Source: an uncultured Bacteroidota bacterium
GTDB taxonomy: Bacteria; Bacteroidota; Bacteroidia; Bacteroidales; FEN-979
Reading direction: 5' to 3'
DNA length: 34,324 nucleotides
NCBI GenBank assembly: GCA_937900965.1
Contig: CALCGJ010000252.1
Coordinates: forward strand, 1 to 34,324
Below the pieces are notes generated by a model. The model was not told where the DNA came from. It saw only the letters and a list, made by a program, of their open reading frames with translations, and searched no databases. The translations under genes were made by a program, and so were the position numbers. Shown one piece after another: positions 1 through 34,324 of the stretch (within the stretch, counting starts at the first letter, position 1; the number at the start of each line of letters is the position of its first letter).

Positions 1-1418
1 ATCCCGCTCACCTGGTGATAACTGGCCCGGGTGTCATTCCCTAGCACCCCCTGCATGTAGTTCTTCAGGGTTGGATTCGTCAGGTTGATCATCTGCTCAT
101 TACCCCGTGAATAGCCAAACCCATAGTCAATACCAATATTGACCATCAATTTTTCGTGTTTCCAAACCACACCGCCTGAAATGTGATACATATCCCAATA
201 ACTCATAATGGCATAATAAGCCTCCTGCTGATCCAGGGTTTTATCGTCAAAATAGTTGAAATCGGTCCTGAATCCTGCCAGCAAGGTAAATGATTTTGAC
301 AGTGTCTGCCTGAGTCCGACAGCTACATTGACAACTTGTTTTGAAGCGGACTGCATATTGATGAAACCGGGATCATTGGGTGGAAGGGTGATGATCTCCG
401 ATGCAGTCTCCGGTTGTTTGGAAAAGAGCATGTTGTATGGCTTTACTTTGGAGTAATATGAGATCCTTCCGGCGATTGTGGTCTTGTGAAACGCATATTC
501 CACTCCTAAATCGATGATCCAGGGAGAGCGGTAGCGGGTCTTTACCGACCGCTGAACCGTTGCATACAGCCTGGCAAGTGAATCCCCTTCAGGTGGGGCA
601 TATATCTGGCTGCGAACCAGGGTTCCCCTTCCAAGAATGGTTTGATTCACACGGGGAGTAGTGATGTTCAGTCCCAGCTTCCAGTTTTTCAATTCATAGT
701 TGATCCCGACAATCCAGAGAAATGAGAAATTGGAGAATTGCAGGTCATCACTGAATGAGGAGAAGGCAATCGGTGTTGAAGATGTTTGGGTGGTATCAAC
801 AGTTGCCAGTCCGGCTTTAGTGTTACGGCCGTAGAACTGGCTACGGTTTGCAACCATCATGGAGAGGCCAACTGATAAATTCGATGTTATTGTGGTTCCC
901 CAGCCCAACCCGTACCAGTCCTCTTTGATCCGGTTACGATAGTCGAAATCGCCAAAGTATATGTTATTCCCTGGAACGGAGTCGGGGATCATCGTGAACT
1001 CTTCATGCTCAGCTAAAAACCGTAAATGGGAGTACTCTTTTCCAAATCCACCATAATTTAGTCTGAACTTTTTGTTTTTTCCTAATCTAATGATCCCTGA
1101 AAAGACCATGGAAATGGCATCACCCGAGAACTCGCTCAGGTTGATCCCATCCCCTGCCCCATTTTTGATATTCAGGATATAAAAGAAGGCTGCATCACCA
1201 CTTACAGAAAGGCTGGAATTATCGATAAAGCCTAAAGCACCCGGATTGTATACAATAGCCGTGTTGTCTCTAACTCCTGCAGTAAATGCCCCTCCCATCA
1301 ACGTTGCTTCCGGTCCCTGCTGGATATTCCAGTAATTGGCTTCCTGGGCAGAGAGCTTTATGCCTGAGAAAAGGATTAGCAGCACTCCCAGAAGAGCAAA
1401 TAGTTTAACTTTCATCAT
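1..1418 (-). CDS. OmpP1/FadL-like outer membrane barrel protein (3' end outside window)
   Basis: The minus-strand frame is open from an ATGATG at 1418/1415 to the left edge, so about 472 codons are present and the C-terminus is missing. The protein begins with a signal peptide ending near LSAQ. Mature residues then read LMGGAFTAGVRDNTAIVYNP, which matches the glycine-rich 'GMGGAF...DD.SAVYYNPAGL' hatch region of the OmpP1/FadL/TodX family. The rest alternates polar and aromatic residues, as expected of a beta barrel. Family members move hydrophobic substrates such as long-chain fatty acids across the outer membrane; the substrate here is unknown. It is the last visible gene of a minus-strand run of envelope genes, and its whole upstream gap consists of a short tandem repeat (1420-1504). 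The barrel call is good; fatty-acid transport is inference. Confidence 0.75.
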   Translation of the reverse strand, partial: MMKVKLFALLGVLLILFSGIKLSAQEANYWNIQQGPEATLMGGAFTAGVRDNTAIVYNPGALGFIDNSSLSVSGDAAFFYILNIKNGAGDGINLSEFSGDAISMVFSGIIRLGKNKKFRLNYGGFGKEYSHLRFLAEHEEFTMIPDSVPGNNIYFGDFDYRNRIKEDWYGLGWGTTITSNLSVGLSMMVANRSQFYGRNTKAGLATVDTTQTSSTPIAFSSFSDDLQFSNFSFLWIVGINYELKNWKLGLNITTPRVNQTILGRGTLVRSQIYAPPEGDSLARLYATVQRSVKTRYRSPWIIDLGVEYAFHKTTIAGRISYYSKVKPYNMLFSKQPETASEIITLPPNDPGFINMQSASKQVVNVAVGLRQTLSKSFTLLAGFRTDFNYFDDKTLDQQEAYYAIMSYWDMYHISGGVVWKHEKLMVNIGIDYGFGYSRGNEQMINLTNPTLKNYMQGVLGNDTRASYHQVSG

Positions 1419-1419
1419 G

Positions 1420-1504
1420 GCAATTAATGGCAATCAATGCGCAATCCATGTGCAATCAATGCGCAATCCATATGCAATCAATGCGCAATCAATGGCAATT
1501 ATTG
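1420..1504. repeat. Tandem array of 10-11 bp units
   Basis: Eight consecutive units fill the entire gap between the stop codon at 1505 and the start codon at 1418. They alternate between GCAATCAATGC and GCAATCCATGT or close variants, with shorter 10-bp units at both ends. The period is close to one helical turn. The array forms the 5' leader of the FadL-like gene if that gene is transcribed from upstream. Confidence 0.9.
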
Positions 1505-2152
1505 CTAGTTCAGGATATAGACGAGCCCAAGCTTGAGTCCCATCATCGATAGGTAGCCGGATTTGTCGCCGATCAACTGGATATTATTGGTTGTCCATTT
1601 GTAGTTAAATGCAACGATAGCGCCCCAGCTCCGGTAATATCCGAATTTGATCAGTGCACCAATCTCGGGAGTGAGGGAGAAATCCCAGCGCTTTTCATAG
1701 AAATCATACTCCTGAACCACCAGGTGGTGCTCCATATAGTCGCCTCCGATACCTATCTCCACATATGGCGAGATCATTTTGGTGGGAAGGAACATATAGC
1801 CCGCAGCCACCTGGAATGGCACCATCCAGGTAAACCGGTAATTGGTGGCAGTAATGGCTGATCCGTCATCGCCATAATATGTTTCATATCCGTATGACTG
1901 CGATACCCGTTGCCATCCGATATTAAATCCAAGATTAAAACCCTTATCAATGAAATACCTGCCGCCAAAGTTAAATCCGGCCGGACTTGGGCTACTGACC
2001 CATTTGTTGAAATCACCCAGGGTGAACATGGTATTCCAGCTGAAGGAGTAATATGAATGAGGCATGAAGCCTCCCGTTGCTTTTAGTTCCTGTGCGGAGG
2101 AGTTTCCCCAGGCAAACAGGACAATGCATATAATGATTGGTATTTTCTTCAT
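1505..2152 (-). CDS. Outer membrane beta-barrel protein, unknown function
   Basis: A protein of 215 residues. I chose the ATG at 2152 rather than the upstream in-frame start at 2242, because MKKIPIIICIVLFAWGNSSAQ is a clean signal peptide and the upstream extension would overlap the neighbouring gene. The mature chain has alternating aromatic and polar strands with motifs such as GGRYFIDKGFNLGFNIGWQ and ends in GLKLGLVYIL, typical of a small 8-10 stranded outer membrane barrel (OMP_b-brl type). It lies 19 bp downstream of the DUF4136 lipoprotein gene on the same strand, suggesting co-transcription. No substrate or catalytic residues can be proposed. Confidence 0.75.
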   Translation of the reverse strand: MKKIPIIICIVLFAWGNSSAQELKATGGFMPHSYYSFSWNTMFTLGDFNKWVSSPSPAGFNFGGRYFIDKGFNLGFNIGWQRVSQSYGYETYYGDDGSAITATNYRFTWMVPFQVAAGYMFLPTKMISPYVEIGIGGDYMEHHLVVQEYDFYEKRWDFSLTPEIGALIKFGYYRSWGAIVAFNYKWTTNNIQLIGDKSGYLSMMGLKLGLVYILN

Positions 2153-2171
2153 AATTCCTGGTTTTATGGGG

Positions 2172-2813
2172 TTAATTTGCATTTGTCTTGAGGGTTGGTG
2201 TTTGTATGAATGCCTGGTCGATAGATAATTTAACCTGATCAAGTGTATGACCGCCTGTCAGCAGTGCCCGGATATGGGCAAACCAGGCAATTGGAATTTG
2301 TTCATCCTCAGTAAGATTGATAAAATCAGCTAAATCGATGATCAGTGTTCCGGCAGAATAAGAGGTTATATACGTAGGATAGTAGGGATAATAATAATTG
2401 TAACTAGGGTATCCCCAATAACCCGGATAATAGTACCCGGGATATCCCCACCACCAACCAGGATAATAGACGGTGGTTGAGGTTGTTTTAATCATTGAGA
2501 CCGTAATCCCCAGGTTCGGAGTATCATTTTTTCCAACTTTTACAAAGCCCCTGTTTTGCATATTCATAATGATTTGATCCAAGACCGTCTGGGCATCTGC
2601 ATTCAGAAAATGGCCACTGTCCTTGTTGTCAATGTATGCAATAGAATCGACAATAGCGAATGTTTTGAATTGGTTGAAGTCTTTTTGGAGGTCAACCTGG
2701 GTATAGACAACCAGGTCCTCCTGCAAACGTGTTACGCCTGGAGGGTATTTTGTGCAGGAGACCAAGAGTCCCAAAGAGACAATGGCAACCAGTAATGTAA
2801 CTTTTGTTTTCAT
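2172..2813 (-). CDS. DUF4136 domain lipoprotein
   Basis: A protein of 213 residues. The N-terminus has a lipoprotein signal peptide with lipobox LLVSC, so Cys20 should be lipidated. The following region (VVYTQVDLQKDFNQFKTFAI) matches the start of the DUF4136 family, which has a 'D...DFS.YKTFAW' pattern; the C-terminal part (IDLADFINLTEDEQIPIAWFAHIRALL) fits its end. Residues about 116-150 form a Tyr/Gly/Pro/Trp-rich insert between the two halves. DUF4136 proteins are envelope lipoproteins of unknown biochemical role. The gene lies between two barrel genes on the same strand, with 55 bp upstream and 19 bp downstream, so it may act with them at the outer membrane. Confidence 0.8.
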   Translation of the reverse strand: MKTKVTLLVAIVSLGLLVSCTKYPPGVTRLQEDLVVYTQVDLQKDFNQFKTFAIVDSIAYIDNKDSGHFLNADAQTVLDQIIMNMQNRGFVKVGKNDTPNLGITVSMIKTTSTTVYYPGWWWGYPGYYYPGYWGYPSYNYYYPYYPTYITSYSAGTLIIDLADFINLTEDEQIPIAWFAHIRALLTGGHTLDQVKLSIDQAFIQTPTLKTNAN

Positions 2814-2820
2814 GTTTTGA

Positions 2821-2862
2821 GATATAAGATGTAAGTTATAAGATATATGTTATACGTTTTTG
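2821..2862. repeat. Heptamer (7-bp) tandem array, AT-rich
   Basis: Six consecutive 7-bp units starting with G, mostly of the form GATATAA, GATGTAA, GTTATAA, GATATAT, GTTATAC, then a degenerate GTTTTTG. The array occupies most of the 55-bp gap between two co-directional envelope genes. Confidence 0.7.
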
Positions 2863-2868
2863 AACGTG

Positions 2869-3486
2869 TTAATCGGAGATTCTGCCTAAACGGAGGATTA
2901 GTCCTCCACTGAGGCCGAACTGGACCATGGTGCCATATAAGGAGACTCCACCTCCGGCACCACCCGTTCCAACCATGAAAGAGAATCCAGATCCCTGGAT
3001 TGGCATAAATAGCTGAGCCTGGACTTTAAAACCTATCCGGTTGCCGACATATATTTTGGCACCACCATGCAATCCCAATGAGAAAAACCATGTATCATGG
3101 TAATCCCGTTTCGGAGACATCAGACAGGCCCCAAGGTTGAACCCGACAAACGGAGAGATCGTAGGGTTTATCCTGAAGTTTTTAGTAATTCCACCATGGA
3201 TGTAATTGATACTCAATGGAACCTCTTCGTATGGTACGTTATAGTAACTCACCTCCGACTTGGTATCCACCCGGGTATAGATCAGGTCTAAGTCAAACAC
3301 CCGGCTTGTAGCTATGCTGATCATTCCTCCATACTGAGCATTCCCTTGAAACCTGACATACCCTCCCGAACCGTTCATCCTGGTTGGGAAAACATACCCC
3401 CCGAAGCCTGAGATTTCAACCTTCTGGGCCTGCATAAATATCGGCATCAGCGAAATGAGGAATAAAAGAGTAGTAAATCTTTTCAT
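2869..3486 (-). CDS. Outer membrane beta-barrel protein, unknown function
   Basis: A protein of 205 residues starting with signal peptide MKRFTTLLFLISLMPIFMQAQ. The mature part opens with KVEISGFGGYVFPTRMNGSG and contains repeated amphipathic strands (FVGFNLGACLMSP, FSLGLHGGAKIYVG, FKVQAQLFMPI), ending in GLSGGLILRLGR. This is the pattern of Bacteroidota porin-family or outer-membrane-beta-barrel proteins. It is the first gene of the minus-strand run, with a TATATTTG box 30 bp upstream of its start codon. The substrate is unknown. Confidence 0.75.
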   Translation of the reverse strand: MKRFTTLLFLISLMPIFMQAQKVEISGFGGYVFPTRMNGSGGYVRFQGNAQYGGMISIATSRVFDLDLIYTRVDTKSEVSYYNVPYEEVPLSINYIHGGITKNFRINPTISPFVGFNLGACLMSPKRDYHDTWFFSLGLHGGAKIYVGNRIGFKVQAQLFMPIQGSGFSFMVGTGGAGGGVSLYGTMVQFGLSGGLILRLGRISD

Positions 3487-3516
3487 ATGTTAAAATTTTT
3501 GTTCGTTTTGTGTATG

Positions 3517-3524
3517 CAAATATA
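3517..3524 (-). promoter_or_regulatory. TAnnTTTG -7 box for the 3486 gene
   Basis: Read on the minus strand this is TATATTTG, a full match to the Bacteroidota -7 consensus TAnnTTTG. It lies 30 bp upstream of the ATG. No well-spaced -33 TTTG is visible. Confidence 0.55.
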
Positions 3525-3755
3525 CTAGTATCTATTTCAAATTACATGCCATGAAAGAAATCCGTACGTATTTTTATGATATCTGGCTGATTGTTCGTAA
3601 TCTGCAATATTTTCTTAATGATAAAGCCAGCTTATTGCCTGTTCACTGCTTATACATAAAAGCATGAAATCACGAGATTTCGTGAATATAAATCAGGAGA
3701 TCCATTCCAGTTTTATGATTCTCCATAAACCAGTGAATATCCTTATTAAATTTAC

Positions 3756-3763
3756 TATTTTTG
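3756..3763 (+). promoter_or_regulatory. TAnnTTTG -7 box directly before mscS-type gene
   Basis: TATTTTTG matches TAnnTTTG and ends only 4 bp before the ATG at 3768. At the usual distance from box to transcription start, the mRNA would begin at or next to the start codon, i.e. be leaderless. Confidence 0.55.
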
Positions 3764-3767
3764 TTAT

Positions 3768-6167
3768 ATGAAGAGATTCCTATACCTCATTACTTGTCTG
3801 TTTTGGATTCAGACAATCGGTGCCCAGCAGGAGCAAATCCAGCCTGATACCGTCTCACAAGAAAAGATCAATACCCCTTTGGTTGAGATCTTACCTGCAA
3901 TAGCCAAAGACGCTATGGAGATCGACCAGCAACTATTACCGGTAATTCAACAGCCTGTTATTTTCAAAAATAGACTCAGGATTGATTCTTTGGTTCTGGA
4001 AGTGAATAGGCTGGGATTGATTACCGACGCATTACTTCTTGATAACCAGGGACAAACATTTCATGAGAGCCTGAATCTGAAGTGGGCTGACCTGATTGAT
4101 AACATTGAGGCTATTGAGACTAAGGTAAATGCCTATACATCCGAATTGGAAGAGGTCGAATTAAACCTGAAAGCACAAAAGAGCAAATGGAAGATTACGG
4201 AAAGTGAGTTGAAAGATCTTGAGTATGCTGAGCATGTAGCGAACCCGGTTGGCAGAATTATCGGATTGATCGATTCAACATTAAAGATCATTCAGGATAG
4301 TCTGCAAAATTCATTTCAGGTTTCAGCAAAAACTACAATCTCTATTCTTGATGCAAAAAAACATCTGGCAAATATTAATAACCTGAAAGAAAAAGAGATA
4401 GAATATATTTTCAGTGTAAGAGAACCGGCTATCTGGAACATCAGGGCTGAGACTGACAGTGCGATGCTCAAGTATAACACAACACTCCTGTATCAGTTCA
4501 GAATGGAAGACAGCACAACCTACATGAAGAATACCTGGTATGTATTAGTTGTAGCCATCGTGTTTTTTCTGCTGATGATCTTTGCATTGCGCTGGCTGCA
4601 TAAAGAATACATGAAACTTGGGAACCCTGACCTGAAAGAACTTAACGAAGGGAACTTTGTCATATCAAGGCCCATTGCATCAGCCATGATGATTTCGTTG
4701 TTGTTGATTATTCTGTTGTATCATCCCGGAATGCCTATCCTCATAGGAAAGTCTTTTACTCTCCTTTTCCTGATTCCCTTCCTGGTCATTTTCCATGGCA
4801 TGGTGATGAAACCGTTACGCTGGAGCCTCTTTTACTTTGTCATCCTGTTTATCCTTTCCAATTTTGCACTTTTATATCCTTTCAGTGAAGTTGCTTACCG
4901 GTTTATCCAGTTATTCATCACGCTGGCTACCGGGCTCTTCTTTTTGTGGTTCATATTGCGTCGTCATGGATTTAAACCAGAAAAAGAGTCGGAAAATCTC
5001 TTTTTTAATTTCCTTTGCAGACTAAGTCCTTATTACCTGATTATACTGGGAGCAGCCCTGGTATTAAATATCATTGGCTACAACAACCTCTCCTCCTCAT
5101 TGAATTTCGGGACCATTGTATCGATCACCCTGGCCCTGATACTTGGTACTACATACATAAGCCTGAAAACACTGGTTTTTCTATTTATACAAACAAATTT
5201 GGGCCAGAGCTCCGAACTCATCAGGGAGAAGAGTGAAGCTCTCTACAACGGATTCAGGAAGATCCTACGGATCCTGGTTATCTATTTTTGGATCACCTCC
5301 TCCCTGGAGGGATACCAGGTATGGGACTCTATCTATGAGTGGTTAGAGAAAATATGGAATATTGGTTATCAGTTTGGAGAGCTCTTTGTCTCCATTGGTG
5401 ATGTGATCAGTTTTTTCCTGATCATCATCTTTTCATGGATCATCTCTTTTGGTCTGAAAACTATCCTGCAAAAAGAGGTATTAAAGCGTCTCAACCTGGC
5501 ACGTGGTGTTCCCAATGCTATCAGCTCCCTGTTCTATTATTTTCTCGTCGTCTCAGGTTTTATGCTTGCCCTGGCCTACATCGGGTTTAATCTCTCCAAC
5601 CTGGGTCTGCTTGCCGGAGCTCTTGGATTTGGAATTGGTTTCGGGTTGCAAAACCTGATCGGAAATTTCATTGCTGGCCTCATCCTTGCTTTCGAACGAC
5701 CTGTTACTGTGGGCGACAGGATCAGTACTGATGGTCTGGAAGGGTATGTGATCAAAGTGGGGATCAGGACTAGTGTGATCAGGCAATACGATGGTTCTCA
5801 GTTGATTATCCCGAATGCCGATCTGATCACCAACAAGGTGACGAACTGGAGCCTCTCCAACTTTAAAAAACGATATATCATCACTATCCATACTCATCTT
5901 AGTTCAAACCCTGAGACCGTCCTCAACGTTATAAATGCAGCCGTTAACAAAGTAGATGGGGTATTACCGGATCCGCCCCCTGACACCTACTTTCACGGCA
6001 TCGTTGAGAGATCGCTTGAATTCGCTCTCTATTACTGGGTATCAGATAACCTATTTGAGGTTCAGAGTAACGTAAACCTGGAGATCCAGAAGAGACTCAG
6101 GGAAGCAAATATCATTCTGGAAATTCCTTTGCCTGTGGATCTGAATCAAACTGCCACCCGGAAATGA
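3768..6167 (+). CDS. Large MscS-family mechanosensitive ion channel
   Basis: A protein of 799 residues. It starts with signal peptide MKRFLYLITCLFWIQTIGAQ, followed by a roughly 230-residue periplasmic, partly coiled-coil domain, then about ten membrane segments from residue 255 on. The C-terminal MscS core begins near residue 600. The pore helix (GLLAGALGFGIGFGLQNLIG) shows the glycine/alanine packing of MscS TM3 and is followed by AFERPVTVGDRI and VIRQYDGSQLIIPNADLI, hallmark beta-domain motifs. At three times the length of MscS it resembles MscK or MSCM-type large channels. Such channels open under membrane tension and release solutes on hypo-osmotic shock. The DcaP-like porin gene follows after 29 bp on the same strand. 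Confidence 0.92.
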   Translation: MKRFLYLITCLFWIQTIGAQQEQIQPDTVSQEKINTPLVEILPAIAKDAMEIDQQLLPVIQQPVIFKNRLRIDSLVLEVNRLGLITDALLLDNQGQTFHESLNLKWADLIDNIEAIETKVNAYTSELEEVELNLKAQKSKWKITESELKDLEYAEHVANPVGRIIGLIDSTLKIIQDSLQNSFQVSAKTTISILDAKKHLANINNLKEKEIEYIFSVREPAIWNIRAETDSAMLKYNTTLLYQFRMEDSTTYMKNTWYVLVVAIVFFLLMIFALRWLHKEYMKLGNPDLKELNEGNFVISRPIASAMMISLLLIILLYHPGMPILIGKSFTLLFLIPFLVIFHGMVMKPLRWSLFYFVILFILSNFALLYPFSEVAYRFIQLFITLATGLFFLWFILRRHGFKPEKESENLFFNFLCRLSPYYLIILGAALVLNIIGYNNLSSSLNFGTIVSITLALILGTTYISLKTLVFLFIQTNLGQSSELIREKSEALYNGFRKILRILVIYFWITSSLEGYQVWDSIYEWLEKIWNIGYQFGELFVSIGDVISFFLIIIFSWIISFGLKTILQKEVLKRLNLARGVPNAISSLFYYFLVVSGFMLALAYIGFNLSNLGLLAGALGFGIGFGLQNLIGNFIAGLILAFERPVTVGDRISTDGLEGYVIKVGIRTSVIRQYDGSQLIIPNADLITNKVTNWSLSNFKKRYIITIHTHLSSNPETVLNVINAAVNKVDGVLPDPPPDTYFHGIVERSLEFALYYWVSDNLFEVQSNVNLEIQKRLREANIILEIPLPVDLNQTATRK

Positions 6168-6184
6168 TCATCCTGCTATAATAC

Positions 6185-6192
6185 TAACTTTG
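6185..6192 (+). promoter_or_regulatory. TAnnTTTG -7 box directly before the porin gene
   Basis: TAACTTTG matches the consensus exactly and ends 4 bp before the ATG at 6197, suggesting a leaderless start and transcription independent of the upstream channel gene. Confidence 0.55.
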
Positions 6193-6196
6193 CATC

Positions 6197-7465
6197 ATGA
6201 AGGTTGGAGTTCTCAAATATCATTCACTATTGCTGGTACTCTCAGTCCTGCTGCTTCCGGGCGTCGGATTATCTCAGGAGACGGCGAAGCAAGATACAGG
6301 CAAGGTCCCACTCTCTTACCATAAACCCGATGAAGCCATTATGCCGGATAGTGCACGCAGTAAACGGGAGACAAGTCTGACGGATATCGGAGATGACCGC
6401 GGTTTGTATATTCTGGCGCCAAAGCAGAAAATGCAGCTCCGTATCCTCGGATCAGTCAGGTTCTCCGCTTTGTTTGATGATGTTGAACTGCCTTCTAAAA
6501 ATACATTTAACACCTTTGAGATCCCTTCCGGGGCCAAGAATATAAAGAATACCAACTATTATAATACCTTATCCCTGTCAAGACTCGGATTTGAAGTGAC
6601 GCGTAAAACAAAGGTTGGTGATATTTTTATCCGGCTGGAGACCGATTTTGCCGGACCAAATAACACGTTTCGTATTCGACATGCATACGGGGAGATAAAC
6701 CATTTACTGTTTGGACAAACATACTCCCTCTTCAGTAACGTGGCTGCCATGCCGGCAACAGTCGATATCAATGGTCCAACAGGATCAGTCTCGCTAAGAA
6801 CGCCTCAGATCAGATATACCGGGAACCTCACCTCCAAAGCAAAAGGATACCTGGCCCTGGAGTATTCTCTGCCCGACTTAGCTTATGTAGATTCCGTCAA
6901 TATTTCCTCAGTACAAAAACTGCCTGACCTGACCGGAAGAATCGATTACAAGGTGAAATGGGGAATTTTTCAGCTCTCTGGGATAGCTACAGTGATCTCC
7001 ATGAAAGATAGTACAGACGTTACGAATTCCATGGGTGTTGGGGGCTCTGTCTCAGGTAAATTTTTTCTCTCTCCCGATGATGCCCTTCTATGGCAGGGGA
7101 CTTGCGGGAGAGCGATTTCACACTATATCAGCATCTTCGACGGCAAAGAACAGGATATGATCTACAATCCCGGAACCAGAAAATATCAAGCACTATTTTC
7201 GGTAGGTGGCTTTTTATCCTATCAGAGAGAATGGTTGCCTACCCTCTCTACCTTCGTGTCTTTTGGCATCGCTGCAATCGCGAACAAAAATTACCAGCCT
7301 GACGAAGCATTCAACCACAGCTACAGCGCTTCCATCGATGTTTTCTGGGAAGCAATTGAAGGAGCAAGATTAGGGTTTGAATATGTGCTTGGAAGCCGGA
7401 TCGACAAGGGAGGTTCAACCGGCTATGCCAACCGGATCTGGTTCCTGGTTTATTACGACTTCTGA
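6197..7465 (+). CDS. DcaP-like outer membrane porin
   Basis: A protein of 422 residues with a signal peptide (VLSVLLLPGVGLSQ). The mature chain contains MQLRILGSVRFSALFDDVEL, then IFIRLETDFAGPNNTFRIRH, AYGEINHLLFGQTYSLF and MPATVDINGPTGSVSLRTPQ. This succession of beta strands and 'GQ.YS.F' / 'P.T.D..GP' motifs is the pattern of DcaP-type trimeric porins and related DUF3138-like porins. The protein ends in an aromatic strand (RIWFLVYYDF), the usual C-terminal outer membrane insertion signal. DcaP porins pass organic anions such as dicarboxylates; the substrate here is not shown. It follows the mechanosensitive channel gene closely. Confidence 0.75.
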   Translation: MKVGVLKYHSLLLVLSVLLLPGVGLSQETAKQDTGKVPLSYHKPDEAIMPDSARSKRETSLTDIGDDRGLYILAPKQKMQLRILGSVRFSALFDDVELPSKNTFNTFEIPSGAKNIKNTNYYNTLSLSRLGFEVTRKTKVGDIFIRLETDFAGPNNTFRIRHAYGEINHLLFGQTYSLFSNVAAMPATVDINGPTGSVSLRTPQIRYTGNLTSKAKGYLALEYSLPDLAYVDSVNISSVQKLPDLTGRIDYKVKWGIFQLSGIATVISMKDSTDVTNSMGVGGSVSGKFFLSPDDALLWQGTCGRAISHYISIFDGKEQDMIYNPGTRKYQALFSVGGFLSYQREWLPTLSTFVSFGIAAIANKNYQPDEAFNHSYSASIDVFWEAIEGARLGFEYVLGSRIDKGGSTGYANRIWFLVYYDF

Positions 7466-7533
7466 CCAGGTTTCTTAATTCGAGTTATTTTTGGTTTTCT
7501 GATAGTTTCTCCATTTAAAGACAAGGAGCTCTT

Positions 7534-7559
7534 CTGTTTTGTCAATCACCTCAAAACAG
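7534..7559. terminator. Inverted repeat between convergent genes
   Basis: CTGTTTTG and CAAAACAG form a perfect 8-bp stem with a 10-nt loop. It is positioned between the convergent porin and glycosyltransferase genes, so it could act as a bidirectional terminator. There is no long T tract, so the call is tentative. Confidence 0.4.
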
Positions 7560-7576
7560 CCTGCACGATCTCCGGT

Positions 7577-9010
7577 TTAATAACCCGAAATTCCCAGTCC
7601 ATCCTGGTACTTCTCTGAGATCATCATCAGGTCAATCCCGAACGAATCGGCTTTCCTGAAAAAACCATCTCCCTTTATAGTGGGGTCTAATCTCTGCAGA
7701 TATTTATAGCAAACATCACCATGGATACGTTTGAAATTTCCGATTTCATTAAAGATGAACGAGGTTGGAGCGATCACACTGATCCTGTCTGGCTTGCCGT
7801 CAGTATATTTTAATACAAGGTTTCTGTTCTCATCCGGAGAGAATTTTTTCATGGCAAGATCAACATTGTAAATGGATGAGACGATAATGAAAGTCCCAAA
7901 AAGGACAACCAATATATACTGAACTGCTAATTCTGTTCTCTTCGACTTAATCAACCATGAAGAGATCTGATTCTCTTTCAATGCCTTGATGGTGAGTGTG
8001 ATAATAAGAACGAAATAGGGAAGATTGAGCAGCATATAGTGTTGTGACTTGCTCACGGCAATCAGGCTGGTCAGCATGATAACAAGCAGGCAGAACCGTA
8101 CAAGATTAGGCTGCCTGCGATACAGGTATTTATATCCAAGTATCAGTGTTACAAAGAAAAGGATAGTAAATGAGTAGACCTTTGGACTCAGAAAATACCT
8201 GATATGTTCCTTCATGATATTAACAGCCGGATTCAACCATAGCGGCTTGATTAAATGACGGGTATTCGTAGGGCTATCGAATACCTGGTGTCGCCAGAGT
8301 TCAAAGTCGGAGAGGCTGCTGAAATCATAAAAATAGACGGAAAACGCCAGTAACGTGCCAATACCATATCCAAAAACAGCTAAATACCTTTTGTTCCATA
8401 ACAGCAGGAAAAAACCGGCTGCTACCAGGATGATCCCCTGGAGATGCATAACCATGGTCAAACCGAAGCTGGCTCCGGCGAGGATCAGGTACCAGATCTT
8501 TCCTTTATTCGTAGACAGATATTTCTCCAGTAGAATATATCCGGCAAAACCAAAGGTCATCATCATGATTTCGGGCCTGAAAATAAAGGAAAATTTGAAT
8601 GTATAGTGCCAGCCAATGATCAGGATAAGGGCCAGCCATAGATCCCCTTTATTGGATAGCTTTGTCCATCTCAGGGTATAGAGATAAAACAGTATGATAA
8701 AGATGACAAAATAGAGGAGCGAAACCGATTTAAATGTATAGAGGGAGAAACCGAATAGCTTGATAAACAGCAACCCATGCAGGCTTAATAATTTATGATG
8801 TGCAATGAACCTGATCTCCTGCTTATTCATGCCTCTCATCAATTCTGAATGGACATAACCATCTTTTTCAAGGTAATAGATCAATTCGCCAATCCAACCA
8901 TCATCGATAAAAGGGATCCTTCCAACAAGGCTCAAGAGGAATATGATCAAAAGCAGGAAAAAAACCGGCTTGAGGTATTTCGATTTCAGATACTTGCTGA
9001 GAGGATTCAT
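7577..9010 (-). CDS. GT-C-fold membrane glycosyltransferase-like protein
   Basis: A protein of 477 residues. I use the ATG at 9010; the in-frame TTG at 9019 lies within a promoter box. After a first membrane helix (PVFFLLLIIFLLSLVG) comes RIPFIDDGWIGELIYYLEKD, where the acidic pair in the first extracytoplasmic loop is the signature of GT-C glycosyltransferases (ArnT/PMT/DUF2029 type). About ten more hydrophobic segments follow, and the last 80 residues are a soluble tail containing DRISVIAPTSFIFNEIGNFK. GT-C enzymes transfer sugars from polyprenyl-phosphate donors at the outer face of the inner membrane. The acceptor is unknown, and no glycan biosynthesis cluster is visible nearby. Confidence 0.7.
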   Translation of the reverse strand: MNPLSKYLKSKYLKPVFFLLLIIFLLSLVGRIPFIDDGWIGELIYYLEKDGYVHSELMRGMNKQEIRFIAHHKLLSLHGLLFIKLFGFSLYTFKSVSLLYFVIFIILFYLYTLRWTKLSNKGDLWLALILIIGWHYTFKFSFIFRPEIMMMTFGFAGYILLEKYLSTNKGKIWYLILAGASFGLTMVMHLQGIILVAAGFFLLLWNKRYLAVFGYGIGTLLAFSVYFYDFSSLSDFELWRHQVFDSPTNTRHLIKPLWLNPAVNIMKEHIRYFLSPKVYSFTILFFVTLILGYKYLYRRQPNLVRFCLLVIMLTSLIAVSKSQHYMLLNLPYFVLIITLTIKALKENQISSWLIKSKRTELAVQYILVVLFGTFIIVSSIYNVDLAMKKFSPDENRNLVLKYTDGKPDRISVIAPTSFIFNEIGNFKRIHGDVCYKYLQRLDPTIKGDGFFRKADSFGIDLMMISEKYQDGLGISGY

Positions 9011-9016
9011 GGAATT

Positions 9017-9024
9017 CAAATATA
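9017..9024 (-). promoter_or_regulatory. TAnnTTTG -7 box directly before the GT-C gene
   Basis: Read on the minus strand this is TATATTTG, ending 6 bp before the ATG at 9010. It is a third case of a box placed so close that a leaderless mRNA is predicted. Confidence 0.5.
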
Positions 9025-9048
9025 TGAAATCATCTGTTTGAGAATAAT

Positions 9049-9056
9049 TATATTTG
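9049..9056 (+). promoter_or_regulatory. TAnnTTTG -7 box, candidate promoter of the 9131 gene
   Basis: TATATTTG on the plus strand in the divergent gap, 74 bp before the ATG at 9131. It would give a leader of about 65-70 nt. Confidence 0.4.
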
Positions 9057-9130
9057 CACTCTGGTAAAAATGATTATTGTTTACGCCCTTAATCATGAAT
9101 TGGGTCTGGTTATTGCATTAATTTCATAGA

Positions 9131-9787
9131 ATGAACTTCAGGAAACTCTTTTCTTCCACCATCGTCATTACAAGCCGTACAGGGAAGTTCACACCCAGGA
9201 CAAAGATTCGCCAGACGAATGACGCGGTAAACCTGGTTAAACTTTTTGAGGGAATGGAGTGTGAAGCCTATTTCACCGGAGGCGCTGGTCTGGCACTGAG
9301 CCAGGGGGAGTTATACAGGCATCATAAGGATTTCGACATTGCCGTGTTTTTCGATGACCTGGAAACAGTTGCCAGTCACCTGAAAAGTAAAGGCTATAAC
9401 CTGGTTAAGAAGAGCTTCATGACCCATCTCTCCCCGTGGCACGATATCCAGGTAATGACGGAACTGGATCCCAAAAAGTTCGATCTTTCCATGAGAGATA
9501 AGTTGAAGATCAAATATTTGAAGATGGGTTCTCCTTTTCGGATCATCAGGAGGTTAAATCACCTTGTCGATCTCTTCATCTGGATATCAGTAGAGGGTGG
9601 TGGAGTCAGTCCACCCTTTCATAACACCACGATACCGCTGGAGCATATCTACCCCACTGTCAGAATCACAGAAAAATCAAGACTGGTGTTTCCCAATAAA
9701 ATACACAAAGAGTATATCCCGGTCTGGAATGACAGACAATTAATTGATCATGAGAAAGCAGGGATGAAAGCGGTACGGAAAAATTAG
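9131..9787 (+). CDS. Nucleotidyltransferase-fold protein, ANT(2'')/LinB-like
   Basis: A protein of 218 residues. Residues 47-77 (YFTGGAGLALSQGELYRHHK followed by DFDIAVFFDDL) match the active-site region of the aminoglycoside 2''-adenylyltransferase-like family: a Gly-Gly turn at 50-51, then HKDFDI with Asp67 and Asp69 as likely metal-binding residues. The C-terminal half contains NTTIPLEHIYPTVRITEKSR and KEYIPVWNDRQLIDHEKAGM. Relatives adenylate small molecules or proteins, but many are uncharacterised, and antibiotic resistance should not be assumed. The gene is alone on its strand, convergent with the next gene. The fold call is fairly secure; the substrate is unknown. Confidence 0.6.
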   Translation: MNFRKLFSSTIVITSRTGKFTPRTKIRQTNDAVNLVKLFEGMECEAYFTGGAGLALSQGELYRHHKDFDIAVFFDDLETVASHLKSKGYNLVKKSFMTHLSPWHDIQVMTELDPKKFDLSMRDKLKIKYLKMGSPFRIIRRLNHLVDLFIWISVEGGGVSPPFHNTTIPLEHIYPTVRITEKSRLVFPNKIHKEYIPVWNDRQLIDHEKAGMKAVRKN

Positions 9788-9872
9788 AATGACTGGGTGG
9801 TTACTTCCATCCTTCACCTCATCTGAACACAAAAACTCTACCGTATCCGGCATCAGCATCATAAATAAAAAA

Positions 9873-9910
9873 CCACAAAGCACACAGTAATTTTCTGTGT
9901 ATCTCTGTGG
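9873..9910. repeat. Imperfect hairpin between convergent genes
   Basis: ACACAG (9882-9887) pairs with CTGTGT (9895-9900), and after a small internal loop CCACA (9873-9877) pairs with TGTGG (9906-9910). It sits between the convergent genes ending at 9787 and 9940 and may help termination. No gene is seen in 9788-9939. Confidence 0.5.
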
Positions 9911-9939
9911 CTTCTCTGAATCAGGTTATGTAAGTTATT

Positions 9940-10680
9940 TTACTTCGCTGGAATATTCACTCTGATATCAGCGTCAAAATCAACAATGATATCCATCCAT
10001 TCATCAATCATGTTTTGCCAGCTATTGGCACCATACAATTTCTCGTATTCTGCCTTCGGACCAGGGTCTTTCTGCCAGTCACCAAACGAGTTGAAGCTCC
10101 ACATCAAAGCTACATCCGGGCCATCTGCCTGATGCAGCGTGTTTTCAACGACGATAAAGGCAGTTGTCCCCAGTGATTCATATACCTTCTGCAGTTTTCC
10201 TATTATCCCTTTGAAGCGGTAATACTGGTTGGGTTTCAGGTCTACACCCCAATGCTCGAAATATTTATTTTTCATTAAAATATCCATTCCATAGGAAAGT
10301 TTCGAATTGAAATTCCACAGGCCGCTATAACCGTATTGTGCGACATAAGGATCTACATTCTTTTTCCAATCCTCCATATGACCATTTTCTTTGTCGGGGC
10401 GGGTATCCAGAGATCCATATGTAGTTGGTCCCATAACCCATACATACCATCCGGCCTTTTCTCCGTACATGATCTTGTGCATCCCTACGCCGTAAGGTCC
10501 TTCGGGGTGGTATTTAAGATCGTGAGCGGAAATCCCCGCTTCAAACTTATCTTCCATTCCCTTTTCAGGTAAAATATATAGAACTTCGAACACCAATTGT
10601 TCAGAATCCGAATCTGCCTGCGTATAACCGGTCATGGTGAACATCGTTGCGACCATGGCCAAAAGCATTAATCTTTTCAT
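9940..10680 (-). CDS. Secreted protein of unknown function, possibly a dimeric alpha/beta-barrel fold
   Basis: A protein of 246 residues with signal peptide MKRLMLLAMVATMFTMTGYT. The mature chain appears to have two similar halves, each with a beta strand, a helix and glycine-rich turns: VFEVLYILPEKGMEDKFEAG followed by WYVWVMGPTTYGSLD, and later NQYYRFKGIIGKL followed by AFIVVENTLHQADGPDVALM. This resembles duplicated ferredoxin-like (NIPSNAP/ABM-type) domains, but I cannot match it to a named family. It is Trp- and Tyr-rich. The gene is convergent with the nucleotidyltransferase gene and follows a 292-bp gap carrying palindromes. Confidence 0.6.
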   Translation of the reverse strand: MKRLMLLAMVATMFTMTGYTQADSDSEQLVFEVLYILPEKGMEDKFEAGISAHDLKYHPEGPYGVGMHKIMYGEKAGWYVWVMGPTTYGSLDTRPDKENGHMEDWKKNVDPYVAQYGYSGLWNFNSKLSYGMDILMKNKYFEHWGVDLKPNQYYRFKGIIGKLQKVYESLGTTAFIVVENTLHQADGPDVALMWSFNSFGDWQKDPGPKAEYEKLYGANSWQNMIDEWMDIIVDFDADIRVNIPAK

Positions 10681-10835
10681 ACTGCTGTTTTTAATTAATA
10701 ATCAACTATTTGCAAAATTTCTGCTAATATAGTTCAATTTTCTTATTTTTAATCAATCTGATTAAGATTTATATTTTTTTAACATGGCAGAGGGATATCG
10801 GTTCCATGGGGGCGGATGCATTGAAAGACGTTGGT

Positions 10836-10867
10836 TCCCTGATGCAGGGACGGGGCATGCCCCGTCC
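10836..10867. repeat. Nested palindromes, likely dispersed repeat
   Basis: GGACGGGGCA (10848-10857) is followed immediately by its reverse complement TGCCCCGTCC (10858-10867), a perfect 20-bp palindrome. Its left arm overlaps a second stem, CCCTG at 10838-10842 pairing with CAGGG at 10845-10849, so two mutually exclusive hairpins are possible. The GC content is far above that of the flanking AT-rich gap. The rest of 10681-10835 shows no gene. Confidence 0.75.
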
Positions 10868-10901
10868 TTACGTCGATGTATCGCACCATCGTCGTGGGTT
10901 A

Positions 10902-10967
10902 TTACGGATTCGCGATCCGAAGGCTTTTCAGCCGTTTCAATACCTCCTGATAATTTGGATCTGTTGG
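10902..10967 (-). pseudogene. 3' remnant of a second octaheme/TPR cytochrome gene
   Basis: Read on the minus strand the frame gives YPTDPNYQEVLKRLKSLRIA then NP and a stop at 10902-10904. The intact cytochrome at 11840-14239 ends YPADPGYQEVLKRLKSLRIA then NP and stop: 20 of 22 residues are the same. Several DNA differences are synonymous (CCA/CCC, TAT/TAC, GTA/GTG, CGG/AGG, CCG/CCA), as expected of a paralogue that diverged while coding. The rest of that copy is gone and the DinD-like gene now lies between the two tails. Confidence 0.7.
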
Positions 10968-10972
10968 ATAGT

Positions 10973-11782
10973 TTAGGAATCCTTCTTTGGAGGAAGGAAA
11001 TTTTGCTTGTTCACAATCTTCTTCCTCGTCTTCTTTTCCAAGGCCTGCCTCGCATCACCTGCAATTCTTCCACCTGCATGTGCAACATCTTTATTTTCCT
11101 CAAAGCCCTCGGGATGTTGGGTTTTCACGATTTCTGTTGTGGACGCTTCGCCCAGCATTGAGAATATCAACTCCAGATCGTTCATATGATCCCTGAGATT
11201 TTCACGCTTTAATCCTTTAATCTTTTTATACTCAGAAGGAGTTAGTCCGAACGTTGCTTTGGAAATCTCAGAGGTCAGGATTGCATATTCAATATTTTCC
11301 ATAATACCATGATTCCTCCACTCATCTGTTAACTCTTCCCGAATAGCAATACTCCGTATCCGTTTTTCAATCCATCCATCCGGGTAGCCTTTTGCCTTGT
11401 ATATATCCCGTGACCTTTGTGTAGCGATCTCTGGATTATCTATTTCTTCCAACCGTTCATAACCAACTCTTGCAAGCCATCGCTTAAATGGCTCGCATTT
11501 GGGTGACGGGATCGATTGAATGATACGAAGTAGCCCCTCAGCATTCGCACAGTTTAACATTTGAGGGCCACCGGAAGTTGTGAATGTAAGGGGGGTGACA
11601 ATTTGTCCCCACCCTTTAGCAAGGTAGGGATCACGCTTTCTGATTTTTTTCATATAATCAGAAGGATTTGGAGAGTCTGTGAGAACCTGGACCACATCTG
11701 TTACTACGAAATACCACTTCTGATCAGAATCATTCCAGACTGACCTGATTTTTCTGCTTTCAAATAATTTAATGCTGTTCAT
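10973..11782 (-). CDS. DinD-like protein with Bro-N-type N-terminal domain
   Basis: A protein of 269 residues. Residues 1-105 (IKLFESRKIRSVWNDSDQKW, VVTDVVQVLTDSPNPSDYMK, then NAEGLLRIIQSIPSPKCEPF) fit the BRO N-terminal DNA-binding domain found in phage antirepressors. The C-terminal part (YAILTSEISKATFGLTPSEY, KKIKGLKRENLRDHMNDLEL, then AGGRIAGDARQALEKKTRKK) has the layout of E. coli DinD, an SOS-induced inhibitor of RecA filament strand exchange: an 'A...H.GL....R...LDHMGS.EL' block then 'G..VR..I...G'. It is a common accessory gene in Bacteroidota. It lies between the intact cytochrome and the cytochrome remnant, so it was probably acquired or moved in. A role in DNA damage is inference. 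Confidence 0.75.
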   Translation of the reverse strand: MNSIKLFESRKIRSVWNDSDQKWYFVVTDVVQVLTDSPNPSDYMKKIRKRDPYLAKGWGQIVTPLTFTTSGGPQMLNCANAEGLLRIIQSIPSPKCEPFKRWLARVGYERLEEIDNPEIATQRSRDIYKAKGYPDGWIEKRIRSIAIREELTDEWRNHGIMENIEYAILTSEISKATFGLTPSEYKKIKGLKRENLRDHMNDLELIFSMLGEASTTEIVKTQHPEGFEENKDVAHAGGRIAGDARQALEKKTRKKIVNKQNFLPPKKDS

Positions 11783-11839
11783 GGTTTTTTCTCATTAATC
11801 CGGAAACAGGCTAAAAGGTTATATGTTCCTTGAAAAAAA

Positions 11840-14239
11840 TTATGGATTCGCGATCCGAAGGCTTTTCAGCCTTTTCAACACCTCCTGGTAACCGGGATCA
11901 GCTGGATAATATCCTGCCAGCTCCTCCGCTATCGCTCTTGCCTCCTCCAGCTGTCCCATTTCACCGTAATAGGAGACGAGTCCGAAGAGGATCTCCCGGT
12001 CAAAGGGATGAAGTTTCCGGGCTTTTTCAAGAAAAGCGATGGCCTCTTTGTTATTTCCGGTTGAATAGAGCGCAACACCATACACATAAGCAAACCGTGC
12101 ATTGCCCGGCTCAAGCTCTGCTGCTTGTTTCAGATGAGCCACTCCATTGGCTTTCTCACCCTGCCGCACCAGCAACAATCCCAGTGAAAAATGTACGGAT
12201 GCGGTTCCCGGGATATACTCCAAAACCTCCATCAGCACCTCCTTTCCTTTCATATCCTGATTCGTTTGCCGGTAGAGATCTGCCAGGTTGATATAACTTT
12301 GCGGCAGTGCCGGTTCAATGTTGATGGCTCTCCTGAATGCCTGTTCTGCTTCAACTACCTGGCCGACTTCCAGGAGGTAATTCCCAATATTCAGCCAGGC
12401 AAACGGATGGTCGGCGTTGGTCGTTTCAATAGCCATGTATTCTGCTAACACCTGATCATATAACTTTCTAGTTTGTTCATCTATTCCTGCGACAGCAGTT
12501 AAAGGAATATACCTTGCTGCCTGAGTCCGGATAAGCCTTACAGGATCCCTGAGTAATGGCCTATAAAGAGTATATTTCTCCTCATCTGCCAGGGTGATAC
12601 TCCCCTGCAGAGCGCCAAACCGGATCAATGGATCAGAATCCAGCAACCCTGTCCGGATTCCCGTGAAGATAGAAGGGTCCTGGTAGTTTTGGAGATAAGA
12701 AAAGGCTGTGCTGCGGATCATTGCTGGCTGCGAGGTATCGGTAGCCAGTGCAATTAACCGCGGCAAAGCCTCTGGATAACTGCGTCGCGCCTCCCAGAAG
12801 GTCTCTCCGTAATGGACTCCACGGTCCTTTCTGCCGTACCATTTGAAGAACCAGTCGGACAAGTTGGACGGGTTGGACAGATTGGTCAAGTTAGACGGGT
12901 TGGACGAGTCTAACCTGTCTAACATGTCTAACTTGTCATGACATGTAGTGCAGGCATCAGGTGTCCCAAGCCGTTTGGAAAGATCAGGCCGGGGATTTCT
13001 CATGCTGTGATCCCGCCGGGGATCTACCTGCATATAGGTGCGTTCGGGCATATGACATTCCACACACAATGCTCCGGTGGAGTTATCCTTGTGAAAATGG
13101 TGGTTTTTACTTCCATAAATATCGGGAAGGTGACACCTGTAACAGAGGGCATTGCCCTGCACATAGACTTTCAGGCTGTGTGGTTCATGACAGTCGGAAC
13201 AGATCACCCCTTTGTGGTACATTTTGCTTTGTAGAAAGGAGGCGTACACATACACCTCATCCTGGATCTGACCATCGGGAAAATAGAGCTGATCCTCCAG
13301 CAACGAGGGACGGTGTGTATCCAGGAACGATTTGCCGAACGTATAATCTTCATTGATAGTCATTCGCCTGGCATGACAGCGGGCACAGGTTTCAAGTGTT
13401 TTTAGTCCATCCCGTTTCACAGTTCGTTCTGCAACATTGCTCCCTGGTTTGAATACCCATGTTCCCCCTTCCGGATCCTTGAATTGGATGGCTAACCCCA
13501 TATCCCCCTGCTCTTTGGCTGATGGATTTTCCTCAGCCTCTTCAGCCCAGAGAACATGAGCAGATCCGGGGCCATGACAAGCTTCACAGGAGACATCAAT
13601 CTCCGACCAGGTAGTATGATAGCTATCTGTTTCAGGGTCAAAACTCTTTTTCAGATCGGTAGAGTGGCACTCGGCACACATGTAATTCCAGTTTTGCAGC
13701 ACCCTGGTCCAATGAAGAAAATCAGTATGCGAAATCTTTTCATCACCATAAATATGGAACCACTTTTGACCGCCTTCCGATTCTGGCCTGGTATCCCAGC
13801 AAAGTGGCAGGCACTGGTACCTGCCTCCCGGAAAAGCGACGAGGTATTGTTGTAGCGGTCTAACTCCGAAGACATAATCCACTTTGAATTCAGCCATCTC
13901 CCCTACCGGACCCTCCGTGAAGACATAATAGTTCCCATCCCGGGTATAAAACGTTGAAGTGAGCCCCAAATGTGTGAACGTAACATCGTCAAAATCCCCT
14001 AGAACAGTTGAGCTATCAGCATTGTCCATCGCCATGTCATGATCTGACCCTGTATATAGTTCGTATTCCTTCTCATGGCAATCCTTACAGGCTTCCCGGC
14101 CAACGTATTCCATGGAATCTTCTGGAACGGCTAAGGTTGAGCTGGATTTGTCCGTGCTTTCATCGCAACCTATAATCCATATATTCAGGAACACTACCAA
14201 AATCAGTGAGAGGAATATCCATCTCCTTTTTAAACACAT
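11840..14239 (-). CDS. Octaheme c-type cytochrome lipoprotein with HEAT and TPR repeats
   Basis: A protein of 799 residues. The signal peptide ends in a lipobox-like IIGC at Cys25. Eight CxxCH motifs occur at residues 51, 188, 218, 285, 347, 366, 392 and 430. The region around the first (YVGREACKDCHEKEYELYTG then SDHDMAM) matches the cytochrome c554/multiheme family. Residues about 487-600 look like HEAT-type helices (ALPRLIALATDTSQPAMIRS) and about 610-795 like TPRs (AFAWLNIGNYLLEV-type units ending in GNARFAYVYGVALYSTGNNK). Residues about 436-462 (DRLDSSNPSNLTNLSNPSNL) are encoded by a nonamer DNA repeat. It should sit on the periplasmic or outer face and shuttle electrons or bind partners via the TPRs. 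It is divergent from the Rieske/cytochrome b operon, suggesting joint function. The redox partner is unknown. Confidence 0.85.
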   Translation of the reverse strand: MCLKRRWIFLSLILVVFLNIWIIGCDESTDKSSSTLAVPEDSMEYVGREACKDCHEKEYELYTGSDHDMAMDNADSSTVLGDFDDVTFTHLGLTSTFYTRDGNYYVFTEGPVGEMAEFKVDYVFGVRPLQQYLVAFPGGRYQCLPLCWDTRPESEGGQKWFHIYGDEKISHTDFLHWTRVLQNWNYMCAECHSTDLKKSFDPETDSYHTTWSEIDVSCEACHGPGSAHVLWAEEAEENPSAKEQGDMGLAIQFKDPEGGTWVFKPGSNVAERTVKRDGLKTLETCARCHARRMTINEDYTFGKSFLDTHRPSLLEDQLYFPDGQIQDEVYVYASFLQSKMYHKGVICSDCHEPHSLKVYVQGNALCYRCHLPDIYGSKNHHFHKDNSTGALCVECHMPERTYMQVDPRRDHSMRNPRPDLSKRLGTPDACTTCHDKLDMLDRLDSSNPSNLTNLSNPSNLSDWFFKWYGRKDRGVHYGETFWEARRSYPEALPRLIALATDTSQPAMIRSTAFSYLQNYQDPSIFTGIRTGLLDSDPLIRFGALQGSITLADEEKYTLYRPLLRDPVRLIRTQAARYIPLTAVAGIDEQTRKLYDQVLAEYMAIETTNADHPFAWLNIGNYLLEVGQVVEAEQAFRRAINIEPALPQSYINLADLYRQTNQDMKGKEVLMEVLEYIPGTASVHFSLGLLLVRQGEKANGVAHLKQAAELEPGNARFAYVYGVALYSTGNNKEAIAFLEKARKLHPFDREILFGLVSYYGEMGQLEEARAIAEELAGYYPADPGYQEVLKRLKSLRIANP
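12857..12946. repeat. Nonamer repeat array inside the cytochrome gene, with inverted halves
   Basis: Ten 9-bp units run in phase. On the plus strand the first six are of the type GGACAAGTT or GGACGGGTT and the next three of the type TAACCTGTC, close to the reverse complement of the first type. The two halves could therefore fold into a long imperfect hairpin. Because 9 bp is three codons, the array encodes a tripeptide repeat (SNP, SNL, TNL) between the last heme site and the HEAT region. Confidence 0.85.
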
Positions 14240-14242
14240 ATT

Positions 14243-14368
14243 CTATTGTATTCTACTACTATGAATAATTGCCTGTATTCTAACGATCTCATTATGCACT
14301 GAGTAAACAAAGACATACTTCTTAAAATAAGCACAACGGAGGTTTCTTTGATTGGCCTGGTTTATATG
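14243..14368 (-). pseudogene. C-terminal tail of a RelE/ParE-type toxin
   Basis: A minus-strand frame without a start codon reads HINQANQRNLRCAYFKKYVF then VYSVHNEIVRIQAIIHSSRI, Q and a stop at 14243-14245. The '(F/Y)xxxYVFVYSVHNEIVRIQAIIHSSR' shape is typical of the last beta strands of RelE/ParE toxins. The preceding codon in frame is a stop (14369-14371), so about the first two thirds of the toxin are missing. It overlaps the end of an antitoxin-like frame. Confidence 0.55.
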
Positions 14369-14474
14369 TTATCTCCTCTTCAGCCAGGATTAGTAAATCT
14401 TCAAGTTCTTTATCAGTCGCATACCGGCCAGGCAAAGAAAGGTCCAACGCACTTAAACCTTCTTCAGTGACCAT
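14322..14474 (-). CDS. Short antitoxin-like ORF (probable relic)
   Basis: Fifty codons from an ATG at 14474: MVTEEGLSALDLSLPGRYAT then DKELEDLLILAEEEITYKPG and a tail of ten residues. The 'LPGR.ATDKELEDLLILAEEE' block resembles the C-terminal toxin-binding part of RelB-like antitoxins, which often read 'LPGPPLSDEE...AE'. A TAATTTTG promoter box stands 15 bp upstream. It overlaps the truncated toxin tail in another frame, so the pair is probably a dead addiction module left by deletion. The short length and missing partner keep confidence low. Confidence 0.4.
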   Translation of the reverse strand: MVTEEGLSALDLSLPGRYATDKELEDLLILAEEEITYKPGQSKKPPLCLF

Positions 14475-14489
14475 GATCTTGCTTTTCAA

Positions 14490-14497
14490 CAAAATTA
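14490..14497 (-). promoter_or_regulatory. TAnnTTTG -7 box for the antitoxin-like ORF
   Basis: Read on the minus strand this is TAATTTTG, 15 bp before the ATG at 14474. It might also drive the octaheme lipoprotein gene farther downstream. Confidence 0.4.
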
Positions 14498-14534
14498 CAA
14501 GATTTTTACCTCAAATCCCTTCGATTTCATAGAA

Positions 14535-14570
14535 ATTTCGCTATTTCGCTACCTCGCTATTTCGCTATTT
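14535..14570. repeat. Octamer tandem array
   Basis: Four and a half 8-bp units of ATTTCGCT (third unit ACCTCGCT) in the gap upstream of the Rieske gene, just before its promoter box. Apart from this and the toxin-antitoxin relic, the 359-bp gap 14240-14598 shows nothing else. Confidence 0.85.
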
Positions 14571-14574
14571 TCTT

Positions 14575-14582
14575 TATGTTTG
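14575..14582 (+). promoter_or_regulatory. TAnnTTTG -7 box of the Rieske/cytochrome b operon
   Basis: TATGTTTG matches the consensus and lies 16 bp before the ATG at 14599, giving a short leader. No clear -33 element is seen; the octamer array occupies that position. Confidence 0.5.
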
Positions 14583-14598
14583 CATATAAACTCCACTT

Positions 14599-15066
14599 AT
14601 GGACGAAGAAGAAGAGGAACCCAAAGTCTATTCCCGGAAGCAGTTTTTTCGTCACCTCTCCTGGTCGATCCTGAGTTTTGCCGGGCTCGCGGCAATCCCA
14701 TTCGTCATCTCCTCCATTATTCCCCGTAAAGTCATCGAGAACAGACGTGTTCGCATAGGCAAACCAGGTGATTTTCCAATCAACAGGATGACATACCTGC
14801 CTGCTTCCAGACTATATATTCTACGTGATCACCATGGTGTTGCAGCCATGTCGGCAATCTGTACCCACCTGGGATGTGTGGTAGAGCTGGACACTTCCGG
14901 GTTTCTATGTCCCTGCCACGGATCCTGCTATAACCAGGAAGGACAGGTTGAGAACGGACCGGCTCCCCGGAATCTTCCCTGGTACCAGGTGGCAAAGCTC
15001 CCCAACCGTTCGTTGCAGGTGAACCTGAACCGTACTGTCTCCCCTGAAACCCGACTAACGATCTGA
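14599..15066 (+). CDS. Rieske [2Fe-2S] protein of a bc-type quinol oxidase complex
   Basis: A protein of 155 residues. It has an acidic N-terminus, then one membrane anchor at about 20-41 ([20 protein letters not shown]). The cluster-binding motifs are CTHLGC at 88-93 and CPCHGS at 104-109. Cys88, His90, Cys104 and His107 should bind the cluster, while Cys93 and Cys106 form the disulfide. The Ser-x-Tyr after the second box (SCY) is kept, a feature that raises the cluster potential in bc complexes. It takes one electron from menaquinol at the outer quinol site of cytochrome b. It is the first gene of a tight three-gene operon; only one base separates its stop from the cytochrome b start. Confidence 0.93.
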
Positions 15067-15067
15067 T

Positions 15068-16417
15068 ATGGCGATCCAGGAGCAATCCACCGGGAAAAAA
15101 AGTGTCGGAGAACGCCTGCGTAAAGTCTCGCAGAATTTCTTTCTGCATATTCATGCCCCAAAAATCTCTGCAGATACCCTGGCCCCTTCAACCACGATGG
15201 GCCTGGGTGTTATACTTGTCTCACTCTTTGCTGTTCAACTCGCCTCGGGGATGCTGGTGATGATTCACTATACCCCTTCCGTTGATGCAGCCTATTTCTC
15301 AGTGAAAGAGATTATCTTTTATGTGCCAGGGGGAAGGGTGTTCCGAAACGTCCACCGCTGGTCGGCGCATGCCATGGTATTCGTCACGTTTCTGCACCTG
15401 TTCAGAACCTTCTACAAAGGAGCTTATTACGGATCGCGGAGAAGCAACTGGGTGATTGGTGTAATCATGCTGATAGTTGTGATGATGATGAGTTTCAGCG
15501 GATATCTGCTTCCCTGGGATCAACTGGCATTTTGGGCGGTGACAATAGGGTCCAACATCGCCGCATCGTTCCGTGAGTTCACAGACCTGCTGGGGGTTAC
15601 CGATTATGTTGATCCCGGAGGCTTTTTCCGAAAAGTCCTTCTAGGTGGTGAGGAGGTAGGGCAAGCCACGCTCACCCGCTTCTTCACCCTCCATGTGATC
15701 ATTCTGCCAGTAACCCTGCTCGTGTTGATCGGTTACCACTTCTGGCGAATCCGGAAGGATGGCGGATTGTCCTATCCCCTCACTGCTTCCGACAAATCGA
15801 CAGAAGAGATCCCTGCATGGCCAACAGCTCTCTGGGCCGAAGTCTCCATCTTCCTGGGTATTGTTGCACTTGTACTGATTTTTGGTCTGCTGGTCGACGC
15901 TCCTTTAAAGATCCTTGCCAATCCCAATCTCCCCGAGAATCCGGCCAAGTCGCCCTGGTACCTGCTTGGGATACAGGAAATTGTCTCCTACTCCGCGTTT
16001 ATGGGAGGATTTGTCATCCCTCTTCTTTTCTTATCCTTTCTCTTCTATATCCCCTGGTTTGATCCAAGCGGTGACACCCATCAGGGGAGATGGTTCAGCG
16101 GGAAGAAAGGATTGAAGATAACCTGGCTTTCTTTGCTTGTGGGAAGTGGCTTCACCATATTACTTGTCGCGCTATCCCTTTTCATCAGGATTCCCGGCCA
16201 CCAGGGCTCCTCTCTGACCATCATCCTTACCATGATCCTGAATCCGGGAACCCTTTCGGTAATCATCTATTTTATATGGGCACTCCTGGTCTGGCGATCT
16301 ACCTCCTCCCGGCGACTGACAGTAATGGCTCTCTTTACCGCATTCATGACCGGATGGACCATCTTCATGATTATCGGGATCTGGTTCCGGGGTGAAAACT
16401 GGCAATTTTTCGTATGA
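15068..16417 (+). CDS. Cytochrome b subunit (b6-type) of a bc complex
   Basis: A protein of 449 residues, with N- and C-terminal cytochrome b halves in one chain and about nine membrane segments. Heme ligands are His96 and His110 in helix B (within VHRWSAHAMVFVTFLHLF) and His209 and His224 in helix D. The latter pair is 15 apart as in cytochrome b6, not 14 as in mitochondrial cytochrome b. SFSGYLLPWDQLAFWAVTIG is the conserved stretch after helix C. The C-terminal half has NPAKSPWYLLGIQEI, where SPWY replaces the PEWY of the outer quinol site, a variant known in complexes from anaerobes. The protein oxidises quinol, presumably menaquinol. Its stop overlaps the start of the cytochrome c gene. 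Confidence 0.93.
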   Translation: MAIQEQSTGKKSVGERLRKVSQNFFLHIHAPKISADTLAPSTTMGLGVILVSLFAVQLASGMLVMIHYTPSVDAAYFSVKEIIFYVPGGRVFRNVHRWSAHAMVFVTFLHLFRTFYKGAYYGSRRSNWVIGVIMLIVVMMMSFSGYLLPWDQLAFWAVTIGSNIAASFREFTDLLGVTDYVDPGGFFRKVLLGGEEVGQATLTRFFTLHVIILPVTLLVLIGYHFWRIRKDGGLSYPLTASDKSTEEIPAWPTALWAEVSIFLGIVALVLIFGLLVDAPLKILANPNLPENPAKSPWYLLGIQEIVSYSAFMGGFVIPLLFLSFLFYIPWFDPSGDTHQGRWFSGKKGLKITWLSLLVGSGFTILLVALSLFIRIPGHQGSSLTIILTMILNPGTLSVIIYFIWALLVWRSTSSRRLTVMALFTAFMTGWTIFMIIGIWFRGENWQFFV

Positions 16418-18567
16418 AAAACGAGAATCGCTACCGGTTTTACTTCTCCCAAACAGCCAAGTTTTCGGCACTGTTGATCATCTTTGTTCTCGTGGTTGGG
16501 TGGGTCAGCGAAGGACTCTTCCCATCCTGGAGAATACTGCAGCGGGAGTACCGCCGGACGCTCCGTAAAGAGTTTAAAGATCCCGCTGAACGAAGCACAC
16601 TGATCCCTGAACCCGGGGTTTACCAGGTTGTACTACCCGAACTGAAACGGACAGACCGCTGCGTAACATGCCACCTTGCCATTGAAGGTTCGGTACTCGA
16701 TTCACTGAACCAGCCCTTTACGCCTCATCCGGGAGAATACCTGGAGCATCATCCGGTGAAACGGTTCGGATGTACCATCTGCCATGGCGGCCAGGGACAG
16801 GCGCTCGACAAACGGAATGCCTTTGCCCAAAATCCGAGTAACGACTGGGATCAACCAGTGCTTGAACCACCCTTTATCGAATCTTCCTGTGGAAAATGCC
16901 ATCTATCCCTTTTTTCCGCTGACTCAATTCTGGAGGGAAGTACCGTTCTGGCTCTCGGGCGCACCATTTTCCTCCGTGAGGGATGTCTCGGTTGTCACAA
17001 AGCGAGAGGGGTTGGCGGAATGCTTGGTCCCGATCTGACCGCCCAGGGCGATAAATCAAAGCATGAATACAACTTCCGTAACATCAAGGGAAGCCAGACA
17101 ATCTCCAACTGGCTTGAGCAGCATTTTGTGGATCCGGAGATGGTTTCACCCGGTTCCAGGATGCTGCAATACGACCTTCCCAAAAGCGACCTGGAGGCGC
17201 TGGCTACCTGTGTAATGGGGCTCTCCAATCCCGACCTGCCCTATACATACATAGGATTAAATGTGCTCAAAGAGCTGAAAGGGGTACGTCCCGAACTTGC
17301 AGGAGTTTCACTTTATGAGATGACCTGCTCTGCCTGCCACGGAGCCACGGGAGAGGGAAAGGCATATACCGAGTTTAAATCGGGTGTTCCGGCGATTGGG
17401 AAACCCGGATTCCTGGCTATTGCATCTCAGGAATACATTGACTTTATCCTGAAGTATGGCCGTACCAATCAGCTTATGACCTCCTGGTCACCTGGCTTCT
17501 CAGGACTTTTGGCAAATGAAGTCTCCGGAATCAACAGCTTTGTTCGCTCCCGTCGGGTTACCAATTCGACCTGGAGTAAGACGGCAACACTCGTCAGATC
17601 AGGGAATGGGTCAGGAACAGAGGGAGAAATGATTTATCGCAGCCATTGCCAGACCTGTCATGGGGCCGATGCAAAAGGGGACCTGGCTATAGGATTCAAC
17701 AACCCGGATTTCTTCCGTGCAGCCTCATTGGAATATGTGTATTATACACTATTCCGGGGACGTATGAACACTGCGATGCCTTCGTGGTCGATATTCAGCG
17801 ATGAGGAGATGGCTGACTTGCTGGAATACATCAGTTCATTACCCCTAAATCCCCTGAAGGGGACTTACTCCGCTTCGCGGTTACCCCTAAATCCTCGTTT
17901 GCTTCTCCCGAGTACTCGGGATCGCAAGGGGACTTACTCCCCCTTTAGGGGGCCGGGGGGTGAGTCAGGATCCGGCATCCGGCATCCGGCATCTGGGAGT
18001 GAGCGCTTCCATTACCTCTGTTCCCGCTGCCACGGGGAGCATGGCGAAGGAGCTACCGGTCCGGCGATATTGAACCGGGATTTTCTGTTGACGGCGGATG
18101 ATAAATTCCTATATCAAACCATCTCCTCGGGCAGATCGCATACTCCAATGCACGGATGGACAAGACCCGGAAGCCAGGAGGGTGGATTACAACCAGGTGA
18201 GATATACGATATTATCGGCTTTATGCGCTCATGCAGCGACACCGTCTGGGAATATATTTACCCGGGTCCAACCCTGGGGAGCAAAGAGCTTGGGAAAGAG
18301 ATATTTGGCAATTTGTGTGCCGAATGTCACGGCATCCAGGGAACCGGACTGAAAGCGCCCTCTCTGAATGATCAAGTATTCTTAAATGCAGCTACCAATG
18401 GCTTCCTGCTTGCCACCATCACCCTGGGAAGACCAGGTACAGCCATGCCGGTGTGGGGAGGTGAATCCGAGGATCATCCTAAATTGACTGCGGGACAACG
18501 ACACGACCTGGTAGCTTATTTAAGATCATGGCAATTAGTCCATCTACCCTTTAAAGAAAAGAAGTAA
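16414..18567 (+). CDS. Membrane-anchored octaheme cytochrome c subunit of the bc complex
   Basis: A protein of 717 residues, overlapping the cytochrome b stop by 4 bp (ATGA), so translation is likely coupled. One membrane anchor lies at residues 17-36. Eight CxxCH sites occur at 83, 120, 159, 191, 305, 412, 536 and 635. The first four form an N-terminal multiheme part. The last four belong to separate class I cytochrome c modules, each with a distal 'GR...MP.W'-type Met ligand (about Met355, 455, 579 and 678). It should accept electrons from the Rieske cluster and pass them along the periplasmic heme chain. Residues about 476-530 are low-complexity (NPLKGTYSASRLPLNPRLLL and following), encoded by inserted DNA repeats with the frame kept. 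The fusion of eight hemes in one subunit is unusual. Confidence 0.88.
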   Translation: MKNENRYRFYFSQTAKFSALLIIFVLVVGWVSEGLFPSWRILQREYRRTLRKEFKDPAERSTLIPEPGVYQVVLPELKRTDRCVTCHLAIEGSVLDSLNQPFTPHPGEYLEHHPVKRFGCTICHGGQGQALDKRNAFAQNPSNDWDQPVLEPPFIESSCGKCHLSLFSADSILEGSTVLALGRTIFLREGCLGCHKARGVGGMLGPDLTAQGDKSKHEYNFRNIKGSQTISNWLEQHFVDPEMVSPGSRMLQYDLPKSDLEALATCVMGLSNPDLPYTYIGLNVLKELKGVRPELAGVSLYEMTCSACHGATGEGKAYTEFKSGVPAIGKPGFLAIASQEYIDFILKYGRTNQLMTSWSPGFSGLLANEVSGINSFVRSRRVTNSTWSKTATLVRSGNGSGTEGEMIYRSHCQTCHGADAKGDLAIGFNNPDFFRAASLEYVYYTLFRGRMNTAMPSWSIFSDEEMADLLEYISSLPLNPLKGTYSASRLPLNPRLLLPSTRDRKGTYSPFRGPGGESGSGIRHPASGSERFHYLCSRCHGEHGEGATGPAILNRDFLLTADDKFLYQTISSGRSHTPMHGWTRPGSQEGGLQPGEIYDIIGFMRSCSDTVWEYIYPGPTLGSKELGKEIFGNLCAECHGIQGTGLKAPSLNDQVFLNAATNGFLLATITLGRPGTAMPVWGGESEDHPKLTAGQRHDLVAYLRSWQLVHLPFKEKK
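17839..17992. repeat. Composite repeat insertion inside the cytochrome c gene
   Basis: TTACCCCTAAATCC occurs at 17839-17852 and 17881-17894; AAGGGGACTTACTCC occurs at 17857-17871 and 17926-17940. These mark two copies of one cassette, the second with extra sequence. Palindromes include CCCCTGAAGGGG at 17851-17862, CCCGAGTACTCGGG at 17907-17920, and CCCCC paired with GGGGG at 17939-17952. Three heptamers CCGGCAT follow at 17972-17992. All of it is read through in frame as a linker between cytochrome modules six and seven. Confidence 0.88.
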
Positions 18568-18595
18568 ACTGCCCACTGCCTACTGCCAACTGTCC
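18568..18595. repeat. Heptamer array filling a convergent gap exactly
   Basis: Four 7-bp units (ACTGCCC, ACTGCCT, ACTGCCA, ACTGTCC) occupy all 28 bp between the stop codon of the cytochrome gene and the stop codon of the PEP carboxylase gene. Confidence 0.9.
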
Positions 18596-21142
18596 TCACA
18601 CGGAGTTCCGACTTGCATTGATATTGCCATATAAAGACCTGGTAACCAGCTTCTCATACAACTCTTGATTTTCTGTATCCTGGCTGACCTTCTGCAGGGC
18701 ATACTGCTGAATTACCAGGAGGGGAAGTACGATCTTTTCTCTGATCATGATCGATTCCCTGGCTATGGGTTCCTCTTCCATCAATAAGCTGAATCCAGAA
18801 ATGAGCAATAGCATCTCCTTAGATAATTTATACTCATCATAAAGGATGTCCCAGAAATCTTTGAATTCCTCATCTTCCCGGATGTAGGCAGTCAGCTCAA
18901 AATAACATTTTGACAAAGACATCATACTGTTAAGGACAAGAGTTTTAAAGAATGAAACTTCATTGAACATCTTCTTTAACTCTTCAAGTCGACCCTGATC
19001 AACCAATACCCGGATCGCGGTACCAATACCAAAATAACCCGGAACGTTTTGCTTTAACTGACTCCATGAACCTACGTAAGAGATAGCCCTCAGGTTTGTC
19101 AGTTCCAGCTTTTTACCAGCGCCTCTTTTTCCTGGCCGACTTCCGATATTAGCCTTATCATAATATGTTAATGCACTTTTCTTTTCAAGGTAAGGGATGA
19201 ACATTTCATGCTCTTTCAGGGCACTATATTTTTCAAAACTAATGGTTGCCAGTTCATCCATTAGTTGTCTGGATTCCTGAGTAATGAAATTCACTGTTCC
19301 CAGAATATTCCTGGATAATCCTGCTGTAAGCAGCTGTTCGTAATTATGAATGAATTGCTCTTCATTCCCGTATTTGCTGGTTATTGTTTGACCCTGGATG
19401 GTCAACTGAATCTCATGATTGGCAATAAACTGACTTTGTGCCGCATAGAACCGGTGAGACTTACCACCGCCACGGGCAGGCGGTCCCCCTCTTCCGTCGA
19501 AGAAGATTGCTTTGATTCTGTTCTTCTCACAAATTGCTGACAGTTTTTCTTTCGTCTTGAATATTGACCAGTTCGCTTTCAGGTATCCCCCATCTTTGGT
19601 TCCGTCAGAAAAACCCAGCATAATCGTTTGTTTATCCTTACGTTGAGAAATGTGGGATCGATATTCAGAAATATCAAAAAGTTCCTGCATGGTTAATTCA
19701 GAACTATCCATTCCAACCATTGTTTCGAAGAGCGGGATTATATCAAATGTGATCTCCTGACCTTCCCAACCGCACCATCTGAAGAGACCATAAACAAAGA
19801 GTACGGAGAATATATCTTCAGAATTACTTATGATGTACCGATTGCAACCCTCTTCACCATTTTTCCGCTGAATGGTTTTTAATTGTGTGATATTTATAAT
19901 CGTCTCTTTAACTATCTCATCCTTAAAGCTGTGAGCATTACATCGTGCGTTTTTATGAAGCAGGATTCGGATCAATTCCTCTTTGCCCAGTTCATCAAGA
20001 CTCTCTGAGATTATTTTCTCTTTGATTAAGATCGCTTCTATTACTTGTTTGTGAATACGATGGTCTTGCCTGATATCAAGTGTCGCAAAATGGGTCTTGA
20101 AAATATTGACTTTTCCTATCAGGTTATCAAGGTTTTTCAGGTATAAGTTATGGTAATTATTTACTACCAATTTTCTTACAGCATAGAGTGGATTAATGAT
20201 CTCTTCAAAATGCATGGATTTCTCAGGATCAAACATTGTATTGTATAAACGGTCCCGAAGATCGCTGAGGGTATCTTCTACCTCTTTAAACGTGAGCTTA
20301 TGTTGTAAACTCTTAACATCATGGTAATAACATTTCATCAACGTCATTCGCAGTTCATCTGCCACATCCATCGTTATATCAGCTGTTACATAAGGATTTC
20401 CATCCCTGTCCCCTCCCGGCCAAAAGCCAAGTTTGATGATGCCGGGATTATCAAAATCACTATTTCTTACATTCTCTTTGATATAATCATATAGATTCCC
20501 CATTGCATGATAATATACATTTCTAAGAAAATAGATGATATTTTTTGCCTCATCGAGGGGTGTGGGTTTTTTAGAGTTAATCAACGAAGTCAATCCCAGT
20601 TGTTGCAGGGTCATGTCTATCTCATTGATTCTGTCAACGGCAATAAGCGATCTCAGCGTGTTGATGATATCCAGAACTGCAGGAGTATAGAACTGGGTAG
20701 GATGTGCGGTCAATACGATCCGGGCACTGAAGGTTGATAATTTCTCAGCTATTATATCCCAAATTTCCTGGCTGTCTACCATTTGGAAGAAATCGTTAAT
20801 GGAGAGATCGTCGCTAAGTTCATGCATTTTTGTAAAGGCAGCATCTTCCACACTGTCATACAGGACAACCTGTCTTTCAACAAAGTGTATGACCTTAAAC
20901 ATGAAATCCGTTTTCTCCTTCTCTGTCTCAATGTTAGCATAGTTGCTAAAAAATGAATCAAGAATCTTCACCGGATTTTCTCCTGCTTCAAGACCTTTTT
21001 TACAAACCTGATAAAGCATTGGAATGAGCATTCCGATGTTACTCCCTTTGCTGTAAGGCAGGTTCAGGAACAAGCTGTTATAAATATCGAACTTGTTTCT
21101 AACCGATTTTTCAAACTCTTCAACTTGCTTTGATTTATACAT
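18596..21142 (-). CDS. ppc: Phosphoenolpyruvate carboxylase
   Basis: A protein of 848 residues, near the usual family length. It carries VLTAHPTQF with catalytic His147, GFWPGGDRDGNPYV at 239-252, MLGFSDGTKDGGYLKANW at 508-525, FFDGRGGPPARGGG at 547-560 (the glycine-rich bicarbonate/PEP loop, usually FHGRGG..GRGGG), QGQTITSKYG, and GSRPGKRGAG. The end is NINASRNSV, a Bacteroidota-style variant of the usual 'RNTG' C-terminus. The enzyme makes oxaloacetate from PEP and bicarbonate in the cytoplasm and replenishes the TCA cycle. The gene lies 55 bp after a sulfotransferase gene on the same strand; functional linkage is not evident. The GRGG loop has Phe-Asp where most members have Phe-His, as seen in this subgroup. 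Confidence 0.94.
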   Translation of the reverse strand: MYKSKQVEEFEKSVRNKFDIYNSLFLNLPYSKGSNIGMLIPMLYQVCKKGLEAGENPVKILDSFFSNYANIETEKEKTDFMFKVIHFVERQVVLYDSVEDAAFTKMHELSDDLSINDFFQMVDSQEIWDIIAEKLSTFSARIVLTAHPTQFYTPAVLDIINTLRSLIAVDRINEIDMTLQQLGLTSLINSKKPTPLDEAKNIIYFLRNVYYHAMGNLYDYIKENVRNSDFDNPGIIKLGFWPGGDRDGNPYVTADITMDVADELRMTLMKCYYHDVKSLQHKLTFKEVEDTLSDLRDRLYNTMFDPEKSMHFEEIINPLYAVRKLVVNNYHNLYLKNLDNLIGKVNIFKTHFATLDIRQDHRIHKQVIEAILIKEKIISESLDELGKEELIRILLHKNARCNAHSFKDEIVKETIINITQLKTIQRKNGEEGCNRYIISNSEDIFSVLFVYGLFRWCGWEGQEITFDIIPLFETMVGMDSSELTMQELFDISEYRSHISQRKDKQTIMLGFSDGTKDGGYLKANWSIFKTKEKLSAICEKNRIKAIFFDGRGGPPARGGGKSHRFYAAQSQFIANHEIQLTIQGQTITSKYGNEEQFIHNYEQLLTAGLSRNILGTVNFITQESRQLMDELATISFEKYSALKEHEMFIPYLEKKSALTYYDKANIGSRPGKRGAGKKLELTNLRAISYVGSWSQLKQNVPGYFGIGTAIRVLVDQGRLEELKKMFNEVSFFKTLVLNSMMSLSKCYFELTAYIREDEEFKDFWDILYDEYKLSKEMLLLISGFSLLMEEEPIARESIMIREKIVLPLLVIQQYALQKVSQDTENQELYEKLVTRSLYGNINASRNSV

Positions 21143-21197
21143 ACAGTTAGTTCTAATTTTCTTTTTTACTTCCAGGGTCTAAAGAAATACTGCAGGG

Positions 21198-22331
21198 TCA
21201 TCCAGGAGAAGGATAGCCCCAGGCATCGAACGCGAATTTAAACTCCCTCTTTACAAGCTCCATCTGATAAGGGGAAAGATTCAATTTATTCCCCTTGAAG
21301 CCCCTGGTCTCTTCCACATGTTGTTCAACCAACTTTAGCCCCAGTTCACGTTGAGGGAAGTTGAATTTCAGGTATACCTGCTCTAACTCCTTAACCGGAT
21401 CAGCCATCAGATCCTCATATCTCATCTCATACAAATTTCCGGGAGGAACTTTATCACGATCATCGAGGTACTTTTTCATCAAAGCCCGGTAGACATATAT
21501 CATGTTCTCCTCCACCAGCTGATCGGTGATTGTGTGATATTCCAGCTTGGGGAGAAGTTGCATTAAGAAGTGCAGCGTTGAGGAATAGACCTCTGCAGGA
21601 TTGCGATGGATAAAGATAAACTTTGCATCCGGAAAGATCTTCAGGAGTTGTGGGATCCGGCCTGTGTTTGGAGGATTCTTGGATATGAACAGGTTACCAC
21701 TGGTGTTCCTGATCGCTTTTTTTATCAGCAAAGAGTACTCCTCTCCCCACTCTTCCAACATCTCCGGTGGCAACTCGGTAAATTCAATATACCTGTTGTA
21801 AAATTCCTTCGTTTTTTTGGGAAATAACCAGAAAAAGTAGTAGGATACCGGCACCTTCATACCCAGTGTAAATTCCTCTTCTTCAGGATATTCAGCATCC
21901 AGTTCAATAGAATCAGCAAGCCGGTTGGGAGGTAGTGCAAGCTTCAGGAACAGCTCAAATAACCGTCGTCCAACCCTATTCACCATGTTATTCGGGAAGA
22001 GACTCTGGAAGGTAGTCACATAAGCCATTTCCGGATTTCTCGTCACCAGGTTGTGAAGGTGGGTGGTGCCGCTGCGCCAGTGTCCGATAATGAAAACAGG
22101 CGGGTGTTCAATTGTTTCCAGGCGAATCTTCGGGTCGATGTATTTTTTCTCATAAAATCGAAAAGGGGCGTTTAGAAAATTCAGCAGGTAACTCCCCAGC
22201 ACCTTGGGATAATATTTCGGATGGACAGGGTATTTCCAGAAGAGTCTGTCCAGAATCCGGAAGGAGAAGCCCGGTGCAGGTGGGACAAAGATGGAGAAGT
22301 ATTGTCGTAATTTTCTTTCCTGTTGATTCAT
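21198..22331 (-). CDS. Sulfotransferase family protein (PAPS-dependent type)
   Basis: A protein of 377 residues. Residues 78-95 contain PVFIIGHWRSGTTHLHNL, the 5'-phosphosulfate-binding loop (GxxRSGTT). Residues 238-252 contain FIFIHRNPAEVYSST, the 3'-phosphate-binding motif with Arg243 and Ser250. LFISKNPPNTGRIPQLLKIF between them is typical of the bacterial Sulfotransfer_3-like family. The family transfers sulfate from PAPS to hydroxyl or amino groups of lipids, sugars or peptides. No signal peptide is seen, so it acts in the cytoplasm. It is divergent from a T9SS protein gene and an arylsulfotransferase-like gene. The acceptor is unknown. Confidence 0.88.
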   Translation of the reverse strand: MNQQERKLRQYFSIFVPPAPGFSFRILDRLFWKYPVHPKYYPKVLGSYLLNFLNAPFRFYEKKYIDPKIRLETIEHPPVFIIGHWRSGTTHLHNLVTRNPEMAYVTTFQSLFPNNMVNRVGRRLFELFLKLALPPNRLADSIELDAEYPEEEEFTLGMKVPVSYYFFWLFPKKTKEFYNRYIEFTELPPEMLEEWGEEYSLLIKKAIRNTSGNLFISKNPPNTGRIPQLLKIFPDAKFIFIHRNPAEVYSSTLHFLMQLLPKLEYHTITDQLVEENMIYVYRALMKKYLDDRDKVPPGNLYEMRYEDLMADPVKELEQVYLKFNFPQRELGLKLVEQHVEETRGFKGNKLNLSPYQMELVKREFKFAFDAWGYPSPG

Positions 22332-22409
22332 TTCAGCCTGTACTGGAGGATCAAACGATAAATATAGAAAGAAAAATGCGTATCTTTATATAATCTAAAC
22401 CCATTTGTC

Positions 22410-23078
22410 ATGAAAATAAAACTTCTATTTATTGTTCTTATTACCTCCGTCCCTGGATTTTCCCAGAATGGGTTGGAGTCAATCTATTCCCAGATAAGCG
22501 TAAATCCTGCTGCATTGGATTTTGATTCTACAATTGTGAATCAAACAATTACCCTTCAGACAGTTGTTAAAAACACCGGTTTCGGTTTGTTAACTGTGAC
22601 CGACATTACCTCCAACAAGCCTGTCTTTGATGCCTCTCCAACAACGTTCACCCTAATTGACAACCAGGAACAGATCGTGGAGGTGACCTTTACTCCTGAT
22701 ATGGCAAGTTCATTTTACGCAACTCTTTCCATTTTGAATGACTCTCCTACATCACTGGTGGAGGTGATATGTACCGGAGTTGGACGATGGCCGTTAGGGG
22801 TGGATCTGCTGAAACAGGAAGCAAAACCATTCACCATTTATCCCAACCCCGTCTCAAATCGACTTCTTCTCACGCTGAATCTCTCAGAAGAGGAATACAT
22901 TGCGATTGATATATGCAGCCCGGATGGAAAGAGGAAACAGTTAATTAACACATTGTATCACATTGGATCACACCAATTGGATCTTTCATCAGGTATCCAG
23001 GATCTGGCATCCGGCATCTATCTCCTTCAGATCAGGATTGGGCAGAAAAGTTATTCTGAAAAGCTGATTAAATTTTAA
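22410..23078 (+). CDS. T9SS-exported protein with choice-of-anchor/ASH-like domain
   Basis: A protein of 222 residues: signal peptide to about residue 18 (PGFSQ), then one immunoglobulin-like domain (ISVNPAALDFDSTIVNQTIT, VVKNTGFGLLTVTDITSNKP, IVEVTFTPDMASSFYATLSI) of the ASPM/SPD-2/Hydin or 'choice-of-anchor D' type. From about residue 145 a type A T9SS sorting domain follows (FTIYPNPVSNRLLLTL to SGIYLLQIRIGQKSYSEKLI KF). It should be secreted by T9SS and attached to the cell surface. With only one domain and no catalytic motif it is probably structural or an adhesin fragment. The arylsulfotransferase-like gene follows 76 bp later. Confidence 0.8.
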   Translation: MKIKLLFIVLITSVPGFSQNGLESIYSQISVNPAALDFDSTIVNQTITLQTVVKNTGFGLLTVTDITSNKPVFDASPTTFTLIDNQEQIVEVTFTPDMASSFYATLSILNDSPTSLVEVICTGVGRWPLGVDLLKQEAKPFTIYPNPVSNRLLLTLNLSEEEYIAIDICSPDGKRKQLINTLYHIGSHQLDLSSGIQDLASGIYLLQIRIGQKSYSEKLIKF

Positions 23079-23114
23079 GACCATCCAATCTCAGATCTGT
23101 GCTTATTGTTTCCG

Positions 23115-23122
23115 TATATTTG
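23115..23122 (+). promoter_or_regulatory. TAnnTTTG -7 box of the arylsulfotransferase-like gene
   Basis: TATATTTG lies 32 bp before the ATG at 23155 and indicates that this gene has its own promoter apart from the 22410 gene. Confidence 0.5.
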
Positions 23123-23154
23123 TCATCTCATTTTGTATAAAAACCATTCCAGGT

Positions 23155-24825
23155 ATGAATAGACAACTCGCTCTCAGTACATGGGTTACCATCTGCTTGA
23201 TTATTTTAATGGGTGGCATTTCATCAAGTTCAAACGCTCAAAACCTCCCTCCTCTTGAGGTAACCATCTTTGATTCGACGGCTACCCATGGGTACTATTT
23301 CATCACCCTTGTAACCAATGAGGCCCCCTATCCCTATGATAATCCACAGTTGATCCTCGACCGGTTTGGCAGGATTGTCTACTCCCGGGTTTTTTCGGGA
23401 ATCCCTATCGGTATCTCCATTACCTCAGATTTCAAGATCCACGACAACGGGTTGATGAGTTACTTTTCGCGCTATGGCGGACAGTTTTACCTCATGGATA
23501 GCACCTTTACAGTGATTGATTCGATTGGGTCGGCCAATGGATATCCCATCGACTCTCACGATCTGCTGATCCTTCCTGACGGACATTACATGTTGATGGC
23601 CAAGGAGTTGAGAGTCATGGATATGAGTTCATACTATTGGTTCGGTCCCAATGGGAACCTACCGGGAAGTACAACCGCAGAGGTGACCGGTGTTGCAATC
23701 CAGGAGTTTGATGAGAACAAAGATCTTGTTTGGGAGTGGCTCGCACACGATCATTTCAACATTGAAGATGTTGATACAGCCTGGCTGAAAGGCCCTGATA
23801 AAGTCGACTGGACCCACTCCAATGCCATTGAGGTGGATACGGATGGTAACATTCTTCTTTCATCACGCCATTTCAACGAGATCACAAAAATCAACCACGA
23901 GACTGATTCAATCATCTGGCGATTGGGAGGAAAAGCAAACCAGTTTACCTTTACCAATGACACACTTTGGTTCAAAGGCCAGCACGATATCCGGCGCATC
24001 AGCAATGGTGAGATCACATTGTTTGATAATGGCAAATTGCACACTCCTCCCCTGGCCCGCGCATTAAACTATTCGCTGGATGAGACCAACCTGATTGCCA
24101 CCCTGGAGTGGGAGTACTTTTATGACAGCGCGGTTAACAGTATGTCATGGGGCAGCTACCAAACACTTGAGGATGGCAACCGGCTGATTGATTTTGGCAA
24201 TATTCCCGATGGATATCCCTGGATGGCTTTGGTCAAACCGGATAAATCGGTGATTATGGAGATTACAAATCAGGACTCCTACTCGAGTTACAGGGCATTC
24301 AACTACGAAACTCTCCCCTGGGCTTTCGACCAACCCCTGGTTGACTGCTACAAGCAGGGCGACACCTGGTACCTGGAAGCTGAGCCGGGACATCCCGAAT
24401 ATCTTTGGTCCACTGGTGCCACCACCTCATCGATCCCCATTACCTCTTCCGGGGAATACTGGGTATCAGTTCCTCACGGAGATGGTTTCATCCGCTCCAG
24501 GTATATCGAAGTCACCGATCCTTTAAATCCATGCCTCTATCTGAATACGGAGGAGCCAATTGCATCCGGTACAATCACCCTGCAATGCGTCCCAAACCCA
24601 GTCTCATCCAGATCCGTGATCAACTTCAGCATGCCTTCCAGACTCCAGGCATCCTTGAGTTTGACTGATATGCGGGGCAAAGAGCTCTTTTCAACACCTG
24701 CAATCATTTATGAACCTGGGAATCACACCGTCCCGTTTGATGCAACATCACTGACAAAAGGTGTCTACATTCTCCGGTTACAGGCGGGCAGTACAATTGT
24801 TATTCAGAAGGTTGTGGTGTTATAG
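23155..24825 (+). CDS. T9SS-exported arylsulfotransferase (ASST)-like protein
   Basis: A protein of 556 residues with a signal peptide ending near SSNAQ. The middle is a beta-propeller with ASST-family motifs: KVDWTHSNAIEVDTDGNILL, SSRHFNEITKINHETDSIIW, RLGG, then FKGQHDIRRISNGEITLFDN G. The conserved histidines in THSN and QHD are candidates for the catalytic and substrate-binding residues. A type A T9SS sorting domain closes the protein (LQCVPNPVSSRSVINFSMPS to GVYILRLQAGSTIVIQKVVV L). Classical ASSTs move sulfate between phenols in the periplasm without PAPS. This one should be outside the cell. It is near a PAPS-type sulfotransferase on the opposite strand. The activity is unproven; ASST-like propellers also occur in proteins without it. 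Confidence 0.8.
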   Translation: MNRQLALSTWVTICLIILMGGISSSSNAQNLPPLEVTIFDSTATHGYYFITLVTNEAPYPYDNPQLILDRFGRIVYSRVFSGIPIGISITSDFKIHDNGLMSYFSRYGGQFYLMDSTFTVIDSIGSANGYPIDSHDLLILPDGHYMLMAKELRVMDMSSYYWFGPNGNLPGSTTAEVTGVAIQEFDENKDLVWEWLAHDHFNIEDVDTAWLKGPDKVDWTHSNAIEVDTDGNILLSSRHFNEITKINHETDSIIWRLGGKANQFTFTNDTLWFKGQHDIRRISNGEITLFDNGKLHTPPLARALNYSLDETNLIATLEWEYFYDSAVNSMSWGSYQTLEDGNRLIDFGNIPDGYPWMALVKPDKSVIMEITNQDSYSSYRAFNYETLPWAFDQPLVDCYKQGDTWYLEAEPGHPEYLWSTGATTSSIPITSSGEYWVSVPHGDGFIRSRYIEVTDPLNPCLYLNTEEPIASGTITLQCVPNPVSSRSVINFSMPSRLQASLSLTDMRGKELFSTPAIIYEPGNHTVPFDATSLTKGVYILRLQAGSTIVIQKVVVL

Positions 24826-24910
24826 TAATGCATATCTTTTCCGGCACTTTTGACATCGCATACTCTGCCTGGGCGGAAATCGTAAAACTGAATTGGCAAG
24901 ATCTACTTTT

Positions 24911-25972
24911 ATGAAAAAGCTATCCCTATTCCCTTCAATTATTCTATTATCGCTTTTCATCCTCCTCTCCATTGGATGTAAAAAAAATACAACGACCTAC
25001 AATCCCCTACCTCCCCCCGGGGTGGAACTTCCCAATATCCCGGCTGAAATGATGACTCTCTCAGCTATCAGCTATGTTGATGAAGGTCTCCCAACTCATG
25101 TTGTAACAGAGTCTATCAAACATCTGCTGACCGACTCTTCTCTTGCTACCGCAGGAAAATGGCAACTGGCCTGGGGACCCGGGATCTCACCTGGCAACAG
25201 AAACCTGGTATTCGTGGCCAAAAAACCTGAGAAGGAGGGAACTTCCTACGCCATTGCAATCAGGGGTACAAGTGTAAAATCTATCGGGGATATGCTCGAG
25301 GATATCATTGCCTTTTCGCTGGTACAGTTTCCTTATGGGGAGGCAGGTGATTCGGTTGCCAAAGGAATGATGGAAGGATTTACAGCCCTCCTTCTCACGA
25401 AGGATTCGATTAAGGGAACAACCCTTAAAGAGTTTCTGCTTTCTATTTCCAGTACAACTAAAATTCCACTGTATGTCACCGGACACAGCCAGGGAGGTGG
25501 ACTGGCTCCTTTAATGACTTACTGGCTGGTAACCAATGAGCAATTAAAAGATAAGTTTACGATTGAAACTTACGCTTTTGCTGGGCCCGGCATCGTAAAT
25601 AAGAGTTTCAGGGACAATTTCATGAGTGCTCTTCCTTCGGATGCCTCCTTCCATATGCTGGTAAATCCTATCGATGTGATACCCTGGATCTGGACAGATC
25701 TGCCAGGAATCACAGCGAACAACATTCCTGTGCCAGTTCCCCTTATTTACCAGGTTGGGTTGTCAATAGCACAGGGAGCACTGAATATTGCGGGGATAAC
25801 CTACTACAACATCACCGAACCGGATACCATAGGGCGTATTCCTATCACACCTACCGTTCCGGGAATTGATCCCTCCAACGCCCTGCAGTGGTATAACTAC
25901 TGGTGGAAGATGCAGCACAAGCATGACAGCTACCTTGTTATTATGGGTGTGAAGCCTTTGAAACCTATCTAG
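24911..25972 (+). CDS. Class 3 lipase-like lipoprotein (paralogue 1)
   Basis: A protein of 353 residues. I chose the ATG at 24911 rather than a TTG at 24893, because it gives a clean lipoprotein signal (FILLSIGC, Cys23). The alpha/beta hydrolase part has the oxyanion region YAIAIRGTSV and the nucleophile elbow VTGHSQGGGLAPLM (Ser193). Probable Asp255 lies in VNPIDVIPWIW and the histidine near residue 338 in QHKHDSYLVIMG, completing a lipase class 3 (PF01764-like) triad. It would hydrolyse esters, perhaps lipids, at the cell envelope. It is closely similar in layout and motifs to the protein at 28733. The gap 24826-24910 holds nothing recognisable. Confidence 0.82.
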   Translation: MKKLSLFPSIILLSLFILLSIGCKKNTTTYNPLPPPGVELPNIPAEMMTLSAISYVDEGLPTHVVTESIKHLLTDSSLATAGKWQLAWGPGISPGNRNLVFVAKKPEKEGTSYAIAIRGTSVKSIGDMLEDIIAFSLVQFPYGEAGDSVAKGMMEGFTALLLTKDSIKGTTLKEFLLSISSTTKIPLYVTGHSQGGGLAPLMTYWLVTNEQLKDKFTIETYAFAGPGIVNKSFRDNFMSALPSDASFHMLVNPIDVIPWIWTDLPGITANNIPVPVPLIYQVGLSIAQGALNIAGITYYNITEPDTIGRIPITPTVPGIDPSNALQWYNYWWKMQHKHDSYLVIMGVKPLKPI

Positions 25973-26089
25973 ATGCTGGATCCTGGATGCTGGATGCTGG
26001 ATGCTGGATTCTGGTTGCTGGATGCTGGATAACTGGCTAACTGGATTTTGATTCTGTGCCCTGTGCCCTGAGCCCTGTGCTCTTAGCCC
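25973..26089. repeat. Heptamer array between convergent genes
   Basis: Directly after the lipase stop codon come eight 7-bp units of ATGCTGG type (25973-26028), two 8-bp variants with AACTGG, a short spacer, then five units of TGTGCCC, TGAGCCC, TGTGCTC type (26055-26089). The array takes most of the 144-bp gap before the convergent T9SS gene. The second block resembles part of the array at 28234-28282. Confidence 0.9.
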
Positions 26090-26116
26090 CTATCTCTTCA
26101 CTGAGATTTGAGACTC

Positions 26117-28063
26117 TCATAGCACCACTACTTTTGTCACTTTTACTCCTCTCTTAGTAAAGACTTTCAGCAGGTAAATCCCTGGTTTAAGGTGTGAAAT
26201 ATCAATCTTTGTTTCGACTTCGTTGATTCCTAAAATTGAGTGTATTGATCGACCTGAATAATTCATGATCTCAAGACTTTCAATAATAGTCTCACTGGAA
26301 ATCTTTAAAGTCTCAGATGCCGGATTTGGAAAAACGGAAGTTACTGATTCACCAGGACTCAAGGAGGATGTAATCAACATACTAATTGTATCAGACCATG
26401 AACTACACCACGAAGTCTGATCATATGCAATGATATAGTAATATACTGTGGTCCCCACAGGCGGTAGATCTGTATTAAAAAAGAAGGTATCATATACCGG
26501 ACCACCTATCTCGTGGAAGGAACCCATAGGGTCAAATCTCCTATAAATGTAATATTGATGAGTTGTCTGAGCTGCCTCTTCCGGTTCATTAACAACATCA
26601 TTACCATTCATGGTTGAATCGGGTATCAGAATATGAAGATTAACGAGGTAAGCACCATTCTGTGACTGGTTCATTGCATCAAATTGCGGAAAATGTCCAT
26701 ATAACGAGGTTGTTTGTGGCCCTGAATCATCTGATGAAATTTTCGGGTATGCATTTCCCGGTTCATTGCCCATTGGCTGAACAAAAACACCCACCATTTT
26801 CCCTCCCAGGCCACGTACACTATCGAGAGAAATCCCAAATTCCCAATGGTCATCTCCGGTGGTTGAGATAAGCCCGGTTGTGGCATGTTCGGTTTTGGTT
26901 TCCCAGTCAACAACGTGGATCCGATATGGCCATGTTCCGGTAAGTCCATCAGGAACATGGTGAAAGTCTATGGAGTGAAGGATTGTATTAGGAAATGCAG
27001 TCAAATCAAAAACAGAACCGTAAATCCAATCAAAAGCTTGCGTTACAGACCATACTGCATTTCCATTATGCATTTCAAGTGAATCGGGTACCCAATATTC
27101 CTCAATCACCTGGCAAAATGGTGGACTCCATGTTAATAAGACATCCTGCCCGACAAACATCCCTTCGAGATTCGAAGGCGGATAGCAATGTATGTCTACT
27201 ATAATATTATCTACATCCCAGGAAGAGATATTCGCACTATTTTCTCCGAAAACCCTGAACCTGACCTTCAGATCATCCTTTCCGACATCTGTGAATTCAT
27301 GATGCCGGTTCTGCCAGTCAAATGACCCGGTATTGACAATGGTATCAACAATATGCCAGTATCCGTTATAAAAGATACCCGCTTCAAAAAACTCAGTACC
27401 GGAAGATGTGGAATCATTCAGCCTGATATCATAATCCAAAGTGATATAAAAACAATTATATGCATAGGAGCTCAACCGCCAGTCACTTGCTGTCATCGTA
27501 AGGTCATAATTAGTCGAAGCTGGGTTCCCGTTAAATGAAGCCTGTGGCGGAGGATTTCCTTCAGTAATATTCAAATCCCAATTTCCCTGATTTGGAAAAA
27601 ACGACCAAGTCCAAGGATCGATATAACCATAGTTCCATTTTTCCGCGAATGGAAAAGTACAAGCACAAACAACCATCATTTCATCTGCATAAACAGGTTC
27701 GGATTCATCTGTATACCCAGGGTAACCATATGGCCCAAGATCATACCAGGCAGTAACTGAATAGATCCTGGGGCCGGAAAGAATAGCGAAGTCATAGCAC
27801 CACGTAGTATCCTGATTGGTTACCTGCGCAATGAATACGCCATCTCTGTATATACGGTATCCTAACAAACCCTGGTGTGATCCAAAAATTGGTTTCTGCC
27901 ATGTGATATATGCATAGCAACCTCCTCCTCCTCCTGCAATTGGATTGTAGGGTGGATAAAGGGTATAGGATGGAGTCTGTGCGGAAAGCATCAATCCCCC
28001 AAACAGAAGCAGGATCAACATGATCCTTCTGGCGGATGTTGATATGAAAATTCGTGAGTACAT
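26117..28063 (-). CDS. Large T9SS-exported surface protein with FN3-like domains
   Basis: A protein of 648 residues with signal peptide (IMLILLLFGGLMLSAQ). An FN3-like unit covers about residues 35-130 (YAYITWQKPIFGSHQGLLGY then RIYRDGVFIAQVTNQDTTWC). Next comes a MAM/choice-of-anchor J-like module (FPFAEKWNYGYIDPWTWSFF, ASFNGNPASTNYDLTMTASD, SWDVDNIIVDIHC), a second FN3-like part with YYIYRRFDPMGSFHEIGGPV, and a type A T9SS sorting domain (VFPNPASETLKIS to PGIYLLKVFTKRGVKVTKVV VL). No catalytic motif is evident; it may be an adhesin or a non-catalytic part of a surface enzyme. It lies between two lipase paralogues and downstream of a small membrane protein gene on the same strand. Confidence 0.82.
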   Translation of the reverse strand: MYSRIFISTSARRIMLILLLFGGLMLSAQTPSYTLYPPYNPIAGGGGGCYAYITWQKPIFGSHQGLLGYRIYRDGVFIAQVTNQDTTWCYDFAILSGPRIYSVTAWYDLGPYGYPGYTDESEPVYADEMMVVCACTFPFAEKWNYGYIDPWTWSFFPNQGNWDLNITEGNPPPQASFNGNPASTNYDLTMTASDWRLSSYAYNCFYITLDYDIRLNDSTSSGTEFFEAGIFYNGYWHIVDTIVNTGSFDWQNRHHEFTDVGKDDLKVRFRVFGENSANISSWDVDNIIVDIHCYPPSNLEGMFVGQDVLLTWSPPFCQVIEEYWVPDSLEMHNGNAVWSVTQAFDWIYGSVFDLTAFPNTILHSIDFHHVPDGLTGTWPYRIHVVDWETKTEHATTGLISTTGDDHWEFGISLDSVRGLGGKMVGVFVQPMGNEPGNAYPKISSDDSGPQTTSLYGHFPQFDAMNQSQNGAYLVNLHILIPDSTMNGNDVVNEPEEAAQTTHQYYIYRRFDPMGSFHEIGGPVYDTFFFNTDLPPVGTTVYYYIIAYDQTSWCSSWSDTISMLITSSLSPGESVTSVFPNPASETLKISSETIIESLEIMNYSGRSIHSILGINEVETKIDISHLKPGIYLLKVFTKRGVKVTKVVVL

Positions 28064-28121
28064 GAAAAAATATATTGTGGATGAACGGAAGAGTATGCTA
28101 TGGGCATATACTTACCCGACC

Positions 28122-28129
28122 CAAATATA
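28122..28129 (-). promoter_or_regulatory. TAnnTTTG -7 box of the 28063 T9SS gene
   Basis: Read on the minus strand this is TATATTTG, 58 bp before the ATG at 28063. The heptamer array 28159-28282 lies just upstream of it, over the expected -33 region and beyond. Confidence 0.5.
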
Positions 28130-28158
28130 TAATAAAAACCTTAAAAATGCAAATAAAT

Positions 28159-28282
28159 GCGCGATACGCGATGCGCGATACAGGATACATGATGCCAGAT
28201 GCCGGATGCCGGATAACTTGATGATTGAACCCAGGCTCTGGGCTCTGTGCCCTGAGCCCTGAGCCCTTTGTCCTTTGCCCTG
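28159..28282. repeat. Two-block heptamer array
   Basis: Block one (28159-28214) has eight units: GCGCGAT, ACGCGAT, GCGCGAT, ACAGGAT, ACATGAT, GCCAGAT, GCCGGAT, GCCGGAT. Block two (28234-28282) has seven: GGCTCTG twice, TGCCCTG, AGCCCTG, AGCCCTT, TGTCCTT, TGCCCTG. The array takes up half of the 250-bp gap 28064-28313, between the small membrane protein gene and the promoter box of the T9SS gene. GCCGGAT is the reverse complement of the heptamer inside the cytochrome gene at 17972. Confidence 0.9.
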
Positions 28283-28313
28283 TAACATGTATAGAGGTTA
28301 TCTGTTGTTCCGG

Positions 28314-28598
28314 TTAACTTCCGGCAAACGGTGTCCCAAAGATGCCTACTGCAAGTTCTGCCCAAATAAGGAGGAGGATTGCCACAAGAGCCACAGACAG
28401 AACAATCCGATATTTAGCTCTTTTTACTTTTCGTATAATAAAATCAAGGGTCAGCCCGGCACTCAGTAAGAGGCCAGCAGCAACAATAAAATCAAACAGG
28501 GTCCACCTGACTTCATCTGTAAACTGCATTGCTGTTAAAGGTATGAGCAACAGGAGGGCGACAATGGCTATTATGATGATAAGTCTTTTGTTTTTCAT
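28314..28598 (-). CDS. Small integral membrane protein, unknown function
   Basis: A protein of 94 residues starting at the ATG at 28598. A longer frame upstream to 28727 would run through the divergent promoter region and reads as unlikely sequence. Three membrane helices are visible at about 4-22, 33-53 and 63-86. The C-terminus WAELAVGIFGTPFAGS is a pattern I recognise from conserved small hypothetical membrane proteins in Bacteroidota and other phyla, without a named function. It is divergent from lipase paralogue 2 and upstream of the large T9SS gene on the same strand, separated from it by the heptamer array. Confidence 0.7.
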   Translation of the reverse strand: MKNKRLIIIIAIVALLLLIPLTAMQFTDEVRWTLFDFIVAAGLLLSAGLTLDFIIRKVKRAKYRIVLSVALVAILLLIWAELAVGIFGTPFAGS

Positions 28599-28678
28599 TA
28601 TTATAAATGTTTTGTAAACCATACGTTTAACATTAACGATGAAAGATAATTGCTTATTATTTCCATTGATATATTTTA

Positions 28679-28710
28679 TTTGTAATAAGTCTAAATTAAT
28701 TGTAACTTTG
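28679..28710 (+). promoter_or_regulatory. Full Bacteroidota promoter of lipase paralogue 2
   Basis: TTTG at 28679-28682, a 20-bp spacer, and TAACTTTG at 28703-28710. This matches the -33/-7 consensus with standard spacing, 22 bp before the ATG at 28733. It is the best promoter in the window. Confidence 0.7.
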
Positions 28711-28732
28711 CGTCTCATTAAAAACAAAAAAA

Positions 28733-29803
28733 ATGAAAAAACCGATAATACTTCATACGATTATGATGTTGTCCATGCTTATCCTCATACTGTCAGGATG
28801 CAAGAAGGATCCGGCAACTGTCACACAAGATCCGCCTTTGGAGCTCCAGGAGCCCAACATACCCGGTATCATGATGACACTATCTGCAATTAGCTATGTG
28901 GCCGAGAAATTAGAACCCAAGATCATCAGGGATTCTATTGACATTCTGCTGAATGACAGATCCTTAGGTACAAGAGGATTATGGCAACGTGCCTGGGGTC
29001 CTGGAATTTCAAGCAACATAGCAAACTCGGTTAACCTGGTTTATGTCGCCAGGCTGAATACCCTGCCAAATCCAACTTATGCAATAGTCATCAGGGGTAC
29101 TAATATGGCCAATAAAATCGACAGCGCCCAGGATGTAGATGTTTTTACCCAAGTCCAATTTAAATACGGTGAAACCGGAGATTTGGTAGCCAGAGGTGCA
29201 ATGAACGGACTAGATACTCTTCTCCTTACAAAAGATTTCGTAACAAAGAAAACCCTTGAAACATTTCTGGACTCTATTAAAAGAACTACGAAAACTACTC
29301 TTTTTATAACCGGACACAGCCAGGGTGGATATCTTGCCCCTCTGATGGCATATTGGGTAATGAAAGACACAAGCTTCAAGGATATGTTTACAGTAAGAAC
29401 TTATACCTTCGCAGCACCGGGAATAGTGAATAAGCAATTCAAGGATAATTTCATGACTACCCTTCAACAGCAAAGCGGATCAATCAAGATGATAGTCAAC
29501 TCACTGGATGTAATCCCCTATTTTTGGACTGATTTACCTGGTATCATAGATAAACACATACCTGTAGCCGTTCCTGCCCACTTTTCAGACATATATACGT
29601 TAGCTGAAATAGTGCTAAAGGGAAATGGAATAACCTATTACAACGTCGCACCGGATTCCGCGATCGGGTCTATTCCCGTCATTCCCCCGCAACAACCTCA
29701 AACCAAAGAAGATTCTATTGCGTATTACAAGAAGTGGGCGGAAGTAGAGCATTACCACAATAACTACCTGTATCTATTAGGGGAGCCACCGTTGCCTTTC
29801 TAA
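28733..29803 (+). CDS. Class 3 lipase-like lipoprotein (paralogue 2)
   Basis: A protein of 356 residues with lipoprotein signal (LILILSGC, Cys23). It shares most landmarks with the 24911 protein: MMTLSAISYV, W.RAWGPGIS, YAIVIRGT, ITGHSQGGYLAPLMAYW with nucleophile Ser196, FAAPGIVNKQFKDNFMTTL, VNSLDVIPYFWTDLPGI with the probable Asp, and HNNYLYLLG with the probable His342. It is therefore a duplicate of that gene, well diverged. It has its own strong promoter. Differences lie in the charged loops around residues 95-115 and the C-terminal proline-rich stretch, which may alter substrate choice. The enzyme should face the periplasm or cell surface as a lipoprotein. Confidence 0.82.
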   Translation: MKKPIILHTIMMLSMLILILSGCKKDPATVTQDPPLELQEPNIPGIMMTLSAISYVAEKLEPKIIRDSIDILLNDRSLGTRGLWQRAWGPGISSNIANSVNLVYVARLNTLPNPTYAIVIRGTNMANKIDSAQDVDVFTQVQFKYGETGDLVARGAMNGLDTLLLTKDFVTKKTLETFLDSIKRTTKTTLFITGHSQGGYLAPLMAYWVMKDTSFKDMFTVRTYTFAAPGIVNKQFKDNFMTTLQQQSGSIKMIVNSLDVIPYFWTDLPGIIDKHIPVAVPAHFSDIYTLAEIVLKGNGITYYNVAPDSAIGSIPVIPPQQPQTKEDSIAYYKKWAEVEHYHNNYLYLLGEPPLPF

Positions 29804-29806
29804 ATA

Positions 29807-29911
29807 AGCCTGCGGCTGATGGAGGCTTCGCCTGATGGAGCCTTCGGCCTGATGGAGGCCTTCGGCCTGATGGAGCCTGCGGCTGATAAATCTTGAACCT
29901 TGAACCTGTTA
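29807..29911. repeat. Hairpin-rich tandem array plus three heptamers between convergent genes
   Basis: Five units of 16-18 bp, each ending CTGAT(GGA), with cores such as GGCCTTCGGCC and CCTGCGG that form short GC stems, span 29807-29887. Three 7-bp units (TCTTGAA, CCTTGAA, CCTGTTA) follow at 29891-29911, abutting the stop codon of the peptidase gene. The array fills nearly the whole 110-bp convergent gap. Confidence 0.88.
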
Positions 29912-29913
29912 AA

Positions 29914-32196
29914 CTACTTGGTTTGAAAATCCCATATCGGCGAAGCGCCTAAAAGGTGTTCTACAAAGTAGTTCCAGCGCCTCTTCACCACGTATTCGGC
30001 ATAGTTGCCTTTGTAGCTGTGGCCCTGGCTGGGAACAATCAGCATATCGAAATCCTTGTCGGCTTTGATCAGGGCTTCAGCCAGTTTAAATGTAGCTGAA
30101 CCGTTGACATTGTTGTCAAGACCGCCGTGTATCAGCAACAGCTTTCCCTTCAGGTTGGGAGCCATAGTGATGTTTGATACCAGGTGATAGGTGGAGTCAA
30201 CCGGCCATCCCATATACATCTCCGGCCACCAGGCCTTCTCCATCCTGAAGTCGTGATCTGCTGAAGTGGATACCGCCACTTTATAGAAATCAGGAAACTG
30301 TAACATGGCATGTGCAGCATCGTAACCACCTGCCGAACGTCCAAAGATCCCTACACGTGTAGTGTCGATCCACAAGTACTGTTCGGCCAGTTGCCGGATG
30401 GCCAGTACATGGTCCAGAAGGTTCATCCCCATATTCTTGTAAGATACATCATGGAAGGACCTGGAGCGTCCGGATGTACCCATTCCGTCAACCATGACCA
30501 CCACAAAACCCAGCTCTGCCAGTGCCTGGTTGTTGATACTCAGTACTCTGGAAAAATACCTGGGAAACATCTGGGTATGCGGACCGGTATATGAATGATC
30601 AATGATCGGATATTTCTCTTCCGGATCAAAATTGGTTGGTTTCCAAAGAGCACCGTAGATCGTGGTTTGCCCATCCCTGCCTATGGCAGTAAATAGCTCC
30701 GGCGGACTCCAGTTCATGGCAACCAGATCAGTAATATCGGCTTTTGAGATCTCCAACAGCAGTTCTCCGGTTTTCGTCTCTCTCAATCTTGTTCGTTCAG
30801 GATATGCTGCCGTTGAATAGGTATCAACGAAATAACGCTTATCCGGTGAGAAAGAGATCCGGTGATGGGCATCTTCCGGGGTAAGTATTATAAGGCCTCC
30901 TCCATCAAGAGATGCACTGTACAGATGCTGATGGTAAGGGTTTCTGCCCTCCTCTTTCCCGGCAGCGGTAAAAAAGAGGGTTTCCGACTCCTGGTCGATG
31001 TACAGCAGGTCGTGAATATAATAGTCACCCTGCACGATTGGCTGAATAGAGTGATCCTCCAAATCCACTGTATAGAGTTGCCTCCAGCCGCTTCGTTCAG
31101 ACGCTACAATCACCTTTCCTGCCTTTTCAGCCAGCCAGTAGGCAAAATTGTCGATGTTCGTTTGACTTGAGTCCGTAAATAGTGGGGTGACAATCCCATC
31201 CGTCAGATCTATCTTCAGCAGGTACTCTTTCTGATATCCCCGCTCTGCGTAATTTGCATAGATCAGATTCGTATCTTCCGACCATCTGAAAGAGACCGGA
31301 TTAATATGAGTAGCTCGGGGCAGATCAGGGATAACCTCTTCTCCTGTTGCTATGTTGAACAGGACCGGGAGCATATAAATCATGGATGTATCTCCGGGCG
31401 ATCCCCTGTAGTAAGAGAGCAATCGTGGCCGATAGAGGGTATCCACACTCCAGTCAAGCAGATACATCTTCTGAGCACTCCTTGTATCACAGATGTATGT
31501 CTGGATCCATCGGGAGTCAGGTGACCATGTTACGTCAAAGCGTTCCTGTCGGTCTCCGCCCTCTCCCTCCATCAGGTCATACCAACCATAATAGCTTGCA
31601 TATTCATAGTTCTTTCGTCCCGCAAAGCTCAATTGCCTGATCACAGATGAATCAACCGACCGTATATAGAGATTAAACGAATCGGTGTATGCGATCCAAT
31701 TGCTGTCGGGTGATACAGCCTCATTTGGTGTGCGTTCCATTTCTTTCACCTCTTGTACAATCTCCAGAATATATGTATCCAGATCCAACTGATACAGTTT
31801 CTCTTTGACCTTGAAGCGGAGAGTATCCATATAAATATATTCAACTGAATTAAACAGGAGAGAATCGGGTCTCACTACTCCGCCCAGCTCTTCGCTAAGC
31901 GTTTTTGCCAGCCGTTCATGATCAAACAGCTCTGTTTTGCCGGGAGGGTTAAACGTTACCTTTCGGAAGGTTTTTCCGTCACGGCCCGTCGACAGATACC
32001 AGAAACCGGTACTGTCGGAAAACCAGTGAGGAGTAATTCCCAGGTTAAACACCTTCTGGTTGTCCAAATTATCCCAAAGGAAGCTAACGGCTCTCTGATA
32101 ATCTTCTTTAGTGATTGTTGATTGAGCCTGAAGACCAGCAGCTGAAGCAAAACCAATGAGAAGGGTATTGATGAGGAAACGGGAGAAATTTTTCAT
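29914..32196 (-). CDS. S9 family prolyl oligopeptidase, DPP IV-like
   Basis: A protein of 760 residues with signal peptide ending at AAGLQAQ. The N-terminal two thirds is a DPP IV-type beta-propeller (SPDSNWIAYT, DVTWSPDSRWIQTYICDTRS, VNPVSFRWSEDTNLIYANYA). The C-terminal alpha/beta hydrolase domain has GIFGRSAGGYDAAHAML with nucleophile Ser621, HGGLDNNV with Asp694 and PSQGHSYKG with His726. The usual S9B motif is G.SYGG, so Ala replaces Tyr after the serine. Such enzymes remove dipeptides or cut small peptides in the periplasm. The start codon is one base after the stop of the PD40/OmpA gene, so the two are co-translated. Confidence 0.9.
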   Translation of the reverse strand: MKNFSRFLINTLLIGFASAAGLQAQSTITKEDYQRAVSFLWDNLDNQKVFNLGITPHWFSDSTGFWYLSTGRDGKTFRKVTFNPPGKTELFDHERLAKTLSEELGGVVRPDSLLFNSVEYIYMDTLRFKVKEKLYQLDLDTYILEIVQEVKEMERTPNEAVSPDSNWIAYTDSFNLYIRSVDSSVIRQLSFAGRKNYEYASYYGWYDLMEGEGGDRQERFDVTWSPDSRWIQTYICDTRSAQKMYLLDWSVDTLYRPRLLSYYRGSPGDTSMIYMLPVLFNIATGEEVIPDLPRATHINPVSFRWSEDTNLIYANYAERGYQKEYLLKIDLTDGIVTPLFTDSSQTNIDNFAYWLAEKAGKVIVASERSGWRQLYTVDLEDHSIQPIVQGDYYIHDLLYIDQESETLFFTAAGKEEGRNPYHQHLYSASLDGGGLIILTPEDAHHRISFSPDKRYFVDTYSTAAYPERTRLRETKTGELLLEISKADITDLVAMNWSPPELFTAIGRDGQTTIYGALWKPTNFDPEEKYPIIDHSYTGPHTQMFPRYFSRVLSINNQALAELGFVVVMVDGMGTSGRSRSFHDVSYKNMGMNLLDHVLAIRQLAEQYLWIDTTRVGIFGRSAGGYDAAHAMLQFPDFYKVAVSTSADHDFRMEKAWWPEMYMGWPVDSTYHLVSNITMAPNLKGKLLLIHGGLDNNVNGSATFKLAEALIKADKDFDMLIVPSQGHSYKGNYAEYVVKRRWNYFVEHLLGASPIWDFQTK

Positions 32197-32197
32197 G

Positions 32198-34195
32198 TCA
32201 CCTGCCTATTATCCTGAACTCCGTCCGTCGGTTATTTGCCCGGCCTTCGTCCGTATTATTGGTATCGATCGGATTGGAGAACCCATACCCGGCATAGGTC
32301 ATCCGATCAGGAGAAATGCCATTGGTTACAAGGTAATCAAAGACTGCTTTTGCCCTGTTTTTGGATAGCTCCAGGTTGTGCTCTTCAGACCCGACAATAT
32401 CGGTATGGCCGCTGATCTCAATCCTTAAAGCTGGATTAGTCTGAAGAAGTTGAAGGAGTTTTTGGAGTTCGATGTAGGATATAGGTTTTAAGTCATATTT
32501 GTCCGTATCAAAAAAGATGTTTCTCAGCACAACCGTCTCTCCTACTTTGATTGGCTGAAGCGGAATATTTTTCAGAAATGGCTTTGCCTGATCCCTGATG
32601 CCTGTGAGGAAAAAATTGTCGGAATAGAAGAGGTAGCCTTCACGCGAAACATTGAGTGCATAGTCCCTGTCGGTGGGCAGGCAAACCAGGAAAGAGCCAT
32701 CGATCGGATCTGAGACCGATTGAACAACAACTTCGTTCCGCTCCAGGTTAGTAAGCTCAAAGTAGGCTTGCAGCCTGTTTCCGCTCTCTTTGTCAAAGAC
32801 AACACCCTTCAGGTAGGTGACAGGGTTTGGTTGCGCTTCATCATACAAAGGAAAGGAATAAATATCCTGCCGTCCTTTTCCTCCGAATTTATCGGAAGAG
32901 ATATAGGCAATATCTCCGGTTGAATTCACGACCAGAGTGATCTCGTCGGCATAGGTATTGATCGGATAGCCAAGATTTACCGGTTCTCCCCAGGATCCGT
33001 CCAAACTCTTTCGGGTGTAGAACAGATCCAATCCTCCCATTCCCTGATGCCCTTTGGATGCAAAATAGAGGGTTTGGTCATCAGGGTGGATAAAAGGATT
33101 CTGCTCAACTCCGGCTGTATTGACCGGGTCGCCCAGATTCACCGGCAGTGACCAGTCACCATTTGGCAACAGTTCTGTCTTCCATATGTCGCTGCTACCT
33201 TTTCCGCCACTTCTTTTACTGGCAAAATAGAGTGTCCTTCCATCAGAAGAGAAAGAGGGCTGAGAATCCCAGGTTGCGGAATTTACAACCGATCCCAGGT
33301 TTCTGGGGATAGACCAACGGTCGCCCATCTTCCACGACCAGTAGATATCGCAGCTTCCATAACCATCGTCGCGCTGGCAGGCGGCAAAAAACAGTAACTG
33401 TCCGTCGGGAGAGATAGAGATCGCTCCTTCATTCCCACGAGTATTGATTGGTGGCCCCAGGTTGAAAGCATGAAACCAGGCAGTATCTGAGGAATTGTAT
33501 GACAGGTAAAAATCCTCCTCAACTGCATCCGGGCCTTTAGCTACAATGGCACTGGTAGGCAGGCGTCGGGTAAAATAGAGGGTTTGCTTGTCGGAAGAGA
33601 TGGCATTGATGTATTCGTCGTGGATCGTATTGATGCTGTCACCCAGGTTTTTGGGATCGAAGGGTACGGGGGATGCCATCATCTCCATACCAAAGTTACA
33701 CTTGAGGATGTTCTCCTCTGTTTGCCATCGCCGGTTTGACGGTCCTTTGTTGTAGGAGATGTATTTTTCGTAATCCTGTTTTGCCTCTGCATACTGCCCA
33801 AGCAGCAGTTTGAGGTTCCCAAGGATTACATAGAGGTTGTAGTCCAGGTCGGGAAGAAGTTGAACCGCCCGGTCGTAATTGATAATCGCTTCCTCAATAT
33901 TCCTTTGTTCAGCAGCCATATCTCCCAGCATTGCGTATGCTTCGGCAAAGCTGGGATCTGCCTCCAGTGCTTTCTCCAGCAAGGCATAAGCTTGTGAATA
34001 TTCCCTCAGATTATAGTGCTCCCTGGCCTGAAGGTAAAATTTCTTAGCCTTTTTGGAAGCGGTTGAGAGAGACGGATGAGATTGACCCTGCAGCTTGTGA
34101 CCGGCGACAAGCGACCAGTGACCTGTTACAGGTGAGTAGTGAACAGTAAATAGTGAGAAGAACAAAATGATGATGATCTTCAAGGAGAGTCTCAT
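32198..34195 (-). CDS. TPR/PD40/OmpA-family envelope protein, PorE-like architecture
   Basis: A protein of 665 residues. After an N-terminal hydrophobic segment come TPRs at about 45-150 (AYALLEKALEADPSFAEAYA), then PD40/WD40-like blades at about 190-430 (SISPDGQLLFFAACQR, SFSSDGRTLYFASKRSGGKG, VVNSTGDIAYISSDKFGGKG), a carboxypeptidase-regulatory-like domain at about 450-535 (KGVVFDKESGNRLQAYFELT), and an OmpA domain from 559 with SGHTDIVGSEEHNLELSKNR (Asp599) and NNRRTEF (Arg656) for peptidoglycan binding. This order matches T9SS component PorE, but many Bacteroidota paralogues share it and no lipobox is visible. Residues 15-35 form a 7-residue repeat encoded by a heptamer DNA array. Confidence 0.85.
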   Translation of the reverse strand: MRLSLKIIIILFFSLFTVHYSPVTGHWSLVAGHKLQGQSHPSLSTASKKAKKFYLQAREHYNLREYSQAYALLEKALEADPSFAEAYAMLGDMAAEQRNIEEAIINYDRAVQLLPDLDYNLYVILGNLKLLLGQYAEAKQDYEKYISYNKGPSNRRWQTEENILKCNFGMEMMASPVPFDPKNLGDSINTIHDEYINAISSDKQTLYFTRRLPTSAIVAKGPDAVEEDFYLSYNSSDTAWFHAFNLGPPINTRGNEGAISISPDGQLLFFAACQRDDGYGSCDIYWSWKMGDRWSIPRNLGSVVNSATWDSQPSFSSDGRTLYFASKRSGGKGSSDIWKTELLPNGDWSLPVNLGDPVNTAGVEQNPFIHPDDQTLYFASKGHQGMGGLDLFYTRKSLDGSWGEPVNLGYPINTYADEITLVVNSTGDIAYISSDKFGGKGRQDIYSFPLYDEAQPNPVTYLKGVVFDKESGNRLQAYFELTNLERNEVVVQSVSDPIDGSFLVCLPTDRDYALNVSREGYLFYSDNFFLTGIRDQAKPFLKNIPLQPIKVGETVVLRNIFFDTDKYDLKPISYIELQKLLQLLQTNPALRIEISGHTDIVGSEEHNLELSKNRAKAVFDYLVTNGISPDRMTYAGYGFSNPIDTNNTDEGRANNRRTEFRIIGR
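34098..34160. repeat. Heptamer array inside the OmpA-family gene
   Basis: Nine 7-bp units in phase: TGACCGG, CGACAAG, CGACCAG, TGACCTG, TTACAGG, TGAGTAG, TGAACAG, TAAATAG, TGAGAAG. The total is 63 bp, exactly 21 codons, so the frame is kept. On the coding strand it yields LFTVHYS, PVTGHWS and LVAGHKL, a 7-residue repeat straddling the end of the signal peptide. Confidence 0.85.
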
Positions 34196-34216
34196 ATCCT
34201 AAATGTAAAATGCAAA

Positions 34217-34324
34217 ATTGCCATAAATTGCCATAAAATCTACTTCCACTCTCATACCACTTCCCCACTTCCCTACTTCCCTACTTCCCTACTTCCCTAC
34301 TTCCCTACTTCCCTACTTCCCTAC
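34217..34324. repeat. Octamer array at the right edge, with a short 10-bp repeat
   Basis: ATTGCCATAA occurs twice in tandem at 34217-34236. From 34259 to the right edge the sequence is a nearly perfect 8-bp tandem of ACTTCCCT, more than eight units, cut off by the window end. It lies upstream of the OmpA-family gene; no TAnnTTTG box is seen for that gene. Confidence 0.9.

Follow-up and report, generated by a model that had tools for sequence, protein, structure and literature searches.

Tandem arrays with a unit of 7 or 8 bp recur in the gene gaps, at the gene ends and in some protein linkers of this uncultured Bacteroidota bacterium, and the reading preferred here, which we put forward as quite possible rather than probable, is that ordinary DNA synthesis makes them as tandem copies of 7–8 nt, that they are tolerated where sequence is free to change, and that transcription perhaps filters them. 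They are a variant of a kind of repeat that is known from many bacteria and is unexplained. Published work on this kind already covers the existence and abundance of intergenic heptamers, their nearness to stop codons and one form of the strand rule described below; added here are the breadth of unit families that obey the strand rule, the turnover of arrays, the replacement of one unit by another, the 7–8 spectrum of periods, and a contrast between tandem and convergent gene ends. Among the top matches in the open-licence literature, none dealt with unit breadth under the strand rule, with the 7–8 spectrum combined with unit replacement, or with the tandem–convergent contrast.

The window, as the term is used here, is the whole stretch of 34,324 nucleotides that was analysed, which is one entire contig (C252) of a genome of 3.79 Mb in 301 contigs; the protein relatives of its genes are from Bacteroidota, and the genes themselves are our own ORF calls, not annotation. 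An unbiased sample of the same genome was formed from 40 contigs that were selected by their numbers and amount to 336,950 bp; with the window it comes to 371 kb, the intergenic share of this being 33 kb. Relatives in the sets taken by contig number belong to the same family, and some other stretches were picked for CTGGATG arrays (“picked stretches” below). The genomes compared carry G-numbers, G000 being this genome; f41 is a family placed outside this class; and the direction of an array is defined by its purine-rich strand.

Period and abundance of the arrays

The original prediction had placed tandem DNA of period 7 at seven places in the window, and at all seven the signal proved to be above chance, as judged from lag identity and shuffles. 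Lag-7 identity was 25/35 at 2821–2862, 14/14 at 17972–17992, 17/21 at 18568–18595, 75/110 at 25973–26089, 80/117 at 28159–28282, 10/14 at 29891–29911 and 36/56 at 34098–34160; lags 5, 6, 8 and 9 lay below lag 7 at each place, and across the seven places only 0 to 0.06% of 5000 shuffles of the same letters matched the lag-7 value. With first-order Markov controls at 0.0, an independent scan of the window recovered five of the seven places, as 7 segments of period 7, and missed 29891–29911 and 34098–34160; TRF lists 29892–29907, and 34098–34160 is absent from its list. Two of the seven places are coding, namely 17970–17993 (a cytochrome c linker) and 34098–34160 (the N-terminal part of an OmpA/PD40 protein). 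The description of the period as strictly 7 could not be kept, since units of 8, 10, 11 and 16–17 bp are tandemly repeated in the window too (see Table 1 and below), and there is an 8-bp part, at 26025–26046, even within the stretch 25973–26089.

Table 1. Tandem arrays of 7, 8 and 10 bp in the window, with their gene context.
Array	Position	Strand	Context and remarks
7-bp, TATAAGT-like	2820..2858		between two minus-strand genes; found by TRF, segment scan and lag test
7-bp, ATCCGGC x3.4	17970..17993		linker inside cytochrome c gene 16414–18567
7-bp, ACTGCCx	18568..18595		fills gap of convergent genes
7-bp, GATGCTG	25972..26030	+	begins at stop codon of lipase gene 24893–25972; sense is the purine-rich strand
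7-bp, CTGTGCC/CTGAGCC	26054..26089	-	pyrimidine-rich on +; second half of purine-to-pyrimidine pair
7-bp, CGCGATA drifting to GATGCCG	28160..28214	+	purine-rich half of pair
7-bp, GGCTCTG drifting to CTGAGCC, TGCCCTT	28234..28281	-	pyrimidine-rich half of pair
short 7-bp, CTTGAAC	29892..29911	-	sense (minus) AGGTTCA; 6 nt from stop of gene 29914–32196
degenerate 7-bp, 63 nt, 9 units, 21 codons	34098..34160	-	N-terminal coding part of OmpA/PD40 gene 32198–34195
8-bp, ATTTCGCT	14535..14570		between divergent genes; same place in G004
8-bp, CTACTTCC	34257..34324		continues past contig end
10-bp, AATTGCCATA	34215..34237		unit at several further places in this genome

Some further repeats were seen. 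The 11-bp array GCAATCAATGC, at 1430–1494, has a higher order of 22 bp. A palindromic array of 16–17 bp, AGCCTTCGGCCTGATGG, occupies 29807–29887 and begins directly after the stop of the second lipase gene, and similar copies are found at several further places in this genome; the two lipase genes (24893–25972 and 28733–29803) are class 3 paralogues, 47–48% identical, with arrays behind both. REP-like palindromes of the form CCCCTAAATCC...GGGGGA adjoin heptamer arrays at 17880–17968 of the window, which is within the coding linker of the cytochrome c gene, and at L007, L012 and L017; a second palindromic repeat, of GTCATTGCGAGG...GAAGC...CGCGGCAA type, adjoins arrays at L009, L010, L014 and L105, and a piece like it lies in the signal-peptide region of the OmpA/PD40 gene of G003 (L230). 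As a tandem pair with at most one mismatch, the 10-bp unit AATTGCCATA occurs in 2 of 41 genomes, this one (15 matches) and G002 (2 matches), both of this genus.

Across the 371-kb sample, intergenic arrays numbered 23 at period 7, 20 at period 8, 2 at period 9, 4 at period 10 and one each at periods 11 and 12, with none at periods 2–6; the excess of period 7 that had been predicted is therefore clear over periods 6 and 9 but not over period 8. Coding arrays in the same sample came to 11 at period 7, 4 each at periods 8 and 9, and 2 at period 3. A scan of the 40 contigs (336,950 bp) gave 28 arrays at period 7, 22 at period 8, 5 at period 9, 3 at period 10 and one each at periods 12 and 3, periods 7 and 8 together making up 50 arrays in 337 kb, while simulated sequence gave at most 0.33 arrays at any period. 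Intergenic arrays of the relatives sampled by contig number were distributed similarly (24, 11, 3, 1, 0 and 1 at periods 7 to 12, none at periods 2–6), and in 80 named Bacteroidota loci that surround one peptidase gene, 1.48 Mb in all, periods 7 and 8 accounted for 9 arrays each and period 6 for 6. Taken with its tail, the 7–8 spectrum points to a process that has, in the present genome, a lower limit of 7 and a span of 7–8, and what had been proposed as a fixed copied length of 7 is better given as a length of 7–8.

Array abundance is patchy among close relatives. The density of arrays of period 7 or 8 per 100 kb, in samples of 24 to 337 kb, was 14.8 in this genome, 18.3 in G006, 16.0 in G018, 12.5 in G014, 8.3 in G007, 2.6 in G015 and 2.5–5 in G009–G012; a single genus contains both the array-poor G015 (2 in 75.8 kb) and the array-rich G018 (16 in 100 kb). 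Assembly artefact, for which one might cite the division of the genome into 301 contigs and the fact that 5 of 77 examined contig ends fall within an array (compared with 2.9% of internal windows), has a probability close to negligible, given that the independent assemblies of sister species have arrays at equivalent places.

Unit families and their turnover between species

Unit sequence had been thought to be free, but many of the units turn out to form recurrent families common to several loci and genera, and since identical units are present at many loci and in several genera the unit sequence is not free. Among the 34 heptamer arrays of the unbiased sample there were 16 cross-contig pairs with identical units, and among the 24 octamer arrays 10 such pairs, the reversed-unit control giving 0 in each case; with one mismatch allowed, the counts rose to 34 pairs of heptamers (control 2) and 29 of octamers (control 6). 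Two copies of CTGGATG, with at most one mismatch, gave 125 overlapping matches in this genome (control 0), and three copies at the same tolerance were present in 11 of 41 genomes, including this one. Of 395 genomes sampled from the phylum, 6 had three exact copies, again including this one, the others being three f41 genomes (33, 36 and 3 matches) and two further genomes with one match each; CTGGATG arrays thus occur also in a second class of the phylum.

Heavy reuse of the commonest classes, which are AGCATCC with 15 arrays (in stretches partly picked for AGCATCC), AGGATCC with 12 and AACTGCC with 11, is what one might expect if the units were bound by a sequence-specific protein or by a regulatory RNA, a role that has been proposed for TAACTGA. 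However, 7-mer classes alone number 50 in the sample of this genome, units drift inside arrays, and the unit at one site differs between species, and a role of this sort appears very improbable.

Drift within arrays, which had been noticed from the start, is borne out by the fact that adjacent units are more alike than remote ones: in arrays of at least six units, identity falls from 0.881 at a distance of one unit to 0.719 at a distance of eight, compared with 0.828 to 0.782 when the order is shuffled. The edges of arrays are sharp, and no polarity of drift was found there. Of three ideas about array structure, one was rejected and two are not claimed. Polar growth, with drift inward from the gene edge, was rejected, as flanking in-register units are at background on both sides with no consistent side difference. 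Nor does the remainder of array-bearing gaps carry more than a faint lag-7 signal (0.296, compared with 0.282 in array-free gaps; 0.292 and 0.283 in relatives), and for this reason we do not claim that one constant heptad register is kept through changes of unit. Finally, we do not claim that CTGGATG arrays are pieces of a longer repeat, the commonest of the words shared by their flanks being unit-like (GATAACTGG, GATGCCGGA, ATCCTAGAT); in this genome 9-mers were in common in 26 of 371 pairs of 3' flanks (reversed control 4) and in 13 pairs of 5' flanks (control 5).

Comparison with sister species, each represented by one genome, gives a direct view of turnover. Behind the lipase gene 24893–25972 the window has a gap of 144 nt, largely made up of arrays, while in G002, where the neighbouring gene is as in the window, the gap is 15 nt long and starts with an identical single unit. 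The right-hand neighbour differs in G003, G004 and G005, where the gap holds, respectively, about three units, GATGCTG and CTGTGCC arrays (the lipase of G004 being only 50% identical), and other heptamers. The pair of genes that meet at 18567–18596 overlap in G002 and G004, and the window has there, by hand count, about 50 extra nt with the ACTGCCx array; at the 2820 gap, G004 has 38 nt of other sequence in which TTTTAAT units number no more than two. Within the linker of the cytochrome c protein, ATCCGGC heptamers stand beside a palindromic repeat in the window, CCCGATC-like heptamers stand at the equivalent place in G001, and G005 has a shorter linker. These linker and gap comparisons imply that the unit can be replaced while the period and the place are kept.

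The N-terminal stretch of the OmpA/PD40 protein is, by hand count, of equal length in this genome, G001, G002 and G004, one residue longer in G003, and 14 residues shorter in G005 (42 nt or six heptads, which is twice the frame-keeping step of 21 nt); an in-frame difference of 42 nt speaks against a phase-variation switch at that site. Taking all 21 gap comparisons together, an array was present only in this genome's own gap in 7, in both gaps in 2 and in neither in 12, where it must be remembered that in two of the seven own-only cases the proteins used to match the gaps are only weakly identical (28/47 and 47/39%), that ORF overlaps were counted as a gap of zero, and that the claims of turnover made here draw on the individually inspected gaps. 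The likeness of neighbouring units, together with the change of unit between species, favours a copying process over a conserved protein motif, and to this extent the original prediction stands.

Position, strand and pairing

Arrays tend to start at stop codons. In this genome an array edge falls between -6 and +3 nt from a stop codon 36 times and from a start codon 7 times, and in relatives 35 and 4 times. For 110 intergenic arrays of period 7 or 8 (37 unit clusters), the side nearer the gene is the 5' side of the purine-rich strand in 86 and the 3' side in 24. Extended to periods 7–10, this 5'-edge rule gives 30 v 10 in the unbiased sample, 28 v 9 in relatives by contig number, 54 v 22 and 48 v 25 in picked stretches, and 11 v 5 in f41; the named Bacteroidota loci, at 8 v 8, do not show it. 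Broken down by edge type, the rule is strong on the stop side of tandem gaps and at the starts that border divergent gaps (25 of 31 in the four f1 sets), weaker in convergent gaps, and about even on the start side of tandem gaps.

At stop-codon arrays overall, the sense strand has more G than C in 59 cases and more C than G in 7. Arrays at a stop codon are purine-rich in the sense strand in a ratio of 44:3 before a gene in the same direction and 16:7 before a convergent one (this genome and family relatives, picked stretches included), a contrast with a Fisher p of 0.011 that is uncorrected and comes from shared data looked at many times. The strand bias is slight or absent once an array lies more than 20 nt away from the stop. 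In gaps that lack arrays, purines are not in excess behind the stop (153 v 136; 61 v 53), so that any filter would be confined to arrays. In the G000 samples, TAG is the stop codon of 33 of the 86 genes whose end meets an array and of 68 of the 418 others, an enrichment that perhaps comes in part from the unit variant CTAGATG, which itself contains TAG.

The tandem–convergent contrast suggests a transcription filter, with Rho as its simplest agent: C-rich untranslated RNA could load Rho and silence the next gene, such arrays would then be purged, and the filter would be relaxed between convergent genes, leaving tandem stop arrays that are almost always G- or purine-rich in the RNA. Avoidance of Rho does not, however, predict that the 5'-edge rule should extend to divergent start edges, where an array would make the leader RNA pyrimidine-rich.

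Where a gap contains two arrays, the order is purine-then-pyrimidine in 40 cases and the reverse in 5 (5:0 and 7:2 in the samples by contig number), and such ordered pairs are present in tandem, convergent and divergent gaps, something that a filter acting at stop codons would leave unexplained. A hairpin formed by the two arms was considered and rejected, as own pairs do no better than swapped or shuffled ones (p 0.44). Since divergent gaps are a misfit for a Rho filter, a model of two-ended break healing stays alive, in which both 3' ends of a break within a small gap would be extended with self-copied purine-rich repeats and then joined, so as to leave a purine-to-pyrimidine pair rather like fused telomere repeats. 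The ordered pairs and their occurrence in every gene context, which neither the direction of replication nor that of transcription would predict, are in its favour, but it must be set against this that the arms are no more complementary than arms taken from elsewhere (again p 0.44), that drift is without polarity, that Ku was found in 0 of 25 genomes, and that the strand bias fades about 20 nt beyond the stop codon; on balance the model seems rather improbable.

Ordered strand composition, at stop codons and in pairs, and the presence of Rho (7 of 7 genomes) would also suit functional elements, such as bidirectional terminators or other RNA-level signals, with selection on strand composition and not on sequence. 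We consider this unlikely, though deserving of attention: at one and the same site in sister species the array may be missing, short or built from another unit, arrays lie within coding linkers too, no Rfam family reached its gathering score within the window, and the G015 sample has few arrays.

Proposed copying, candidate enzymes and known heptamers

On the preferred reading, ordinary synthesis would repeat the last 7 or 8 nt, by slippage or by short template switching, and neither a bound motif nor a dedicated element would lie behind the arrays. Birth and growth would take place where sequence may change, directly behind stop codons, between genes and in the linkers of proteins, and between species units would be gained, lost, or replaced by others; recurrence of a unit could come about if an array elsewhere served as template, or if some sequences seed arrays more readily than others. 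A copying slip of ordinary synthesis fits the insertion into free sequence, the short step of fixed size, the local likeness of units and their turnover. Period, location, strand, turnover and recurrence are observed, while the slippage itself, the reason for a step of 7–8 and the part of Rho are inferred. Plain local slippage would not lead one to expect an identical unit in 15 arrays of one genome (partly picked stretches), in several genera and in a second class, and the missing drift gradient at array edges is a further point against the reading.

An RNA-primed process, which the original prediction had also entertained, need not be invoked in a form that uses reverse transcriptase: RVT_1 was found in 13 of 25 genomes, with 6 matches in this one, and was not found in the array-bearing G002, G004 and G008, nor in G001. 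Y1_Tnp was found in 20 of 25 genomes and not in G000–G003, all array-bearing; DinB was found in 22 of 25, and Ku in none of them, B. subtilis serving as positive control. Presence of these four does not track arrays, and as makers they were rejected, within the limits of a search in which part of the assemblies are incomplete. Reverse transcriptase, Y1 transposase and Ku are not required; at 13/25 and 20/25, RVT_1 and Y1_Tnp are nevertheless not excluded everywhere. The recurrence of units across loci, genera and a second class, and the six RVT_1 matches here, might lend some colour to the idea that units are written by a mobile element or by a templating enzyme (RAYT transposase, reverse transcriptase); the idea is highly doubtful in view of the array-bearing genomes just listed in which one or other enzyme was not found (some of them incomplete assemblies), and of CTGGATG flanks that have little in common beyond unit-like words.

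The STRR sequences are heptanucleotide repeats of filamentous cyanobacteria, and to our knowledge their function is unknown. The likeness to them that had been suggested holds in kind, heptanucleotide arrays being present in both, but not in the unit: GGGNATC, GGGGA(C/T)T and TAACTGA are the consensus unit of zero arrays in ten genome samples, a comparison that covers Nostoc units only on the STRR side. Two GGGGATT units do occur within one mixed array of G013 (L176). With the general class of intergenic heptamers the arrays share both an excess of period 7 and many genome-wide sites, period 8 being high as well.

The comparisons that follow draw on excerpts of the publications named. GGGNATC and GGGGA(C/T)T heptamers of Xanthomonas and Nostoc are described as intergenic and genome-wide (PMC4692102), with the 5' side of the repeats nearer the ORF whatever its orientation; of those downstream of an ORF, most are on the coding strand and no more than 50 bp from the stop, which some of them overlap, and the repeats occur singly and as inverted pairs. 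The same excerpt cites the idea that the abundance of heptamers is related to the DNA segment in contact with the polymerase active site. Intergenic spread, the 5'-edge rule, nearness to the stop codon and the occurrence of singles and pairs are points of likeness with the present arrays, whereas one G-rich unit type was studied per organism there and many unit families are found here. A further difference concerns quadruplex potential. G-quadruplex elements have been proposed for GGGNATC in Xanthomonas and Nostoc, and certain families here are indeed G-rich (AGGTAGGG, GGGCAGT), but of the 180 arrays with period 7 or 8 only 17 fit the pattern of four GGG runs with loops of 1–7, the other 163 being without it, and as an explanation of the arrays it is barely credible.

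TAACTGA direct repeats are reported from Beggiatoaceae, Cyanobacteria and five Bacteroidetes (PMC4679880); some of the Bacteroidetes gaps contain further heptamers, a close relative having a shorter gap without repeats, and one TAACTGA set stands directly behind a stop codon. Mostly, however, the excerpt places these repeats just upstream of start codons and in forward direction, whereas the arrays here are at stop codons. Intergenic heptamer repeats were found to be abundant across 7006 prokaryotic genomes in the SPADE survey (PMC6344855), whose authors, in the part available, see no clear clue to heptamer function, and which is there a census without comparison of strand, edge or species. 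In Geobacter metallireducens a four-fold heptanucleotide element has been described at 49 intergenic or intragenic places (PMC2700814); it consists of four GGGACCG units, and GGGACCG is no consensus unit in the samples used here. The excerpt of PMC4060949 adds nothing on heptamers.

It is conceivable, although we think it quite improbable, that the arrays reflect a general bacterial mode of self-copying synthesis of fixed length (7–8 nt), by which gene ends grow longer, units are copied from one locus to another and barrier-forming pairs are left behind. If that were true, purine-to-pyrimidine pairs would be direction-blind transcription barriers, and the strand and edge rules would be a signature extending, with the published cases counted, to three phyla. 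The rules themselves (a minimum period of 7, a frequent start at the stop codon, the 44:3 purine ratio of the sense strand before a gene in the same direction, ordered pairs, and replacement of units between sister species) can be counted, and can be tested in cultured heptamer-rich bacteria, and they separate three questions that have been mixed together: how arrays arise, why the period is 7–8, and which arrays survive.
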